Below, piece by piece: positions 1 to 64,000 of a stretch of 64,000 nt of DNA. Below the pieces are notes generated by a model that saw only the letters and a list, made by a program, of their open reading frames with translations, had not been told where the DNA came from and made no database searches. Origin of the DNA: an alpha proteobacterium AAP38 (lineage in GTDB: Bacteria; Pseudomonadota; Alphaproteobacteria; Azospirillales; Azospirillaceae). Position numbers and translations under genes: made by a program. Each line of letters begins with the position of its first letter. Position 1 is the first letter of the stretch. The DNA lies in NCBI GenBank assembly GCA_001296005.1, contig LJHR01000048.1, positions 26,628 through 90,627 of the forward strand, read 5' to 3'.

Positions 1-390
1 CAAGGATTTCCCCACCCTGCGCTTCATCATTCCCCATGGTGGCGGAGCGGTGCCCTTCCACTGGGGCCGTTATCGCGGCCTTGCCGACATGCTGAAGAAG
101 CCGGCGCTGGATACGCATGTGATGAAGAACGTGTTCTTCGATACCTGCGTCTACCACCAGCCCGGCATCGACCTGATGGCCAAGGTCATCGACAACCGCA
201 ACATCCTTTTCGGTTCCGAAATGGTTGGCGCGGTGCGTGGCATCGATCCAACCACTGGCCATTATTTCGATGATACCAAGCGTTATGTTGATGCGTTGGA
301 CATTTCGGATGCGGAACGACACCAGATCTTTGAGGGCAATGCCCGCCGCGTGTTCCCGCGTCTGGATGCGATCCTGAAGGGGAGGGGGCT

Positions 391-394
<4 letters not shown>
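1..394 (+). CDS. ligJ: 4-oxalomesaconate hydratase, C-terminal part (truncated by window edge)
   Basis: The reading frame is open from base 2, so the 5' end lies outside the window; about 130 residues are visible. It is an amidohydrolase-superfamily enzyme. The segment PHGGGAVPFHWGRYRG resembles the active-site strand of oxalomesaconate hydratases (LigJ), which hydrate 4-oxalomesaconate to 4-carboxy-4-hydroxy-2-oxoadipate in the protocatechuate 4,5-cleavage pathway. Family assignment is recognition from memory, but it is strongly backed by the next three genes (ligA, ligB, ligC), whose products make its substrate. The stop overlaps the ligA start in an ATGA quadruplet, so translation is probably coupled. 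A related amidohydrolase acting on another carboxymuconate derivative is the alternative. Confidence 0.8.
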
Positions 395-2580
<2,186 letters not shown>

Positions 2581-2677
2581 ACAGGTCCGTCTGCGTCGAT
2601 GCTGTATTGTTGATTGTGTTGCGCGGCAGGCCGGTACTGCTGCGCGATGCATTTATGGACTTGTTCGGCGTGGGCGA

Positions 2678-3454
2678 TCATTCCCCGTCATAGCGGATGG
2701 CCTTGGCCGCTTCCGCTGACAGGATGAAGCCGATCGGTCGCTCGCTTTCCTCCCGCAGATGGGCGATCAGACTGGCCGTACGGGCCAGCAGCGATATGCC
2801 TTTCAATGCCGGCAAAGGGAAGCCCGCATCCAGCATCACCGCCGGGATGGCACCGTTCACATTGATTGGCAAATCCCGTCCGAACGCCGTCGGCAGGGCG
2901 GCCTTCACCGCGCGCAAGGTGGCCACATGCGCCCCCGATATGCCGCGCTCGTCGGCCAGACCCAGAAGGCGATGCGCGCGCGGGTCGCCGCCACTATGCT
3001 GGGGATGGCCAAAGCCGGGAATGGCGCGCTTCACGGCCCGGTACTCGTGCAACTTCGCCGTTACCACCGGCTCCAGCGCAGTTGCCCCAGCAGCTTCCAC
3101 CAGATCGGCCAGGAACCGGCCCGCCATTTCCGCACTGCCCAGAACCACACTGCCGCAACCGGACAGGCCCGCCGCGACAGCGCCCTGCATGGCCTCCGGG
3201 GCGGCGGCATAGGTCATGCGGGCGGCCACCACGCTGGGCACCAATCCATGTTCGGCAATGGCGGCCAGCACGGCATCGGCCATGAAACGCTGATCGTCGC
3301 TGGGTGTGTTGCCGGTGACCAGCAGCCAGAAATAGCTGGTAAAGTCCATCCGACCGATGATCTGCCCGCAAAGATCCAACCCCCGGACCCGGATGCTCTC
3401 CGCGTCTGAGGTGCAGATGGCACTGAAAGGCTGGTCGGTCTTGCCGATACGCAT
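2678..3454 (-). CDS. Citryl-CoA lyase / citrate synthase-like protein
   Basis: A 258-residue protein of the short citrate synthase fold. The motif GFGHPQHSGGDPRAHRL (residues 147-163, with H150) and INVNGAIPAVMLDAG match the catalytic core of citrate synthase and citryl-CoA lyase, but the large N-terminal domain of true citrate synthase is absent. Such proteins cleave citryl-CoA-like thioesters to acetyl-CoA and a 2-oxo acid. It is transcribed away from a class III CoA transferase, and the gap between them holds two palindromic operators. I infer that the pair activates and then cleaves a citrate-like acid; 4-carboxy-4-hydroxy-2-oxoadipate from the lig pathway is a chemically reasonable substrate. 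This is not shown by sequence alone. Confidence 0.72.
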   Translation of the reverse strand: MRIGKTDQPFSAICTSDAESIRVRGLDLCGQIIGRMDFTSYFWLLVTGNTPSDDQRFMADAVLAAIAEHGLVPSVVAARMTYAAAPEAMQGAVAAGLSGCGSVVLGSAEMAGRFLADLVEAAGATALEPVVTAKLHEYRAVKRAIPGFGHPQHSGGDPRAHRLLGLADERGISGAHVATLRAVKAALPTAFGRDLPINVNGAIPAVMLDAGFPLPALKGISLLARTASLIAHLREESERPIGFILSAEAAKAIRYDGE

Positions 3455-3520
3455 GGGGACGCTCCGGTCTCTGCTGATCTGCCGCCAGCTAACGCCCGGT
3501 CCGGTCGCTTGGCAAGAAAA

Positions 3521-3563
3521 TTCGATTATCGAAGTTGATTTCGATTGTCGAAATCGCTATACC
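3521..3563. promoter_or_regulatory. Two tandem IclR-type operators overlapping the CoA transferase promoter
   Basis: TTCGATTATCGAA (3521-3533, a perfect 6-1-6 palindrome) and TTCGATTGTCGAA (3540-3552, within the 19-bp palindrome GATTTCGATTGTCGAAATC at 3537-3555) are centred 19 bp apart. A plausible promoter for the CoA transferase is TTGATT (3535-3540), 17 bp, TATACC (3558-3563), so the second operator fills the spacer. The same operator type and geometry recurs before the TonB receptor gene. The IclR gene at 4858 is the obvious candidate ligand; binding is inference. Confidence 0.7.
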
Positions 3564-3657
3564 GGGTAACGGATGTTGCGGCGATGGCCGCCTGGCCGGT
3601 GCGTTCCGCCCGCCTGTGACCCCCGCGCCTGCGGTCCTTCCCTGATCGGAGCATGAG

Positions 3658-4788
3658 ATGGCAAAAGTCCTGAAGGATGTCAGGGTATTGGAAATGGGCA
3701 CCTTCATAACGGGGCCGGCGGCGGGAATGCTGCTGGCTGATCTGGGTGCCGATGTCATCAAGATCGAACAGCCGGGAACCGGCGATCCGTTCCGGGCCTT
3801 CAATGGCGGCTTCTACAGCCCGCATTTCCAGACCTATAACCGCAACAAGCGCTCCATCACCCTGGATACCCGCGAAGCGGCAGGACGTGACCAACTGGAC
3901 GCGCTTGTCGCTGACGCGGATATTTTCATCCAGAATTTCCGACCGGGTGCGGCGAACAAGCTGAATGTTGATGCCGACCGGCTGCGCGCGTTGAATCCGC
4001 GCCTGATCTACTGCGCCATTTCCGGCTTTGGCGCCACCGGCCCCGACAGCCAGCGGCCCGCCTTTGACACGGTAGCGCAGGCGGCTAGCGGTTTCCTGCG
4101 TCTGGTGCTGAACCCCGATAATCCACGCGTCGTGGGGCCGGCACTGGCCGATGCAATTACTGGATTCTATGCTGCCTATGGTATCCTGGGCGCCCTGCAT
4201 GAACGCAACCGGACCGGCCAGGGGCGTCTGGTGGAACTTTCCATGCTGGAGGCCATGTGCCATTTCAACCTGGATGACTTCACCCATTATTTCGCTGCCG
4301 ATCAGATCATGGGCCCTTACAGCCGGCCATCAGTATCGCAATCCTATGTGTTCGTTTGCGCGGACGGGAAATGGATCGCGCTGCACATGTCCTCGCCGCC
4401 GAAATTCTGGGAAGGGTTGGCCCAGGCCGTGGAATGGCCTGACATGTTGCAGCATCCCGAATTTGCCGACCGCCAGTCGCGGATCGCAAATTATGAAAAA
4501 GTGGTGGAGCGTCTGGCTCCCATTTTTCGCAGCCGCAACCTGTCGGACTGGTGCGAGCGGTTGAGCCGTCTCGACGTCCCACATTCGCCGGTACATGACG
4601 CGGCGGCGGCGCTTGCCACCGATCAGGCCCGTCATCTGGATCTGCGGGTGGAGGCGGAACATCCCAGCATGGGCCGGTTCCGCACCGTTCGCTGCCCGCT
4701 TTCCTTTGATGGGGAACGCGATCTGGCCATCACCCCGCCCCCTGTCCTGGGCCAGCATAATGCGGAGATTCTGGGCGATCAGGTTTAA
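3658..4788 (+). CDS. Class III CoA transferase (CaiB/BaiF family)
   Basis: A 376-residue family III CoA transferase, near the family's usual 380-430 residues. The N-terminal signature VLEMGTFITGPAAGMLLADLGADVIKIE (split here as VLEMGTFITGP and LLADLGADVIKIE) and the catalytic aspartate in GPALADAITG (D165) are present; this Asp forms the aspartyl-CoA anhydride. It moves CoA from a donor thioester to a carboxylic acid. Divergent from the citryl-CoA lyase-like gene and upstream of the IclR regulator, it likely makes the lyase's thioester substrate. The acid and CoA donor cannot be read from the sequence. Spacing to the next gene is 69 bp. Confidence 0.85.
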   Translation: MAKVLKDVRVLEMGTFITGPAAGMLLADLGADVIKIEQPGTGDPFRAFNGGFYSPHFQTYNRNKRSITLDTREAAGRDQLDALVADADIFIQNFRPGAANKLNVDADRLRALNPRLIYCAISGFGATGPDSQRPAFDTVAQAASGFLRLVLNPDNPRVVGPALADAITGFYAAYGILGALHERNRTGQGRLVELSMLEAMCHFNLDDFTHYFAADQIMGPYSRPSVSQSYVFVCADGKWIALHMSSPPKFWEGLAQAVEWPDMLQHPEFADRQSRIANYEKVVERLAPIFRSRNLSDWCERLSRLDVPHSPVHDAAAALATDQARHLDLRVEAEHPSMGRFRTVRCPLSFDGERDLAITPPPVLGQHNAEILGDQV

Positions 4789-4857
4789 GTTCTGGCAGCC
4801 GGCCTAGCCTCCGGTTATAGCTGGCCGGCGGGCAGGTCGGCGCACGGGACGGACGGA

Positions 4858-5691
4858 ATGGCGGATAATGGGGTCAGGGGCGATGGCGCGGCGGAGCGGG
4901 AAAAGGACCCCGAATATCTGCTGACGCTGGAACGCGGCCTGACGGTCCTGCGCTCCTTCAATCAGCAGCGTCCCGAGATGCAATTGTCGGAAGTGGCCGC
5001 CGCCACCGGCCTCAGCCCGGCTGTGGCCCGCCGTTGCCTCAACACCCTGGTGGCGCTTGGCTATGTTGGGCGGCATGGCAGGCGGTTCCTGCTGCGGCCA
5101 GAGGTGCTGGTCTTCGGGTCGGCTTACCTGGCCTCGATGAACCTGGAACAGGTGGTGACGCCACACTTGCAGTCCCTGCGTGATGAAACGGGCGACAGTG
5201 CCTCCATGGCCACGCTGTCTGGACCGGATATCCTCTATCTCGTCCACGTATCAACCAACCGGCATATCCGTCTGGGCGCCAGTGTCGGCACACGCTATCC
5301 GGCCCATGCCACCTCGCTGGGCAAGGTGCTGCTGGCGTTTGAGCCGGAAAAGCTGCTGGAAGATTATCTGGTGACGGCAACGCTGAACCGCTTGACCGAA
5401 CGTACGCTTACCAACCGCGAGGAACTGACGGCGCGGCTGCTGCGTGTGCGGGAACTGGGGTATGATTCAGCGCTGGATGAGTTGGATTACGGCATCGTCT
5501 CGGTCGCGGTGCCGGTGCGGGACAAGGATGGCAATGTCTGCGCCTCCATCAACTGTTCCACATCCACCACCCGCATCTCCCAGGATGAGCTGGTGCGCAC
5601 CCGGTTGCCGCTGCTGCGCCGTGCCGCCCGTGATATCGAACTGTCGTTGCAGCAATGGCCCTTCCTGATGCATTCGCTGGCCCGCGGCTGA
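4858..5691 (+). CDS. IclR-family transcriptional regulator (PcaR/PobR-like)
   Basis: A 277-residue IclR regulator. The N-terminal winged HTH (about residues 25-80) includes LSEVAAATGLSPAVARRCL as recognition region. The C-terminal effector domain carries RYPAHATSLGKVLLA and ends with SINCSTSTTRIS, as in the PcaR/PobR/PcaU branch that responds to aromatic acids. It lies between the CoA transferase and the TonB receptor, and both of those genes are preceded by tandem TTCGAT-N-ATCGAA-type palindromes, so it is the probable regulator of this locus. Whether it activates or represses is unknown; the operators cover the -35/-10 spacer, which favours repression at those positions. An intrinsic terminator follows. 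Confidence 0.88.
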   Translation: MADNGVRGDGAAEREKDPEYLLTLERGLTVLRSFNQQRPEMQLSEVAAATGLSPAVARRCLNTLVALGYVGRHGRRFLLRPEVLVFGSAYLASMNLEQVVTPHLQSLRDETGDSASMATLSGPDILYLVHVSTNRHIRLGASVGTRYPAHATSLGKVLLAFEPEKLLEDYLVTATLNRLTERTLTNREELTARLLRVRELGYDSALDELDYGIVSVAVPVRDKDGNVCASINCSTSTTRISQDELVRTRLPLLRRAARDIELSLQQWPFLMHSLARG

Positions 5692-5720
5692 TAGCTGCCA
5701 TCCACAGCGGTTTCTGAGCG

Positions 5721-5750
5721 ACGCCCCGGTTCCTGACCGGGGCGTTTTTT
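5721..5750 (+). terminator. Rho-independent terminator after the IclR gene
   Basis: A perfect 10-bp stem (ACGCCCCGGT at 5721-5730 pairing with ACCGGGGCGT at 5736-5745), a 5-base loop and a run of six T ending at 5750, located 30 bp after the IclR stop codon. It separates the CoA transferase-IclR unit from the operator-controlled TonB receptor gene. Confidence 0.9.
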
Positions 5751-5766
5751 GTTGCCTGCATCGAAC

Positions 5767-5828
5767 TTCGATAAACGGAAAAAACTTCGAACATCGAACT
5801 TGACTTCGATTATCGAAACATAGATTGT
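5767..5828 (+). promoter_or_regulatory. Three tandem IclR-type operator repeats before the TonB receptor gene
   Basis: Sites are centred at 5773 (TTCGATAAACGGA, 10 of 13 matches to the best site), 5792 (TTCGAACATCGAA, 5786-5798) and 5811 (TTCGATTATCGAA, 5805-5817, identical to a site at 3521), with exact 19-bp spacing. The last overlaps the final T of a TTGACT -35 element (5800-5805), the same offset as the -35/operator pair before the CoA transferase. The -10 is weak (TAGATT at 5821 or GATTGT at 5823). Shared control by the neighbouring IclR protein is inferred. Confidence 0.68.
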
Positions 5829-5949
5829 CCATTGCACGGGCAACGACCCGTGTGGACGCGATATGTCGCGGAACCAGTTCGCACCGGCCGCCGCAAGAAC
5901 GAACCGCGCCGTGCGCCATCAATGACAAATGACGAACGGGAGGTTTTGC

Positions 5950-8136
5950 ATGGCACGTTCCTCTTGGCGCTTCGGCTCTCTGGCCGGTGTCTCGGCCCTG
6001 GCGCTGGCAGCCACAGGCCCCGCATCGGCCCAATCCACAGCCCAGGCCGGCGCCTCGACCATTGAGGAGGTGGTGGTGACCGGCCTGCGCCGCCCGCAGG
6101 CGCAGCAGGATGTGCCGGCGGCTGTCACGGCCTTTACCGCTGACGCGATTGAGATGGCAGGCATTGAGAAGCCAGCCGATTTCATCGACCTGACCTCCAA
6201 CGTGACGCTGGTCGAAACTCAGAATGCCGGCAACGCCTTCATCATTATCCGCGGCATCACGCAGGCCCGTAACAGCGAGCCGTCGGTAGCCGTCATCGTC
6301 GATGGTGTGCAGCAGGTGAATGCTGCGCAGTTCAGCCAGGAACTGTTTGATATCGACCAGATCGAGGTGCTGAAAGGCCCACAGGGCGCGCTTTATGGCC
6401 GTAACGCCATCGGCGGCGCCATCGTGATCCGCACCAAACAGCCGACGGACACGTTCGATACGCGGGTCAAGGTGGGCGTAGAAAACGGCTTCGGCTATTC
6501 CGCCCGCGCGGGCATCAGCGGGCCTTTGTCGGACAAGGTGAAGTTCCGTCTGGCGGGGTCGTATGTGAACAGTGACGGCCTGATCCGTAACGCCTACCTG
6601 GATGAAAAAGCCGACCCGTATGAGGATCTATCTCTGCGCGGGACCCTTTTGTTTCAGCCGATGGACAATCTGACGGTCGATCTGCGCGGGTCCGTTTCAC
6701 GGCTGCGCACGCAGGCGCTGTATTTCAACATCGTCAATGATGTGAACAATACCAGCCTGCCGGTGCGCGTGAACAATCCCGGTCAGAATGACCGCGATAT
6801 GAACGGTACCTCGCTGCGCATCGCCTATGAAACCGACGCGGGCAGCCTGACGTCCGTCACCTCCTATGATCAGGTGAAGGAAATCCTGACCGGCGACGCG
6901 TTCGACTTCCTGCCCATCACGGAAAGCCTGTTCTATCAGATCCTGGGGTTCGACCTGAACCAGAGCCAATATCTGAATGTGAAGGCCTGGAGCGAAGAGT
7001 TGCGCTTTGCATCGCCCACCGATCAACCGTTTCAGTGGAGCGTGGGCGGCTACATGATCGGTACCAAGCGCTATATCTCCACCGGCAACATGATCGACCG
7101 GGGGCAGGGGGTGTTTCCCGTCTACCGCACGCCCAGCACCAACCCGCGTAATCCGCAATTCTCCTTCCTGGCCGACAGCCAGGATAATTTCGCCTGGGCC
7201 CTGTTCGCCAGCACGTCTTACGATCTGTCGGAGAAGCTGACGGCTGACTTGTCACTGCGTTATGACAAGGACAAGCGCGAGAATACAACGCTGACCCCCA
7301 CCGCCTATCTACCCAATGTCGCCGGGTTTCCGGCGGGCCGCAGCGGGGAGGTACGCAACGAAACCTTCACCTCCTGGCAGCCGAAGGCGACGCTGACCTA
7401 CAAGGCCGATGACGCGCTGACGCTTTATACCGGCTATTCCAAGGGCTTCCGCAGCGGCGGGTTCAACCAGACCGGGGTGGGGGCCGTGGCGGCGGCCAAT
7501 GGCATCCTGGGTGTGTCGGACGTGTTCAAGGCGGAAACGGCCAGCACGCTGGAGGCCGGGTTTAAATCGCAGCTGTTGGACCGCAAACTGCGCCTCAATG
7601 GCTCCGTCTACAACACCATCTCTGACAATTCCTATTTCTTCGTCTTCCTGGCGGCCAATTCCACGCAGAACCTGGGCAATGTGCCGGAAACCCGCCTGCG
7701 CGGTTTTGAACTGGATGCAACGGCCTTCCTGACGACGGGTCTGCAGGTCAATCTGGGCTTCGGTTTTACCGATAGCAAGATTAAGGAATTCGCTGACCCG
7801 ACCGTGCTGGGCAACGAAGCGCCACTGATCTCCCGCTACACATTCAACATGGGTGTGCAGTACAGCACCGAACTGGGCGATAGCGGCCTGACGGGCACGG
7901 CGCGGGCAGATTACCGGCGCGTCGGCAAGACCTGGTTCGACATCCAGAACAGCACCGTGCGCGACCCGCTGGACCTTGTCGATATCCGGCTGGGTATCGA
8001 GGGGGAGGGCTGGAACCTGTCCGCTTATTCCGACAATCTGTTCAACAAGAAGTATAATGCCGAATTCTCGCCCGGCGGTTTCGTCTTCAAGGGACGGCCC
8101 CGCCGCTATGGTCTTGAAGCGGGCATGAAGTTCTGA
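5950..8136 (+). CDS. TonB-dependent outer-membrane receptor
   Basis: A 728-residue outer-membrane receptor. The signal peptide ends near ASAQS (about residue 28), a TonB-box-like TIEEVVVTG follows, then the plug domain (DVPAAVTAF, QIEVLKGPQGALYGRNAIGGAI) and a beta-barrel ending in a terminal phenylalanine (GLEAGMKF). It takes up a large or scarce substrate using TonB energy. The start at 5950 has GGGAGG at 5938-5943; an ATG at 5921 or 5929 lacks it. Its position in an aromatic acid locus and the IclR-type operators upstream suggest uptake of a lignin-derived aromatic or its oligomer rather than an iron siderophore; this is inference. It heads the run wrbA-VOC-hydrolase. Confidence 0.9.
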   Translation: MARSSWRFGSLAGVSALALAATGPASAQSTAQAGASTIEEVVVTGLRRPQAQQDVPAAVTAFTADAIEMAGIEKPADFIDLTSNVTLVETQNAGNAFIIIRGITQARNSEPSVAVIVDGVQQVNAAQFSQELFDIDQIEVLKGPQGALYGRNAIGGAIVIRTKQPTDTFDTRVKVGVENGFGYSARAGISGPLSDKVKFRLAGSYVNSDGLIRNAYLDEKADPYEDLSLRGTLLFQPMDNLTVDLRGSVSRLRTQALYFNIVNDVNNTSLPVRVNNPGQNDRDMNGTSLRIAYETDAGSLTSVTSYDQVKEILTGDAFDFLPITESLFYQILGFDLNQSQYLNVKAWSEELRFASPTDQPFQWSVGGYMIGTKRYISTGNMIDRGQGVFPVYRTPSTNPRNPQFSFLADSQDNFAWALFASTSYDLSEKLTADLSLRYDKDKRENTTLTPTAYLPNVAGFPAGRSGEVRNETFTSWQPKATLTYKADDALTLYTGYSKGFRSGGFNQTGVGAVAAANGILGVSDVFKAETASTLEAGFKSQLLDRKLRLNGSVYNTISDNSYFFVFLAANSTQNLGNVPETRLRGFELDATAFLTTGLQVNLGFGFTDSKIKEFADPTVLGNEAPLISRYTFNMGVQYSTELGDSGLTGTARADYRRVGKTWFDIQNSTVRDPLDLVDIRLGIEGEGWNLSAYSDNLFNKKYNAEFSPGGFVFKGRPRRYGLEAGMKF

Positions 8137-8163
8137 CCCACGGCCTTGGGAAGGGGATGATCC

Positions 8164-8766
8164 ATGGCGAAGGTACTTGTGCTTTACTATTCCAGTTACG
8201 GCCATATCGAAACCATGGCCACCGCGATGGCCGACGGTGCGCTGTCGGTGGCGGGGGCGGATGTCGTGGTCAAACGCGTGCCGGAACTGGTGCCGGATGA
8301 GGTGGCAAGGGCTGCCGGTATCAGTCTGGATCAGGCGGCCCCCATCGCCAGCCCTGGGGAACTGGGCGACTATGATGCCATCATCTTCGGCACGCCGACG
8401 CGCTTTGGCAATATGGCGGCGCAGATGCGCAACTTCCTGGACCAGACGGGCGGGCTTTGGGCCAAGGGCGCGCTGGTCGGCAAGGTGGGCAGCGTCTTCG
8501 TCTCCACCGCCAGCCAGCATGGCGGCCAGGAAACTACCATCACCTCCTTCCACACCACGCTGCTGCATCATGGCATGATCATTGTCGGTCTGCCCTATAG
8601 CTGGGCCGGCGCGACGCGGATGGATGAGATCAGCGGCGGCACTCCCTATGGCGCCAGCACCCTGGCCGGCGCCGATGGGTCTCGCCAGCCCAGCGCCAAC
8701 GAGTTGGAAGGGGCCCGGTTCCAGGGGCGCCATGTCACGGAAATCGCCACACGGCTGTTCGGCTGA
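8164..8766 (+). CDS. wrbA: NAD(P)H:quinone oxidoreductase, WrbA type
   Basis: A 200-residue flavodoxin-like protein matching WrbA in length (about 198) and motifs: the FMN phosphate loop [12 protein letters not shown] near the N-terminus, [18 protein letters not shown] in the middle, and [12 protein letters not shown]. It performs two-electron reduction of quinones with NAD(P)H and FMN as cytosolic tetramers, avoiding semiquinones. It follows the TonB receptor after 27 bp and precedes a VOC protein, so it is likely in the same operon, perhaps handling quinones formed from catechol- or hydroquinone-type intermediates. That role is inferred from context. Confidence 0.88.
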
Positions 8767-8789
8767 AAGACTTGAGAGAGGATGCGACC

Positions 8790-9323
8790 ATGAGTGCGAA
8801 ACTTCCCAATCGTCTGCACCACACTGCCTATGTCACCCGCGACCTGGAGGCGACGCGCCATTTCTATGAAGATGTGCTGGGGATCCCGCTGATCGCCACC
8901 TGGTGCGAAAAGGACATGCTGTTCGGTGCCGAGCGCACCTATTGCCATTGCTTCTTTGGGTTGGCGGATGGCAGTGCGCTGGCCTTTTTCCAGTTTGCCG
9001 AACCGGAGGATCAGGCGCTGTTCGGACCGCCCATGCCGGAATCCCCCTTCCACCACATCGCCCTGCATGTCGACGCCGACACCCAGGCGCAGATCGAAAG
9101 CCGCATCCGCGCGGCAGGCTTTACCGAGCCCGACACCTACACGCTGGAACATGGCTATTGCCGGTCAGTCTATATCAAGGACCCGAACGGCATGATCCTG
9201 GAATTTACCCATGACGCGCCGTCGGCGGCGGCCCTGGAGCAGGCAAAGCGCGAAACGGCGCGGGCCGATCTGGCCCGCTGGCTGGGGGGTGACCGCAGCG
9301 TCAATAACACCTATCGTCATTGA
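8790..9323 (+). CDS. VOC-superfamily protein (glyoxalase/extradiol dioxygenase fold)
   Basis: A 177-residue vicinal-oxygen-chelate protein. Candidate metal ligands are H in RLHHTAYVT, a glutamate or histidine around YCHCFFGL, the histidine in FHHIALHVD and the glutamate in DPNGMILEFTHD, the typical layout of two beta-alpha-beta-beta-beta modules. It is too short for a classical two-domain catechol dioxygenase. Members include glyoxalases, fosfomycin-type enzymes and single-module dioxygenases. The ATG at 8790 has AGAGAGGA at 8775-8782. The stop overlaps the next gene's start (TGATG), so they are translationally coupled. Ring cleavage or isomerisation of an aromatic intermediate is possible; the substrate is unknown. 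Confidence 0.78.
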   Translation: MSAKLPNRLHHTAYVTRDLEATRHFYEDVLGIPLIATWCEKDMLFGAERTYCHCFFGLADGSALAFFQFAEPEDQALFGPPMPESPFHHIALHVDADTQAQIESRIRAAGFTEPDTYTLEHGYCRSVYIKDPNGMILEFTHDAPSAAALEQAKRETARADLARWLGGDRSVNNTYRH

Positions 9324-10114
9324 TGATGCAGACCCAGGTTGCCGTCGACGGTGGAAGCCTGTCCGTGGAGATTGCCGGGGCCGGGAAGCCGGCCCTGGTC
9401 ATGCTCCATGGCTGGACTCTGGACCGGCGCATGTGGCGGCCCCAGGTTCGGGGACTGTCGGATTGCGCCACCCTGATACTGCCCGACCGGCGCGGTTTCG
9501 GAAGGTCGCAGGCGCCACCTGGATTGTTGCAGGAACCAGATGATATCCCTGCCTTGCTGGACCATTTCGGTTTGGCTTCAGCCATTCTCGTTGCGCATTC
9601 ACAGGCCGGACGGGTGGCGCTGATGGCGGCGGCCCGGCATCAGGATCGGGTTGCCGGCCTTGTCCTGCTGGCGGCGGCGCATGATGCGGCCCCGCCGGAC
9701 CCTGTGACGGAACCCGCACTTCCCCTTGCGCAATTGGTGGAACATGTCCGGGCGGGCAACCTGCCCGAAGCGGTGGCACTTTGGCGGGCCCATCCGATGC
9801 TGCGGACCGATGACGCGGAAACGTCGCGGCTGCTGGATGAGATGCTGGCCGATTACCAGGGCAGGGATCTGCTGTCGCCGCCCGCGGTCCTGCCGGTGAC
9901 GGATGAACTGCTGGCGACCATCACTTGCCCTAGTTTGGTGATGGTCGGCGATCTGGATACGCCGTCACGGTTGGTGGCGGCACATCGGCTGTGTCAGGGG
10001 TTGTGGCAATCTGCGATGCAGTTTTTTACGCAGGCTGGCCACATGGCGAACATAAGCCATGCCACTGCCGTCAATCAGGCAATCAGGGATTATGTGACCC
10101 GCAATTTTCCCTGA
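9323..10114 (+). CDS. Alpha/beta hydrolase
   Basis: A protein of about 263 residues with the alpha/beta-hydrolase layout: oxyanion motif MLHGWTLDRRMW, nucleophile elbow AHSQAGR (Ser in the G-x-S-x-G-like turn, here A-H-S-Q-A), acid in GDLDTPSR and histidine in QAGHMANIS. It probably hydrolyses an ester, lactone or C-C bond such as a ring-cleavage product or an enol-lactone (PcaD-like). It is the last gene of the TonB receptor-wrbA-VOC run; the start at 9323 overlaps the VOC stop, with an adjacent ATG at 9326. Context suggests aromatic catabolism; the substrate is not identifiable. Confidence 0.78.
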   Translation: MMQTQVAVDGGSLSVEIAGAGKPALVMLHGWTLDRRMWRPQVRGLSDCATLILPDRRGFGRSQAPPGLLQEPDDIPALLDHFGLASAILVAHSQAGRVALMAAARHQDRVAGLVLLAAAHDAAPPDPVTEPALPLAQLVEHVRAGNLPEAVALWRAHPMLRTDDAETSRLLDEMLADYQGRDLLSPPAVLPVTDELLATITCPSLVMVGDLDTPSRLVAAHRLCQGLWQSAMQFFTQAGHMANISHATAVNQAIRDYVTRNFP

Positions 10115-10244
10115 CATTTCCTCCCCTTCGGAGATTGGGATCGCCGCCCACTCCTACTGAAGCCTGCACTTCTTTCTTGAAGTTCATGATAACGTGGCTC
10201 CTATTCCGCAATCCGAAATGCGCGAAGACGCTTGGAGCCTGTGC

Positions 10245-12503
10245 ATGGACTTTGTCCTTACTCTGAATGATTTCGTGAAGACATTCATCGGCCTTGCGGC
10301 ATCGGAGGGTCAGAAGGCCCGGTTCATCCAGATCGGGGCAGGCCCGCATTTCAGTCCGTTTGCACCTTTCCTGGACCGTCTTGCCGGCTATGTCGTCGAT
10401 CCGTTGCTGGAAGAAGGGCATGACAGCCGCTATGTCGGGGTGAGGGCCGGTATCGGGCGGGGTATGGGGGTTACCCGTCTGCGCCACCTGGACGAAACGG
10501 CGATCAATAATGGCCTGCTGCCAGCCCGTTTCAGGGAACTTCGTTCCTTCGGACTGATCTCCATGCTGGACAGTGGCGGTTGGCTGGCGGGCATGTGCCC
10601 GAATGAGGAGACACGGGCAGCCATCCGTATGCTGGTCCGTGAAACGCTGGTTGCCTGCATGCCGCTGCGATATCTCGTCGGTCGCTACGGTATCGGGGCC
10701 ACGGACATGCTGGCCATCAGCACCGCCGGCACCGAACTGGAAATTCTGGAGCAGTTGAGCGATCTGCCGTCGCCGCCGCGTGGTCTGCTGGTTGATGTTG
10801 AGAATCTGACGCTGATCCAACGTCAGAAGGTGATGGATATCTTTGTTGCCCGCAATTATCGCCCTGCCTGGATCAGCCAGGATCTGTTGGCGGGCTTCCA
10901 TGACCCGATACGGGAAATGCGTCGACATGTGCCTGCTTTGCGGCAGGCGGCTAGCCTGCGCGGACAGGCGCCTGCCGCCCTTGCCACACTGCTGGCGGAT
11001 TGTGCCGACGATCTGGGCCAGCCGACCGAGCTGGAGCGGTTAAATACCATCATTGACCTTGTCGAAGCGGGGCGTATCGAGGATACCGCCCCCCTTGTCG
11101 AGGTACTGGTCAGCCGCACCCGCGACAGAGAAGTCCTGCAACAGCAACTGGGCCCCTTGATTGCCGAGGCTATCCGGCAAAGAGCCATGTATGTGGAGCA
11201 GGGTGACGAGGCCCGTATCGAGACGATGCAGCGCATCATCGCCTCTCTCTATGATAAATGCCCTGCCGCAAACCGTTGGGCGATGGGCAGAAGCACAGCG
11301 CAGCTTAAGGAGCCGGCGGCGGCACGTTATGCCCATCTGGTGCTGGCGCACGAACCGGACGACGTCATGGCGCTGCATATGGCGGCACGGTTTGCCACCG
11401 CAACGGGCCTTAAGGATGAGGAGCTTGCTCTGCGCCGACGCTTCATGGCGCAGCAGACCGATCGCCTGCTGCAAATGTATAATTGCCTGCGTCTCATCTG
11501 GTTTTATCTGCATGGCCCGCTGAATGAACAGACAAAGGCAGCCATCATGCATTGCCGGAACCTGCCTCTGCGGCAATCGCGGGCCCTCTATGGCGATCCT
11601 TCATTACAGATTGCCCATGATCATTGCGAACTGATGCTGGATTGCCTGGATCTTGATTTTCTGAACCACCCACAGGATGTCGCCATACAGCCATTGCTGC
11701 TGCATGATCATCGCGGACGGCGCCTGGACCTTGATCAAGTCCGGCAGGAGGCGCTGCGCGAGGGCGTCCGGACTGTGCTGCTTGCGGCGGGGGATGACCT
11801 GTATCTTGACCGCTATGCCCGTTCCTTCGCCAAGTCGGCGCTGGCCAACAGCGATGAACCCATCATGGTCGTCCTGCACGCCATCGGTGGCCGGGACCGT
11901 ATAGAAGACATCGCCGCACGGATTGGGGTTATATCCGAACGGCTCTATTATTCGGCGGATGATTTCGACGATGCGCCCTACCGCTACACGACCGTCAATA
12001 ATGAGTGCACGTTTGAAAAGCCGGTGGCCCATTATCAGTGTGTGCGGTTTGATGTAGCCGACAGCCTGCTGCAAGGGCTTGGTCTGCCCGTCATCGCGGC
12101 GGATATCGACACGCTGGTCCTGGGCGGGACGTCATCGCTGTCCGCGCGCACCGACGATGTCATCCTGAACTTCAACCCGCTGGCCACCGGGTTTGCCGCC
12201 TTGATAACGGCCAACCTCCTGCGGCTTCGCCCAACGCCGGGCGCCCGGCGTTTCATGGGGGCCGTGCGTGCCTATCTGCGGGGTGAACTGGCGAAGCCCA
12301 AGATTACCCGTTGGATTGATCAGGTGGCTTTGCTGATGGCCAAACTGCATTGCGAACAGAACCGCACGCCCGTGATCATCGGCGGATTTGAGGAAAAGGA
12401 CATCAACAACACCATCTATCTGCGCTTTGACAATTACTCCATCCGCTTCCTGTCACTTTACAGCACGTTCGATCTGAACAGCATCCCCGCCGCCTATCGC
12501 TGA
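10245..12503 (+). CDS. FkbM-like domain plus helical and glycosyltransferase-like domains
   Basis: A protein of about 752 residues. The first 220 residues look like a FkbM-type methyltransferase with an eroded SAM site: [13 protein letters not shown] stands where motif I is expected, and [15 protein letters not shown] stands where FkbM proteins have KIDVEG-x-ELEVL. A helical, TPR-like middle (about 250-490) follows. The last 250 residues hold [11 protein letters not shown] (DxD-like) and [14 protein letters not shown], typical of GT-A nucleotide-sugar transferase folds. Start 10245 is chosen for GGAG at 10234-10237; 10218 and 10194 are in-frame alternatives. It may modify a surface polymer or protein. 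Its 3' end overlaps napC by 10 bp on the other strand. Confidence 0.6.
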
Positions 12504-13156
12504 CCGCTGTGCAGGTCGGGCAGGGATGCTGCCGCCCGATCCGGCATGGTCCAGATGGGCACACCCGTCATGTCGGGAAGGCGGTGGGCAATGCCCTTGT
12601 GACAGTCGATGCAGGTCGCCTGACCCGTGAACAGGAAGCGCTGGTGTGCGTCGGCCCCGCGTGCGCCCTGTCGAGTGATGTCCATGCTGTCGGCGCTGTG
12701 GCAGTTGCGGCATTCCAGGGAATTGTTGGCCTTCAGCCGTGCCCATTCGTGGCCGGCCAGTTCCCGGCGCTTGGCCTCGAACTTTTCCGGTGTATCGATA
12801 GTGCCGAAAATCTTGCCCCAGACCTCCTTGGATGCCTGCATCTTGCGGGCGATCTTGTCGGTCCAGTTATGGGGGACGTGGCAATCGGGACAGGTGGCGC
12901 GCACGCCCGACCGGTTGGAATAATGGATGGTCTGTTTCAGGTCGGCATAGGGATTGTCCTTCATCTCGTGACAGCCGATGCAGAACGCCTCCTTGTTGGT
13001 CATCTCCAGCGCTGTATTGAACCCACCCCACCAGATGACGCCCGCCACGAAGCCGCCGATAGTCAGGAACCCGATGCCCAGATGGGCCGCGGGGCGGTTG
13101 AAGGCAGTCCAGGCGGCCCTGGCCAGAGACAGGACCCGTTGGATGATGATCATCAT
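12494..13156 (-). CDS. napC: NapC/NirT-type tetrahaem cytochrome c
   Basis: A 220-residue membrane-anchored cytochrome of the NapC/NirT family. One N-terminal membrane helix ([20 protein letters not shown]) precedes four haem sites: CIGCH, CPDCH, CRNCH and CIDCH. It passes electrons from the quinol pool to the periplasmic NapAB complex. The ATG at 13156 overlaps the napB stop (ATGA), and a second ATG is at 13153. It is the last gene of napEFDABC; no terminator is visible before the convergent gene, whose end it overlaps. Confidence 0.95.
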
Positions 13157-13683
13157 TTGCCCTCCCCGACCGGAGGACGATTTTCACGAATGACGCTGTC
13201 CACATCGCGGAAGGTGTTGACCACGCGCGGCTGTGCGTCCGTCTGCGGCACATGGCATTGCAGGCAGAAATAGCGGCGGGTGGAGACGGCACCCAGCACC
13301 TGCCCGTCGCGGTCCTGGAAATGCGTGACGGAGATCATGGGGGCCTGACTGTCGCCCGTGAATTCGCGGGCGTGGCAGGTCAGGCACTTGTTGGCACGCA
13401 GGTCGAGCTGATAGCCGGCGATGGCATGCGGGATGACAGGCGGCTGTTCAGGATAGTTGCGCTGCCGGCGCTGATCATCGCTTATATCCTTGGGCATGGA
13501 AGGTGCCTCCTGCACCAACAGCCCCTCGGCACCTGTGAAGGCGGGCCGTCCGCTGGCCTTCACGTCGCGGGTGCTGGCGGCAGGTACCGGGTCGGTGGCA
13601 AAGGCCCGCTGCGCCATGGGTTGCAGCAGCAGGGGCAGGGCGGCTAGCAGGGCCAGCAGCACGGGGGTGTGGCGCTTGCTCAT
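13153..13683 (-). CDS. napB: Periplasmic nitrate reductase, dihaem cytochrome subunit
   Basis: A 176-residue exported cytochrome c with a Sec signal peptide (hydrophobic [16 protein letters not shown], cleavage near AFATD) and two haem sites, CLTCH and CLQCH. The region [21 protein letters not shown] is typical of NapB. It accepts electrons from NapC and delivers them to the NapA iron-sulfur cluster in the periplasm. Starts 3 bp after napA ends and overlaps napC by 4 bp, as usual for a co-translated operon. Confidence 0.95.
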
Positions 13684-13686
13684 GGT

Positions 13687-16188
13687 TCAGGCCTCCCCGA
13701 CCGGGGTGATACGTACGGCGCATTTCTTGAAATCGGTCTGTTTGGAGATGGGGTCGGTAGCGTCCAGCGTAACGCGGTTGATCAGGACATCGGCATCAAA
13801 CCAAGGCACGAAGACCAGACCGCGCGGCGGTTTGTTCCGTCCCCGCGTCTCCACCCGCGCCCGCACCTGTCCCCGGCGCGAGGCCACCACGACCTCTTGC
13901 CCGCGCCGGACCTGCATCGCCTGGGCATCGTCCGGGTGCATGTAGCAGAGCGCCTGCGGCACCGCCTTGTGCAGTTCCGGCACGCGCCGGGTCATCGACC
14001 CGCTGTGCCAATGTTCCAGCACGCGGCCCGTGGACAGCCAGAACGGATAGTCCTTGTCCGGGCTTTCAGCGGGCGGTTCATAGGGCAGGGCGAATATGCG
14101 CGCCTTGCCATCCTTGTGCCCGTAGAAGCGCATGCCCTCGCCCGCGGGCACATAGGGATCGCTCCCCTCCCGGAAGCGCCAGCGGGTTTCCTTGCCATTC
14201 ACCACCGGCCAGCGTAGGCCGCGTTCGGCGTGATAGGTGTCATAGGGAGCCAGATCATGGCCATGACCTCGGCCAAAGCTGGCATATTCCTCAAACAGGC
14301 CCTTTTGCAGGTAGAAGCCGAATTCCTTGGCCTCCCGGTTCTCATACTCCTTGTCGCATTCGGTCACGGGGAACCTGTCCACCTGACCGTTGCGGTAGAG
14401 GATATCGTACAGGGTCTTGCCGCGATATTCCGGCGCCTTGGCCAGCAATTCCTCCGGCCATACCTCCTCCACCTTGAAGCGTTTGGAGAATTCTACCAGC
14501 TGCCACAGGTCGGATTTCGCCTCGCCCGGCGCATCGACCAACTGGTGCCAGACCTGGGTCCGGCGTTCGGCATTGCCATAGGCCCCTTCCTTCTCCACCC
14601 ACATGGCGGCGGGCAGCACCAGATCGGCGGCCATGGTGGTGACGGTGGGATAGGCGTCTGACACGACGATGAAATTGTCGGGGTTGCGGTATCCGGGCCA
14701 GGTCTCGTTGGCGGTGTTAGGGGCGGCCTGCATATTGTTGTTCACCTGCACCCAATAGCAGTTCAGCTTGCCATCCTTCAGCATCCGGTCTTGTTGCACC
14801 GCGTGAAAGCCCGGCTTGGCCGGGATGGTGCCTTCCGGCAGTTTCCACAGATGTTCGGCATGGGCGCGGTGTTCGGGATTGGTCACCACCATGTCGGCGG
14901 GCAGCCGGTGCGAGAAGGTTCCCACCTCACGCGCTGTGCCACAGGCGCTGGGCTGTCCCGTCAGGGAGAAGGGGCTGTTGCCGGGTTCGGCAATTTTGCC
15001 CGTGAGCAGGTGGATGTTGTAGACAAGGTTGTTGGCCCAGACACCGCGCGTATGCTGGTTGAAACCCATGGTCCAGAAGCTGACCACCTTGACCTTTGGA
15101 TCGGCGTACAGCTCGGCCAGCGCCTTCAGCCGGGCGGCGGGGACGCCCGACTGTGCCGCCACCTTTTCCAGCGTATAGGGGGCGATGAAGGCGGCGAATT
15201 CATCAAAGCTGATGGGATCGCTTTCATTGGCCTTGGCGGCGTTCTTGGCCGCCACCTCCAGCGGATGGGTGGGGCGCAGGCCATAGCCGATATCGTCCCG
15301 GCCCTTCACGAAGGTTGTGTATTTGCTGACGAAATCCTTGTTGACGCGCCCCGTCTTGATGATGTGGCTGGCGATGTAGTTCAGGATGGCCAGATCGGTC
15401 TGTGGCGTAAAGACCATCGGGATGTCGGCCAGCTCAAACGACCGATGTTCAAAGGTCGACAGCACCGCTACCTTCACATCCGGGTTGGACAGGCGGCGGT
15501 CGGTGACGCGGGTCCACAGGATGGGGTGCATCTCCGCCATGTTGCTGCCCCAGAGGACAAAGGCGTCGGCGGCCTCGATATCGTCGTAACAGCCCATCGG
15601 TTCATCAATGCCGAAGGTGCGCATGAAGCCGGCGACGGCGGATGCCATGCAATGGCGGGCATTGGGGTCGATATTGTTGGACCGGAAACCGGCCTTCATC
15701 AGCTTGGACGCGGCATAGCCCTCATGGACGGTCCATTGCCCGGACCCGAACATGCCGATGGCTTCCGGCCCCTTGGCCTTCAGCGTCGCCTTCCATTTCT
15801 CCGCCATGATATCGAAGGCTTGGTCCCAGGTGACGGGCGTGAAGTCCCCTTCCTTGGCATATTTGCCGTCCTTCATGCGCAACATGGGGGTGGTCAGCCG
15901 GTCCTGCCCATAGATGATCTTGGACAGGAAATAGCCCTTCACGCAGTTCAGGCCGCGATTGACCTCTGATTTCTGGTCGCCATGGGTGGCGACGATGCGC
16001 CCCTCCTTCACGCCGACCATGACGCCGCAGCCTGTGCCGCAGAAACGACAGGGGGCCTTGGACCATTTCATCTTGGCATCCAGACCGGTGGGCAGCTGTG
16101 TGGCAGCGGCGTCCAGGGTCAAACCTGCTGAGGCAGCGGCGGTCAGGGCCGCCTGGGCCTTCAGATAATCGCGTCGTGTCAGGGTCAT
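13687..16188 (-). CDS. napA: Periplasmic nitrate reductase, catalytic subunit
   Basis: An 833-residue molybdopterin oxidoreductase, the usual NapA length. A twin-arginine signal is present (TRRDYLK at the N-terminus, cleavage near AAATQ). The [4Fe-4S] ligands are C47, C50, C54 and C82 (CRFCGTGC and LNCVKG). C180 in [10 protein letters not shown] is the predicted Mo ligand. It reduces nitrate to nitrite in the periplasm using bis-MGD. The next genes supply maturation (napD, overlapping by 4 bp upstream) and electron transfer (napB, napC). Nap in this organism could serve redox balancing or the first step of denitrification; no nitrite reductase is in the window. Confidence 0.97.
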
Positions 16189-16454
16189 GGCATCGGCTCC
16201 GCAAGGGCTGCCGCTGGTTCGGCATGGTGGTAGACGGGCAAAGCGCTGTAGACGCTGGGCAAGGCATTGATGGCGTCCAGTGTGTCGGCAACGGCCCGGT
16301 CGCTGGTGCGTTCGACCAGCACGATCAGGCGGCTGGCATCGCCCCCGGCGGGCACGATCTCACAATCCAGGGCCTTAAGGCGGGCCGTCAGGTCGGGCAT
16401 GGCACTGGGGGCGGCATGCACGATGAAGCTGGAAATATGGATTTCACTGGCCAT
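16185..16454 (-). CDS. napD: NapD chaperone for nitrate reductase maturation
   Basis: An 89-residue NapD-family protein, which binds the Tat signal of NapA and prevents export before cofactor loading. The start [16 protein letters not shown] matches the family N-terminus (HISS-hydrophobic strand), and [14 protein letters not shown] near the end matches the ferredoxin-like fold. A longer upstream frame to 16634 exists but runs through napF and adds no family sequence. It overlaps napF by 11 bp and napA by 4 bp. Confidence 0.9.
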
Positions 16455-16728
16455 GGGTTTCCTCCACGGTACCGGAAAGCCTGATAGCATTGGCCGGGCA
16501 GGGCGGCAGACAGTCGCCACACCCGGTGCAGCGGTCGGCATCGACATCCGCCCGTGCCCGCCCGCGCGGCAGCAGATGGAACCGGATGGCCCCTTCCGGG
16601 CAGGCATCGGCACAGGTCCGGCAATAGGCGCCATTCTCGGCCAGGCAGCTGGCGCTGATGATGGCCAAGGCAGACTGTGCCGGTGTCTGGCGTGCGAACA
16701 GGGCGCGGCGGGAGAGACGGGTTTCCAT
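16444..16728 (-). CDS. napF: NapF-like ferredoxin, short form with two 4Fe-4S motifs
   Basis: A 94-residue cytoplasmic ferredoxin starting METRLSRRALF, like the SRR motif of NapF. Two cysteine clusters are seen: CRTCADACPEGAI and CTGCGDCLPPCPANAI. NapF of enterobacteria is about 164 residues with more clusters, so this is a short version; it is thought to help load the iron-sulfur cluster of NapA. A GTG at 16737 would add three residues. It lies between napE and napD with 12 and -11 bp spacing. The first cluster's spacing, with 16 residues between the cluster pair ends, is intact, so I do not think it is broken. Confidence 0.85.
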   Translation of the reverse strand: METRLSRRALFARQTPAQSALAIISASCLAENGAYCRTCADACPEGAIRFHLLPRGRARADVDADRCTGCGDCLPPCPANAIRLSGTVEETHGQ

Positions 16729-16740
16729 GGGTTCCACCCT

Positions 16741-16893
16741 TCACAGGCCGGGCGGACCGGCGATCAACTGCACCATCCAGACGGCGAAGCCATAGGCGGC
16801 CACGACCCCCACCGACAGGACGGGGACCAGCACGAAGGCGAGGAACAGGAACTTCAGGAGTTCAGTCCGTCTTGTTTCGGTATGTGCGTGCAT
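16741..16893 (-). CDS. napE: NapE, small single-span membrane protein
   Basis: A 50-residue ORF, easily missed because of its size. It begins MHAHTETRRTELLKFLFLAF and continues into one membrane helix (about residues 14-44, rich in Leu, Val, Ala) before a short tail ending GPPGL. Length, the charged N-terminus followed by a single span, and the position immediately upstream of napF fit NapE, whose function is unknown. It is the first gene of the nap operon, 33 bp from the predicted transcription start. Confidence 0.85.
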   Translation of the reverse strand: MHAHTETRRTELLKFLFLAFVLVPVLSVGVVAAYGFAVWMVQLIAGPPGL

Positions 16894-16927
16894 AACGTCC
16901 TGCCAACCGGATTGTTTGCCAGGGAAA

Positions 16928-16970
16928 TCAATACACCGCAGGGAAAAGCATGATCATTGATCGAGATCAA
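16928..16970 (-). promoter_or_regulatory. nap operon promoter with FNR-type box
   Basis: TTGATCGAGATCAA at 16957-16970 is a perfect FNR/Crp-family palindrome (TTGAT-N4-ATCAA). Read toward napE, a -10-like TATTGA sits at 16928-16933, which would put the start near 16921 and the box centre at about -42, the class II position used by FNR and its relatives (FnrN, ANR). This implies oxygen-responsive activation of nap. The exact family member is unknown. Confidence 0.8.
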
Positions 16971-17061
16971 TTATATCAGCAGTCAGTTTTCATCAGTCAA
17001 TAAAAATGAATTTGCGAAATATGCTCAAAAATCAAAGTATTGATAAATGTATAATTTAAAC

Positions 17062-17075
17062 TTGATATTTATCAA
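17062..17075. promoter_or_regulatory. Second perfect FNR-type box upstream of nap
   Basis: TTGATATTTATCAA, extended by one more pair to CTTGATATTTATCAAG (17061-17076). It lies 105 bp upstream of the promoter-proximal box, in an AT-rich block (16975-17110) that contrasts with the GC-rich genes around it. It may be an auxiliary site, or belong to a second upstream promoter. The block holds no ORF. Confidence 0.65.
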
Positions 17076-17123
17076 GATCATTAGAATCTATGCATTGGAT
17101 TTCTCAGTTGTGAAAAGCCCAGC

Positions 17124-18197
17124 TCAGCCGACAAGGACACGTTCTGCCATCCAGTAAAGCCCGACAATGGCAATCAGGGCCGATGCCGGTATCGTGATGC
17201 GTGTCCTGAACCACGCCCTATCCTTTAACCAATGCAGAAGCAGGAAATAGGCGATTGCGATTACGGCCAGTTGCCCCGCCTCGATCCCGATATTGAAGCC
17301 TATAAGCGCTGCCGTTTGATCTTTGGCTGGCAAGCCCAGCTCTGTCAGGACACCTGCGAAGCCCAGGCCATGCAGCAACCCGAACCCTAAGACCAGCGCG
17401 GGGCGCCAGGGTGTCATCCGGCGGGCAAAGATATTCTCTACCGCGACATAGGCGATGGACAGCGCGATCAGCGGTTCAACGATACGGGCTGGCAGATCAA
17501 TCACGCCGTTCAATGCCAGGGCCAGTGTCAGGCAATGGGCCAGGGTGAAGGCCGTGACTTGCACCAGCAATGGCCGCAGCCTTGTCGTGAGCAGGACCAG
17601 TCCCAGAACGAAAAGCACATGGTCCGGACCGTCCGGCACGATGTGAATGAAGCCCAGATGCACATATTGTCCAACGACCTGCATCAATGTGGGCGGCGGT
17701 CCGGGCCGCAGGGGCAGGGGGCCTGTGGCCGCACTTCCCTCCACCCAATGAACCTGCCCACCCAGCAGCAGCGCATATTGTCCTTCCAGCAGGTCGAACT
17801 GCCAGGATACCGTTCTGGCTCCCAATGGCAAGGGTCCGTCTGCACGCAGAACCAGGAATGACGGCTGCGACTGATCCGCCGGCATCAGTAGTTGTTCGAC
17901 GACCATGGTTGTGGCAACCGCTTCACCGTCGATCCGCACAAGTAGATGTCGCGGTAAGGCGGGTGAGAGTTCCGCCAGCTTGGCTGCGGCTGTGCCTTGG
18001 GTGAAATCCCTGCCCGGCTCCTGTTTCTCCGCATGTTCCAGCCTGTTTATGAAGGGTGTCGGGGCTGTAACGATGCGGGCGCTCCATGAACCTTCGCCAA
18101 GCTCGATCACGACCTGACTATCGCCGATTTCGTGCGTAGCCGCCGGCCTGACCATCACCAGCAACAGGGCCAGCAGTCCCAGCAGAAACAATCTCAT
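17124..18197 (-). CDS. HupE/UreJ-family membrane protein
   Basis: A protein of about 357 residues with a signal peptide (LFLLGLLALLLVMV, cleavage near AATHE), a periplasmic domain to about residue 160, then roughly six membrane helices. The family motif HIVPDGPDHVLFVLGL opens the membrane part, and HGLGFAGVL follows. HupE/UreJ proteins are nickel or metal permeases; this long form with an exported N-terminal domain is common next to unrelated genes, so nickel transport is not certain. Start 18197 gives a classic signal peptide; an ATG at 18215 adds six residues. It ends before the nap control region, with no obvious partner gene. Confidence 0.75.
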   Translation of the reverse strand: MRLFLLGLLALLLVMVRPAATHEIGDSQVVIELGEGSWSARIVTAPTPFINRLEHAEKQEPGRDFTQGTAAAKLAELSPALPRHLLVRIDGEAVATTMVVEQLLMPADQSQPSFLVLRADGPLPLGARTVSWQFDLLEGQYALLLGGQVHWVEGSAATGPLPLRPGPPPTLMQVVGQYVHLGFIHIVPDGPDHVLFVLGLVLLTTRLRPLLVQVTAFTLAHCLTLALALNGVIDLPARIVEPLIALSIAYVAVENIFARRMTPWRPALVLGFGLLHGLGFAGVLTELGLPAKDQTAALIGFNIGIEAGQLAVIAIAYFLLLHWLKDRAWFRTRITIPASALIAIVGLYWMAERVLVG

Positions 18198-18324
18198 GGC
18201 AGGTTCCTGGCCCATTGCGTTCCAATGTCATCGGGGCGTCACCGTGACCGGTTTAACCCCTTGACCGCAAGGGCAAAACATTGTCCCTGAACGGGGTGTG
18301 GGACATGATCCGGGGACCGTCGGC

Positions 18325-19461
18325 ATGGGGCAGCCGGATATTGCGACATTGCGGATGATGCTGGGGTTCGGTGGCTTGTTGTCGCTGTTGGTGACCCTGG
18401 GCTTGTGGCGGGTAGAACGGGGGACGGCGGGGACGGGCGCCTGGTTGCTGGCGGCGATCCTTGGTCTGACGGCATGCCTGCTGCCGCCTGCCGTCGTCTG
18501 GCGTCAGCCCGACCTGGGCATCGTCGCCAATACCAGCCTCACCCTTTCGGCCATGTTGCTTATTCTGGAGGGGGCTCTCCGCTTTCGTGACATTGGTCGT
18601 GCGGGTCATCGCCGATTGCCGCTTGTCATGGCGCTCTTCGCAATCGTCGCCCTGATGTTGGCGGCGGCGGGGCGCCCCTGGATCCGGATTGTGCTGCATG
18701 ACGGGCTGGCGGCCATTCTGCTCTGGGGCACGGCAGGGGCTTTGACCTGGAACGCCGCAAAGGGTCAGCGGGCGGTCAGCGGCGTTTTGGCGCTTGCCTT
18801 CATGGGGCTGGGACTTCTTTACACTTGGCGGGGAACAGGTTTGCTGGCCCGTGGCGTGGATCTGGGCGGGGCGGATACACGCATGCCGCCCTGGCTGCTG
18901 GCGGCCAGTTTTGTCTGGCTCCTGGTCTGGACGGCGGGGATGCCGCTGCTGCTGCTCCGCAGCCAGGAACGGCAGCGTCGACTGCTTGATCGCGACAGTC
19001 TGACCGGCCTGTCCAGCCGTATGGCGTTTCTGCGCGACAGTGCGGATGCATTGATGCACCGGGGTGACCAGGGTCAGGGGGCGGGCGTCCTGCTCTTGTC
19101 GCTGGAAGGACTTCGTCCCATGAATGAAAGCCTTGGACATGAGGCCGGCGATCAGATGCTGCTGGTCTTTGCAGAGCGATTGCGTGCCGAAGCGGTGGCG
19201 GCAGGCGCGCTCGCTGGGCGCCTGACCGGTGCTCAGTTTGCCATCCTGCTGCCGGCCACGGTCGACCGTGCGGGCCTGATGCGGGCTATGGAGCGGGTGC
19301 GGCGGTCGCTAATACCGCCCCTTGTTCTCGGTGATCTGTCGCAGCCGGCCAGTTTCAGCATGGGCACGGCGCTTTATCCAGAGGATGGCCGTTCCATTGC
19401 TGCTCTGCTGGAAGCTGCGGAGCGGGCCATGTTCAAGGTGAAGGCGGTGGGTGCCGCCTGA
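18325..19461 (+). CDS. Membrane protein with degenerate GGDEF domain
   Basis: A protein of 378 residues with about six or seven N-terminal membrane helices (to about residue 215) and a C-terminal GGDEF-fold domain. The domain start is recognisable (LLDRDSLTGLSSRMAFL) and so is GHEAGDQMLLVFAERLR, but the signature GGDEF position reads GRLTGAQFAI, so the catalytic and GTP-binding residues are lost. Diguanylate cyclase activity is unlikely; it may bind nucleotide or partner proteins. Start 18325 is preceded by CGGGGA at 18310-18315. It is divergent from the HupE-like gene and convergent with the CAP/RTX gene, with only 6 bp between stops. Confidence 0.8.
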   Translation: MGQPDIATLRMMLGFGGLLSLLVTLGLWRVERGTAGTGAWLLAAILGLTACLLPPAVVWRQPDLGIVANTSLTLSAMLLILEGALRFRDIGRAGHRRLPLVMALFAIVALMLAAAGRPWIRIVLHDGLAAILLWGTAGALTWNAAKGQRAVSGVLALAFMGLGLLYTWRGTGLLARGVDLGGADTRMPPWLLAASFVWLLVWTAGMPLLLLRSQERQRRLLDRDSLTGLSSRMAFLRDSADALMHRGDQGQGAGVLLLSLEGLRPMNESLGHEAGDQMLLVFAERLRAEAVAAGALAGRLTGAQFAILLPATVDRAGLMRAMERVRRSLIPPLVLGDLSQPASFSMGTALYPEDGRSIAALLEAAERAMFKVKAVGAA

Positions 19462-19467
19462 TTACCC

Positions 19468-20829
19468 TCAGCCCAGGATAGAGTCGGCGTCGAAAGGAAC
19501 ACGCCCTTCGATCTGCCCCAGCAGACGGTAATGGCTGAGGCCGCTGTCAAACTGTCCGAGAGCCACAGCTGCCGCAACATCCGGGTTCTTGGCCAGATAA
19601 AAAGCCTCATTGAAATGCTCAGTCGCTAACCGGCCTTCGAAGCGGCCATAGGACAGATAGTGATCGATTGCTGAACCGATCTGCCCCTCCTTGATGGCAG
19701 CGGCGACATCGGGATTGAGTTCCAGATAATCCGCCGTGTTGAAATAGGCGTTGGGATTACGCCCTTCAAACTGCCCATACAGGATATAATGCTCAAACGC
19801 ACTGCGGATCGCGCCTGTGGAAACGGCCGCCGCAATATCTGGATTGTGGGCAAGATAATAGTCGGTATCGAAGAAGACGGCAGGATCGCGATCTTCCTTG
19901 GCGCCGAAAGCCCAGAAATGGTCTTCAAGCGAGGAGATGGCGCCACTGGTCACAGCGGCGGCGACATCAACATTGCGCAGGCCGTAATACGCGTCATCGA
20001 AGCGGACCTGGGTCAGGTTCTCGCCCCAGTTGCTGCTGTCGATGACACGGTCGGCAAACTGCACATACTCAACATTGTGAATGCTGATCTGTCCGTCGGC
20101 GCCGGTTATCACCGCCCAGGTGGCATTCCCTTCTGCCACGGCAGTAATGGTGTAGGATGCGGCATTACCGGACAGGACAACGCGGTCCAGACCGGTGCCG
20201 CCGTCAACACGGTCGCCATTGGTCAGCCCGGTGATGACATCATTGCCACCTGCTGCCGAGATGCTGTCCGCCCAGGCCGTGGACTGTATCGTGTCACCGG
20301 TGTTGGTCCCGACAATCGGCGCAACCTTGATGCCGCCCACCGCGTCGGCATATTTGCCGAACGTGACATAGGCCATGTCACCGGAGAAACCGATACCGAC
20401 ACTGTCCCAACTGGCCGAAAGAATGTTGCTGGCCGTTCCGGGATTTGACATCCACTCCGTCAGCAGATTGCTGCGAACCGTTCCGGCGACAACCCCGTCC
20501 GCATTCTCGGCAATGCTCTGCGGCAAGGACAGTTTAAGTCCATCGGCCACAGCCAGCACACCGGCGACGAACCCCTGCCCATCACTCCAGTGGTGCAGGG
20601 TTGGTACCACACGGTTGGCCACGGCAATCTGCGACCAGGCCGTGTAGCCGACATTGCTGTCGAAATCGACCGCGTGCTGTCCGGCAAGGACAGACAGGTC
20701 CATGCTGGGCTTCAAAGGTGCCAGCCCTTTTTCAGCACGAAGAGCATTGATGGCGTGATAAAGGGCCAGTTCGGTCATCGACAGGCTGCTGCTGCCGGCG
20801 GCCAACGTGGTTGCTGCTGCGAAACTCAT
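19468..20829 (-). CDS. CAP-domain protein with RTX-like segment and C-terminal tandem repeats
   Basis: A 453-residue protein in three parts. Residues about 18-165 form a CAP/SCP domain (LYHAINALRAEKGLAPL, then HHWSDGQGFVAG). Residues about 175-265 include GGNDVITG and GGTGLDRVVLSG, like hemolysin-type calcium-binding repeats. Residues about 270-447 contain four repeats of roughly 46 residues with the pattern F-x4-YYL-x-NPDVAAAV and a later HY-x2-YG-x-FEGR. No Sec signal peptide is visible, so type I secretion is likely. It is the last gene of a four-gene run led by two XRE regulators. CAP domains may act on polysaccharide or lipids; the role here is unknown. Confidence 0.72.
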   Translation of the reverse strand: MSFAAATTLAAGSSSLSMTELALYHAINALRAEKGLAPLKPSMDLSVLAGQHAVDFDSNVGYTAWSQIAVANRVVPTLHHWSDGQGFVAGVLAVADGLKLSLPQSIAENADGVVAGTVRSNLLTEWMSNPGTASNILSASWDSVGIGFSGDMAYVTFGKYADAVGGIKVAPIVGTNTGDTIQSTAWADSISAAGGNDVITGLTNGDRVDGGTGLDRVVLSGNAASYTITAVAEGNATWAVITGADGQISIHNVEYVQFADRVIDSSNWGENLTQVRFDDAYYGLRNVDVAAAVTSGAISSLEDHFWAFGAKEDRDPAVFFDTDYYLAHNPDIAAAVSTGAIRSAFEHYILYGQFEGRNPNAYFNTADYLELNPDVAAAIKEGQIGSAIDHYLSYGRFEGRLATEHFNEAFYLAKNPDVAAAVALGQFDSGLSHYRLLGQIEGRVPFDADSILG

Positions 20830-20834
20830 GATCT

Positions 20835-21974
20835 TCAGCCTCCAGCGACCAGCGGATCAGGCGTCGACGTCAGGTGGATTTCCACCGTCGCCTGCCCGAT
20901 CACGGTCAGGTGTGATCCGCTATTGGCAACCAAAGCCCCCAAATCCGTGACAATGGCACTTGACGTGCCGCCATCCCCGGATTTTTCGATCACCAAACTA
21001 TCCTGCCCCTTATCGAAGTTCTCCACTTTTGCGGTCAGATCCTTGCCGTGCCCATCAAGCACGATCAGGAACGTGTCCGTTTTCTTTTCGGTGCCGACAA
21101 AGGTCACCTTGCTATCAAAGCTCACCTGGATGTGATCGCCGCCGACCGTGAAGGACAAAGCCACCCCCTGGCTCTGTCCGGTGGGAACGGCGATCGCCTG
21201 TTTGGTACCGGTATCCACAACGTCCGACGTGGTGGATATGTCGATAACAGCCAGGGTTGGCACCGGCTTCTCAACCGGGGCCGAAGTCGGCGTGTCGCTG
21301 CTGGACACGGCAACCGTCTCGCTATGCTCAACCTTCACCGGTGTCGGCGTTTCTGCCGGTCCAGATGTGGCGGTATCCGTGACATCCGTATGCCGTGCAT
21401 TCGGCAGGTTGCTATCAACGGCTGGCAAATCCAGGACCGAGTTGGTAGCATCAACGCCGTGGTCGCCAGCGTCAGGCGCGCCGGACGGTGGCAGGGGCGA
21501 TGCAACCGCATCATGCGTGACGGCGTTGGCGATCACTTCCGTCGTCAGGGCGGCCATGACCGCGCTGACGATGCGCAGGAAGGCGTGCGTGCCATCCTTG
21601 TCGTCATCGCCATCCGTCGCGGTGGCGTCGTGATGCGCCGGCGCCTCAACCCCGGCCAACGGCGAGAAATCGATGCCGGACAGCGCCTGCCGCAGCGTAT
21701 CGCCCGACCAAGTTTCACCATCCAGCACATGCACAACGAAGAAGCCGTCGATGCGGGCAATGTGAACCAGCGCATCACCGGTCGCCATATCCTCGATCGC
21801 GAACCAGGGATCACCCTCATCCGACAGGCCGGATGCCGCTTCCACGGTCAGGCCATGGCGGGAGAACTGATCCAGGCAACGATAAACATCGGCGATGTCC
21901 TGGTTGCTCCAGAAACCGCTATTGCCGTTTGCCGCAGGTCCGGGGAACCGGAATATTTCGGCCGACGCGCTCAT
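20835..21974 (-). CDS. Unknown acidic, Thr/Ser/Asp-rich protein
   Basis: A 379-residue protein that I do not recognise. The N-terminal 100 residues look globular and could be a small alpha/beta sensor-type fold (DPWFAIEDMATGDALVHIARIDGFFVVHVLDG). The middle (about 115-250) is low complexity, rich in Asp, Thr, Ser, Pro and Ala, likely a flexible linker. The C-terminal 110 residues are beta-rich with DSKVTFVGTEKKTDTFLIVLDG, possibly an adhesin- or RTX-like module. No signal peptide. It overlaps the upstream XRE gene by 4 bp (ATGA) and is 5 bp from the CAP/RTX gene, so the three are co-translated and probably co-function; it may be secreted too. Confidence 0.6.
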   Translation of the reverse strand: MSASAEIFRFPGPAANGNSGFWSNQDIADVYRCLDQFSRHGLTVEAASGLSDEGDPWFAIEDMATGDALVHIARIDGFFVVHVLDGETWSGDTLRQALSGIDFSPLAGVEAPAHHDATATDGDDDKDGTHAFLRIVSAVMAALTTEVIANAVTHDAVASPLPPSGAPDAGDHGVDATNSVLDLPAVDSNLPNARHTDVTDTATSGPAETPTPVKVEHSETVAVSSSDTPTSAPVEKPVPTLAVIDISTTSDVVDTGTKQAIAVPTGQSQGVALSFTVGGDHIQVSFDSKVTFVGTEKKTDTFLIVLDGHGKDLTAKVENFDKGQDSLVIEKSGDGGTSSAIVTDLGALVANSGSHLTVIGQATVEIHLTSTPDPLVAGG

Positions 21975-22342
21975 GCCGGCCTCCCTTCTTCATGGCTTTG
22001 CCGCAGGGCGGCGAATGCATCGGGTTCAAAAGCGGCAAGGTAGCCGGCCGCAAAATCGGAAGGTTCCATACCCAGCGCCAGGGCCCAACCGGTCAGCACG
22101 CCCTCGGGAAGACGGCCGCGACCGGACTCGATGGCGCTGACCAGCGTCGGTGTCGCGATGCCCACAGCATCCGCCAGGGTCCGGGTTGTGAACCCACACT
22201 CCACGCGCCGCTGCCGGATGGTACGTCCCCAGGCGGCCCGCCGCTCCCGCAGCGCCGACATCCGTTCACGTGCAACATTATCCGCCGTTTCATGACGGGC
22301 GGCTTTCATCTGCGCGATGTGGATGGAGACGATTTCGCCCAT
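21971..22342 (-). CDS. XRE-family DNA-binding regulator (second of a pair)
   Basis: A 123-residue protein with a Cro/cI-type HTH at about residues 35-95: IRQRRVECGFTTRTLADAVGIATPTLVSAIESGRGRLP. It is a paralogue of the gene upstream: both share AW-x-IR-R-x3-G-T-RLA-AVG-x4-T-VS-IE-GRGR-P-x6-WA-AL-M-P-x2-F. The N-terminal 30 residues differ and may bind a partner. Overlaps the next gene by 4 bp. Such regulators commonly autoregulate; the operator is not identified. Confidence 0.82.
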   Translation of the reverse strand: MGEIVSIHIAQMKAARHETADNVARERMSALRERRAAWGRTIRQRRVECGFTTRTLADAVGIATPTLVSAIESGRGRLPEGVLTGWALALGMEPSDFAAGYLAAFEPDAFAALRQSHEEGRPA

Positions 22343-22370
22343 GTGGCGGCTGCCTTAACCTTCAAGCCTT

Positions 22371-22742
22371 TTAAACGACGCGGAAACGCGGTGCCTGCTT
22401 TTCCCCATTCCCGTCGCCGGGCGCCGTTGTACCGGCTTCACCGAACAGAATGGAATGGGTAATGGGATCATAAAACTGCATAAGGGTCCGTACGAATTCA
22501 GCCGGCTGCATCTGCAGGGCGGCAGCCCAGGCGAGATAGCTGTCCGGCGGAATGCGACCGCGCCCCGCCTCAATCATCGATACCATTGTGTAATATTCAA
22601 GGCCGACAGCCTCCGCCAGCGCACGCTGGGTCAGCCCGACTTCCGTACGGCGGATTTTAAGCCAAGCACCGGCCTGTCGGCGCAGCTCCTTGACCTCTTC
22701 ACCGCCACCATGTTGGGGATGCGAATACATCCGGCACTCCAT
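22371..22742 (-). CDS. XRE-family DNA-binding regulator (first of a pair)
   Basis: A 123-residue protein with an N-terminal tail and an XRE HTH at about residues 22-82 (LKIRRTEVGLTQRALAEAVGLEYYTMVSMIEAGRGRIP). The C-terminal tail (FYDPITHSILFGEAG) is distinct from its paralogue. It is the promoter-proximal gene of the XRE-XRE-unknown-CAP/RTX run, 28 bp from the second regulator. Two related DNA-binding proteins of the same length suggest a heterodimer or an arrangement where each controls the other. An ATG at 22730 is an alternative start. Confidence 0.82.
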   Translation of the reverse strand: MECRMYSHPQHGGGEEVKELRRQAGAWLKIRRTEVGLTQRALAEAVGLEYYTMVSMIEAGRGRIPPDSYLAWAAALQMQPAEFVRTLMQFYDPITHSILFGEAGTTAPGDGNGEKQAPRFRVV

Positions 22743-22953
22743 GAACTCTGTCTAAGGCGAACATAAGCGACTTTATAACAGATTACCACTTTTCTCTCGC
22801 CTGAGATGCCGCAAGGCCCGCCCGTGCGTCCCGCATACGCTGAAATGCAGAGAATCCGCCTCGCGGATAAGGCGGTTGGTCATGGGCAGTGGGTGTTCCC
22901 ACCACCATGGCGGCGCGACTCAGGGGCGAATCAAGCGGCCAGGGCAGAGGCTT

Positions 22954-22988
22954 AAAAATGGCAAGGCGCCCGCCGATATCGACGGGCG
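22954..22988 (-). terminator. Hairpin downstream of the MCP-Cache gene
   Basis: CGCCCGCCGA (22967-22976) pairs with TCGACGGGCG (22979-22988) with one G-U wobble, a near-perfect 10-bp stem with a tiny loop, read on the minus strand. A T5 run (AAAAA at 22954-22958 on the plus strand) follows 8 bases later. The late T run makes intrinsic termination only moderately likely. Confidence 0.4.
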
Positions 22989-23016
22989 TCTCATCACTTG
23001 CCACTGTTAAGCCGGA

Positions 23017-24150
23017 TCAGGCGTGCCCGTGACGGGCATTCCATGCGGCCTCCACCTCCGGCGGTCGCTGCAGGATCAAGCCGTACCAGCCAAGACCCCG
23101 GTAGGTTTCATAGCCGGGTGTCAGGGCGAAGGCGACCATCGTCCCATCCTCTGCCGTGTAATAGCCCATGTCCCGCCCGCCGGTGGTCAGCGGGTAGCGA
23201 CCGATCAGCAGGTAACGCTGATCGCTGGCGGCAAGAACGCGGAAATTGCTGTCCACGATCAGGCATTTGGTCCGGCCTTCCAGCCGTTCCTCCTCCGTCA
23301 GGCGGACATTGCCGACCACGGCGCCAGCCTGCGGGGACCAATCAAAAAAGATGCCCAATACGCCCAGTGGGCGTCCATTCTCCGCCCCGCCCGCCCGGAT
23401 GGCGGTGGCGTAGGTGGCAACAGGCTGCTGGTTCAGGCCTTCGTGCGGGGCCACATCGGCAACGGCGAATTCCGTGCCGTCGCGCGTGCCCATCGCGTCG
23501 CAGAACCATTTCTCATTAGCGACGGAACGGCCCGCGACGGGATATTTGCCAGGTCGCCCGCTGGCAATGACCCGCCCCTGCGCATCCGCCACCCAGATAT
23601 CCAGGTAAACGGTGTAGGATTTAAGGATGACGCCCAGGCGTTGGCTGGCATGGCTGGCGGTTGCCGCCCCCGGCTGTTCCAGCGCATCTACCACCGCACT
23701 GTCGGTCGCCCACCACCGCACATCGCATGATCGTTCATAGAGGTTGCGGTCAATGATATCGATCATGTTGAGTGCAAGGTCGGCGAGGCGTTGGCCCCGC
23801 ATCGATCCGACCAATCCCTGGCCCAGTTGATGCAGCCGGTTGGCGCTGCCCACGATCTCGTCGCGCATCTGGCTGGCTGCCAGATCAATCTGGGAAGAGA
23901 TGGTCTGCACCTCTGCGGCCACGACGCCAAAGCCGGCGCCGTGTACACCGGCGCGGGCCGCCTCGATCTTCGCGTTCAGGGCGAGTATTTTTGTGCGGCG
24001 GGTGATGTCACCGATGGCGCTGGTCCGCATGGCGGATACTTCGGCCACTTCACGCGCCAACTCAATGATGGTTTCAGGCGAGGCTTCCTGGTCACAGCGC
24101 ACCCCGGATGCGGAAAAATCCGCCGTTAAGTCTTTCGGCATGTGTCCCAC
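23017..24150 (-). CDS. Soluble MCP-like signalling protein with C-terminal Cache domain
   Basis: A 377-residue protein without a membrane helix or signal peptide. A short methyl-accepting signalling segment comes first (about residues 30-110, with KILALNAKIEAARAGVHGAGF and VVAAEVQTISSQ), then a Cache-type sensor (about 160-360: VYLDIWVADAQGRVIASG, WFCDAMGTRDGTEFAVADV, GVLGIFFDW). The usual order is periplasmic sensor first, then membrane, then signalling part. Here the order is reversed and all of it should be cytoplasmic. It could tune a chemotaxis array or another kinase. An ATG three codons later (24141) is an alternative start. No che genes lie nearby. Confidence 0.75.
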   Translation of the reverse strand: MGHMPKDLTADFSASGVRCDQEASPETIIELAREVAEVSAMRTSAIGDITRRTKILALNAKIEAARAGVHGAGFGVVAAEVQTISSQIDLAASQMRDEIVGSANRLHQLGQGLVGSMRGQRLADLALNMIDIIDRNLYERSCDVRWWATDSAVVDALEQPGAATASHASQRLGVILKSYTVYLDIWVADAQGRVIASGRPGKYPVAGRSVANEKWFCDAMGTRDGTEFAVADVAPHEGLNQQPVATYATAIRAGGAENGRPLGVLGIFFDWSPQAGAVVGNVRLTEEERLEGRTKCLIVDSNFRVLAASDQRYLLIGRYPLTTGGRDMGYYTAEDGTMVAFALTPGYETYRGLGWYGLILQRPPEVEAAWNARHGHA

Positions 24151-24505
24151 GGTTCTTTATTGGCTTTGAGAACACTTGATGGAGGTTTGCTTCCTTGCGC
24201 CTTGCATCCGTGCAGGGCGACGCGGCTTTGCGCCGTCTAGGTGGATACTTTAGCAATTGATTAAAATTTATCCACAATAAATATTGTCCAAAATATAGGC
24301 AATTCTTTCTTCTTGCTGATCACTTAAGGACATCATCGAGTTGCTGTTTATATCCCGTTAAAGCGCGATTGCTTACTGTTTAGTCATAATCGCTCAATAA
24401 ACAGACAAATTCGCTCCGCGCTACCTACGCCCTCTTTCCAGGGGCCGCGGCTTGGGTTACTTCCTGGGAACCGTTTTGCGATTTTTGAGCAGGGATTCCC
24501 GATCA
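24151..24505. other. AT-rich intergenic region, 355 bp
   Basis: A gene-free gap between divergent genes, markedly AT-rich around 24245-24400. It holds one consensus DnaA box, TTATCCACA (24268-24276), and a partial one (GTGGATAC near 24241). Promoters for both flanking genes must lie here, but no convincing -35/-10 pair stands out. The 24506 gene has AGGGA (24491-24495) as ribosome-binding site. Confidence 0.5.
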
Positions 24506-24910
24506 ATGGCCACCATCTTCGTCGCCCGCAGTGCCAATCTCAGCCAGTGGGGCTCCGATGTCGGGCTGGGCAAGAACCTGTTCAAGGTGGGCGTTTGCGA
24601 TGGCGATCCTGCTGCGGTGCTGGCAGAGGGCTTTGCGGGTGAGAAGGACTGGACCCTGGTCAAGAAGCAGGCCGATGTCGAGGTGACGGAAGAGGAGGTG
24701 CGCGAGCGCCTGTCCAAGCGTCAGAAGCGCGTGGACCCCACCTATTATCCCCGTATCAAGGGGGAGGAGACGCTGTTCAAGGTGGTGGATGCCGATGTGC
24801 AGCGTCACATCGTTCTGGCGCGTGCCATGGAAGGCGAGAGTGAGCGGGCTGCCATCAAGTTGAAGGTCGCCGACTTCGCAACCTACCTGATCAGCAACGC
24901 TCTGCGCTGA
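24506..24910 (+). CDS. Small protein of unknown function
   Basis: A 134-residue soluble protein starting MATIFVARSANLSQWGSD. It has an early beta-strand pair (IFVARS, LFKVGVCDGDP), a charged helix (EVTEEEVRERLSKRQKR) and a DADVQRHIVLARAMEGE segment. The first 40 residues faintly recall the strand-turn layout of GIY-YIG-type domains, but the key Tyr and Arg are not clear, so I make no functional call. It is the first gene of a plus-strand run before two large TPR-glycosyltransferase proteins, 97 bp away; a shared operon is possible. Confidence 0.65.
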   Translation: MATIFVARSANLSQWGSDVGLGKNLFKVGVCDGDPAAVLAEGFAGEKDWTLVKKQADVEVTEEEVRERLSKRQKRVDPTYYPRIKGEETLFKVVDADVQRHIVLARAMEGESERAAIKLKVADFATYLISNALR

Positions 24911-25007
24911 TGCCAGTCTGCCCCCGGCGCATCATTGAGAAAGCGTTGCTTCCGCTGTGTCCGTAAAGGTACTACTGCGCAAGGAGTGCCGCCACCGGGG
25001 GAATAAG

Positions 25008-27656
25008 GTGCACAGCAAAGGCATGTCGCAGAACGTGGCGGCGAAGCTGCGGTCCGCCAAGGAGAAGCACCTGGCCGGCAAGGTCGTGGAGGCGGAGCGG
25101 GGCTATCGGGAACTGCTGCAAGGAAATCCCGGTCTGACCGAGGTCCTACATCCCTTGGGTATCGCGCTGCAGCAGCAGGGGCGTCACGCTGAGGCTGTGG
25201 AGTATATTTCCCGCTGGCTGAAGGTTGCGCCCAAGGATTACGAGGCGCTTGTCAACCTGGGCAACTCGCTGTTGAACCTGGGGCGTGGTGCAGAAGCCGG
25301 GGCCACCTACCGCCAAGCCTTGGCGCTGCGGCCCTCCGCACCCGACACGCACCTGATGAAAGCCATGGCCGATCAGTTGAGCGGCGATATGGCCGCAGCT
25401 GAAAGAAGTGTCCGGGCCACCTTGTCCCTGGTGCCCGATTCTCCGGAAGCCTTGTTTCTGCTTGGTAATATCCTGTGCGCCACGGGCCGCCGGGATGAGG
25501 GGATGCAGGCCTATCGTGATGCCTTGCGTCATCGCCCCACCATGGTGGAACCGATGATCAATCTGGCCAGCAACCTGCAGGGGCTTAACCAGCGGGAAGA
25601 GGCTGCGGCCCTCTATCGGGAGGCGCTTCGCCTGCGCCCCGGCACGCCCGAGGCGATGCTGAACCTCTCCACCATGGAGTATGAGGATGGCGCCGATCCG
25701 GAACAGACATGCCGAAGCTTCATGCAGGTGCTGTCGCAGCTGCCTGATCATCCCGACACGCTGAACAACATTGCCAACCTGCTGATGAACATGAACCGGC
25801 TGGAGGAGGCGCAGACCTATATGCGCCGCCGGCTGGCTGTGCCGCCCGATGCCTCTTCAAGCCATGGTACGGCGGCGGCCCTTTTCATGCTGATGGGACA
25901 GTGGGAGGAGGGGTGGCAGCATTTCGAATGGCGATGGTTGCGCGACAACCTCCCCGTCCCCCTGCGCGATTTCGGAAAGCCTGAATGGCGGGGCGAGGAT
26001 ATCAGCGACAAGACCATCCTGATCCATCATGAACAGGGGCTGGGCGATAGCATCCAGTTTGTTCGCTTTGCACTGGAGATGGTCAAGCGCGCGGCCCATG
26101 TCATTCTGGAGGTGCCGCGCAACCTGCTCGCCCTTTACCAGTGCATTCCGGGTGTCACCCTGGCCGTCTATGACGAACCGCTGCCGCCCTTTGATGTGCA
26201 GATCGCGGTCATGAGCCTGCCCTATGTGCTCGGCGTGACGGTGGATAGCCTGCCTGCAACGGTTCCCTATCTCCATGCCGATCCCGCGCGGGTGGAGATG
26301 TGGCGCGATCGTGTGCCAAAGGATGGCTTCCGCATCGGCATCGTCTGGCAGGGCAAACCCGGAACCGGCGTCGATAAGGGCCGTTCCTACACCCTGGATC
26401 AATTGGCGCCCATCGCCCGTGTCCCAGGCGTGACGCTTGTCAGCCTTCAGAAGGGCTATGGTCTTGATCAACTGGAACGTCTGCCCGAGGGCATGAAGGT
26501 AGAAACCCTGGGGCCCGATTTCGACGAAGGGCCGGGCGCGTTTCTGGATACCGCTGCCGTCATGCAGCATATGGATCTGATCATCTCCTCCGATACATCG
26601 GTGGCGCACTTGGCCGGCGCCTTGGGTTGTCCGGTATGGGTGCCGCTGAAATTCTCGCCCGACTGGCGCTGGATGGTCGATCGCGGGGACAGCCCCTGGT
26701 ATCCCACAAACATGCGTCTGTTCAGGCAGACAGAGCCGGGCGACTGGGCAGGCGTGTTCCAGCGTCTGGCCGCCGATGTCGCGGCGCTGAAGGATGGCGA
26801 CCGGTCGAAACTGATACCGCCAGCTCCGCCACTGCGTCCGCCGGTCGTACCCTTCCCGCCGGTCGCGGCCCCGCCATTGCCGACCCCCATGCCGCCCGTC
26901 AAATTGCGGGACGCCCCTATGCCCATGGCTGGCATCGCTCCACCCGCTGCCGCCATATCCCAGCAACTGGGCCTTGGGATCACGGAAACCCTCACGCCGC
27001 TGGGCCGCATCCGGCATCTGGCCGAGGCGGCACCGACCAGCGAGGGGCTTGCCCTGCAAACGGCGCTATGTGCCGATCTGCTGGCCGAAGGCGATGTGGT
27101 TGTGGAGGCGGGTGCCGGTGCTGGGTCCTTCACCCTGGCCCTGGCGCGTGCGGTTGGGCCGCGGGGCCGGGTGCATTCCTTCGAACCGCAGCATGTTCAA
27201 AATGACTTGCTGCGCTGGAATGTGCAGGAGAACCAGCTTGCTCAGGTGCATGTACGGCAGGCCGCTGTCGGTGACGGCAAGGGACATATCCTTGTCCGCC
27301 CTGCCAATACGGATTCTATCTCCCTGTCTGGTGCGGTCGGGGATCCCGTTCCCCTGATCACCATCGACAGCCTTGATCTGCCATCCCTGCATTTGCTGAA
27401 GGTGGATGTGGAAGGGGCGGGGATGAATGTGGTCCAGGGTGCGCAGAATACGATCATGCGATGCCGCCCCGCCCTCTACATCAAAGTCAATGTGCCGGAA
27501 CAGGCCCGTGCCCTCATCAACCGGATGACGGAGCTGGGTTATCGCCTGTGGTGGCATCATGAAAGCGCGGATACCGCCCCCAAGCACCTGCTGGCCTTAC
27601 CTGGGGAAAAGAAGCCCGTGGTAATCGGGTTGCTCTCTGCGAACCGGCCCGGATGA
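25008..27656 (+). CDS. TPR-glycosyltransferase-FkbM methyltransferase protein (intact FkbM)
   Basis: A protein of about 882 residues. TPR repeats fill residues 10-300 (AGKVVEAERGYRELLQGNPG and similar 34-residue units). A GT-B-like glycosyltransferase domain follows (about 340-610): HHEQGLGDSIQFVRF, RIGIVWQGKPGTG, then ISSDTSVAHLAGALGCPVWV. A Pro-rich linker (about 625-665) leads to a C-terminal FkbM methyltransferase: VVVEAGAGAGSFTLALA (SAM motif) and LLKVDVEGAGMNVV. It probably adds and methylates sugars on a protein such as flagellin or on a surface polysaccharide. Start GTG 25008 is chosen for GGGGGA just upstream; ATG 25023 aligns equally well with its paralogue. Confidence 0.8.
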   Translation: MHSKGMSQNVAAKLRSAKEKHLAGKVVEAERGYRELLQGNPGLTEVLHPLGIALQQQGRHAEAVEYISRWLKVAPKDYEALVNLGNSLLNLGRGAEAGATYRQALALRPSAPDTHLMKAMADQLSGDMAAAERSVRATLSLVPDSPEALFLLGNILCATGRRDEGMQAYRDALRHRPTMVEPMINLASNLQGLNQREEAAALYREALRLRPGTPEAMLNLSTMEYEDGADPEQTCRSFMQVLSQLPDHPDTLNNIANLLMNMNRLEEAQTYMRRRLAVPPDASSSHGTAAALFMLMGQWEEGWQHFEWRWLRDNLPVPLRDFGKPEWRGEDISDKTILIHHEQGLGDSIQFVRFALEMVKRAAHVILEVPRNLLALYQCIPGVTLAVYDEPLPPFDVQIAVMSLPYVLGVTVDSLPATVPYLHADPARVEMWRDRVPKDGFRIGIVWQGKPGTGVDKGRSYTLDQLAPIARVPGVTLVSLQKGYGLDQLERLPEGMKVETLGPDFDEGPGAFLDTAAVMQHMDLIISSDTSVAHLAGALGCPVWVPLKFSPDWRWMVDRGDSPWYPTNMRLFRQTEPGDWAGVFQRLAADVAALKDGDRSKLIPPAPPLRPPVVPFPPVAAPPLPTPMPPVKLRDAPMPMAGIAPPAAAISQQLGLGITETLTPLGRIRHLAEAAPTSEGLALQTALCADLLAEGDVVVEAGAGAGSFTLALARAVGPRGRVHSFEPQHVQNDLLRWNVQENQLAQVHVRQAAVGDGKGHILVRPANTDSISLSGAVGDPVPLITIDSLDLPSLHLLKVDVEGAGMNVVQGAQNTIMRCRPALYIKVNVPEQARALINRMTELGYRLWWHHESADTAPKHLLALPGEKKPVVIGLLSANRPG

Positions 27657-27738
27657 CAGGGCTTTTCTAGAGCTGCTTCCGGTCAATCGGAAATATGCGT
27701 CGGTAATCAAGGCAGGCGGTACAGGGGAGCCGTGGAGA

Positions 27739-30300
27739 ATGGTTGATAGTCAGCAGCAAGCCCTGGCGGAACTGAACGCGACGAAGGCCGTGCATCTGGC
27801 GGGCAAGCTGGAGGAAGCTATCCGTCGGTATCAGGCCTTGCTGAAAGCCCATCCGACCTTTGCCGACGTGCTGCATCCGCTTGGCATCGCTTTTCAGCAA
27901 CTGGGTCAGCACGCCGCGGCGGCGGAGGCGATTGGCCATTGGGTGACTTTGGTTCCCCAGGATTATGATGCGCTGATCAACCTCTCCAACTCGCTATTGG
28001 CATTGGGCCGCTTCGCCGATGCCGTGCAGGCCAGCCAGAGGGCAGCCGCGCTGCGGCCCGATGCTGGCGGGGCACATGCAATTCTGGCCCAGGCGCTGCA
28101 TGCGTCACGCGACCTTGCCGGCGCCCGGGCCAGTTATGAGCGCGCCCTGGCATTGGAACCTAATTCTGCGGAATGCCTGTTCAATTTCGCCAATCTTCTG
28201 GTCGATGGAGGGCTGGTGGAAGAAGCGGTGCAGCGCTACCGCGACGCCCTTAAGGTTCGCGCCGATCTTCCGGAAGTGTATGTCAATCTTGCCAACAATC
28301 TTGTCCGCCTGGGCAAAGCCGACGAAGCTATCGGGTATTACCATATCGCGCTGCGCCTGCGTCCCGGTATGCCGGAGGCGCTGGTCAACCTTGGCAACGC
28401 GCTGTTCATCCATACCGGTGATCTGGATGGTGCCCGCCGCTGTTTCGAAGCGGTGATCGCGCAGGCTCCCACCTATCGCGATGCGTTGAACAACCTGACC
28501 AGCCTTGCCATGGAGGCCGGGGATATGGTCACGGCGGTGCGCCACGCACGACGCATGCTTGAGGTGCATCCCCACGATCAGTTGCTGCACACGACGGCAG
28601 CCGGGCTGTTCATGTCCCTGGGACAGTGGGAAGAAGGCTGGCAGCATTTCGAATGGCGCTGGCTGCGGCCTAACCTGCCCGTTCCCCTGCGTGATTTTGG
28701 CCGTCCGGAATGGCAGGGCGAGGACATCAGCGGCAAAACCATCCTGATCCATCATGAGCAGGGGTTGGGCGACAGTATCCAGTTTGTCCGCTTTGTGCAG
28801 CAGGTGGTGGCACGGGCCGCCCATGTCATCCTGGAGGTGCCGTCCAACCTTCTGGCCCTTTATCGCCTTGCCATGAGAGGGGTAACTCTGGCGACCTTCG
28901 GTGAACCGTTGCCGCCCTTCGATGTGCATGTCCCGATCATGAGCTTGGCGCGCGTGCTGGGCGTGACGGTGAATCGTGTGCCGGCAGCCATCCCCTATCT
29001 GAAGGTGGACCCGGATCGGGTTGATGCCTGGCGTGATCGCCTGCCCAAGGGTGGTTTTCGCATCGGTGTCGTGTGGCAGGGCAAGCCAGGAACCGGTGTT
29101 GATCGTGGCCGTTCCTTTGGCCTGGAACATCTGGCCCCGGTCGCCCGTGTGCCGGGTGTCACGCTGATCAGCCTGCAGAAGGGCTTTGGCCTGGATCAGC
29201 TTGACCGGTTGCCCGATGGGATGAAGGTTCAAACGCTGGGGCCTGATTTCGATGAAGGCCCGGATGCGTTCATGGACACGACTGCGGTCATGCAGCATCT
29301 GGACCTTATCATTTCGTCCGACACATCGGTGGCCCATCTGGCCGGTGCGCTTGGCTGCCCTGTCTGGGTTCCGTTGAAATTTGCACCAGATTGGCGATGG
29401 ATGCGCAACCGGGAAGACAGTCCCTGGTATCCGCGAACCATGCGGCTGTTCCGGCAGTCGACGGCTGGTGACTGGGCCAGCGTCTTCCAGCGTCTGGCCA
29501 GCGAAGTAGCCTTGCTGAAGGATGGCGATGCGTCCCGGTTGAGCCCTGCTTCCCCACCGCCGCGCCCACCCTTCTTGCCTTTCCCGCCCGTGCCGACCCC
29601 GCCGTTACCGGCACAACGCCCACCGATCCTGTCGCAGCAGGTGGTGGCCATCGGCAATCAGGATGCCCTAGAAGCCGCAACGCGCCTTGGTGTTTTCCGC
29701 TATCCATCGTCCGACAGGATTCTGGGGCGTTGCCTGGAAGCCGATGGCGAATGGCTGGAAGGTGAGGTGGAAGCCTGCGCCCGCACCCTGGAACCCGGCG
29801 AGACCGTGGTGGAGGTCGGGGCCGGTATCGGCCTGCATGCCTTGGCCCTGTCAAAACAATTCAAGGTCCACGCGTTCGAGCCGGAGACGCATCTGCGGGA
29901 ACTGATGCAGTGGAACATGGCCCATGTTCATCATGGTAGCGTGACGCCGCTGCAGGGGGATGGCACCGGCATCGATGCGCTGGGGCTGGACAGCCTGCAT
30001 CTGATCAAGGTGAGTGTTGATGTACTGGTCCTGCGCGTGTTGAAAGGGGCAAGGAGCAGCATTCTGCAGCATCGCCCGTGTCTTTATCTGCGCTGCGATG
30101 CTGGTAAACCCGATCAGGCCACGCTCGATCTGCTGCGGGAAATGAATTACCGCGTGTGGCAGCATACCGTGCCGTTGCACGATGTGCCCAACTTCAAGGA
30201 GAATAGCACTGATCCCTTCCCCGGTGTCAGTGTTTGCAACCTGATCTGTGTACCCGCCGGACGGCAGGCCGTGGTGCATATGCTGCCGCGTTTGCTGTGA
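27739..30300 (+). CDS. TPR-glycosyltransferase-FkbM paralogue with degenerate methyltransferase
   Basis: An 853-residue paralogue of the gene 80 bp upstream: TPR repeats to about residue 300, the same GT-B-like motifs (HHEQGLGDSIQFVRF, VVWQGKPGTGVD, SSDTSVAHLAGALGCPVWV), a Pro-rich linker and a FkbM-like end. The SAM motif VVEVGAGIGLHALAL is kept, but the DVEG motif of the upstream protein (LLKVDVEG) reads LIKVSVDVLVLRVL, and the domain is shorter, so methyl transfer is doubtful. The glycosyltransferase part looks intact. Tandem duplication followed by divergence is the simplest history. ATG 27739 has GGGGAG at 27724-27729. Confidence 0.8.
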   Translation: MVDSQQQALAELNATKAVHLAGKLEEAIRRYQALLKAHPTFADVLHPLGIAFQQLGQHAAAAEAIGHWVTLVPQDYDALINLSNSLLALGRFADAVQASQRAAALRPDAGGAHAILAQALHASRDLAGARASYERALALEPNSAECLFNFANLLVDGGLVEEAVQRYRDALKVRADLPEVYVNLANNLVRLGKADEAIGYYHIALRLRPGMPEALVNLGNALFIHTGDLDGARRCFEAVIAQAPTYRDALNNLTSLAMEAGDMVTAVRHARRMLEVHPHDQLLHTTAAGLFMSLGQWEEGWQHFEWRWLRPNLPVPLRDFGRPEWQGEDISGKTILIHHEQGLGDSIQFVRFVQQVVARAAHVILEVPSNLLALYRLAMRGVTLATFGEPLPPFDVHVPIMSLARVLGVTVNRVPAAIPYLKVDPDRVDAWRDRLPKGGFRIGVVWQGKPGTGVDRGRSFGLEHLAPVARVPGVTLISLQKGFGLDQLDRLPDGMKVQTLGPDFDEGPDAFMDTTAVMQHLDLIISSDTSVAHLAGALGCPVWVPLKFAPDWRWMRNREDSPWYPRTMRLFRQSTAGDWASVFQRLASEVALLKDGDASRLSPASPPPRPPFLPFPPVPTPPLPAQRPPILSQQVVAIGNQDALEAATRLGVFRYPSSDRILGRCLEADGEWLEGEVEACARTLEPGETVVEVGAGIGLHALALSKQFKVHAFEPETHLRELMQWNMAHVHHGSVTPLQGDGTGIDALGLDSLHLIKVSVDVLVLRVLKGARSSILQHRPCLYLRCDAGKPDQATLDLLREMNYRVWQHTVPLHDVPNFKENSTDPFPGVSVCNLICVPAGRQAVVHMLPRLL

Positions 30301-30438
30301 CGGGCGCAAGCGCAAGGCCGAAGGCCTATTCGACCGGATAGATGCGGCGGTGTCGTCGCGGATGCTATCAATACCCCGGTATGTGGGACATTTATCCTTG
30401 TGATGAATGTTCCATCGGGACAGTCGGGATATTGCACC

Positions 30439-32463
30439 ATGCGCATCGGCATCAGCCAGAAGATCATGTTTTCCAACCTGCTGGTATTGCTGTTGCTGGC
30501 TGCGGCGACGGTGCTGATGCTGCTGGGTGCCGGGCGGCAGCAGAAGCAGATTGCGGAGGCGAACCGGGCCGCCGACATGGCGGCGGTGCAGTCGCTGGAC
30601 CTCGTCTCTTCGGCGCGCCTGCTGTCGATCAATCTGGTGCAGATCCAGCAATGGCTTACCGATGTTTCGGCCACGCGCGGTCTGGACGGTTTGGATGACG
30701 GGTTTGCGGAAGCCGAAAAGGCCCGCGACCATGCGCGCGAAAACCTGCGCAAGTCCCGCGAACTGGCCAAGACCATGGGTCAATCCAAGCTGGTGGCAGA
30801 GCTGGACAAGGTCGGTGCCGCGCTGGACCCGTTCTATGATCTGGGCCTGAAGATGGCCCACGCCTATGTGAAGGACGGTCCCGCCCAGGGCAACAAGCTG
30901 ATGGGTGAGCTGGATTCCAAGACCGAGGCCCTGACCGACGCCCTGGAAGCGGTGGTGAAGGAAGTGGATGTCATCGCCGGACAGGCTACCGACAGCATGC
31001 ACCATGAATTGGGCAGCGCTGTCGACATTGCCGATGATCTGGCCGATCTGTCCTTGATACTGCTGGTGGTTGGCGTGGCGGTGTCGGCGCTGGTGATGTT
31101 CGTCCTGAACCGTCATGTCGTGCGGCCCTTGATTACGCTGACCGATGTTCTGGCCGCCATTGGCGACGGCAATCTGTCGGTCAAGGTGCCTGCCGCCGGT
31201 GACCGTAAGGATGAGATCGCGGACATGTCCCGCGCACTGGCCATCCTGCATGAACGCACGGCGGATAATGTGCGCCTGCGTGAAGCCCAGGCGGAGGCAG
31301 AGGCCAAGGCGCGGGAGGAACGCGTGGCCGCCCTGACCGGCATGGCCGAAACGGTTGAAAGCGAAAGCCGCGTGTCGGTGGACAATGTCGCCGCTGAAGC
31401 CGCCATCATGGACAAGACCGCCGCCGGCATGGAGCAGTCTGCGGCCCAGGTCAGCGACAATGCCCAGAACGTGGCTGCCGCCGCCGAACAGGCGCTGGCC
31501 AATGCCGAGGCAGTTGCCAGCGCCACTGAAGAACTGACTGCCTCCATCCAGGAGATCAGCGCCCAGGTCGCCCATGCCATGACCGTCAGCCGCAAGGCCG
31601 TGGAAGGGGGCGAGCGCACCCGCGAGACCATCGAAAGCCTGCGCGAGGTGGTGGGTCAGATCGGGGAGGTCGCCAACCTGATCGGCGATATTGCCGGGCA
31701 GACCAACCTTCTGGCGCTGAACGCCACCATCGAGGCAGCGCGCGCTGGCGAGGCCGGCAAGGGCTTTGCCGTTGTGGCGTCGGAGGTGAAGAACCTAGCG
31801 ACCCAGACCAGCCGGTCGACCGAGGACATTACCCGTAAGATCAGCGAGATCCAGTCGGCCACCGCCGCCGCCGTGGACGCTGTCGCTTCGATCAGCGGGG
31901 CCATCAACGACATGGACCATATCTCTTCCACCATCGCCGCCGCGATGGAGGAACAGTCGGCGGCGACCAAGGAGATTGCCCGCAACGTGTCGGAGACGGC
32001 CAACGCCAACCGCGAGGTGTCCCGCCGCATCGCCCTGGTGTCGGAGGAGGCCCACGGTACCGGGCAGAAGGCCCAGCTGCTGCGCGAGGTATCGACCCAT
32101 GTCACCGATGGCGTGAACGCCCTGCGCCAGACCCTGGTCCGCGTCGTCCGCACCGCCATTTCCGATGTCGACCGCCGTGGGAGCCGCCGGTATCAGGTGG
32201 GGCAGACGGTCAGTGTGCAGATCGGGGGCCGGTCCCTGGAGGCCAGCCTGGACAATATTTCCAGCGGTGGTGCCCTGCTGTCCCTGGATGGCGTCAGTGT
32301 GGGGCAGAAGGGGCAACTGACCTGGCGCCAGTTGCCGACCCCCATCAGCTTTACCATCGTGGCCAGCGAACTGGGTACCTGTTCCCTCCGCTTCGACCAT
32401 GACAATGAAGGCCAGCAGGCCCTGGCGAACCGCCTGGACGGTCTGCGCCTGCAGGCGGCGTAA
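30439..32463 (+). CDS. Methyl-accepting chemotaxis receptor with C-terminal PilZ domain
   Basis: A 674-residue transmembrane chemoreceptor. Membrane helix 1 is at about 8-30, a helical periplasmic domain rich in Ala/Lys/Asp/Glu follows, and helix 2 is at about 205-227, then a HAMP domain and the MCP signalling hairpin with [20 protein letters not shown]. The last 100 residues are a PilZ domain: RRGSRRYQV and [13 protein letters not shown] supply the RxxxR and D/NxSxxG motifs that bind cyclic di-GMP. This ties chemotaxis to c-di-GMP, as described for Azospirillum Tlp1. The ligand is unknown. ATG 30439 fits the first helix; an upstream extension to 30400 adds nothing of note. Confidence 0.92.
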
Positions 32464-32481
32464 GCGTCGAGTTCACAAAAG

Positions 32482-32517
32482 AAAAGCCCGGCGACCGTGA
32501 GGCCGCCGGGCTTTTTT
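32482..32517. terminator. Bidirectional terminator between the MCP-PilZ gene and pyk
   Basis: GCCCGGCG (32486-32493) pairs with CGCCGGGC (32504-32511), extended by A/T pairs; the plus strand continues with TTTTTT (32512-32517) and the minus strand with TTTT after the stem. It lies 18 bp after the MCP stop and 14 bp after the pyk stop on the opposite strand, so it can end both convergent transcripts. Confidence 0.88.
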
Positions 32518-32531
32518 CATGTCCCGCACGA

Positions 32532-33944
32532 TCAGATCTTGGCGATGCGCAGGTTGTTGGTGCTGCCAGACTGGCCGAAGGGGATGCCGGCGACGATGAC
32601 GATCCGATCACCCGGACGGGCGAATTCTTCCTTCACGGCCAGGGTACGGGCGCGATCCACCATCTCTTCATAGGTGCCGACATCACCGGAATAGATGGCG
32701 TGCGCCCCCCAGACCAGCGCCAGACGGCGGGCCACACCCTCATGCGGGGTGGTGGCCAGCACCGGCACGTCGGGCCGCTTGCGGGCGATACGGGCGACGG
32801 TATTGCCGCTGGACGTATAGGCGAAGATGGCGGCGGCATCGATGGTGCCGGCCAGATCGGCGGCCACACCGGCGACGGCATGCGACGGGGTGTGGTCCAC
32901 CTCCGGCTCCAGCGCCGTGATGATGGGTCGGTATGTCGGGTGATGCTCCGTGCTGGTGATGATGCGGCTCATCATCGACACGGCTTCCACCGGGTACTGG
33001 CCCGAGGCACTTTCAGCGGACAGCATGACGGCATCGGCACCATCATAGACGGCGGTGGCAACGTCGGACGCCTCGGCGCGGGTCGGGGTCGGGCTGGCCA
33101 CCATGCTGTCCAGCATCTGGGTGGCCACGATCACCGGCTTGGCGGCCAGACGCGCGGCGCGGACCAGTTCCTTCTGGCGGCCGGGCACATCCTCATGCGG
33201 GATTTCCACGCCCAGGTCGCCGCGTGCCACCATGATGGCGTCGGACAGGCGGATGATATCCTCGATCTTCTCAAGCGCCTGCGGCTTTTCGATCTTGGAG
33301 ACCAGACCAGCCTTGTCACCGATCAGGGCCTTGGCCTCGATCACATCGGACGGGCGCTGCACGAAGGACAGGGCGATCCAGTCCATGCCCAGCGACAGGC
33401 CAAAGGCCAGATCGGCGCGGTCCTTCTCCGTCAGGGGTGACAGGTCGAGCGCCGTGCCGGGCAGGTTCACGCCCTTGCGGTTGGAGATGACGCCGCCGAC
33501 AATCACCTCTGCCGTGATCTTGTCATCGCTGACGCCGCGCACCCGCACCCGCACGCGGCCATCATCGATCAGCAGGTCCTGGCCCGGCATGATGGCCTTG
33601 AAAATCTCCGGATGGGGCAGGGGGATATTGTCCTTGCCGCCGGGCTCCTTGCCCAGCACGAAGGTCACCTTCTCCCCGTTCACCAGATCTTCCTTGCCGG
33701 CGGTCAGGGTGCCGATGCGGATCTTCGGCCCCTGCAAATCCTGCAGGATACCGATGGGACGGCCCACTTCCTTTTCCAGGGCGCGGATGGCGGCGTGGAC
33801 CTTGGCATGGTCCTCATGGGTGCCGTGGCTGAAATTCAGGCGGAACACGTCGGCACCGGCCAGGAACAGCTCCTTCAGCTTCTCCGGCGTATTGCTGGCC
33901 GGGCCGACGGTGGCGACGATCTTGGCGTGGCGGTGGCGGCGCAT
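32532..33944 (-). CDS. pyk: Pyruvate kinase
   Basis: A 470-residue pyruvate kinase, the usual length. Visible motifs are KIVATVGPASN at the N-terminus, FRLNFSHG, the active-site ISKIEKP-like VSKIEKPQAL, MVARGDLGVEIP and the catalytic TQMLDSM. It converts phosphoenolpyruvate and ADP to pyruvate and ATP. Start 33944 has AAGGA at about 33953; the longer upstream frame lacks family sequence. A palindrome (TGGTAA-N5-TTACCA, 34072-34088) lies about 130 bp upstream and may be an operator. It is monocistronic, with a terminator at its 3' end. Confidence 0.96.
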   Translation of the reverse strand: MRRHRHAKIVATVGPASNTPEKLKELFLAGADVFRLNFSHGTHEDHAKVHAAIRALEKEVGRPIGILQDLQGPKIRIGTLTAGKEDLVNGEKVTFVLGKEPGGKDNIPLPHPEIFKAIMPGQDLLIDDGRVRVRVRGVSDDKITAEVIVGGVISNRKGVNLPGTALDLSPLTEKDRADLAFGLSLGMDWIALSFVQRPSDVIEAKALIGDKAGLVSKIEKPQALEKIEDIIRLSDAIMVARGDLGVEIPHEDVPGRQKELVRAARLAAKPVIVATQMLDSMVASPTPTRAEASDVATAVYDGADAVMLSAESASGQYPVEAVSMMSRIITSTEHHPTYRPIITALEPEVDHTPSHAVAGVAADLAGTIDAAAIFAYTSSGNTVARIARKRPDVPVLATTPHEGVARRLALVWGAHAIYSGDVGTYEEMVDRARTLAVKEEFARPGDRIVIVAGIPFGQSGSTNNLRIAKI

Positions 33945-34071
33945 GGGCGATCCTTGATGCTCTGGTGGTGCGATAATCTTATCGGGGCGTGCGCGCCCCA
34001 TCGTTCACATGCCTTATAGCATGGTTCGCAGGGGATTTGATCCCCCCAGTTACAAGAATTCGATGTCAGTT

Positions 34072-34149
34072 TGGTAATTCAGTTACCAGAACAAGGGTTC
34101 CCGCGCGGTCGTGCAACAGGATGCAACAGAAAATGAAGGGGTGTTGCAC
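34072..34149. promoter_or_regulatory. Palindromes upstream of pyk
   Basis: TGGTAA-TTCAG-TTACCA (34072-34088) is a perfect 6-bp inverted repeat of operator size. Further upstream, GTGCAACA (34111-34118) pairs with TGTTGCAC (34142-34149), with GCAACA also directly repeated at 34123. Possible regulator sites or a hairpin; neither the regulator nor the promoter is identified. Confidence 0.35.
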
Positions 34150-34252
34150 GGGGACCGGCTGGGCCGCCTGTCATTGGGACAGAGTCCGTACGCTGTCTGG
34201 CGCAGTGTAGCATCGTGCGGTGGGGAAGTCAGCGGTTGGATGGGAGGATGGT

Positions 34253-34413
34253 TCCCTCACCCTCCCATTGACTGGCGTCAATGGGCCCCTCCCTCTCCCA
34301 CCTTCGTGGGCGAGGGGAGGAACCTTGGCGTTGGGCTGTTTTCGCCCCTCGCCCGCTTGGCGGGAGAGGGAGGGGCCCGAACGCGCAAGCGTTTGGGAGG
34401 GTGAGGGGACACC
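34253..34413. repeat. Block of GC-rich dispersed palindromic repeats
   Basis: Gene-free stretch with several interlocked hairpins, for example CCCTCGCCC-type arms around CTTCGTGGGCGAGGGG and TTGGCGGGAGAGGGAGGGGCCC, and terminal CCCTCACCCTCCC / GGGAGGGTGAGGG arms. The end GTTTGGGAGGGTGAGGGG (34391-34408) recurs at 49967, so this is a multi-copy element. ORFs called across it are artefacts of the repeat. The flanking gap 33945-34428 holds the pyk upstream palindromes and nothing else I can support. Confidence 0.7.
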
Positions 34414-34428
34414 CTCCCCCAAGCAATC

Positions 34429-36048
34429 TTACCCGCGCGCGGGACGGCGCAGGAAATCGGGGGTCCAGTCACCACCGGAAGCCTCCGCCCCCTCACGGGC
34501 CGGGCGCTGGGGCCGCTGCGGCTTGGCGGCACCGTCACGGGCGGGGCGGTTGTCGGCGGTCTGCTTGGCGGCGGGGCGGGAGTGCTGCTGCGGCTTGCCC
34601 TGCTGGGCCGGGCGCTGCCCCTGACCCTGGGGACGTTGGCCCTGACCCTGCGGGCGGGGACCCTGGGGACGCGGCTGCTGCGGACGGGTGGACGGGCTGG
34701 CGGACGGGTTGCCAGATGGGTTGCTCGTGCCCTCGGCGCGGGGCGCGTCGATGCGCGTGGCTTCGCCGCGTGCCGCTTCCGCGTTGCGCGGCTGACCGCG
34801 ATGGCCACGGCCCTGCTGCGCGCGCTCACCCGGCTGGCCCGCCGGCTTGGGCCGGTTGCGTTTGGGTTGCGGCTGCGGCGGGCGTTCGGGCTTCAGCTGC
34901 GGCAGCACGGCGGCGGCGGCGGGTTCCATCGCGTGGCGCGGGATCGACTGCCGCGTGACCTTCTCGATCTGCTTCAGCAGCGGACGGTCGGCGGGCGTGA
35001 CCAGGGAAACGGCGGTGCCGGCCCGACCCGCGCGGCCCGTGCGGCCAATGCGGTGGACATAGGCGTCGGGCACTTCCGGCAGGTCATAATTGAAGACGTG
35101 GGTGATCAGGTCCACATCAATGCCGCGCGCCGCAATGTCGGTGGCGACCAGGGCGCGGGTCTTGCCGGCGCGGAAGGCATCCAGCGCGCGTTCGCGGGCA
35201 TTCTGCGACTTGTTGGCGTGATAGGCATCCGCATCCAGGCCGGCGCCCGCCAGCTGTGCCGCCAGCTTGTTGGCGCCGTGCTTGGTGCGGGTGAAGATGA
35301 TGGCGGTCTCTACTGCCGGGTCGGACAGCAGCTTCACCAGGGTCGGCGCCTTCTGCGCCATGTCCAGATGGATCACCGACTGGTCGATGCGCTCCACCGT
35401 CGTGGCGGGGGGCGTCACCTCCACCCGGACATGATCATGCAGCAGGCTTTCGGCCAGACCGGACACATCATTGGGCATGGTGGCGGAGAAGAACATGGTC
35501 TGGCGGCCCGTCCGGGGCAGCTTCGCCACGATCTTCTTCACCGCCGGCAGGAACCCCATGTCCAGCATGCGGTCCGCCTCGTCCAGGACGAACAGGACGA
35601 CATTATCCAACTTGCACTTGCCCTGATCCATCAGGTCGATCAGGCGGCCCGGCGTGGCGATCAGGATATCGACGCCGGCGGCCAGCGCCTTGATCTGCGG
35701 ATTGATCGAGACACCGCCATGTACCACGGCATTGGTGAAGGGCAATTGCAGGCCCAACAGGTCAAACACTGTGCCGACCTGCAAGGCCAGTTCACGGGTG
35801 GGCAGCATGATCAGGGCGCGGGGATAGTGGGGCCGGGCGCGCTTGTCCGCCTTGGCCAATGCCTGCAGGATGGGCAGGGCGAAGGCCGCCGTCTTGCCCG
35901 TACCCGTCTGGGCCAGACCCAGCACGTCACGGCCCGCCAAGGCGGGGGGCAAGGCCTGCGCCTGGATCGGGGTGGGGGTGGTGTAACCCGCCGCGGTCAG
36001 CCCGGCGGAAAGCGGGGACAGCAGCCCCAGACCATTGAAATCGAGCAT
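34429..36048 (-). CDS. DEAD-box RNA helicase, RhlE type
   Basis: A 539-residue ATP-dependent RNA helicase. The helicase core (about residues 1-380) has the Q-motif region (TPIQAQALPPAL), AQTGTGKT (motif I), PTRELA, TPGR, VLDEADRMLD (DEAD), SAT and HRIGRTGR. The C-terminal 150 residues are disordered and basic, with RPQGQGQRPQ-type repeats and many Pro, Gln and Arg, as in RhlE-type enzymes acting in ribosome assembly or RNA decay. ATG 36048 begins MLDFNGLG at the core; an upstream frame to 36228 is not supported. Downstream lies a repeat block. Confidence 0.92.
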   Translation of the reverse strand: MLDFNGLGLLSPLSAGLTAAGYTTPTPIQAQALPPALAGRDVLGLAQTGTGKTAAFALPILQALAKADKRARPHYPRALIMLPTRELALQVGTVFDLLGLQLPFTNAVVHGGVSINPQIKALAAGVDILIATPGRLIDLMDQGKCKLDNVVLFVLDEADRMLDMGFLPAVKKIVAKLPRTGRQTMFFSATMPNDVSGLAESLLHDHVRVEVTPPATTVERIDQSVIHLDMAQKAPTLVKLLSDPAVETAIIFTRTKHGANKLAAQLAGAGLDADAYHANKSQNARERALDAFRAGKTRALVATDIAARGIDVDLITHVFNYDLPEVPDAYVHRIGRTGRAGRAGTAVSLVTPADRPLLKQIEKVTRQSIPRHAMEPAAAAVLPQLKPERPPQPQPKRNRPKPAGQPGERAQQGRGHRGQPRNAEAARGEATRIDAPRAEGTSNPSGNPSASPSTRPQQPRPQGPRPQGQGQRPQGQGQRPAQQGKPQQHSRPAAKQTADNRPARDGAAKPQRPQRPAREGAEASGGDWTPDFLRRPARG

Positions 36049-36246
36049 GTGAGGAAACGTAACCTTAGAAAACCGGCCCGGCGCAGGATGCAGCCGAACA
36101 CCATAAGCACCACCGGAACGGTGGCGGCCCGATGGGGCGGCGGTTCCAGAATGTTGCGTTATGGAGGCCTTATCGCATGGCTTTGTGCGCTGCGACAAGG
36201 GCGGATGGCGGGGGGCAGGGGTGCGCACCGATCCGATGATGAATGC

Positions 36247-36331
36247 GTAGCGCGGATTAGCGTCAGCGTAATCCGCGGTGCAACGGTGCCGGGATTTCCG
36301 CGGATTACGGCTTGCGCCTAATCCGCGCTAC
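36247..36331. repeat. Double REP-like palindrome
   Basis: Two hairpins back to back: GCGGATTA/TAATCCGC around 36252-36276 and again around 36300-36326. The outer ends are also paired: GTAGCGCGGATTAG (36247-36260) is the exact reverse complement of CTAATCCGCGCTAC (36318-36331), and GTAATCCGCGG (36268-36278) of CCGCGGATTAC (36298-36308). This is the architecture of a REP/BIME-like element, probably multi-copy in the genome. It sits between the helicase and the toxin-antitoxin remnant in a gap (36049-36372) with no other feature seen. Confidence 0.75.
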
Positions 36332-36372
36332 GATACGGCGACAAGGGCGGGAGGCGTTAACCGTCAACCAGT

Positions 36373-36513
36373 TCAATCCAACAGGTCTTTGACAGCCGCT
36401 TCATGCACCTCATCGGCAATGCCTTCCTCTTCCAGCCAGGCGGCGAAGGAAGGGCCAACGTGATGCGGATTGTAATCGGTCGCGGCGTCTGAGTGACTGT
36501 TCTTGTCGGTCAT
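36373..36513 (-). CDS. Short antitoxin-like protein, possibly truncated
   Basis: A 46-residue ORF beginning MTDKNSHSD and containing HVGPSFAAWLEEEGIADEVHEAAVKDLLD. That pattern resembles the N-terminal part of XRE-type antitoxins that begin I/V-G-S/P-S-F-x2-FLEEEGI-x-EEV-x4-IKRVL, which in full-length relatives runs on into an HTH of about 100 residues. Here a stop comes before any HTH, so it is either a minimal member or a truncated antitoxin. AAGGAC lies 9 bases upstream of the start on the minus strand. The start overlaps the stop of the toxin-like remnant upstream (ATGA), the normal toxin-then-antitoxin order. Confidence 0.55.
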   Translation of the reverse strand: MTDKNSHSDAATDYNPHHVGPSFAAWLEEEGIADEVHEAAVKDLLD

Positions 36514-36620
36514 GGTTGATTTGTCCTTTTTGCTTCGGCCATGCGCTGTCTGGCCAAGTCCTTGTCGTGTTTAGGTGTTGCCCGGTTCATCTTGATGAAG
36601 CCATGCAGGAGCAGCAGTGA
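36510..36620 (-). pseudogene. Remnant of a RelE/HigB-like (Gp49-type) toxin, C-terminal part only
   Basis: On the minus strand the frame reads TSLLLLHGFIKMNRATPKHD and on to a stop at 36510, like the C-terminal end of phage Gp49/HigB-type RelE toxins, which carry LLHGFIKK-x2-KTP-x-D-L. About 36 residues remain. Upstream the match is replaced by repeat-like sequence (36641-36662, TTCGCCGGGAA) and then the 3' end of the pentapeptide-repeat gene, so the first two-thirds of the toxin are gone. It ends in an ATGA overlap with the antitoxin-like ORF. Assignment is by memory of the family; a database search would test it. Confidence 0.55.
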
Positions 36621-36680
36621 GGTTTGCGCTTGTGGCTCCTGGGTCCCGGCCTTCGCCGGGAAGGCGAAAGGGGCGGCGGA

Positions 36681-38012
36681 TCACTTCATGCGGAAGCGGT
36701 TGCGCAGGCCGAGGCCGATGAGGAAGATGAGAATCAATGCAACAATGCCTTGGAGCATGAGGAACATCTGCATCCCAGTAGAAGCGGCCTTAGTAAGGCT
36801 CTCCATAAGCTCCTTGCGAACCCCGAAGCTGCCAAAAGAGTTCGCTATACTGGCCAACAGTGCCTTATCCCAGGTGATTTCGGGCATATACGTTAACATT
36901 ATGATATTCCAGCAGAGAAGTATAAGATCAATCAACCAAATCATTGGTAATATTATGTTTTGCCCGTAGTCGCAAGTCCATGCATATAGCGAAATCGGAA
37001 ATCCTTTTACCTTTCCTTGCTCTACTTTTCGGCATTCCAATTCCTTAGAAAAGAACATGAGTTCGTCATGGTGCCTCTTTTGCTTGTCCATCTCTAGTTT
37101 GATACAGCTATAGGCATCGGTGAGGTCTTCGACCTGCCTAAGCTCTAATCCTTGAAGACTTGGCCAAGTCACCCGGCGCCAGTTCGTGCGTTGGTGCAGC
37201 GTGGCACCGTCAAGCTGAGGGGGGCATTTTTCAAATCGGCAGCTGTCAAAGTTGGTAGGAGCCTGAAATTCAGTATCTGTGAAATCCACCTCAGCCGCAA
37301 ATTCGGCTCCCTGGAAGCCAGCCCAACCGCCAAAATTGGCTTCTCGAAAATCAAGGTAGCCCCCAATCCGAGTACACTTGAAATCGGCTGACTTTTTAAA
37401 AGCAGCTCTATGGAAATGGACTGTCTCTGGAAATTTAATGTGGCTGAAGTCAGCATGAGCGCCATATGAAGTGTTATTGAAAAACGCGCCTCCTCTAGAA
37501 AATTCTACTCCTTTAAAGGATACGCCTTCGAACATAGAATTTTTGAAATTCGCCCCTACTATGAATTTAGTGCCTGAAAAATTCGAAAATACCTGAAACG
37601 AACATCCGATAAAATCTACAGTGCCGCGAAAAATAGAGCGGATAAACTGGCATTCAAAAAATATAAAACCCGAGAATGAGCACGAAAGTGAAAAATCAAA
37701 TTCACTGAATTCGATTAGATCATTTGGATCTGGCATCATAATTTCGCGATTTCCCGCTCGTTTGGTAAATAAATTTCGCCAATCTATCAGTTCGTTCTCA
37801 TCGAGCGGTACCAGTTCCTCTTCTGGTACGCGGCCTTTCAATTTTTCCCGATCATCGGGCCTCAACCGATTTGCATAGTATCGGTTCCAGGCGCAGCGAT
37901 TCCTTGCTTCTCGTCGAGGGGAGGGTACTGACGTGCCGTGCAATGTTGCCAGCAGGTACCAGGGATTATCTTCCGCGGGCGGCAGCCCACCATTTGCGTC
38001 GATGATAGTCAT
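36681..38012 (-). CDS. Pentapeptide-repeat protein with C-terminal membrane helices
   Basis: A 443-residue protein. An N-terminal region of about 100 residues is followed by pentapeptide-type repeats (about 105-265, A/S-D/N-F-x-x, e.g. FRGTVDFIGCSF, FKKSADFKCTRI, ADFSHIKF) that form a right-handed beta-helix. Two membrane helices come last: IILPMIWLIDLILLCWNIIML and MLQGIVALILIFLIGLGL, ending RNRFRMK. The gene is AT-rich compared with its neighbours, especially 37400-37800, suggesting transfer. Function unknown; the layout recalls pentapeptide proteins joined to channel-like domains. ATG 38012 has AGG at 38021-38023; 38018 is an alternative. Confidence 0.72.
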   Translation of the reverse strand: MTIIDANGGLPPAEDNPWYLLATLHGTSVPSPRREARNRCAWNRYYANRLRPDDREKLKGRVPEEELVPLDENELIDWRNLFTKRAGNREIMMPDPNDLIEFSEFDFSLSCSFSGFIFFECQFIRSIFRGTVDFIGCSFQVFSNFSGTKFIVGANFKNSMFEGVSFKGVEFSRGGAFFNNTSYGAHADFSHIKFPETVHFHRAAFKKSADFKCTRIGGYLDFREANFGGWAGFQGAEFAAEVDFTDTEFQAPTNFDSCRFEKCPPQLDGATLHQRTNWRRVTWPSLQGLELRQVEDLTDAYSCIKLEMDKQKRHHDELMFFSKELECRKVEQGKVKGFPISLYAWTCDYGQNIILPMIWLIDLILLCWNIIMLTYMPEITWDKALLASIANSFGSFGVRKELMESLTKAASTGMQMFLMLQGIVALILIFLIGLGLRNRFRMK

Positions 38013-38350
38013 CCGCATTACCTACATTTGGCTATGCAATTTCATGATCATAATGCAGCCAACAAATGAAAGACAGGGATGCAGGGGAAGTTTGTTATGC
38101 ACTCCAGAACATCGGCTCCTTGCATGGACCTACGGCCACCAAAAGGCAGTGCGGTTGGCCCCTTGAACCCCGCCTTCGTGCGGGAGGCAGCGTGGGGCGG
38201 GCGGGCGGTAACGGCGATGCTGCGCGGCTGTCTGGGGATGGGGGCAGAAGAATCATATCGGCGCTTACCGCGCCTTACGCTAGTTCCCGGCTTGCGCCGG
38301 GATGACGTGGGAGGGTGGGCGCGCAGGTACGGGCGCTTCGGGGACCTCCC
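38013..38350. other. Intergenic region with palindromic repeats before dctA
   Basis: No gene is supported here. It includes TTCCCGGCTTGCGCCGGGATGACG-like palindromic sequence at about 38284-38306, a type of dispersed repeat also hinted at on the other side of the pentapeptide gene (36640-36662). The downstream portion leads into the dctA control region. Confidence 0.45.
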
Positions 38351-38401
38351 GTCCGAAATCCCGCACAAACCCCACTACCCTTGTCCGAACTTCCAGACAA
38401 A
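38351..38401 (+). promoter_or_regulatory. Tandem candidate DctD binding sites upstream of dctA
   Basis: GTCCGAAATCCCGCACAAA (38351-38369) and GTCCGAACTTCCAGACAAA (38383-38401) match at 15 of 19 positions and are 32 bp apart, three helical turns. They resemble rhizobial DctD upstream sites (GGAAATCCGCAC core). They lie about 127 and 95 bp before the predicted sigma-54 start, the usual place for an enhancer. Confidence 0.6.
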
Positions 38402-38451
38402 ACCCGCCCCCACCCCGCGCCAACCCCTTGATTCCACTGCATCCCTGCCCC

Positions 38452-38467
38452 TGGCACAGCACATGCC
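38452..38467 (+). promoter_or_regulatory. Sigma-54 promoter of dctA
   Basis: TGGCACAGCACATGCC has the GG and GC pairs exactly 12 bases apart, as the -24/-12 consensus TGGCAC-N5-TTGC requires, with two mismatches in the -12 half. The start would be near 38478, 65 bp before the dctA start. The sigma-54 activator DctD is encoded two genes downstream. Confidence 0.65.
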
Positions 38468-38542
38468 TAAGGCCCCCCGAAGGCGGGACGGGGCCATGCG
38501 GCCTCCCAACCCGGCGGTAACGGATCAATTGGGAGAAGCGAC

Positions 38543-39886
38543 ATGGCCCAGGGTGCCAGCATCGCCGCCAGCCCGGCGGCGCCGAAGAAGTTCTATCAGA
38601 GCCTTTATGTGCAGGTGCTGGCGGCCATCGCCATCGGCGTCGCGCTGGGGCATTTCTACCCGTCGGTGGGTGAAAGCATGAAGCCGTTGGGCGATGCCTT
38701 CATCAAGATGATCAAGATGTTGATCGCCCCCATCATCTTCCTGACCGTGGTGCATGGCATTGCCGGCATGGAGGATATGAAGAAGGTGGGGCGGGTCGGG
38801 TTCAAGGCCCTGATTTACTTTGAGGTTCTGACGACCATCGCCCTGGTTCTGGGCATGGTGATCGTCAATGTCTGGCAGCCGGGTGCCGGCATGAATGTCG
38901 ATCCCGCCACGCTGGACACCAAGTCCATCGCATCCTATGCCGCCAAGGCGCAGGAGCAGGGGACCGTCGCCTTTCTGATGCACATCATCCCCACGACCGT
39001 CGTCGGCGCCTTTGCCGAGGGCGAGATTTTGCAGGTGCTGTTCATCGCCATCCTGTTCGCCTTCGGCCTGCAAAGCCTGGGTGACAAGGGCCGGCCCATG
39101 CTGCATCTGATCGATCAGGCCTCTGGTATCTTCTTCAAGATTGTTGGAATCCTGATGAAGGTGGCCCCCATCGGCGCCTTCGGGGCCATGGCCTTTACGA
39201 TCGGGAAGTATGGCGTTGATACGCTGATCTCGCTGGGGCAGCTGATGGCCGCCTTCTATGCCACCTGCCTGATCTTCATCTTCGGCGTGCTGGGTGTGGT
39301 GGCGCGGGTCTGCGGTTTCTCCATCACCCGCTTCATCCGCTATATCCGTGAAGAACTGCTGATCGTGCTGGGCACGTCGTCATCGGAAAGCGCCCTGCCG
39401 CGCCTGATGGCGAAGCTGAACAAGCTGGGCGTGGAAAAGTCGGTGGTGGGTCTGGTCGTGCCCACCGGTTATTCCTTCAACCTGGATGGCACCTGCATCT
39501 ATCTGACCATGGCCGCCATCTTCCTGGCCCAGGCCACCAACACCGACCTGACCATCTGGCAGGAACTGGGCATTCTGGCGGTGCTGCTGCTGACGTCGAA
39601 GGGGGCTGCTGGGGTCACCGGGTCGGGCTTCATTGTGCTGGCGGCCACGCTGGCCACGGTCGGGCATATCCCGGTGGCGTCCATCGCCCTGATCCTGGGC
39701 GTTGACCGCTTCATGTCAGAGGCGCGCGCCCTGACCAACCTGATCGGTAATGGTGTCGCCACGCTGGTGGTGGCCAAGTGGGAAGGGGCGCTGGATACGG
39801 CCAAGATGCAGGCCGAACTGGCTAACCCGACGGGGATTGAAGAGGCGGTGGAACGGCCGCGTGCCGTGCTGGCCCCGGCGGAGTAA
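38543..39886 (+). CDS. dctA: C4-dicarboxylate:cation symporter DctA
   Basis: A 447-residue inner-membrane symporter with about eight helices plus re-entrant loops. Family motifs include [41 protein letters not shown] and the downstream [11 protein letters not shown]. It imports succinate, fumarate and malate with cations. The start at 38543 has GGGAG at 38530-38534. The gene is preceded by candidate DctD sites and a sigma-54 promoter and followed after 42 bp by dctB-dctD, so the locus is one regulatory unit. Confidence 0.96.
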
Positions 39887-39928
39887 GCGCTTCCGCAAAA
39901 CCTGTTTCATCCTTTATCCTTTGCCGCC

Positions 39929-41695
39929 ATGACCTCCCCCCTCCCCATGCGCGGCAGCCACAGGGTGAAGACCGGCCTGATTGGGCTGGGCTTCGCCCTG
40001 CTGGCGTTTGTCCTGGCCTGGGCCGGCGGGGAGTTGGCGGCGGGGATCAGCCGGGATGCGCTGCTGGATCAGGCGGGGCCGAAACGCGACCTCTATGTCG
40101 CGGGCCTGCGCAGTGAGCTGACGCGGCATGAGACGACGCCGGCCATCCTGGGCCTGTCGCGCACCCTGCGCGCCGCCCTGCAAAGCCCGGACGATCCGGC
40201 GACCATCGAGGCGGCGAATATCTATATGGAGCAGATCGCGGCGCGCACGGGGGCGGCGGCGCTGTACCTGATGGATACGGGCGGCACGACGCTGGCGGCC
40301 AGCAATTGGCGACAGGCGGACAGTTTCGTGGGCCGCAACTTCGCCTATCGCCCCTATTTCCGCGAGGCGCTGGCCAGCGGGGCGGGGCGTTTCTATGGCG
40401 TCGGCACCACCAGCCGGGAACCGGGGCATTATTTCGCCCGCGCGCTGGAAGAAGGCGGCCTGACCCTGGGCATTACGGTGGTCAAGGTGTCGCTGGCGCC
40501 GGTGGAGAAAAGCTGGGCCGGGCTGTCGGACCGCATTTTGGTGGTGGATGGCAATGGCGTGGTGATCCTGTCATCGGTGCCCGACTGGACCTTTCGTACC
40601 CTGGCGCCGCTGTCGGAGGCGGAGAAGGTGCGGCTGGCTGATACACGGCAGTATGAGGGGGTGGCACTGCGCGCGCTGGACTGGCGCGCGGGTGCAGACG
40701 GGACGGTGACGCTGGCCGGCGCGCCCGTGGCCTATCTGGCCAGCGACAGCGAAGTGGAGGGCACGCCATGGCGGCTTTACCTTCTGTCCAGCCTGGACGG
40801 GGTGCAGATGGCCCGCACTGTGGGCCGGGTCGGCGGGGCGGGGGTGGCAGCGCTGTGCCTGTTAGGCTGGCTCTACTGGCGGCAGCGGCGGCGGACAAGG
40901 CGGGCCTGGGAACGGTCGGCGGCGGCGCTGGAGCGGGAGGTGGCGGCGCGCACCGCAGAACTGGTCGCCGCGAACGAGGACCTGCGCCGGGCGCAGGATG
41001 ATCTGGTGCAGGCGGCCAAGCTGGCGGCCCTGGGCCAACTGTCAGCGGGCATTACCCATGAACTGAACCAGCCGCTGGCCGCACTGCGCACCTTTTCCGA
41101 CAATGCGGCGGCCTTTCTGGAACGCGGCAAGCTGGAACGGGTGGAGGAGAATTTGCGCCATATCGCGGGCCTGACGGAACGGATGGCGCGGATCACGGGG
41201 CAATTGCGCACCTTTGCCCGGCGGTCGGATAACCGGCCCGAGGATGTGGCCGTGGCACGCGCCACCGACAACGCCCTGACGCTTTTGGCCGAAAAGGTCC
41301 GGCGGGTGGGGGCGGAGATCGTGCTGGATCTGGCCGATGGGCTGATTGTGCGCTGTGACCCGCTGCGCCTGGAACAGGTGTTGGTCAACCTGATCGGCAA
41401 TGCGCTGGACGCGGTCGCGGGTCAGGTGCAGCGGCGCGTGACGGTGTTGGGGGATGTGGCAGGGGGGCGGGTGCGGCTATGCGTGGCCGATACCGGGCCG
41501 GGGATTGCCGACGAACATATGCCGCATCTGTTCGAACCGTTTTTCACGACCAAGCCGCCCGGTGTCGGCCTTGGCCTGGGGCTGGTGATTTCGGCCAGCA
41601 TCATCCGCGACCATGATGGTAGTCTGACCGCCGCGAACGGGCGGGATGGCGGTGCGGTTTTCAGCATCGACCTGCCGGCGGCAGAAGGGGTTTAG
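39929..41695 (+). CDS. dctB: C4-dicarboxylate sensor histidine kinase DctB
   Basis: A 588-residue membrane kinase. Membrane helix 1 is at about 13-35, a double-Cache periplasmic sensor at 50-290 (FVGRNFAYRPYFREAL), and helix 2 at 295-318; then a coiled coil and the kinase. GQLSAGITHELNQPLAALRTF carries the phospho-accepting His, NLIGNALDAV is the N box and DTGPGIADEHM with GLGLGLVIS the G boxes. It senses dicarboxylates and phosphorylates DctD. An ATG at 39947 is an alternative start. It sits 3 bp before dctD. Confidence 0.92.
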   Translation: MTSPLPMRGSHRVKTGLIGLGFALLAFVLAWAGGELAAGISRDALLDQAGPKRDLYVAGLRSELTRHETTPAILGLSRTLRAALQSPDDPATIEAANIYMEQIAARTGAAALYLMDTGGTTLAASNWRQADSFVGRNFAYRPYFREALASGAGRFYGVGTTSREPGHYFARALEEGGLTLGITVVKVSLAPVEKSWAGLSDRILVVDGNGVVILSSVPDWTFRTLAPLSEAEKVRLADTRQYEGVALRALDWRAGADGTVTLAGAPVAYLASDSEVEGTPWRLYLLSSLDGVQMARTVGRVGGAGVAALCLLGWLYWRQRRRTRRAWERSAAALEREVAARTAELVAANEDLRRAQDDLVQAAKLAALGQLSAGITHELNQPLAALRTFSDNAAAFLERGKLERVEENLRHIAGLTERMARITGQLRTFARRSDNRPEDVAVARATDNALTLLAEKVRRVGAEIVLDLADGLIVRCDPLRLEQVLVNLIGNALDAVAGQVQRRVTVLGDVAGGRVRLCVADTGPGIADEHMPHLFEPFFTTKPPGVGLGLGLVISASIIRDHDGSLTAANGRDGGAVFSIDLPAAEGV

Positions 41696-41698
41696 GGC

Positions 41699-43024
41699 AT
41701 GGGCGCACCGCGCATCCTGCTGGTGGAGGATGATGATTCCGTCCGGTTGGGCGTGGAACAGGCGCTGGAACTGGCCGACCTGCCCGTGCGCGGCTTTGCG
41801 GCGGCGGAACCGACGCTGGACGCCTTGCAGCGGGATGGGGCGGATGTCCTGATCACCGATGTGCGCCTGCCGGGGATGGATGGGTTGGCCCTGCTGAAGG
41901 CGGCGGTGGCGGTGGATGCGGCGCTGCCGGTCATCCTGATGACGGGGCATGGCGATATTGCCATGGCGGTGGGCGCCATGCGCGACGGCGCCTATGATTT
42001 CATTGAAAAACCGTTCGCGTCCGACCGGCTGGTCAGCACCGTCAACCGGGCGCTGGAAAAACGCCAGCTGGTGGCAGAGGTGGGGGCGCTGCGTCAGGCG
42101 CTGGTGCAGCAGGATGGGCTGGATGCCGCCCTTCTGGGCCGGTCGGCGGGCATGATGGCCGTCAAGAAGCTGATCCGGCAGGTGGCGGATACCGGCGCCG
42201 ATGTCCTGATCCTGGGCGAGACGGGCAGCGGCAAGGAAATGGTGGCCCACGCCCTGCACCAGTTCTCCAAACGCGCGGCCAAACCATTCGTCGCCATCAA
42301 TTGCGGGGCGATCCCCGACAGTATGGTGGAAAGCGAGCTGTTTGGGCATGAGGCAGGCGCCTTTACCGGGGCCGCCAAGACCCGCATCGGCAAGCTGGAA
42401 TTCGCCGATGGCGGCACCGTCTTTCTGGACGAGATCGAAAGTATGCCGATGGCAGCGCAGGTGAAGTTGCTGCGCGTGCTGCAGGACCGGCGGGTGGAGC
42501 GGCTGGGCTCCAACCGGTCCATCGCGCTGAATATCCGGTTTGTCGCGGCGACCAAGGAGGATCTGGGTGCACTGTCGAAACAGGGGCGGTTCCGGGAGGA
42601 TCTGTATTTCCGGTTGAATGTCGTGCCCCTGTCGATCCCGCCGTTGCGGCAGCGGCGCGAGGATATCCCCATGCTGCTGGACCATTTCCTGCTGACGGCC
42701 AGCGACCGGCTGGGGACGCCGCCACCGCTGGTGCCGGCGGCGGACCGCCAGGCGCTGCTGGCCCATGCCTGGCCCGGCAATGTCCGCGAACTGCGTAATG
42801 TAGCCGACCGTATGGCGCTGGGGCTGCCGGCCTTGTTGGGTGCGGGGGCAGACGCGGTCGGGCTGGCGGCGCAGGTGGAGGCGTTTGAACGCCAGTTGAT
42901 CATGGCCGCCCTGACCGACCAGAAGGGCGATGTGCCGGCGGCGGCGGAAGCATTGGCCGTTCCAAAGAAAACCCTTTATGACAAGTTGAAACGTTTCGGG
43001 ATCGAAATAGAGGCTTTTCGGTAG
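41699..43024 (+). CDS. dctD: Sigma-54-dependent response regulator DctD
   Basis: A 441-residue NtrC-type regulator. Receiver domain at about 1-120 (VEDDDSVRLG, phospho-Asp in ITDVRLPG); AAA+ domain with LGETGSGKE (Walker A), ELFGHEAGAFTGA (sigma-54 contact loop), VFLDEIE (Walker B); and a Fis-type HTH at the C-terminus (DVPAAAEALAVPKKTLYDKLK). After phosphorylation by DctB it should activate dctA from the enhancer-like sites at 38351-38401. Starts three bases after dctB. Confidence 0.93.
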   Translation: MGAPRILLVEDDDSVRLGVEQALELADLPVRGFAAAEPTLDALQRDGADVLITDVRLPGMDGLALLKAAVAVDAALPVILMTGHGDIAMAVGAMRDGAYDFIEKPFASDRLVSTVNRALEKRQLVAEVGALRQALVQQDGLDAALLGRSAGMMAVKKLIRQVADTGADVLILGETGSGKEMVAHALHQFSKRAAKPFVAINCGAIPDSMVESELFGHEAGAFTGAAKTRIGKLEFADGGTVFLDEIESMPMAAQVKLLRVLQDRRVERLGSNRSIALNIRFVAATKEDLGALSKQGRFREDLYFRLNVVPLSIPPLRQRREDIPMLLDHFLLTASDRLGTPPPLVPAADRQALLAHAWPGNVRELRNVADRMALGLPALLGAGADAVGLAAQVEAFERQLIMAALTDQKGDVPAAAEALAVPKKTLYDKLKRFGIEIEAFR

Positions 43025-43143
43025 GGAAAAGCCATTCCGGTACCAGAACAAACCCGGAAATATCACGAGTCATATCACCACGTTGACGCGATTGCGCATA
43101 TGCCCTTATAAACCTAAGCGATAATATCCTTGGGGAGGGAATG

Positions 43144-44661
43144 ATGCTGCGCAATATCGAGCCGTCTCGTCGCAATTTCCTGGTGGGGGCGGGCAAGTTC
43201 GCGGCGGCGGTGCCGTTGGCTGCCTCCATGCCCTGGGGTACAGCGCGGGCGGCCACGCCGGCCAATGCCTGCCCGCCGGTGTCGGCCTGGAGCGATCTGG
43301 CCAGCCGGGTCAGCGGTGGCGTGTTGCGCCCGCAGGACCCGTTCTTCAACGATGTCTGCCGGCCCAACAACCTGCGCTACAACACCCTGCCCATGGGGAT
43401 TGCCCGCTGTCTGAAGACGGAGGATGTGCAGGGTGCCTTGAACTGGGTGCAGCAGCAGGGGCTGCCCTTTGCCGTGCGGTCGGGCGGGCACAATTATGCG
43501 GGCTATTCCTCCACCAACGGTCTGCTGATTGACATGTCGCTGATGGCCGGGGTCGAGGTGGTGGACAAGAAGGAAGGCATCGTCCGTGTCAAGGGCGGCA
43601 CCGGCAACGCCCTGGTCTATAAGGACCTGGAGCGTGCGGGCCTTACCATCACCCATGGCCGTTGCGATGCCGTGGGGGCGGCGGGTTTCCTGCTGGGCGG
43701 CGGCATCGGGTTCAGCATGCGGATGTACGGCATCGCGTCTGATCTGCTGACCGGCACCACCGTTGTGACAGCGGATGCCAAGATCCACAAGGCCGATGCC
43801 AAGAATGACAGCGACCTGTACTGGGCCTGCCGGGGCGGGGCCGGTGGCAATTTTGGTATCAATACGGAATTCCTGCTGCGCACCTTCCCCGCAGAGACCG
43901 TGTCGGTATGTCAGCTGAAATGGACGGACAAGCAGGCCGATGTTCTGCATGCGCTGCTGACCCGGCTGCCCAACATGCCCAATACGTTCGGCAGCAAGAT
44001 CAATGTCACCCTGCCCAGCATCCAGCAGCGCTGCCAGGGCATCGGCAGCGAAGTGTCGATCCTGGCGCAATTGCACAAGACCAAGGGCAAGACCCTGAAG
44101 GACATGTTCGGTCCGCTATGGGAGACGGCCCAGAAGGTCTGGGTCCATGAGGACATCCCCTATTGGGTGGCGCAGGATTATCTGGCCGAAGAAACCTACC
44201 CCTACTATTACCAGGAGAAGTCCAGTTATGTGCAGGCATCGCGGATCAGCCGCGATGGGGTACAGACCCTGTTGGATGCTGGTCGCCTGCAGCCCGGCAC
44301 CTCCATGCCCGTCGCCTACAAGTTCTTCCAGACGGGCGGGGCCTGCAACGACATGCGGGCCGACGCCACCGCCTATGTCCATCGCGGCAATGACTGGCTG
44401 TTCTCGGTGGAGATGAACTGGTGGCAGCCGACGGACCCGCAGGGCCTGATCAATGACAATCTGACCTGGCAGAAGGATTTCTATGCATTGACCAACCGGA
44501 CATTCTCCGCTGTCGGTGCCTATCAGAACTTCCCCGACCCCACCCTGGATGATTGGGCCAAGGCTTACTATGGGGAGAACCTGACCCGGCTGCGGGAGGT
44601 GAAAACCAAGTATGATCGGGATTCGGTGTTCAATTACGGGCAGGGCATCAAGCCGCTGTAA
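43144..44661 (+). CDS. Tat-exported FAD-linked oxidase (PCMH/BBE family)
   Basis: A protein of about 505 residues with a twin-arginine signal (SRRNFLVGAGKFAAAVPLA, cleavage near ARAAT). The FAD-binding PCMH domain has RSGGHNYAGYS, whose His usually carries covalent FAD, and HGRCDAVGAAGFLLGGGIG, where the Cys fits a second flavin link. The C-terminus ends with VFNYGQGIKPL, the berberine-bridge (BBE) motif. It oxidises a periplasmic alcohol, sugar or alkaloid-like substrate with O2 or another acceptor; the substrate is unknown. GGGGAGG at 43132-43138 favours ATG 43144 over 43141. It stands alone between dctD and a terminator. Confidence 0.85.
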   Translation: MLRNIEPSRRNFLVGAGKFAAAVPLAASMPWGTARAATPANACPPVSAWSDLASRVSGGVLRPQDPFFNDVCRPNNLRYNTLPMGIARCLKTEDVQGALNWVQQQGLPFAVRSGGHNYAGYSSTNGLLIDMSLMAGVEVVDKKEGIVRVKGGTGNALVYKDLERAGLTITHGRCDAVGAAGFLLGGGIGFSMRMYGIASDLLTGTTVVTADAKIHKADAKNDSDLYWACRGGAGGNFGINTEFLLRTFPAETVSVCQLKWTDKQADVLHALLTRLPNMPNTFGSKINVTLPSIQQRCQGIGSEVSILAQLHKTKGKTLKDMFGPLWETAQKVWVHEDIPYWVAQDYLAEETYPYYYQEKSSYVQASRISRDGVQTLLDAGRLQPGTSMPVAYKFFQTGGACNDMRADATAYVHRGNDWLFSVEMNWWQPTDPQGLINDNLTWQKDFYALTNRTFSAVGAYQNFPDPTLDDWAKAYYGENLTRLREVKTKYDRDSVFNYGQGIKPL

Positions 44662-44681
44662 GGGCTGTTGTGGGTAAATAA

Positions 44682-44717
44682 ATATGGCCTCCCCGACCCA
44701 TGCCGGGGAGGCCATAT
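44682..44717. terminator. Strong hairpin between convergent genes
   Basis: A perfect 14-bp stem, ATATGGCCTCCCCG (44682-44695) with CGGGGAGGCCATAT (44704-44717), and an 8-base loop. The minus strand continues with a T-rich run (TTTATTTA), so it best fits termination of the GntR gene at 44783 and may also stop the plus-strand oxidase gene. Confidence 0.7.
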
Positions 44718-44782
44718 AAAACTCTTGAACCCGCGTGCTCGTTAAGAGCCGATGCGGAAATGGTGGCGTTAAGCCCTTTTCA

Positions 44783-45523
44783 TCAATCCGACAGTTCACC
44801 GGTTGCAATCGCGTTCTCGATCAAGGTCATGGCTTCCACGATCAGGTGGCGCATGGCGATTGCTGCTTCGTCGGCGTTACCGGCATTGATGGCGTCAGCT
44901 ACCTTCTGGTGGTCGGCGACGCTGGCCAACCGCACGCCCTTGCGGCGATTGGTCAGGCGGATGGAGGTGCGCAGGGCCGCGTCGATGACGTCACGCAGCT
45001 GTGCATAGAACCGGTTTCCCGTCGCCTCCAGCACCGCCACATGGAAGGCGATGTCGGAGGTCAGGGGGTCATCATCGCCCAGTTCGGCTGCCTGCATGCG
45101 GGCCATTGCCGCCCGGATTGCAGCCTTTGCCTTTTCATCGGCATGACGGGCGGCCAGCGATGCCGCCACCGGTTCGATGGCCAAACGCACCTGGGTGAAT
45201 TCCAGAAGCAGGGCGGGCGAAAATTTCCGCTCCAGCAGCCAGCGCAGCACATCAGGGTCCAGCAGGTTCCAGTTGCGCTCCGGCTCGATCCAGGTGCCCT
45301 GACGTGGCCGGGCCTTGAGCAGGCCCTTGGCCGTCAGCATCTTTACCGCTTCGCGCAGCACCGACCGGCTGGCGCCCAGCCGCTTGCATAGTTCCGCCTC
45401 CGTCGGGAACGGATTGGAATGGCCGTAGGTACCGGTAACAATATCGACGCCAAGCTGCTGAAGAATGCCATAGGTGAAGTTACGGCCGGATTCCGCGCGC
45501 AAGCCCCGTTCATTCACGCTCAT
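44783..45523 (-). CDS. dgoR: GntR/FadR-family regulator (DgoR-like)
   Basis: A 246-residue FCD-type GntR regulator. The winged HTH is at about residues 20-85 (PTEAELCKRLGASRSVLREAVKMLTAKGLL with RQGTWIEP in the wing). The FCD effector domain (about 95-230) contains FHVAVLEATGN and HQKVADAI, the metal-binding face. It follows dgoK-dgoA on the same strand, 106 bp after dgoA, which with family resemblance suggests it represses galactonate-type genes. Another hexuronate regulator is possible. Confidence 0.78.
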   Translation of the reverse strand: MSVNERGLRAESGRNFTYGILQQLGVDIVTGTYGHSNPFPTEAELCKRLGASRSVLREAVKMLTAKGLLKARPRQGTWIEPERNWNLLDPDVLRWLLERKFSPALLLEFTQVRLAIEPVAASLAARHADEKAKAAIRAAMARMQAAELGDDDPLTSDIAFHVAVLEATGNRFYAQLRDVIDAALRTSIRLTNRRKGVRLASVADHQKVADAINAGNADEAAIAMRHLIVEAMTLIENAIATGELSD

Positions 45524-45629
45524 GCGTTTCCGCTCCCCCTTCGGTCAACCGCCACCCCGGCGGCGACCCCTGATCATTCGTGCCCAATAGCATATTCAGC
45601 AGGCGGCAGATAAAGGCAAGACAACGATA

Positions 45630-46262
45630 TCAATCATCCGCCGCACGCCAAGCCGAAATAATCTGCTGTGCCTTGCCGCCGACTTGTTCCGCCGTGAAAC
45701 CGGGCTTGAAGATTTCGCTGCCCACACCGATGCCGGCCACGCCTGCCGCGCGCCAGACAGAAAGGTTGTCCGCTCCGACACCGCCAACGGCATACAGCTT
45801 CACATCCGCCGGCATCACCGCCGACAGAGCCTTGATATGGCCATGGCCATAGGTGGCGGCGGGGAACAGCTTCAGGTGCCGCGCACCGGCCTTGATGGCG
45901 GCGAAGGCCTCCGTCGCGGTGGCGAATCCGGGCATGGGTAGCAGGCCCAGTTCCACCGCGCGGGTGATGACGGCGGGATCGGTGTTGGGCGTGACAATCA
46001 GCCGGCCACCCGCCGCTGCCACCTTTTCCACCGCTTCCGGTGTCAGAACGGTGCCTGCGCCGACCAGACAGGTGTCACCGAAATGCCGGGCCAGGATGGC
46101 GATGCTGTCGAACGGGTCTGGGCTATTCAACGGCACCTCGATGGCGCGGAAGCCGGCATCGAACAGCGCCTGTCCGATGGCCAGCACCGTATCAGGCGTG
46201 ACGCCGCGCAGGATGGCCACCAGGGGGCTTTCGGTCAGGAAATGGGCGAGCGGATGGGTCAT
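45630..46262 (-). CDS. dgoA: 2-dehydro-3-deoxy-6-phosphogalactonate aldolase
   Basis: A 210-residue class I aldolase of the KDPG/KDPGal family. LVAILRG at the N-terminus holds the family Arg, VGAGTVLTPEAV gives the glyoxylate-loop Glu/Thr region, and LKLFPAATYG contains the Schiff-base Lys with its flanking Phe/Pro. It cleaves the phosphorylated keto-deoxy acid to pyruvate and glyceraldehyde-3-phosphate. The adjacent kinase (dgoK) marks it as DgoA rather than Eda. The ATG at 46262 overlaps the dgoK stop (TGATG); a GTG one codon earlier is the alternative. Confidence 0.88.
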   Translation of the reverse strand: MTHPLAHFLTESPLVAILRGVTPDTVLAIGQALFDAGFRAIEVPLNSPDPFDSIAILARHFGDTCLVGAGTVLTPEAVEKVAAAGGRLIVTPNTDPAVITRAVELGLLPMPGFATATEAFAAIKAGARHLKLFPAATYGHGHIKALSAVMPADVKLYAVGGVGADNLSVWRAAGVAGIGVGSEIFKPGFTAEQVGGKAQQIISAWRAADD

Positions 46263-47191
46263 CACAGGTTTCCGGCAAGGGTTGCGGCGCGGATGGAAAG
46301 CAGGCCCGCCAGGGCAAGGTCACCACCATCAAGGCCGATGCCGCCCCGCCCCGCGACGGACAGGGCAGCCTGATAGGATTGGATCAGGGCCGGGCTGGCC
46401 ACCAGGATCACCGGCGCGTCGGTCAGGCCGGCCATCATGGCAAGCCCGCCCGCGACATCGCCCCCGATGACCAGACCGGACAGGAAGGACAGGGCATCCT
46501 GTGCATTCATGCCATCCAGCAATTGCCGCGACCGCGCCTGGAACAGCAGATGCGACAGGCTGACGCCCGACAGGGCGCGTTCAACGCCCAGGGTGAAGGC
46601 CGTTCCCACCTGCGGCTGCAAGCTGTCGGTGCCCCGGCCCAGCACACTGTGCTGCCGAAGCAGGGCGAACAGTTCGCCGGTGAAGCCGGTCTGGAAATTC
46701 TCTACCCGTCCATCCCGCAGCAGCGCCCATTTGGCGTGGGTGCCGGGCAGGCAGAGCAGATGGTGGCCTTGGGCCAACTCCGGTCTGGTTGCCAGTACGC
46801 CCAGGATCTGCGTCTCCTCCCCGCGCATCACATCGGGCGCGTCCAGGGCGGTGCGCGTCGACAGGCCCGGCACGACGGCGATCTCCGCCCCGGCGGCAGT
46901 GAACCGGGTCAGGCCGGTGGCCAGCGATCGCACATCGGCGGGACAGGGATGATATGCCGCTTCCACCCAGCCGATGGTGGAGCCGACCATGCCGCACAGC
47001 AGGGCGGGCAGGGGGCCATGGGCCGCGCGCCAAGCCGCTGTCGCGTCAAGAAACACGGTTTCCAGCCGGCCCGTGGCGGCGGCCACACCCGGTCCTTCCG
47101 CCCGGTCCAGCACAGTGCCATCGTCCGCGCACAGCCACAGGCGCAGATTGCTGGTACCCCAGTCGCCGGCAATGAATGGCCCGCGTCGCAT
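46262..47191 (-). CDS. dgoK: 2-dehydro-3-deoxygalactonokinase
   Basis: A 309-residue sugar-acid kinase of the DgoK family. The ATP-binding start GDWGTSNLRLWL and the substrate strand LCLPGTHAKWALL match. It phosphorylates 2-dehydro-3-deoxygalactonate for DgoA. GGGGGA lies 8 bases before ATG 47191, and a good promoter is visible upstream (-35 TTGCAG, -10 TATATC on the minus strand). The dehydratase (dgoD) and transporter of this pathway are not in the window. Confidence 0.88.
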   Translation of the reverse strand: MRRGPFIAGDWGTSNLRLWLCADDGTVLDRAEGPGVAAATGRLETVFLDATAAWRAAHGPLPALLCGMVGSTIGWVEAAYHPCPADVRSLATGLTRFTAAGAEIAVVPGLSTRTALDAPDVMRGEETQILGVLATRPELAQGHHLLCLPGTHAKWALLRDGRVENFQTGFTGELFALLRQHSVLGRGTDSLQPQVGTAFTLGVERALSGVSLSHLLFQARSRQLLDGMNAQDALSFLSGLVIGGDVAGGLAMMAGLTDAPVILVASPALIQSYQAALSVAGRGGIGLDGGDLALAGLLSIRAATLAGNL

Positions 47192-47242
47192 ATGGTTTTC
47201 CCCCGTGGAAGGGTCGTTGAGCCGATCCCTGAGCTTGCTTGG

Positions 47243-47271
47243 GATATATATGATAATTTTTGCGACTGCAA
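47243..47271 (-). promoter_or_regulatory. dgoK-dgoA promoter
   Basis: On the minus strand: TTGCAG (47266-47271), 17 bp, TATATC (47243-47248), giving a start near 47236, about 45 bp before dgoK. An AT-rich inverted repeat (ACTGATC at 47286-47292, GATCAGT at 47314-47320) lies just upstream and could be a regulator site. Confidence 0.6.
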
Positions 47272-47281
47272 AGACCGTAGG

Positions 47282-47310
47282 CTTGACTGATCAGATTTAT
47301 CGTATAAATA
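47282..47310 (+). promoter_or_regulatory. Plus-strand promoter before the candidate sRNA
   Basis: CTTGAC (47282-47287), an alphaproteobacterial -35, is 17 bp from TAAATA (47305-47310), with the better -10 match TATAAA at 47303-47308 at shorter spacing. Transcription would run away from dgoK, toward the terminator at 47401. Confidence 0.45.
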
Positions 47311-47314
47311 AAGG

Positions 47315-47431
47315 ATCAGTGTGGTGCCGATACCGCTTTCCCCTTCCTCGGGCGCGGATCTCTGTTGGACCACCCTCCCATAAGACTTGATCCTGATGGA
47401 CCCGGCCCCCGAACAGGGGCCGGGCTTTTTT
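47315..47431 (+). ncRNA. Candidate small RNA between divergent dgoK and the esterase 3' end
   Basis: A stretch of about 115 nt bounded by the plus-strand promoter above and a strong plus-oriented terminator (47401-47431), with no plus-strand gene. It has short C-rich single-stranded-looking parts (ACCACCCTCCC near 47368) that could pair with ribosome-binding sites. Nothing else in the region explains a plus-strand terminator. No homology or expression evidence; a chance hairpin is possible. Confidence 0.35.
47401..47431 (+). terminator. Plus-oriented rho-independent terminator
   Basis: CCCGGCCCC (47401-47409) pairs with GGGGCCGGG (47416-47424), then C and T6 (47426-47431). It is ideal for plus-strand transcripts; read on the minus strand no T run follows, so it is less suited to end the esterase gene, whose stop codon it touches. 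Confidence 0.75.
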
Positions 47432-48972
47432 CATGGCCGCCCATCCAGCCGCCGTTCGGTGAGGTCCAGGCGGGCCCGCAGTGGATCGGTGGTCACGACC
47501 GGCCCGTCATTGCTGAAATCGATCAGCTTTTCCTGCCCCGCCATGAACAAGGGGGCCGCGGGATCACCGGCGGGGGCGGGGACACCCGTCCTGGCGAAGC
47601 GGGTCCAGTAGGCACGCAGGCGGCGCGCCATGGCCAGATCTGCCGATGTCGTCCGGCTGCCATAGCGTGGCAGGACATGGTCGAATACGAAGGGCAGTTC
47701 CTTGGCATGCGGTGTGCCGGGCCAGCGGTCACGCATGCGCTCGGCGACATAGGAGAAGCGGTAGTGATAGACGGGCACGCCCAATGCCACCATGGCGCGG
47801 GCCGTGGCGCGGGCGGGTTCGATGAAGATGGCATCGCCTGATACGCGGTGGCCCACCTTCTCCGCCGTATCGGTACCGGTGGGATCGTAAATCCGCGCCG
47901 CCTCGTCCCGCAGGGGACCGAAGCGGGACAGCACCTCCTCCTTGCTGCCGCCCTCATGCCAGCCATCATCGCTGGTGGCACCCACCATGTAGGGGACGCG
48001 CGCCGCCTTGCCAACCCGCATCAGGGCCAGCGGTTCGTCGGGCATCGACGGCACCCCCATCACGGGGCCGGAATAATCCTTTGTACCGCCCAGGGTGGCC
48101 AGGTTTAGATTGCCCACCAGCCGTTCCGCCGGCAGGGCGCGCAGGGCGGCCAGCGCCTCCGGTCCGCTGCCCTCAATCCCCTGGTTGTGGGCGAACAGGG
48201 TGCCGATTGCCTCCCCTTCCTTGAAACCGGGGGAGGGCAGCAGCGTGTTCCGCCCACCGCCCGACATGGCGATGGCCTTGTGGAACAGGCCGGTGGCCAG
48301 CGGCGTGGTCAGCAGGACATTGACCGATTCCCCACCGGCACTTTCCCCGAAGATGGTGACATTGGACGGGTCCCCACCGAAGGCGGCGATATTGGCCGCG
48401 ACCCAGCGCAGGGCCGCGATCTGGTCCATGAAGCCGAAATTGGCGGTGGGGCCGCCTGCCGCCTCCGCCGTCAGGGCGGGATGGGCGAAGAAGCCGAAGC
48501 GACCCAGCCGATGATTGGCACTGACCACCACCACCCCATCGCGCGCCATGCGCGACCCGTCATAGATGGCGGGGGAGGTACCGCCATTCACGAAGCCGCC
48601 GCCATGGATCCAGACCATAACCGGCAGCCGCTTTCCCGCCATCCCCGCCGGGCGCCAGACATTCAGGAACAGGCAATCTTCCGCCGGAATGGTCGCCAGC
48701 GGGGCGTCATCGCCGATAAAGGGCTTTTGCGCACAGTCGGCGCCATAGGTGGTGGCCGGGCGTTCGCCATTCCACGCGGCGGCCGGGGCCGGGGGGCGCC
48801 AGCGCAGGTCGCCCACGGGTGGGGCCGCAAAGGGGATGCCCAGGAACCTGTCCACACCCTCGGCGGACAGGCCGCGCACCGCCCCCGCCTCTGTCCGGGC
48901 CAGGGGGGCATCGGCGGCGACGGCGTTCGGTACCGCTAACAATACGAAAAGGATCAAGGCCCTGATGTTCAT
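47431..48972 (-). CDS. Exported type-B carboxylesterase
   Basis: A 513-residue esterase/lipase of the carboxylesterase type B family with a signal peptide (LILFVLLAVPNAVAADA). The GVDRFLGIPFAAPP and EDCLFLNVWRP segments, the oxyanion HGGGF, and the nucleophile elbow FGESAGGESV are typical; the catalytic His is near AKELPFVFDH. ATG 48972 gives the signal peptide; a 13-residue extension to 49011 does not. Substrate may be a feruloyl or other aryl ester, but that is guesswork. No clear operon partner. Confidence 0.85.
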   Translation of the reverse strand: MNIRALILFVLLAVPNAVAADAPLARTEAGAVRGLSAEGVDRFLGIPFAAPPVGDLRWRPPAPAAAWNGERPATTYGADCAQKPFIGDDAPLATIPAEDCLFLNVWRPAGMAGKRLPVMVWIHGGGFVNGGTSPAIYDGSRMARDGVVVVSANHRLGRFGFFAHPALTAEAAGGPTANFGFMDQIAALRWVAANIAAFGGDPSNVTIFGESAGGESVNVLLTTPLATGLFHKAIAMSGGGRNTLLPSPGFKEGEAIGTLFAHNQGIEGSGPEALAALRALPAERLVGNLNLATLGGTKDYSGPVMGVPSMPDEPLALMRVGKAARVPYMVGATSDDGWHEGGSKEEVLSRFGPLRDEAARIYDPTGTDTAEKVGHRVSGDAIFIEPARATARAMVALGVPVYHYRFSYVAERMRDRWPGTPHAKELPFVFDHVLPRYGSRTTSADLAMARRLRAYWTRFARTGVPAPAGDPAAPLFMAGQEKLIDFSNDGPVVTTDPLRARLDLTERRLDGRP

Positions 48973-49027
48973 CCCTGCGTTTCCCCGTTTGTTATATCGG
49001 CAGGGTAGCAAGGGTGGGGCAGTCCCG

Positions 49028-49921
49028 CTACCCGTTCAGCAGTGGATTGGCGCGCAGCCGGTCGACCGCCATGTCGACAAAGGCGCGGACCTTGGCGGGC
49101 GCGTGCCTTCCCTCCGGATGCAGGACATGCACGGGCACCGGCTCCTCCTCATGCTCTGCCAGCATGATGCGCAGCGTGCCAGCGGCCAGGGCCGGGCCGA
49201 CCTGATAATGCAGCACCCGCGTCAGGCCCCAGCCGGCCAGTGCCGCACTGATCACCGCCTCGTTGGTGTTGCATTGCAGGGTGGGGCGAACCGTCAGACG
49301 CTGGTCCCCCTTGAACCGCCATTCATTGATGGCCCAGGCGCTGGTAGGGGCGGCGATACGGTGGCGGTTCAGGTCGGCAGGGCTTTCCGGTTCGCCATGT
49401 TCTGCAAGATAGCTGGGAGAGGCGCAGATGACGCGCCGCACACGACCGACGCGGATGGCGGTAAAGGCGCTGTCGGGCAGATGGCCGATGCGCACAGCGA
49501 CATCGATACCTTCATCAATGATGTTCACAGAGCGGTCGATGAACAGGGTGCGCACCGCCATGGACGGATAGGCGTCCAGATAATCCATCAGGATGGGCAG
49601 CACATGCATCTGTCCGAACAGCAGCGGGGCCGTGACCGACAGGGTGCCCGTGGGCGTGGCATAGGAACCACCGGCGGCGGCCTCCGCCTCCACAATGTCG
49701 GACAGGATGCGGCGGCAATCCTCCAGATAGCGGCACCCACCCTCCGTCAGCTTGACCGAGCGGGTGGTGCGCACGAACAGGCGCGCACCGATTGCGTCCT
49801 CCAGTGCTGCGATGGCGCGGGTGACGGCGGGCGCGCTCAGGTTCAACTGGCGCGCCGCCTCGGCAAAACTGGCCGTCTCCGCGACCTTCACGAAGATGCG
49901 CATGGACTGCCAGCGATCCAT
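49028..49921 (-). CDS. LysR-family regulator
   Basis: A 297-residue LysR regulator. The HTH is within residues 1-65 (FAEAARQLNLSAPAVTRAIAALEDAIGARLFVRTTR), and the effector domain follows. It is in the group that ends KLTEGG for the wing, often regulators near GST or oxidoreductase genes. AAGGGAC is upstream of ATG 49921. It is the last minus-strand gene after the GST-oxidoreductase-NTF2 run; a dispersed repeat copy (49967-49985) separates it. Confidence 0.88.
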   Translation of the reverse strand: MDRWQSMRIFVKVAETASFAEAARQLNLSAPAVTRAIAALEDAIGARLFVRTTRSVKLTEGGCRYLEDCRRILSDIVEAEAAAGGSYATPTGTLSVTAPLLFGQMHVLPILMDYLDAYPSMAVRTLFIDRSVNIIDEGIDVAVRIGHLPDSAFTAIRVGRVRRVICASPSYLAEHGEPESPADLNRHRIAAPTSAWAINEWRFKGDQRLTVRPTLQCNTNEAVISAALAGWGLTRVLHYQVGPALAAGTLRIMLAEHEEEPVPVHVLHPEGRHAPAKVRAFVDMAVDRLRANPLLNG

Positions 49922-49966
49922 CCTTGTCCCTTCCATGGGGGTTTGGGGGAGGGATAGCATAGCAGA

Positions 49967-49985
49967 GTTTGGGAGGGTGAGGGGG
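49967..49985. repeat. Second copy of the GTTTGGGAGGGTGAGGGG repeat end
   Basis: GTTTGGGAGGGTGAGGGG here matches 34391-34408 exactly; the flanking GGGGCAAGCCCCCT forms a small hairpin. It lies in the 73-bp gap between the LysR and NTF2-like genes. A mark of a multi-copy element end. Confidence 0.6.
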
Positions 49986-49994
49986 CAAGCCCCC

Positions 49995-50459
49995 TCAGAA
50001 CCCGAAATGGCTCAACCCCGGATGGTCGTCGGGCCGGCGGCCCTGGGGCCAGTGGAACTTGCGGCCGTCCTCGGTGATCGGGTGTTCGTTGATGCTGGAA
50101 TGGCGGGCCTGCATCAGGCCATCCGCGGCAAACTCCCAATTCTCGTTGCCATAGGCGCGATACCATTGGCCGCTATCGTCACGGTACTCATAGGCGTAGC
50201 GGACGGCGATGCGGTTGCCGGTGAAGGCCCAGAGTTCCTTGATCAGGCGGTATTCCAGCTCCCGGTTCCATTTGCGGGTCAGGAAGGCCTCTGCTTCCGC
50301 CCGGCTGTTTACGAACTCGGCGCGGTTGCGCCAGCGGGTGTCGGACGTATAGGCCAGCGCCACCTTGGCCGGATCGCGGCTGTTCCAGCCATCTTCGGCC
50401 AGACGCACCTTTTCGATGGCGGATTGTTCGGTGAAGGGGGGCAGGGGGGGACGGGACAT
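49995..50459 (-). CDS. DUF1348 / NTF2-like protein
   Basis: A 154-residue protein of the DUF1348 family with an NTF2-like cone fold. Recognised by [50 protein letters not shown] and the Trp/Tyr-rich [15 protein letters not shown]. Function is unknown; many members sit beside oxidoreductases. It is 15 bp from the flavin/2Fe-2S protein and probably co-transcribed with it and the GST. Confidence 0.85.
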
Positions 50460-50474
50460 GGTCTTTCTCCTTGG

Positions 50475-52520
50475 TTAGATATCGAGTTGCAAAGGCTGAT
50501 TCCCGCTGGGTACAGCGCAGCAGATCAGCACTTCATCGGCGCCGCGCGGGGCGGTGGGTTCCTTGACATAGCTGACGGCACCGGCCAGCAGCCTGGTCTT
50601 GCAACTGCCGCAGGTGCCGCCACGGCAGCTGAATTCCGGGGATAGGCCGCGTGCCTCTGCCAGTTCCAGCAGGGTGCCGGAACCGGGGGTCCAGCGCGCC
50701 TCCTTGGCAGAGGCGGTGAAGGCCACGGGGACCGGGGCGGTGGCGGGCGGGGGCTGCGGCGTTGCCAGTTTGGTGGTGTCGGTGGTGCGGGTCAGGGAGG
50801 AAGGGCCGAAGGCTTCAGCATGGATGCGGTGGTCGGCGATGGTCAGGGCGCGCAGACCGTCATACTGCGCCTGGGTAAAGGCGGGTGGGCCGCAGAGGTA
50901 GAAATCGTAATCGTTGAAGGACAGGTGTTGCTTCAGCAGGTTGGTATCGATGCGGCCGGCGACATCATAATCGCGGCCCTGCATGGCATCGTCGGGATCG
51001 CTCAACACCCGGATGACCCGCACGGCACCGCCCGATACCGTGACCAGATCGGCCAGTTCGCGGTCGAACGCCCGTTCGGCCCTGGTGCGGGCGGCCTGGA
51101 ACAGGATGGTGGGGCGAATGGATCGGGTCCGCAGCCCCTCGTAAACGATGTGGCGCAGCATGGCCAGCATCGGCGTGATGCCCACCCCGGCGGCCAGCAG
51201 GACGGCGGGTCGCTTCTCACCCGCGTTGATGGTGAAGGTACCGGCGGGGGTGCGCGCCTCAATCCGGTCGCCCCGGTGGACATGGTCGTGCAGATACTGG
51301 GAGACCAGTCCGTCCCGCTTCACACTGATCCGGTAATAGCCATCGGAGGGCGCCACCGACAGGGTGTAGGTGCGCATCACCGGCTTGTCGCTGCCGGGCA
51401 GGGTCAGGCGGATGGGCAGATGCTGTCCCGCCAGATGCGGCAGCAGACCAGCCCCGTCGGCGGGCAACAGGTGGAAGGAACGGATGCTGGACGATTCCTC
51501 CACGGTGCGGGCAACCGTGAAGGGCCGCCATTGGCTGGCAAGGTCGGCGGCACGCAGCCGGTCCGCCGCCTGCTGCCAATCCCCCGTCATCAGGGAATTG
51601 GGTGACCAGCCCTGCGGCTGAAAAGACCAACGCAGGGGCAGGGCCGCCGGGCGATGCACCACGCGGCGGGCGCGGAAGGTCCATAACCGTTCCGCCCCCT
51701 GAAAGGCCGCAACCTCCGGCCCGTCCAGAATCAGGGCGGCATCGCCCGTCAAGTGCAGCATGTCGCCGGTGGCGAAATCGACAAAGACCAGCCCGGCCTT
51801 GCCGTTCAGCAGGATGTTGCCCAGCGTCGCGAAGAACAGGTTGCCGGCGAAATCCGGGATGGTCAGGGTGCCGTCATCGCCGACGCGCACAAACCCCGCC
51901 TTGCCGCCGCGATGGGACACATCGACCTGACGGCGTCCCTCCCGGTCGGCATAGGAGGCGACGAAGAATGTGTCCGCCGCCTGGATGATGGCGCGGGCAT
52001 TGGCGTCGATCTGGTCGCTCTCTCGCACGTCACCCGTGAAGGGTTCGGCGGGGTCGCGGGCCAGGGCGACGTCGCGCAGCTGGATATATTGCGGACAATT
52101 GCCGAAGCTCTGATCCACCTCAAACCGAAGCAGGCCGGGATGGGCGGCACGGATGATGCCGTTGACGCGGTTGCGGCGGCGGGTGTGTAGCTCGATACCC
52201 AGCAGGCCGATGGCGTCGCCGGTATTCATGCCGGCACCGGCCGGGTCCTGCGGGTTCAGCGGGACCTGGATGTCCAGCCGCGTGGCGGTGGGGGAGGCGA
52301 TGAACCCCGCCCCACCGGCAAGCAGCGTGGCCCAGGCATCGCCGGCACCATCCACCGACCCCGCCACGATAAAGGGGACCTGGGCATAGAAGTCGCGATG
52401 CTGCTGGGGCATGAAATCGCGGATGACCCGTGCCCCCACATCCTGCATCCGCGCGGCCACGCCCAGCTTTTCCTGAAGCGCCGTTTCACCTTCATGCCAG
52501 ACGGGCAGCTTGCTGCTCAT
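50475..52520 (-). CDS. PNPOx-like / ferredoxin-reductase / 2Fe-2S fusion protein
   Basis: A 681-residue fusion. An N-terminal pyridoxamine-5'-phosphate-oxidase-like split-barrel spans about residues 40-300. An FAD- and NAD-binding ferredoxin-reductase unit (about 340-570) has RTYTLSVAPSDG, GVGITPMLAMLRHI and YLCGPPAFTQAQ. A plant-type [2Fe-2S] domain ends it (about 600-681): FSCRGGTCGSCKTRL and ICC supply the four Cys ligands. It should move electrons from NAD(P)H through FAD to the cluster and on to the flavin of the split barrel or a partner. ATG 52520 has GGAGG at the right distance. Neighbours: GST and NTF2-like. Confidence 0.82.
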   Translation of the reverse strand: MSSKLPVWHEGETALQEKLGVAARMQDVGARVIRDFMPQQHRDFYAQVPFIVAGSVDGAGDAWATLLAGGAGFIASPTATRLDIQVPLNPQDPAGAGMNTGDAIGLLGIELHTRRRNRVNGIIRAAHPGLLRFEVDQSFGNCPQYIQLRDVALARDPAEPFTGDVRESDQIDANARAIIQAADTFFVASYADREGRRQVDVSHRGGKAGFVRVGDDGTLTIPDFAGNLFFATLGNILLNGKAGLVFVDFATGDMLHLTGDAALILDGPEVAAFQGAERLWTFRARRVVHRPAALPLRWSFQPQGWSPNSLMTGDWQQAADRLRAADLASQWRPFTVARTVEESSSIRSFHLLPADGAGLLPHLAGQHLPIRLTLPGSDKPVMRTYTLSVAPSDGYYRISVKRDGLVSQYLHDHVHRGDRIEARTPAGTFTINAGEKRPAVLLAAGVGITPMLAMLRHIVYEGLRTRSIRPTILFQAARTRAERAFDRELADLVTVSGGAVRVIRVLSDPDDAMQGRDYDVAGRIDTNLLKQHLSFNDYDFYLCGPPAFTQAQYDGLRALTIADHRIHAEAFGPSSLTRTTDTTKLATPQPPPATAPVPVAFTASAKEARWTPGSGTLLELAEARGLSPEFSCRGGTCGSCKTRLLAGAVSYVKEPTAPRGADEVLICCAVPSGNQPLQLDI

Positions 52521-52551
52521 CATCCCCTCCATCGGGTTGCCGGGTGTGTGT

Positions 52552-53160
52552 TCAGGCGAACAGTCCGACCTTGTTGCGGGCGAAAGGCACGAAGCCGGGC
52601 AGCCCCTCAATCCGGGCCAGGAAGGCCTTCACGCGCGGATAGGAGGTGAGATCGACATTCCCTTCCGGCGCGCTGGACAGGTAGGAATAGAGCGCGACAT
52701 CGGCGATGGTGGGGCGTGTGCCGACCAGCCAGTCACGGCCCTCCAGATGCGCCTCCAGCCGGCCCAGCAGCGTGTGGGCGCGGGTGATGACCTCTTCCGC
52801 GTTAAGCTTGGCGCCCAGCAGATTGATCAGCCGGGCCGCCGCCGGCCCGAAGGCCAGATCGCCCGTGGTGACGGACAGCCAGCGCTGAACCGCGGCGGCA
52901 CCTTCCGCATCGTCGGGCAGCCAGTTGCCGCCATGCTTCTTGGCCAGATAGATCAGGATGGCGACGCTGTCCGGGATCACGATCCCGTCATCCTCCAGCA
53001 CCGGCACCTGACCGAACGGGTTCAGGGCCAGGAATTCCGGCCGCTTATGCGCGCCGGCCATCAGATCGACCTCCACCAGCTCATGCGGCAGGGCCAGCAG
53101 CGACAGGAACAGGCGGGCGCGGTGGGCATTGCCCGACAGGGGATGGTGATAAAGCTTCAT
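52552..53160 (-). CDS. Glutathione S-transferase
   Basis: A 202-residue cytosolic GST: thioredoxin-fold N-terminal half ([40 protein letters not shown] with cis-Pro and the Asp-Ser pair for glutathione) and an all-helical C-terminal half ([13 protein letters not shown]). The start [13 protein letters not shown] suggests a Ser/His class. It is the first gene of the GST-fusion-DUF1348 run, 31 bp upstream of the fusion. Likely detoxifies electrophiles. Confidence 0.88.
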
Positions 53161-53291
53161 GGTTCTGGTCCCTGGTTTTAAGGGGCCGGCGATCCCGGCC
53201 TTCCAGGGCAGAATGGGTTATCAAGGCTTTGGCGTTAATTCGTTGGTTGGGCAGTTCATTATTTCATTGGATGGAATAATCTATCAGCAAG

Positions 53292-53319
53292 AAGGGCGGG
53301 ACCTTTCGGACCCGCCCTT
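53292..53319 (-). terminator. Hairpin after the S9 peptidase gene
   Basis: AAGGGCGGG (53292-53300) pairs with CCCGCCCTT (53311-53319), with two more pairs inside, 11 bp after the stop of the peptidase on the minus strand. The T run is short (CTTCTT), so it is a moderate terminator. Confidence 0.55.
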
Positions 53320-53330
53320 GAATTGTCAGC

Positions 53331-55388
53331 TTAGTTAGCCGGCCCCGGCGCTACATGCGCCTTGGTCCAGCGTTCGACCTCGCCGTACCAGAAGACGCTG
53401 TTCTGCGGCTTCAGGACCCAGTGGTTCTCATCGGGGAAATAGACAAGACGGCTTTCCACACCCCGGCGCTGCAACGTGTTGAACAGTTCGATCCCGTGGT
53501 TGATCGGCACGCGCAGATCCTGTTCACCATGCAGGATCAGGGACGGGGTCTTGAAGTTGCCAGCCTGCATATGCGGGGAATTGCGGGCGATATTGGCCTG
53601 ATCGTCCCAGAATTCCTTGAACCGCGCCTGGCTGCCGCTGAAATCGGCGGCATACTGGGTATAGAGGTTATAGACCGGTGCATGGATCACCAGGGTCTTG
53701 AACGGGTGTTCACGGCCCAGGATGAAGCTGTTCAGGTAACCGCCATAAGACGCACCGGCCGCCAGCATACGGTCCTTGTCGATGAAGGGCTTGGCGGCCA
53801 GCCACTCGGCGGCCTTCATCGTGTCCTGGTACGGCACCTCACCCCATTCCGGGTTGATGCTGTCGGTGAAGGCCTGACCAAAGCCGCTGGACCCGTGGAA
53901 ATTATGCCAGGTGACGACATAGCCCCAGCCGGCAAACACCTGCGCGTTCCAGCGATAGCTGAACGCATCGGTGATGGCATTGTGCGGGCCGCCATGGACC
54001 AGCATCATGGCCGGGTATTTCTTAGCCGGGTCGAAATTGGGCGGATAGACCACCCACATCTGGATGTCAGCGTTGTTCGCCCCCTTGTAGGTAACGCTTT
54101 CAACCTTGCCCATCTGGAACCCGGACAGGGTCTGGGCATTGGCGGCTGAGATGTCGCGGACCTTGCCGGACTTTGCGTCGACGGCGACCAGTTCGGCGGG
54201 CGCGCTGATCGACTGGCGCAGGGCCACCAGCGACTTGCCGGCCACTTCCACATCCGTCACGTCGCCGGTGGAACCATCGGTGATGCGGCGGGGCTTTTCC
54301 TTACCCTTGGGGTCATAGCGATAAACACGCTGGACCGAGGCGTCATCAACGGCGCCATACAGGGCAGAGCTGTCATCGGTCCAGGAGAAGTCGCTGGCCG
54401 AGCGGTCGAAACCATCGGTGATGTTGCGCGTGGCACCCGTGGTCCGGTCGCGCACCATCAGCTTCGCATTCTCGCCATAGAAGCCGAAAATGGTGCGCTG
54501 GTTATAGGCCAGCGACTTGCCATCGGGGGCGTAGACGGGGTTGCTGTCCGGCCCGGTCTTGTTGTCGGGCGTGATGTTGGTGGCCGTACCGCCGGCCACG
54601 GCGATGGTGAACAGGTCGATATTGGGACGGTTGCCCACCTTGTCGACATTGACGGGGAAGGCGATTTCCTTGCCGTCGGGCGAGATGTCGAACGGCGCGC
54701 TCCCCTCATTATACTGCACCGACACGCCGGAGCCGAGCGTGATGGCGCGCGGGGTGGCGCCATCAATGTCAGTGGCGTAGAGATGGTTTTCACGGTCGTC
54801 CAGATAATGGTCGAAATAGGCGATGGGGGCCTTGTCCCAGACCTTGGCCGACATCTTCGTCTCTTCCCGGTCCTTCAGGCGCTTGGCCTGATCATCCCAG
54901 GTTGGCAGGTCGGGCCAGACGCGGGACATGAAGACCAGCCCCTTGCCATCGGCCAGCCATTTCGGCGTGCGCGCACCGGTCGGGACACTGGTCACCCGCT
55001 TCGCCTCACCCCCGCCAACGGGCAGGACATAGATCTGCGGGGCCTTGTCATCGTCACGCTTGGCGGTAAAGGCGATGTATTTGCCATCCGGGCTCCACAC
55101 CGCATCGGCCTCTGCCGCCGGATCGGTGGTCAGCTGCCGTGCCGGGCCGCCATCGACGGGGAACAGCCACAGATCGGCGGCGCGTTTGTCCGTCTTCAGG
55201 TCGAATATGGAAACCGACACGACGGCTGACTTGCCGTCGGGCGACAGGGCGGGCGAGGCCACCCGCTTAAGCCCCCACATGTCGGTTGCACTCATCACAT
55301 TTTTCTGCTGTGCCAGGGCCGGGGCAGCCAAGGCCACCGACGCCGCCCCCAGCAGCAGACCTACACGCGCGAAAGACCCAAAACGCAT
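53331..55388 (-). CDS. Exported prolyl-oligopeptidase-family (S9) peptidase
   Basis: A 685-residue serine peptidase with a Sec signal peptide (LLLGAASVALAAPALAQQ). A beta-propeller spans about residues 40-420, with repeated SPDGK-x3 motifs. The alpha/beta-hydrolase domain follows: LVHGGPHNA, GASYGGYLNSF (Ser), HGEQDLRVP (Asp) and DENHWV (His). It cleaves peptides in the periplasm, acylaminoacyl- or dipeptidyl-type. ATG 55388 has GGAG nine bases upstream on the minus strand. It is divergent from the xanthine-dehydrogenase-like genes. Confidence 0.9.
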   Translation of the reverse strand: MRFGSFARVGLLLGAASVALAAPALAQQKNVMSATDMWGLKRVASPALSPDGKSAVVSVSIFDLKTDKRAADLWLFPVDGGPARQLTTDPAAEADAVWSPDGKYIAFTAKRDDDKAPQIYVLPVGGGEAKRVTSVPTGARTPKWLADGKGLVFMSRVWPDLPTWDDQAKRLKDREETKMSAKVWDKAPIAYFDHYLDDRENHLYATDIDGATPRAITLGSGVSVQYNEGSAPFDISPDGKEIAFPVNVDKVGNRPNIDLFTIAVAGGTATNITPDNKTGPDSNPVYAPDGKSLAYNQRTIFGFYGENAKLMVRDRTTGATRNITDGFDRSASDFSWTDDSSALYGAVDDASVQRVYRYDPKGKEKPRRITDGSTGDVTDVEVAGKSLVALRQSISAPAELVAVDAKSGKVRDISAANAQTLSGFQMGKVESVTYKGANNADIQMWVVYPPNFDPAKKYPAMMLVHGGPHNAITDAFSYRWNAQVFAGWGYVVTWHNFHGSSGFGQAFTDSINPEWGEVPYQDTMKAAEWLAAKPFIDKDRMLAAGASYGGYLNSFILGREHPFKTLVIHAPVYNLYTQYAADFSGSQARFKEFWDDQANIARNSPHMQAGNFKTPSLILHGEQDLRVPINHGIELFNTLQRRGVESRLVYFPDENHWVLKPQNSVFWYGEVERWTKAHVAPGPAN

Positions 55389-55563
55389 TTCTTATTCTCC
55401 GTCCGACAGGATTTTGGCGCGCAGGATGCCAGTGATGGGGGTAGCCCGATAGGGCTGTAACAAGCCCGTTACGAAGCGGTGACAATTGTGTCGGGGTGCG
55501 CTGCCGCTTGACGCAGTGACCAACGGCGGCACAGATAAGGGCCAAGAGATTGAAGGGGGCATG

Positions 55564-56040
55564 ATGTCCGTCGCGATTACCCTGACCGTCAATGGCGCAC
55601 CGGTAAGCCGGGAAGTGGACCCGCGCCTGCTGCTGTCGCAGTTGCTGCGCGATGAGCTGGGGCTGACCGGCACCCATGTCGGGTGTGATACCAGCCAGTG
55701 CGGGGCCTGTACGGTGCATCTGGACGGTGCATCGGTGAAAAGCTGTGCCATGCTGGCGGTGCAGGCCGATGGGTCGGATGTGCTGACCATCGAAGGGATT
55801 GCGGGGCCGAATGGTGCGTTGCACCCGATGCAGGCGGCGTTTCGGGAGCATCATGGCCTGCAATGCGGGTTCTGTACGCCGGGTATGGTGATGGGGGCCA
55901 TCGAGCTGGCTCGCACCGCACCGGACCTGGAGGAGGCGACGATACGCGAGGGGCTGGAAGGTAATCTCTGCCGCTGCACCGGTTACCAGAATATCGTGAA
56001 AGCCGTGCGCGCGGGCGCGCAGGCCATGCGGGAAGGGTGA
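55564..56040 (+). CDS. Xanthine-dehydrogenase-family 2Fe-2S subunit (CoxS-like)
   Basis: A 158-residue protein with two [2Fe-2S] domains: plant-type [16 protein letters not shown] with a later SCAM cysteine, and helical CGFCTPGM with CRCTGY. This is the small subunit of molybdenum hydroxylases. ATG 55564 has AAGGGGG upstream (55553-55559); 55561 is one codon earlier. It is followed after 4 bp by the FAD subunit, but no molybdenum-binding large subunit is found on either side. Confidence 0.9.
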
Positions 56041-56044
56041 GGCC

Positions 56045-56830
56045 ATGTACGGGTTCGACTATCACCGTCCCGCCGCCCTGTCCGACATTGTCGATCTGCT
56101 GACCGCGGACGAAGACGCCAAGCTTCTGGCCGGTGGCCAGACCCTGATCCCGACGCTGAAACAGCGTCTGGCCATGCCGACATCCCTGGTTGACCTTTCG
56201 GCGGTGCCGGGGTTGCGGGAGATTGTGGCGGAGGGTGACGGGGTGCGCATCGGTGCCATGGCGACCCATGCGGCCGTGGCGGGCAGCGAAGTGGTTCGCG
56301 CGATGCTGCCGGGGCTGGCCGATTTGGCCGCCCATATCGGTGATCCACAGGTGCGCAACCGGGGCACTATCGGCGGGTCCATCGCCAATGCCGACCCGGC
56401 GGCGGATTATCCGGCGGCATTGGTGGCGCTGGACGCCGTTATCCGCACCGACCGGCGGGATATTGCGGGGGCGGAATTCTTTACCGGCCTGTTTGAGACG
56501 GCGCTGCTACTCGGTGAAGTCGTGACATCCGTGTTCTTCCCGGCCGCGTCCCATGCCCGCTATGCCAAGTTTCCCAATCCGGCCAGCCGGTACGCCATGG
56601 CGGGTGTGTTCGTCGCCAAGCAGGGGGATGTGGTGCGGGTGGCGGTGACGGGTGCCGGGCCTTCCGTCTTCCGCTGGGACGCGGCGGAGGCGGCTCTGAG
56701 CGCACGGTTTAGTGCGGATGCGCTGGTTGGCTTGGTGCTGGATGACGACGGCCTGAACAGCGATATGCATGCGGATGCGGCATACCGCGCGCATATTGTG
56801 GGCGTTCTGGCCCGGCGTGCTATCGCCTGA
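56045..56830 (+). CDS. Xanthine-dehydrogenase-family FAD subunit (CoxM-like)
   Basis: A 261-residue FAD-binding subunit. AGGQTLIPTLK holds the ADP-binding loop, and RNRGTIGGSIANADPAAD the second FAD motif. The C-terminal CO_deh_flav_C domain is short but present (AKFPNPASRYAMAGVFV). It would transfer electrons from the 2Fe-2S subunit to FAD and NAD or quinone. Its 3' end overlaps the convergent Lrp gene by 11 bp, so there is no space here for the usual third (large) subunit. Confidence 0.9.
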   Translation: MYGFDYHRPAALSDIVDLLTADEDAKLLAGGQTLIPTLKQRLAMPTSLVDLSAVPGLREIVAEGDGVRIGAMATHAAVAGSEVVRAMLPGLADLAAHIGDPQVRNRGTIGGSIANADPAADYPAALVALDAVIRTDRRDIAGAEFFTGLFETALLLGEVVTSVFFPAASHARYAKFPNPASRYAMAGVFVAKQGDVVRVAVTGAGPSVFRWDAAEAALSARFSADALVGLVLDDDGLNSDMHADAAYRAHIVGVLARRAIA

Positions 56831-57263
56831 ACTTGTCCGACAGGACCAGGGACGACATGGTGCGTTCGACACCCTGCACCTGACCAAGCAGGTCCAGCAC
56901 GCGGTCGATATCCTGCACCGACTGTGCCGCGATGACGGCCATCATGTCGTAGGTGCCGGAGATGGCGGACAGGCTTTCCACCTCGGTGATGCGCTTCACC
57001 TCCGCCACGATGCGCGACAGCATCTTGGGGTTGGTGGACAGCAGTACATAGGCGCGGATCAGGCGGCTGCTGCCCGGATCCTGACGCAGTGTATAGCCCT
57101 GAATGATGCCCAGCCGTTCCAGCCGTGCGATGCGGGCCTGCACCGACGACCGCGCCAGTCCCAATTTACGCGCCAGCGATGCCGCCGGTTCACGGGCATT
57201 GGCCTTCAGAAGGGCGAGCAGGGCCGTATCAACGGCATCCTGTTGAGCGTCGGTGGCGTCCAT
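56820..57263 (-). CDS. Lrp/AsnC-family regulator
   Basis: A 147-residue Lrp/AsnC regulator: HTH near the N-terminus (EPAASLARKLGLARSSVQARIARLERLGII) and the RAM ligand domain (about 70-145). ATG 57263 has AAGG at 57271-57274; a five-residue extension to 57278 adds nothing. It lies 66 bp after the aldehyde dehydrogenase of the lysine set on the same strand, so a lysine-responsive control is likely but not shown. Confidence 0.88.
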   Translation of the reverse strand: MDATDAQQDAVDTALLALLKANAREPAASLARKLGLARSSVQARIARLERLGIIQGYTLRQDPGSSRLIRAYVLLSTNPKMLSRIVAEVKRITEVESLSAISGTYDMMAVIAAQSVQDIDRVLDLLGQVQGVERTMSSLVLSDKFRR

Positions 57264-57329
57264 CGGGGGCCTTGGCAAAACAAAAATACAGGGCGGGGCG
57301 GATGGGCAACCATCCGCCCCGGCACCCTA

Positions 57330-58832
57330 TCACAGCTCGGGGAACTCAATCCCCTGGGCCAGCGGCAGGGAGGTGCCGTAATTGATGGCCGATGTCTGGC
57401 GGCGCATATACTGCCTCCAACTGTCGGAACCGCTTTCGCGGCCACCGCCCGTTTCCTTCTCGCCACCGAAGGCCCCGCCGATTTCAGCACCGCTGGGGCC
57501 CATATTGACATTGGCAATGCCGCAGTCGGAGCCATCGGGGGCCAGGAAGCGCTCGGCCTCCAGCAGGTCCCGGGTGATGATGCTGGACGACAGGCCTTGC
57601 GGCACGTCGTTCTGCAGGGCCACAGCCTCTTCAAAGTCGCTGTAGCGCAGGACATAGAGGATGGGGCCGAAGGTTTCGTGTTTCACGATCTCCGTCTGGG
57701 CCGGCATCTCCGCGATGGCGGGATAGGCGTAATACGCATCCGGGAACATATCGGCCAGGGCACGGCCACCGCCATGGACGGTGCCGCCCTGCGCCTTGGC
57801 GGCGTCCAGGGCCTTGGCCACGGCGTCAAAGGCGGCCTTGTCGACCAGCGGACCCATCAGGGTGCCGGCATTGCGCGGATCGCCCGGCTGAATGGCGGCA
57901 AAGGCAGTCTTCACCGCCGACACCACCTTGTCATAGCAATCGGTGTGGACGATCAGGCGGCGCAACGTGGTGCAGCGCTGACCGGCCGTACCCACGGCGG
58001 CGAACAGGATGGCGCGCACGGCCAGTTTCAGGTCGGCCGACGGCGTAACGATCATGGCATTGTTGCCGCCCAGTTCCAGGATGGAACGGCCAAAGCGCTT
58101 GGCCACCACGGGTGCAACTTCGCGGCCCATGCGGGTGGAGCCCGTGGCGCTGACCAGCGGCACGCGGGGGTCGGCGGCGATCTGCTCCCCCACTTCGCGC
58201 AGACCGAACAGCAATTGCGACAATCCTTCGGGTGCGTCGCCGAAGCGGGCCAGGGCCTTCTCGAAAAGCGCGTGGGTGGCCAGGGCCGTCAGTGGCGTCT
58301 TTTCCGACGGCTTCCAAATCACCGGATCGCCACAGACCACGGCCAGGGCCGCGTTCCAGGCCCAGACGGCGACGGGAAAGTTGAAGGCGGTGATGATGGC
58401 GACGGGGCCCAGCGGCTGCCAGGTTTCCACCATGCGGTGGCGCGGGCGTTCGGACGCGATGGTCAAGCCGTGCAACTGCCGCGACAGGCCAACGGCGAAG
58501 TCGCAGATATCGATCATCTCCTGCACCTCGCCCAGGCCTTCCTGGACGATTTTGCCGGCTTCCAGCGTGACCAGCGCCCCCAGGTCGGCCTTATGTTCGC
58601 GCAGCACCTCACCGAACAGGCGGATCAGCTCCCCCCGGCGGGGGGCGGGGACGGTGCGCCAGGACTTGAACGCGTTGGCGGACCGGGCCAAGGCGGCATC
58701 CACCTCGGCGCCGCTGTGCGCCTTAACGGCCCCCAGACGGGCGCCATCAATGGGGGAGCGGGAGACGATATCCCCGTCGGCGACGAGATGGGCGATGCCC
58801 AGGCGGTCCAGAAGGGCGGCGGTTGCGGACAT
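57330..58832 (-). CDS. Aminoadipate-semialdehyde dehydrogenase (ALDH7-like)
   Basis: A 500-residue aldehyde dehydrogenase resembling ALDH7A1/AmaB. FNFPVAVWAWNAALAVVCGD, the Glu in LELGGNNA and the catalytic Cys in TAGQRCTTLRRL are present, with EIGGAFGGEKETGGGRESGSD near the end typical of this branch. It oxidises 2-aminoadipate-6-semialdehyde to 2-aminoadipate with NAD. It follows the saccharopine dehydrogenase gene on the same strand after 85 bp, so the pair carries out consecutive steps of lysine catabolism. Confidence 0.88.
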   Translation of the reverse strand: MSATAALLDRLGIAHLVADGDIVSRSPIDGARLGAVKAHSGAEVDAALARSANAFKSWRTVPAPRRGELIRLFGEVLREHKADLGALVTLEAGKIVQEGLGEVQEMIDICDFAVGLSRQLHGLTIASERPRHRMVETWQPLGPVAIITAFNFPVAVWAWNAALAVVCGDPVIWKPSEKTPLTALATHALFEKALARFGDAPEGLSQLLFGLREVGEQIAADPRVPLVSATGSTRMGREVAPVVAKRFGRSILELGGNNAMIVTPSADLKLAVRAILFAAVGTAGQRCTTLRRLIVHTDCYDKVVSAVKTAFAAIQPGDPRNAGTLMGPLVDKAAFDAVAKALDAAKAQGGTVHGGGRALADMFPDAYYAYPAIAEMPAQTEIVKHETFGPILYVLRYSDFEEAVALQNDVPQGLSSSIITRDLLEAERFLAPDGSDCGIANVNMGPSGAEIGGAFGGEKETGGGRESGSDSWRQYMRRQTSAINYGTSLPLAQGIEFPEL

Positions 58833-58917
58833 GGGGCGGAACTCCGGTATGGAATGGATGCTGCTTGATTATGCTTTATGGAAATGGGAACGGCGTGGCA
58901 CCCGTCCCCGGTTCGCC

Positions 58918-59988
58918 TCACGCATAAACCTTTCCGAAACGGTTGGAAAGGAACAGGTCCAGCGGCATCTGCTCCTGGCGGACGAAGCCTTTGGAGGGCA
59001 AGTGGCCGGTTGCCTGCAGGTCCAGCATGGCGCAGATGCCGGCAGCCGTGCTCATCTGGATGGCCGACAGGAACTGGCCTTCGACCTCTTCACCATGAAT
59101 GTGGCGGACGATGCTTTCCTGTTCCAGGCGGCCATGGCGCTTGCCGCTGACGGTGCAGAAGACCAGGACCACATCCTGCATGGTGATGGGCAGGGCTTCT
59201 TCCAGCACTTCCTTCAACAGGTCGCGGCGGCGGGCCAGACGCAGGTCTTCGACCAGCAGCTTGATGATGGCGCAGTGACCGGGATAACGGACGGACTTGT
59301 AGGTCAGGTTCTCCACCTTGCCGGCCAGCGTCTCGGTCAGCGAGCCCAGGCCGCCCGAGGTATTGAACGCCTCATAGGCGACACCTTCCAGAACGAATTC
59401 TTCCAGGTCTTCCAGGGGCGGCAGCTCGACATTCTTGCCGTCCTGCACCGCCTCGCACGGGTTCAGATATTCGTTGATCAGGCCGTCGGTGGACCAGGTC
59501 AGATTGTATTTCAGGGCGTTGGTGGGATAGCGGGGCAGGGCGCCGACGCGCAGCTGCACATCGCGCAAGCTGTCAAAGCCGGCGGCCAGACCATGGGCGG
59601 CGATGGACACGAAACCAGGGGCCAGCCCGCATTGCGGGATAAAGGCGCTGCCAGCCTTGGCGGCCACTTCCTTCACCACGCGCGTGCTGGCCACATCCTC
59701 GGTCAGGTCGAAATAATGGATGCCGGCATCATAGGCGCCGTAGGCGACGGTGGAGGTGGTGTGGAAGGGCAGGGCGTTCAGCACCGCGTACTTGCCGGCC
59801 ATGGTCTTGCGCAGGGCGGCACCGTCATTGATGTCCAGTTGCACCGTGTCCACGCCCAGGTCGGTGAACCGCTTCAGGGCATCGGCGCTGTGGTCCGCGA
59901 CGGTGACGGTGTAATCGCCGCTGCGGCGCAGCAGCAGGGTGATGGCGATGCCGATCTTGCCGGCGCCCAGCAGCAGGATGTTCTTCAT
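58918..59988 (-). CDS. Saccharopine dehydrogenase-family protein
   Basis: A 356-residue Rossmann-fold protein of the saccharopine dehydrogenase NADP family: MKNILLLGAGKIGIAITLLLRR opens it, and the catalytic domain has CGLAPGFVSIAA and ALKYNLTWSTDGLINEYLNPC. It probably releases aminoadipate semialdehyde and glutamate from saccharopine, the substrate for the next enzyme. The lysine-ketoglutarate reductase half found fused in some organisms is absent, so a second gene elsewhere is expected. ATG 59988 has GGGGAG five bases upstream; the longer frame to 60159 is not supported. Confidence 0.82.
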   Translation of the reverse strand: MKNILLLGAGKIGIAITLLLRRSGDYTVTVADHSADALKRFTDLGVDTVQLDINDGAALRKTMAGKYAVLNALPFHTTSTVAYGAYDAGIHYFDLTEDVASTRVVKEVAAKAGSAFIPQCGLAPGFVSIAAHGLAAGFDSLRDVQLRVGALPRYPTNALKYNLTWSTDGLINEYLNPCEAVQDGKNVELPPLEDLEEFVLEGVAYEAFNTSGGLGSLTETLAGKVENLTYKSVRYPGHCAIIKLLVEDLRLARRRDLLKEVLEEALPITMQDVVLVFCTVSGKRHGRLEQESIVRHIHGEEVEGQFLSAIQMSTAAGICAMLDLQATGHLPSKGFVRQEQMPLDLFLSNRFGKVYA

Positions 59989-60118
59989 TTTGCTCCCCAT
60001 TTCCCGAAAGGTATTTACGGGGAATGGTGCCGCCCGCCGCCGCCGATCGGAAGGCGGCGATCTGTCGATATGCAGGGTAATTGACGGCGTTTCGCAGGAT
60101 ATGCCGGCGTAACGCAGA

Positions 60119-61735
60119 TCAGCCCGTCGCCATCTGCCGCAGCTTGGCCAGCAGCGCATCGATGCTGGTCGGCTTTGTCAGCATCTGGGTGCCGGGGGGC
60201 AGACGGGAGGTGTCGGCCCGGTCGATATAGCCGGTCAGGAACAATACTTTCAGCCCCGGCCAGCGGCCCAGCGCCAACTCCGCCAATTGCCGTCCATTGG
60301 TGCCGGGCAGGCCGACATCGGTGACCAGGAACTGAATGTCCGGATGGTCCGACAGGATGTCCAAGGCCGCATCGGCATTGCCCGCCTGATGCACCACAAG
60401 CCCCTGTTCCTCCAGCGCCTCGGCCAGGACAAGGCGGATCAGCACCTCATCCTCCACCAGCAGCAGACGGTAGATCGATGACGGGGTTTCGGCCGGCACT
60501 GCCGGACCTTGCTCCCCCGCCGGTTCGGCAGCGGAAAAGATGTGGCAGGGCAGGTGCAGCGTTACCTTCGTTCCCCGTCCCTCCCGGCTGTCCAGGGTCA
60601 GGAAGCCACCCGATTGCCGCGCAAACCCATATAGTTGCGACAAGCCCAGGCCGGTGCCATGGCCGACCGGCTTAGTGGTGAAGAAGGGTTCGACGGCGCG
60701 GGTCAGCACCTCCGCTGACATGCCGATACCGGTATCGGCCACGGAGAGGGTGGCATAATCGCCATCCTCCACCTCGTTCGCGGCGGCGGCAGCGCGGTCG
60801 ATATGGCGCATGCGGGTGGCGATGGTCAGGGTGCCGCCGTCGGGCATGGCATCGCGGGCATTGACGGCGAGGTTGAGGATACCGCTTTCCACCTGATGCG
60901 GGTCGGCCCAGGCGGAACAGATATCCTCTGTCAGATCAAGGCGCAGCAGTACATCCTCCCCCACCGACCGGCGGACCAGTTCGGCCATGCCACGGGCAAG
61001 GGCGTTCAGATCGACCGCTTCGGGCTGCAATGGCTGACGCCGGGCAAAGGCCAGAAGCCGCTGTGTGACGGCCCCAGCGGTTTCCAGCGCCGACAGCGCC
61101 GTCGCCATATGGCGCTGCACATCCGGCAGGTCCGGGGGCAGGCGGGCGGAAACCAGTTCCAGGCTGTTGCCGATCACCTGCAGAAGATTGTTGAAATCAT
61201 GCGCCACACTGCCGGTCAGCCGACCCACGGTTTCCAGCTTCTGTGCCTGGAACAGGGCCTCGCGCGCTTCCTCCAACGCCTGCTGCGCCTGACGGCGTTC
61301 GGTGATATCGCGGGTGACCTTGGCGAAACCGATCAGGGTCCCGTCATCGTCACGCACCGGTTCGACCACCACGCTGGCCCAGAAATGGCCGCCATCCTTG
61401 CGCACGCGCCAGCCCTCAGCCTCGAACCGGCCCTCGACCAGCGCGGTGGCGAGCACGCGGGCGGGAAGCCCGTCACGCACATCCTCCGCCCGGAAGAAGC
61501 GGGAGAAATGCTGACCGATGATTTCACTGGCGCGGTAACCCTTGAAGCGCTGCGCTCCACCATTCCAACTGACCACGATGCCGTTGGGGTCCACCATATA
61601 AATGGCGTAGTCATGCACGCTTTCGATCAGCACGCGCAGGTGCCGTTCCCCCGCCAGACTATCGGCGGTCAGATGCTGCATGGTGCCGGTCAAGTCGGGT
61701 TTCCCGCGGAAAATGGGGATAAGACGTGCCATCAT
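60119..61735 (-). CDS. Soluble PAS-histidine kinase-receiver hybrid
   Basis: A 538-residue cytoplasmic hybrid kinase. A PAS domain (about 30-145: YMVDPNGIVVSWNGGAQRFKGY, WRVRKDGGHFWASV) is followed by HisKA (about 170-235, GRLTGSVAHDFNNLLQVIGN, the His in AHDFNNLL), a catalytic domain (NLAVNARDAMPDGG, DTGIGMS, GTGLGLSQLYGF) and a C-terminal receiver (about 420-535, phospho-Asp in VTDVGLPGTNG). The PAS may bind flavin or haem, but the Cys of LOV domains is not seen. No partner regulator is adjacent. Start at 61735 has a weak ribosome site; 61681 is an alternative. Confidence 0.9.
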   Translation of the reverse strand: MMARLIPIFRGKPDLTGTMQHLTADSLAGERHLRVLIESVHDYAIYMVDPNGIVVSWNGGAQRFKGYRASEIIGQHFSRFFRAEDVRDGLPARVLATALVEGRFEAEGWRVRKDGGHFWASVVVEPVRDDDGTLIGFAKVTRDITERRQAQQALEEAREALFQAQKLETVGRLTGSVAHDFNNLLQVIGNSLELVSARLPPDLPDVQRHMATALSALETAGAVTQRLLAFARRQPLQPEAVDLNALARGMAELVRRSVGEDVLLRLDLTEDICSAWADPHQVESGILNLAVNARDAMPDGGTLTIATRMRHIDRAAAAANEVEDGDYATLSVADTGIGMSAEVLTRAVEPFFTTKPVGHGTGLGLSQLYGFARQSGGFLTLDSREGRGTKVTLHLPCHIFSAAEPAGEQGPAVPAETPSSIYRLLLVEDEVLIRLVLAEALEEQGLVVHQAGNADAALDILSDHPDIQFLVTDVGLPGTNGRQLAELALGRWPGLKVLFLTGYIDRADTSRLPPGTQMLTKPTSIDALLAKLRQMATG

Positions 61736-61852
61736 CAGCGACCGGACTTTTCCGTCAATCCTGCCGATGGTCCTAGGACTCTGTTTCTACTATTATATTA
61801 GACCATGTTTTATCAAGAATGGCTGAGTTTTGGGTGATCTTCCCTGTAGATG

Positions 61853-62731
61853 TCACAGCCGACCGACATGGGATTTCAGGTAATCCACCAGCAACGAAAC
61901 CTTGGGCGACAGGTGGCGGCGATGGGGATAAACCGCCCAGATCCCCTCGTCCGGCGGGCGATGATGGTCCAGAAGGCTGACCAATGTTCCGGCTGCCAGC
62001 TCCGTTTCCACATAGAAATCCGGCAGTTGGCACAGACCCAGCCCCTGGCGTGCGGCGTCCAGCACGGCAAAGCCGCTGTTGCATCGCCAGCTGCCGACAG
62101 GCCGGAAGGAGACCTGCCGGCCCTGATCCTCGAAATGCCAGAGATCGGCGGTGCCCATCAGGCACTGGTGTCGGGTCAGATCATCCAGGCTGGCCGGTGC
62201 GCCATGCCGTTCCAGATAGGCGGGTGCGGCACAGAGATAGCGGCGGCGTGATGCCAGACGCACGGCGATCAGGCGGCTGTCATCCAGGCTGGTGCCAGTC
62301 CGCACAGCCAGATCGAACCCTTCACCTACCAGATCGGTCAGCCGGTTGGTCAGATCGATACTGACCGACAGCTGCGGATGGGTCAGCAGGAAGCGGTTGA
62401 CCAGGGGCACGATGAAGCGTTCGCCATAGGCGATGGAGCAGGTGAGGCGCAGATGGCCACGCGGGGCACCGTCGCTTTCGCTGACGGTGGCGAACGCCTC
62501 CTCCCGTTCCTCCACCAGCCGGCGGCAGCGTTCCAGAAAGGTGCGCCCGGCATCGGTGACGCTGACCCGCCGCGTGGTGCGGTAAAGCAGGCGGACCTGC
62601 AGCCGATCCTCCAGTCGCGCCACTTCCCGGCTGACATGGGAGGTTGAGACGCCCAGACGGGCTGCGGCGCCGGAGAAGCTTTCCGTCTCACAGACAGCGA
62701 TGAAACTGTCGATCCCGTCCCAGGAGCCCAT
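61853..62731 (-). CDS. LysR-family regulator divergent from adhC
   Basis: A 292-residue LysR regulator: HTH within residues 1-60 (FSGAAARLGVSTSHVSREVARLEDRL) and a type-2 periplasmic-binding effector domain. Its group resembles small LysR proteins next to dehydrogenases. The 139-bp gap to adhC contains ATCAT-N12-ATGAT (62753-62774), a possible LysR target with its own promoter. It likely controls adhC and itself. Confidence 0.85.
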   Translation of the reverse strand: MGSWDGIDSFIAVCETESFSGAAARLGVSTSHVSREVARLEDRLQVRLLYRTTRRVSVTDAGRTFLERCRRLVEEREEAFATVSESDGAPRGHLRLTCSIAYGERFIVPLVNRFLLTHPQLSVSIDLTNRLTDLVGEGFDLAVRTGTSLDDSRLIAVRLASRRRYLCAAPAYLERHGAPASLDDLTRHQCLMGTADLWHFEDQGRQVSFRPVGSWRCNSGFAVLDAARQGLGLCQLPDFYVETELAAGTLVSLLDHHRPPDEGIWAVYPHRRHLSPKVSLLVDYLKSHVGRL

Positions 62732-62870
62732 GATTGTTCCCACACAGCAATAATCATTTGCCAAAATGCATGATCGTTGCCAGAGCTTTCAAGCTATTGT
62801 CGCCCCCGACCTGTCCGTGCGACCCTCGCCGGGCGAACCCTTTCACGACCCCTGACCGGATAAGACCGCC

Positions 62871-63980
62871 ATGAAGACCCGCGCCGCCGTCGCTTTCGAG
62901 GCCAAGAAGCCGCTGGAAATCGTCGAACTGGACCTGGAAGGGCCGAAGCCGGGCGAGGTGTTGATCGAGATCATGGCGACGGGCATCTGCCACACCGATG
63001 CCTATACGCTGGACGGGTTCGATAGCGAAGGCATCTTCCCCTCCATCCTGGGCCATGAAGGGGCCGGGATCGTGCGCGAAGTGGGGGCAGGGGTCACCAG
63101 CCTGAAGCCGGGTGACCATGTCATCCCGCTCTACACCCCGGAATGCCGGCAGTGCAAAAGCTGTCTGTCGCGCAAGACCAACCTGTGCACCGCCATCCGC
63201 GCCACCCAGGGCAAGGGGTTGATGCCCGACGGCACCACGCGGTTCAGCTATAAGGGCCAGCCCATCTATCACTATATGGGTTGCTCCACCTTCTCCAACT
63301 TCACGGTCCTGCCGGAAATCGCGGTCGCCAAGATCCGGGAGGACGCGCCGTTCCAGTCCTCCTGCTATATCGGCTGCGGCGTGACCACGGGCGTGGGTGC
63401 CGTGACCAACACGGCCAAGGTGGAGCCGGGTTCCAATGTCGTGGTGTTCGGCCTGGGTGGTATCGGCCTGAATGTCATCCAGGCGGCCCGCATGGTGGGC
63501 GCCGACAAGATCATCGGCGTCGATATCAATGACCGCAAGGCCGAATGGGGCCAGCGCTTCGGCATGACCCATTTCGTGAACCCGCAGAAGATCGAGGGCG
63601 ATATCGTCCAGCATCTGGTGGCATTGACCGAGGGTGGTGCCGACTACACGTTCGACTGCACCGGCAATACCATTGTTATGCGTCAGGCGCTGGAGGCTTG
63701 TCATCGCGGCTGGGGCGTGTCGGTGGTGATCGGTGTTGCGGAGGCCGGCAAGGAGATTTCGACCCGTCCGTTCCAGCTGGTCACGGGCCGCGTCTGGAAG
63801 GGGTCGGCCTTTGGCGGTGCGCGTGGCCGCACCGATGTGCCGAAGATCGTTGACTGGTACATGCAGGGCAAGATCGAGATCGACCCGATGATCACCCATG
63901 TCCTGACCCTGGAAGAGATCAATAAGGGCTTTGACCTGATGCATGCGGGGGAGAGCATCCGCAGCGTTGTGGTTTATTAA
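62871..63980 (+). CDS. adhC: S-(hydroxymethyl)glutathione / class III alcohol dehydrogenase
   Basis: A 369-residue zinc-dependent class III alcohol dehydrogenase, the usual length. [12 protein letters not shown] and [12 protein letters not shown] supply the catalytic zinc site (Cys, His, Glu), [15 protein letters not shown] the four structural zinc cysteines, and [14 protein letters not shown] the NAD fold. It oxidises the formaldehyde-glutathione adduct in the detoxification pathway; it also reduces S-nitrosoglutathione. The gene is complete with its stop at 63980. The hydrolase frmB/fghA would be expected just downstream, outside the window. Confidence 0.96.
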
Positions 63981-64000
63981 TTCTTGTCGTTGTTCCCTCA

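What the first reader, a model, noticed from the sequence alone, without database searches (positions are those of the whole stretch)
2678..4788. CoA transferase plus citryl-CoA lyase inside a protocatechuate 4,5-cleavage locus
The lig pathway ends in 4-carboxy-4-hydroxy-2-oxoadipate, normally split by the aldolase LigK. Here a divergent pair (class III CoA transferase, short citrate synthase-like lyase) sits next to ligJABC. The compound is citrate-like, so activation to a CoA thioester and lyase cleavage would give acetyl-CoA directly. This would be a CoA-dependent alternative or supplement to LigK. The families and layout are seen; the reaction is inference.
Basis: inference. Interest (0 to 1): 0.7.

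Follow-up and report, generated by a model that had tools for sequence, protein, structure and literature searches.

The report
CoA lyase pair ending ring-breaking pathway
Two genes beside a protocatechuate-breakdown cluster share a predicted control site with the gene set on their other side and not with that cluster, and they likely finish a different ring-breaking pathway by joining coenzyme A to a ring fragment that a citrate-lyase relative would then split.

Summary
The two genes are as described: a citrate-synthase-fold lyase (2678-3454, -) and a class III CoA transferase (3658-4788, +). The LigK-bypass idea is not supported. ligK lies 5.5 kb away on the same contig, outside the window. 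LigK is present in 9 of 9 ligA-bearing Azospirillaceae genomes, while lyase and ligA are not associated (both in 2 of 82; 2.4 expected). None of the 80 loci kept carries lig genes. A tandem palindrome occurs without mismatch only twice in the 5.78 Mb genome: between the pair, and before the TonB receptor that heads receptor-WrbA-VOC-hydrolase genes. Elsewhere the pair sits beside three unrelated ring-cleavage dioxygenase classes (VOC, LigB, intradiol); one lies within 6 kb of the lyase in 10 of 17 sampled genomes (0.23 expected). The pair is likely the CoA-dependent end of a separate, apparently uncharacterised ring-cleavage pathway. Surprise: this "citryl-CoA lyase" clade lacks the catalytic aspartate (0 of 92 loci keep it), so true citryl-CoA cleavage is doubtful. 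Substrate and products are inferred.

The parts
2678..3454 (-). Citryl-CoA lyase-like protein (citrate synthase fold, 258 aa); His69, His150, Arg159, Arg225 kept, catalytic Asp replaced by Asn200
3658..4788 (+). Class III (CaiB/BaiF) CoA transferase, 376 aa; Asp165 aligns with the conserved Asp of solved relatives
3521..3552 (.). Predicted operator 1: tandem palindromes TTCGATTATCGAA / TTCGATTGTCGAA in the lyase/CoA-transferase divergent intergenic region
4858..5691 (+). IclR-type regulator, nearest to the PcaR/PcaU/PobR subfamily model (259.5 bits, under the 284.75 cut-off)
5786..5817 (.). Predicted operator 2: tandem palindromes TTCGAACATCGAA / TTCGATTATCGAA before the TonB receptor
5929..8136 (+). 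TonB-dependent outer-membrane receptor
8164..8766 (+). WrbA-type NAD(P)H:quinone oxidoreductase
   Evidence: TIGR01755 332.7 bits, cut-off 132.5
8790..9323 (+). Single-domain VOC protein, predicted ring-cleavage dioxygenase
9326..10114 (+). Alpha/beta hydrolase, weakly PcaD-like
391..798 (+). ligA, protocatechuate 4,5-dioxygenase alpha subunit (neighbouring cluster, not part of the module)
800..1642 (+). ligB, protocatechuate 4,5-dioxygenase beta subunit (neighbouring cluster)
1642..2580 (+). ligC-like Gfo/Idh/MocA dehydrogenase (neighbouring cluster; name by position, no curated LigC model passed)

Best explanation
The lyase-like gene and the CoA transferase gene share a divergent intergenic region with a tandem palindrome whose only other mismatch-free copy in this genome lies before the TonB receptor gene downstream, so the pair likely forms the last two steps of that gene set's own ring-cleavage pathway, in which a ring-fission hydroxy acid would be turned into a CoA thioester and is predicted to be split into an acyl-CoA and an oxo acid. 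Shown by sequence: gene families, shared palindrome, conserved linkage, ligK in the lig cluster, and loss of the lyase's catalytic aspartate. Inferred: the TonB receptor would import the compound; WrbA would keep it in the hydroquinone state; the VOC protein would open the ring; the hydrolase would trim the product. In some relatives a LeuCD-type hydro-lyase would hydrate the fragment. The CoA transferase would then activate a citramalate-like or citrate-like acid, and the lyase would cleave it with a modified active site. The IclR regulator is predicted to bind both palindromes. The lig cluster next door runs through LigK and is a separate unit.
For: Palindrome: two mismatch-free copies in the whole genome, at 3521-3552 and 5786-5817, none at lig genes; reversed-pattern control 0. 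Among the 80 related loci, 64 carry a site at up to 3 mismatches: 63 between CoA transferase and lyase plus one at lyase alone, and 49 have one before the TonB receptor; control 1 site in 1.4 Mb. The inner 13 bases of two of the four palindromes fit the PcaU consensus quoted in PMC8222616 (passages), and the local IclR is closest to that subfamily. Linkage: in 62 loci with 7.5 kb or more on that side, CoA transferase 62, VOC 62, IclR 49, TonB receptor 47, WrbA 44. Unrelated dioxygenase classes: LigB-type next to the pair in rhizobia, Rhodococcus and Nonomuraea, intradiol in Burkholderia glumae, Variovorax and two sampled genomes, VOC plus FAD hydroxylase in Rhodococcus rhodochrous. In 17 sampled genomes a dioxygenase lies within 6 kb in 10 (0.23 expected); leaving out own and sphingomonad genomes and VOC, 3 of 11 (0.11 expected, p 1.4e-4). 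All 10 also have a CoA transferase nearby; none of the 4 genomes without one does. VOC model: best PDB match 9u42, titled homogentisate 1,2-dioxygenase, E 2.7e-12. Separation from lig.
Against: No expression, binding or enzyme data. Substrate unknown. The clade's missing catalytic Asp argues against ordinary citryl-CoA cleavage. In 7 of 17 sampled genomes no dioxygenase of the classes searched lies within 6 kb, and 4 of 17 show no CoA transferase relative beside the lyase; several of these have TctC or AMP-binding neighbours instead. The VOC linkage in sphingomonads is one conserved arrangement, not many independent events. LeuC or LeuD is in 0 of the 80 sphingomonad-type loci and none is visible in this genome's module. 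MetE-like genes found in 57 and 30 of 80 loci are unexplained, and for the one searched (family 8) this genome has only a 26% match. The VOC protein is only 24% identical to its nearest solved dioxygenase, and glyoxalases and FosX/FosA also match the fold. The outer G and C of the IclR-group consensus are not met, and 16 of 80 loci lack the palindrome.
Confidence: 0.6

Rival explanations
1. One reading: the pair activates 4-carboxy-4-hydroxy-2-oxoadipate and cleaves it to acetyl-CoA as an alternative or supplement to LigK.
For: Adjacency to ligJABC in this genome and in N. cyanobacteriorum; the ring-fission acid is citrate-like; active-site His and Arg residues are kept; elsewhere the pair does sit beside LigB-type dioxygenases, though of a subfamily below the curated cut-offs.
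Against: ligK in the cluster; LigK present in 9 of 9 ligA-positive genomes whether or not the lyase is there; both genes in 2 of 82 genomes, 2.4 expected; 0 of 80 related loci with lig genes; palindrome absent from lig genes. Cleavage at that position would also leave 2,4-dioxoglutarate, an awkward product (chemical reasoning).
Confidence: 0.06
2. The pair degrades a small tri- or dicarboxylic acid taken up from outside (citramalate, itaconate, tricarballylate type) and is only incidentally near dioxygenases.
For: TctC-, TRAP- or AMP-binding neighbours in several loci; tcuAB near the Martelella locus; 7 of 17 sampled genomes without a dioxygenase within 6 kb; the second-best solved relative of the transferase is named succinate-hydroxymethylglutarate CoA-transferase.
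Against: Dioxygenase within 6 kb in 10 of 17 genomes against 0.23 expected; WrbA, aromatic hydroxylases and PcaU-like palindromes in the same loci.
Confidence: 0.18
3. The protein is no longer a C-C lyase: with the aspartate lost it performs another reaction on a CoA ester (for example hydrolysis, decarboxylation or isomerisation).
For: Asp replaced by Asn or Ser in 92 of 92 loci; in a second set of 31 loci, by N, S, T or A in the 19 of this clade, while the 12 others keep Asp (at least three of the 19 repeat loci). PDB titles show Asp-to-Ala mutants of ATP-citrate lyase captured with citryl-CoA or substrates.
Against: Both active-site His, both Arg and the fold are kept; frequent pairing with a CoA transferase (80 of 80 related loci, 13 of 17 sampled genomes) fits a CoA-ester lyase.
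Confidence: 0.16

Closest known systems
Citryl-CoA lyase of Hydrogenobacter thermophilus (6hxp) and the lyase module of ATP-citrate lyase
   Same: Same fold, best Foldseek and phmmer match; both His and the Arg residues kept.
   Different: NVDG motif reads NVNG here and NVSG, NVSA, NATG or NGAG in relatives: the aspartate is gone. Usually paired with a CoA transferase, not a citryl-CoA synthetase.
Itaconate/citramalate degradation (CoA transferase, hydratase, citramalyl-CoA lyase; recalled)
   Same: Same logic: CoA transferase activates a hydroxy diacid, a lyase gives acetyl-CoA and an oxo acid.
   Different: That lyase is a CitE-type TIM barrel (recalled); here it is citrate-synthase fold, and the neighbours are ring-cleavage genes.
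Protocatechuate 4,5-cleavage (lig) pathway
   Same: Adjacent in the genome; aromatic catabolism.
   Different: Has its own ligK, ligU and LysR regulator; no shared palindrome; no association across 82 genomes.
PcaU/PcaR/PobR-type IclR regulons
   Same: Regulator nearest to that subfamily; inner palindrome TTCGATTATCGAA fits the core of the PcaU consensus.
   Different: Regulator under the model's cut-off; outer bases of the consensus not met; gene content differs: receptor, WrbA, VOC, CoA transferase, lyase.
VOC-type homogentisate 1,2-dioxygenase (9u42)
   Same: Best structural and sequence match of the VOC protein over nearly its full length; His and Glu positions align.
   Different: 24% identity; substrate of the present protein unknown.

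Membership tests
Citryl-CoA lyase (function) | Citrate synthase-superfamily fold | tested here: met
   AlphaFold2 model (mean pLDDT 76.8) matches 6hxp, E 8.9e-10
Citryl-CoA lyase (function) | NCBIfam NF004868 score above cut-off | tested here: met
   307.8 bits, cut-off 193; 16 of the 17 sampled genomes that pass this cut-off hold an Asp-less protein
Citryl-CoA lyase (function) | Two active-site His and citrate-binding Arg | tested here: met
   His69, His150, Arg159, Arg225 in 92 of 92 loci; role assignment recalled
Citryl-CoA lyase (function) | Catalytic Asp (NVDG) | tested here: not met
   Asn in 81, Ser in 11, Asp in 0 of 92 loci; Asp kept in the 12 loci outside the clade
Class III CoA transferase | PF02515 domain and conserved Asp | tested here: met
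   357.9 bits; Asp165 aligns with Asp of 10uh and 9br7; catalytic role recalled
Class III CoA transferase | Transferase activity and acceptor acid | not testable with these tools
   needs enzyme assay
lig protocatechuate pathway | Co-occurrence with ligA across genomes beyond chance | tested here: not met
   both in 2 of 82 genomes, 2.4 expected
lig protocatechuate pathway | Shared control site with lig genes | tested here: not met
   palindrome absent from lig genes; other kinds of control site not tested
PcaU/PcaR-type IclR regulon | GTNCG-N5-6-CGNAC palindrome with extra repeats | tested here: inconclusive
   inner TTCG-N5-CGAA in tandem, in 64 of 80 loci, but the outer G and C of the consensus are not met
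PcaU/PcaR-type IclR regulon | Regulator above TIGR02431 cut-off | tested here: not met
   259.5 bits, cut-off 284.75
VOC ring-cleavage dioxygenase | Fold and metal-ligand positions of a VOC dioxygenase | tested here: inconclusive
   9u42 best match, His and Glu aligned, but glyoxalases and FosX/FosA also match

The most novel reading that the evidence does not exclude
A widespread, so far unnamed CoA-dependent lower pathway for ring cleavage: in alpha- and betaproteobacteria and actinobacteria, fragments made by VOC, LigB-type or intradiol dioxygenases converge on one terminal pair, a class III CoA transferase and an aspartate-less citrate-synthase-fold lyase that splits the CoA ester to an acyl-CoA and an oxo acid by a mechanism unlike citrate synthase.
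Probability: 0.4. Interest if true: 0.8.

Novelty: new variant of a known kind. Interest (0 to 1): 0.6.

Why it matters
Ring-cleavage pathways are usually described as ending in a few lower routes, such as beta-ketoadipate, meta-cleavage aldolases and LigK-type aldolases (recalled). A shared CoA-transferase and lyase terminus behind three unrelated dioxygenase classes would be another route, and it is directly testable because a candidate operator, regulator and minimal gene set are now named. It also flags a likely misannotation: 17 of 398 sampled Pseudomonadota genomes pass the NF004868 'citryl-CoA lyase' cut-off, and in 16 of these 17 the protein lacks the catalytic aspartate, so the name could be misread as evidence for citrate cleavage or reverse-TCA carbon fixation.

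Tried and rejected
Flavonoid or isoflavone A-ring pathways (fde, ifc) were considered because they combine hydroxylation and glyoxalase-type A-ring cleavage. In PMC11069340 the term 'CoA' does not occur in the main text; PMC11303751 was searched only for the naringenin pathway and operon terms. The idea is left open. Literature searches for citryl-CoA lyase with protocatechuate, 4-carboxy-4-hydroxy-2-oxoadipate with CoA-transferase, citryl-CoA lyase with CoA-transferase, citrate synthase-like with extradiol terms, citryl-CoA lyase with hydroxyquinol or isopropylmalate-dehydratase terms, and citramalyl-CoA lyase with aromatics gave listings in which I saw no paper on this module. Of the papers listed there I opened one, PMC2864759, for a single passage on the reverse TCA cycle. 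Only an open-access library was searched. PMC12718150 was checked for homogentisate and glyoxalase and held nothing on 9u42.

One search searched LigK with a misframed query (9 stops); the corrected query is. The 120-aa protein beside the rhizobial LigB was tested as a LigA relative: profile probability 63%, P 7e-5, too weak to claim. The genus table (4 lyase, 7 ligA, 2 both of 11) is too small to decide.

The plasmid loci were picked by hand from ranked lists, not drawn at random: 13 of 133 lyase-matching records opened, of which 9 have a dioxygenase near the pair (read with 46 and 75); 6 more opened from the dioxygenase side, of which 3 hold the pair (the other three judged from annotation alone).
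Full report
OBSERVATION. The window contains the two genes as stated: lyase 2678-3454 on the minus strand and CoA transferase 3658-4788 on the plus strand. The lyase scores 307.8 bits against NF004868 citryl-CoA lyase (cut-off 193). The transferase scores 357.9 bits against PF02515. ligA, ligB, a ligC-like gene and the end of ligJ are beside them. The host genome belongs with Niveispirillum: named matches are a Niveispirillum MAG (98%, L019) and N. cyanobacteriorum (97.7%).

LIGK IS PRESENT. The window starts inside the lig cluster. On the same contig, ligK lies at C43:23121-23786 (408.5 bits, cut-off 304.5, no internal stop), 5.5 kb from the lyase, with a 4-oxalomesaconate tautomerase gene (543.5 bits, cut-off 440), an amidohydrolase that I read as LigI (no curated equivalog passed) and a LysR regulator.

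NO TIE TO LIG IN RELATIVES. Of 82 Azospirillaceae genomes, 22 have a lyase relative at E 1e-30 or better, 9 have ligA, and 2 have both (this one and G465, whose lyase coordinates equal those of N. cyanobacteriorum); 2.4 are expected by chance. All 9 ligA genomes have ligK above cut-off; the two Niveispirillum genomes with the lyase but no ligA, both fragmented drafts (860 and 540 contigs), have none above cut-off. The search for related loci confirmed 179 relatives and kept the best 80; among these 80, none has LigA, B, C, I, J, K or U at 35% identity or more over 40% of the query, and 61 have 8 kb or more on the side where lig would lie. The Niveispirillum MAG L019, 98% identical in the lyase, has 7,986 bases on that side and no lig gene. 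The arrangement beside lig was seen only in this lineage.

WHAT DOES STAY WITH THE PAIR. In the 62 loci with 7.5 kb or more on the CoA-transferase side, the transferase is found in 62, VOC in 62, MetE-like family 3 in 53, IclR in 49, alpha/beta hydrolase in 48, TonB receptor in 47, WrbA in 44 and MetE-like family 8 in 24. The order is largely kept. In the window these are IclR 4858-5691, TonB receptor 5929-8136, WrbA 8164-8766, VOC 8790-9323 and hydrolase 9326-10114. MetE-like genes are not among them; for family 8 the genome's best match is 26% identical, family 3 was not searched genome-wide.

SHARED PALINDROME. The lyase/transferase intergenic regions share a tandem palindrome. The pattern TTCGNNNNNCGAA-NTTGNN-TTCGNNNNNCGAA occurs without mismatch at two places in the whole 5.78 Mb genome: window 3521-3552 between the pair, and 5786-5817 before the TonB receptor. 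Other hits with up to 3 mismatches are the reverse-strand readings of these sites, one overlapping copy, and one 3-mismatch site on contig C29; the reversed-pattern control gives 0. No single half (TTCGNNNNNCGAA) lies in the lig part of L010. In the 80 related loci, at up to 3 mismatches, 64 carry sites: 63 between transferase and lyase plus one (L026) at lyase alone; 49 have one before the TonB receptor, 5 before VOC, 2 before MetE-like genes and 5 elsewhere (a locus can count under several); the reversed-sequence control gives 1 site in 1.4 Mb. Of the 16 loci without a site, 15 show no IclR or TonB receptor gene and one (L086) is a 7.8-kb contig that begins inside the transferase. The passages of PMC8222616 that I saw give TTTGTTCGATWATCGMACAMA for PcaU and a GTNCG-N5-6-CGNAC group consensus, and report additional half-sites for PcaU, PobR and HmgR. 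Two of the four palindromes here (TTCGATTATCGAA) fit the inner 13 bases of the PcaU consensus; the other two differ inside, and the outer G and C are not met in the window. The local regulator scores best against the PcaR/PcaU/PobR model, 259.5 against a cut-off of 284.75. That it binds these sites is inferred.

RING-CLEAVAGE COMPANY IN OTHER LINEAGES. LigB-type: Martelella, Aminobacter MSH1, Rhizobium SSA_523, Sinorhizobium B11, Neorhizobium galegae (transferase and LigB genes in two pieces) and Nonomuraea, plus Rhodococcus NBC_00297 with an aromatic hydroxylase, CoA transferase, lyase, LigB and LeuD. Intradiol: Burkholderia glumae (intradiol, lyase, aromatic hydroxylase, CoA transferase, LeuC, LeuD) and Variovorax; in Cupriavidus necator N-1 the gene beside lyase and intradiol is an AMP-binding protein and the CoA transferase is 4.5 kb on. 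VOC: Rhodococcus rhodochrous BX2 with an FAD aromatic hydroxylase and a hydrolase. For a less selective view I took the 17 of 398 Pseudomonadota genomes with the lyase above cut-off and located LigB (33 hits), intradiol (37) and homologues of the window's VOC at E 1e-15 (11) in them. One lies within 6 kb of the lyase in 10 of 17, against 0.23 expected. Leaving out VOC and the own and sphingomonad genomes, it is 3 of 11 against 0.11 (p 1.4e-4). A CoA transferase relative lies in the fetched stretch in 12 of 16 genomes and in the own genome, so in 13 of 17; all 10 dioxygenase cases are among these 13. Seven genomes show no dioxygenase of these classes within 6 kb, and several of those carry TctC or AMP-binding genes. 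LeuC and/or LeuD lie in the fetched stretch of six loci, L103, L109, L113, L116, L150 and L153, but in 0 of the 80 related loci. A LeuCD hydro-lyase would fit hydration of an unsaturated ring fragment to a citramalate-type acid (inference).

THE LYASE HAS LOST ITS ASPARTATE. Aligned with citryl-CoA lyase 6hxp, the motif NVDG reads NVNG. In 92 loci (L019-L110) position 200 is Asn in 81 and Ser in 11, never Asp, while His69, His150, Arg159 and Arg225 are unchanged in 92 of 92. In a second set of 31 loci, the 19 of this clade have N, S, T or A, and the 12 others (11 below the model's cut-off and L133 above it) all keep Asp; L133 also lacks the first His. The model has a citrate-synthase fold, best match 6hxp (E 8.9e-10), at moderate confidence (mean pLDDT 76.8). 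Titles in the same listing name ATP-citrate lyase D541A with citryl-CoA and D1026A mutants; that these are the same Asp is recalled. I therefore do not file it as a citryl-CoA lyase by function. A lyase with altered proton handling, or another reaction on the same kind of CoA ester, are both open.

THE VOC PROTEIN. The AlphaFold2 model (pLDDT 87) has 9u42, titled homogentisate 1,2-dioxygenase from Acinetobacter, as best PDB match by E-value (2.7e-12, TM 0.71/0.75, 24% identity), followed by glyoxalases and L-DOPA dioxygenase. phmmer also lists 9u42 first (E 1.6e-10). With a WrbA quinone reductase next to it, a hydroquinone or catechol substrate is likely. The compound is not identified.

MODEL. 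Receptor uptake, quinone reduction, ring opening, trimming, CoA transfer, lyase cleavage: the gene families and their linkage are shown, every reaction is inferred. Confidence is higher that the pair belongs to this module and not to lig than that the final step is an acyl-CoA-forming cleavage.

LIMITS. No transcripts or assays; 82 Azospirillaceae and an even draw of 398 Pseudomonadota genomes; genomes treated as independent; hand-picked plasmid loci; only three dioxygenase classes searched; literature limited to an open library and mostly to listings.

Noticed in passing
L010:3898-5061 (contig C43, upstream of the window): The LysR regulator beside ligK matches the LysR helix-turn-helix domain in two stretches, an apparent duplicated DNA-binding region.
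   Followed up: no
L010:5130-5999: A DUF1932/6-phosphogluconate-dehydrogenase-like gene sits between the LysR gene and ligJ in the lig cluster, conserved in N. cyanobacteriorum; role unknown.
   Followed up: no
L019-L098: Two families of cobalamin-independent methionine-synthase-like proteins lie near the pair in 57 and 30 of 80 loci; for the second this genome has only a 26% match. Their part in the pathway is unexplained.
   Followed up: partly
L029, L037, L038, L052, L058 and similar loci: A variant arrangement (VOC, CoA transferase, lyase without IclR or palindrome) is followed by genes that look by eye like GMC oxidoreductase, cytochrome P450 and metallo-beta-lactamase-type proteins.
   Followed up: no
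L102:12873-13238, L106:11908-12291, L113:10858-11223: A conserved protein of about 120 aa with no Pfam match follows the LigB-type gene; weak similarity to LigA.
   Followed up: partly
L107:9823-11900 and L101:7434-9889: CoA transferase and LigB-type genes appear in two pieces in one N. galegae plasmid, and an IS66 element lies between IclR and lyase in an Agrobacterium plasmid.
   Followed up: no
window 10194-12503 (+): A 769-aa open reading frame after the module has no Pfam match.
   Followed up: no
window 12494-16188 (-): Periplasmic nitrate reductase type genes (NapC and NapB by Pfam; a NapA-like molybdopterin ORF by eye) follow the module.
   Followed up: no
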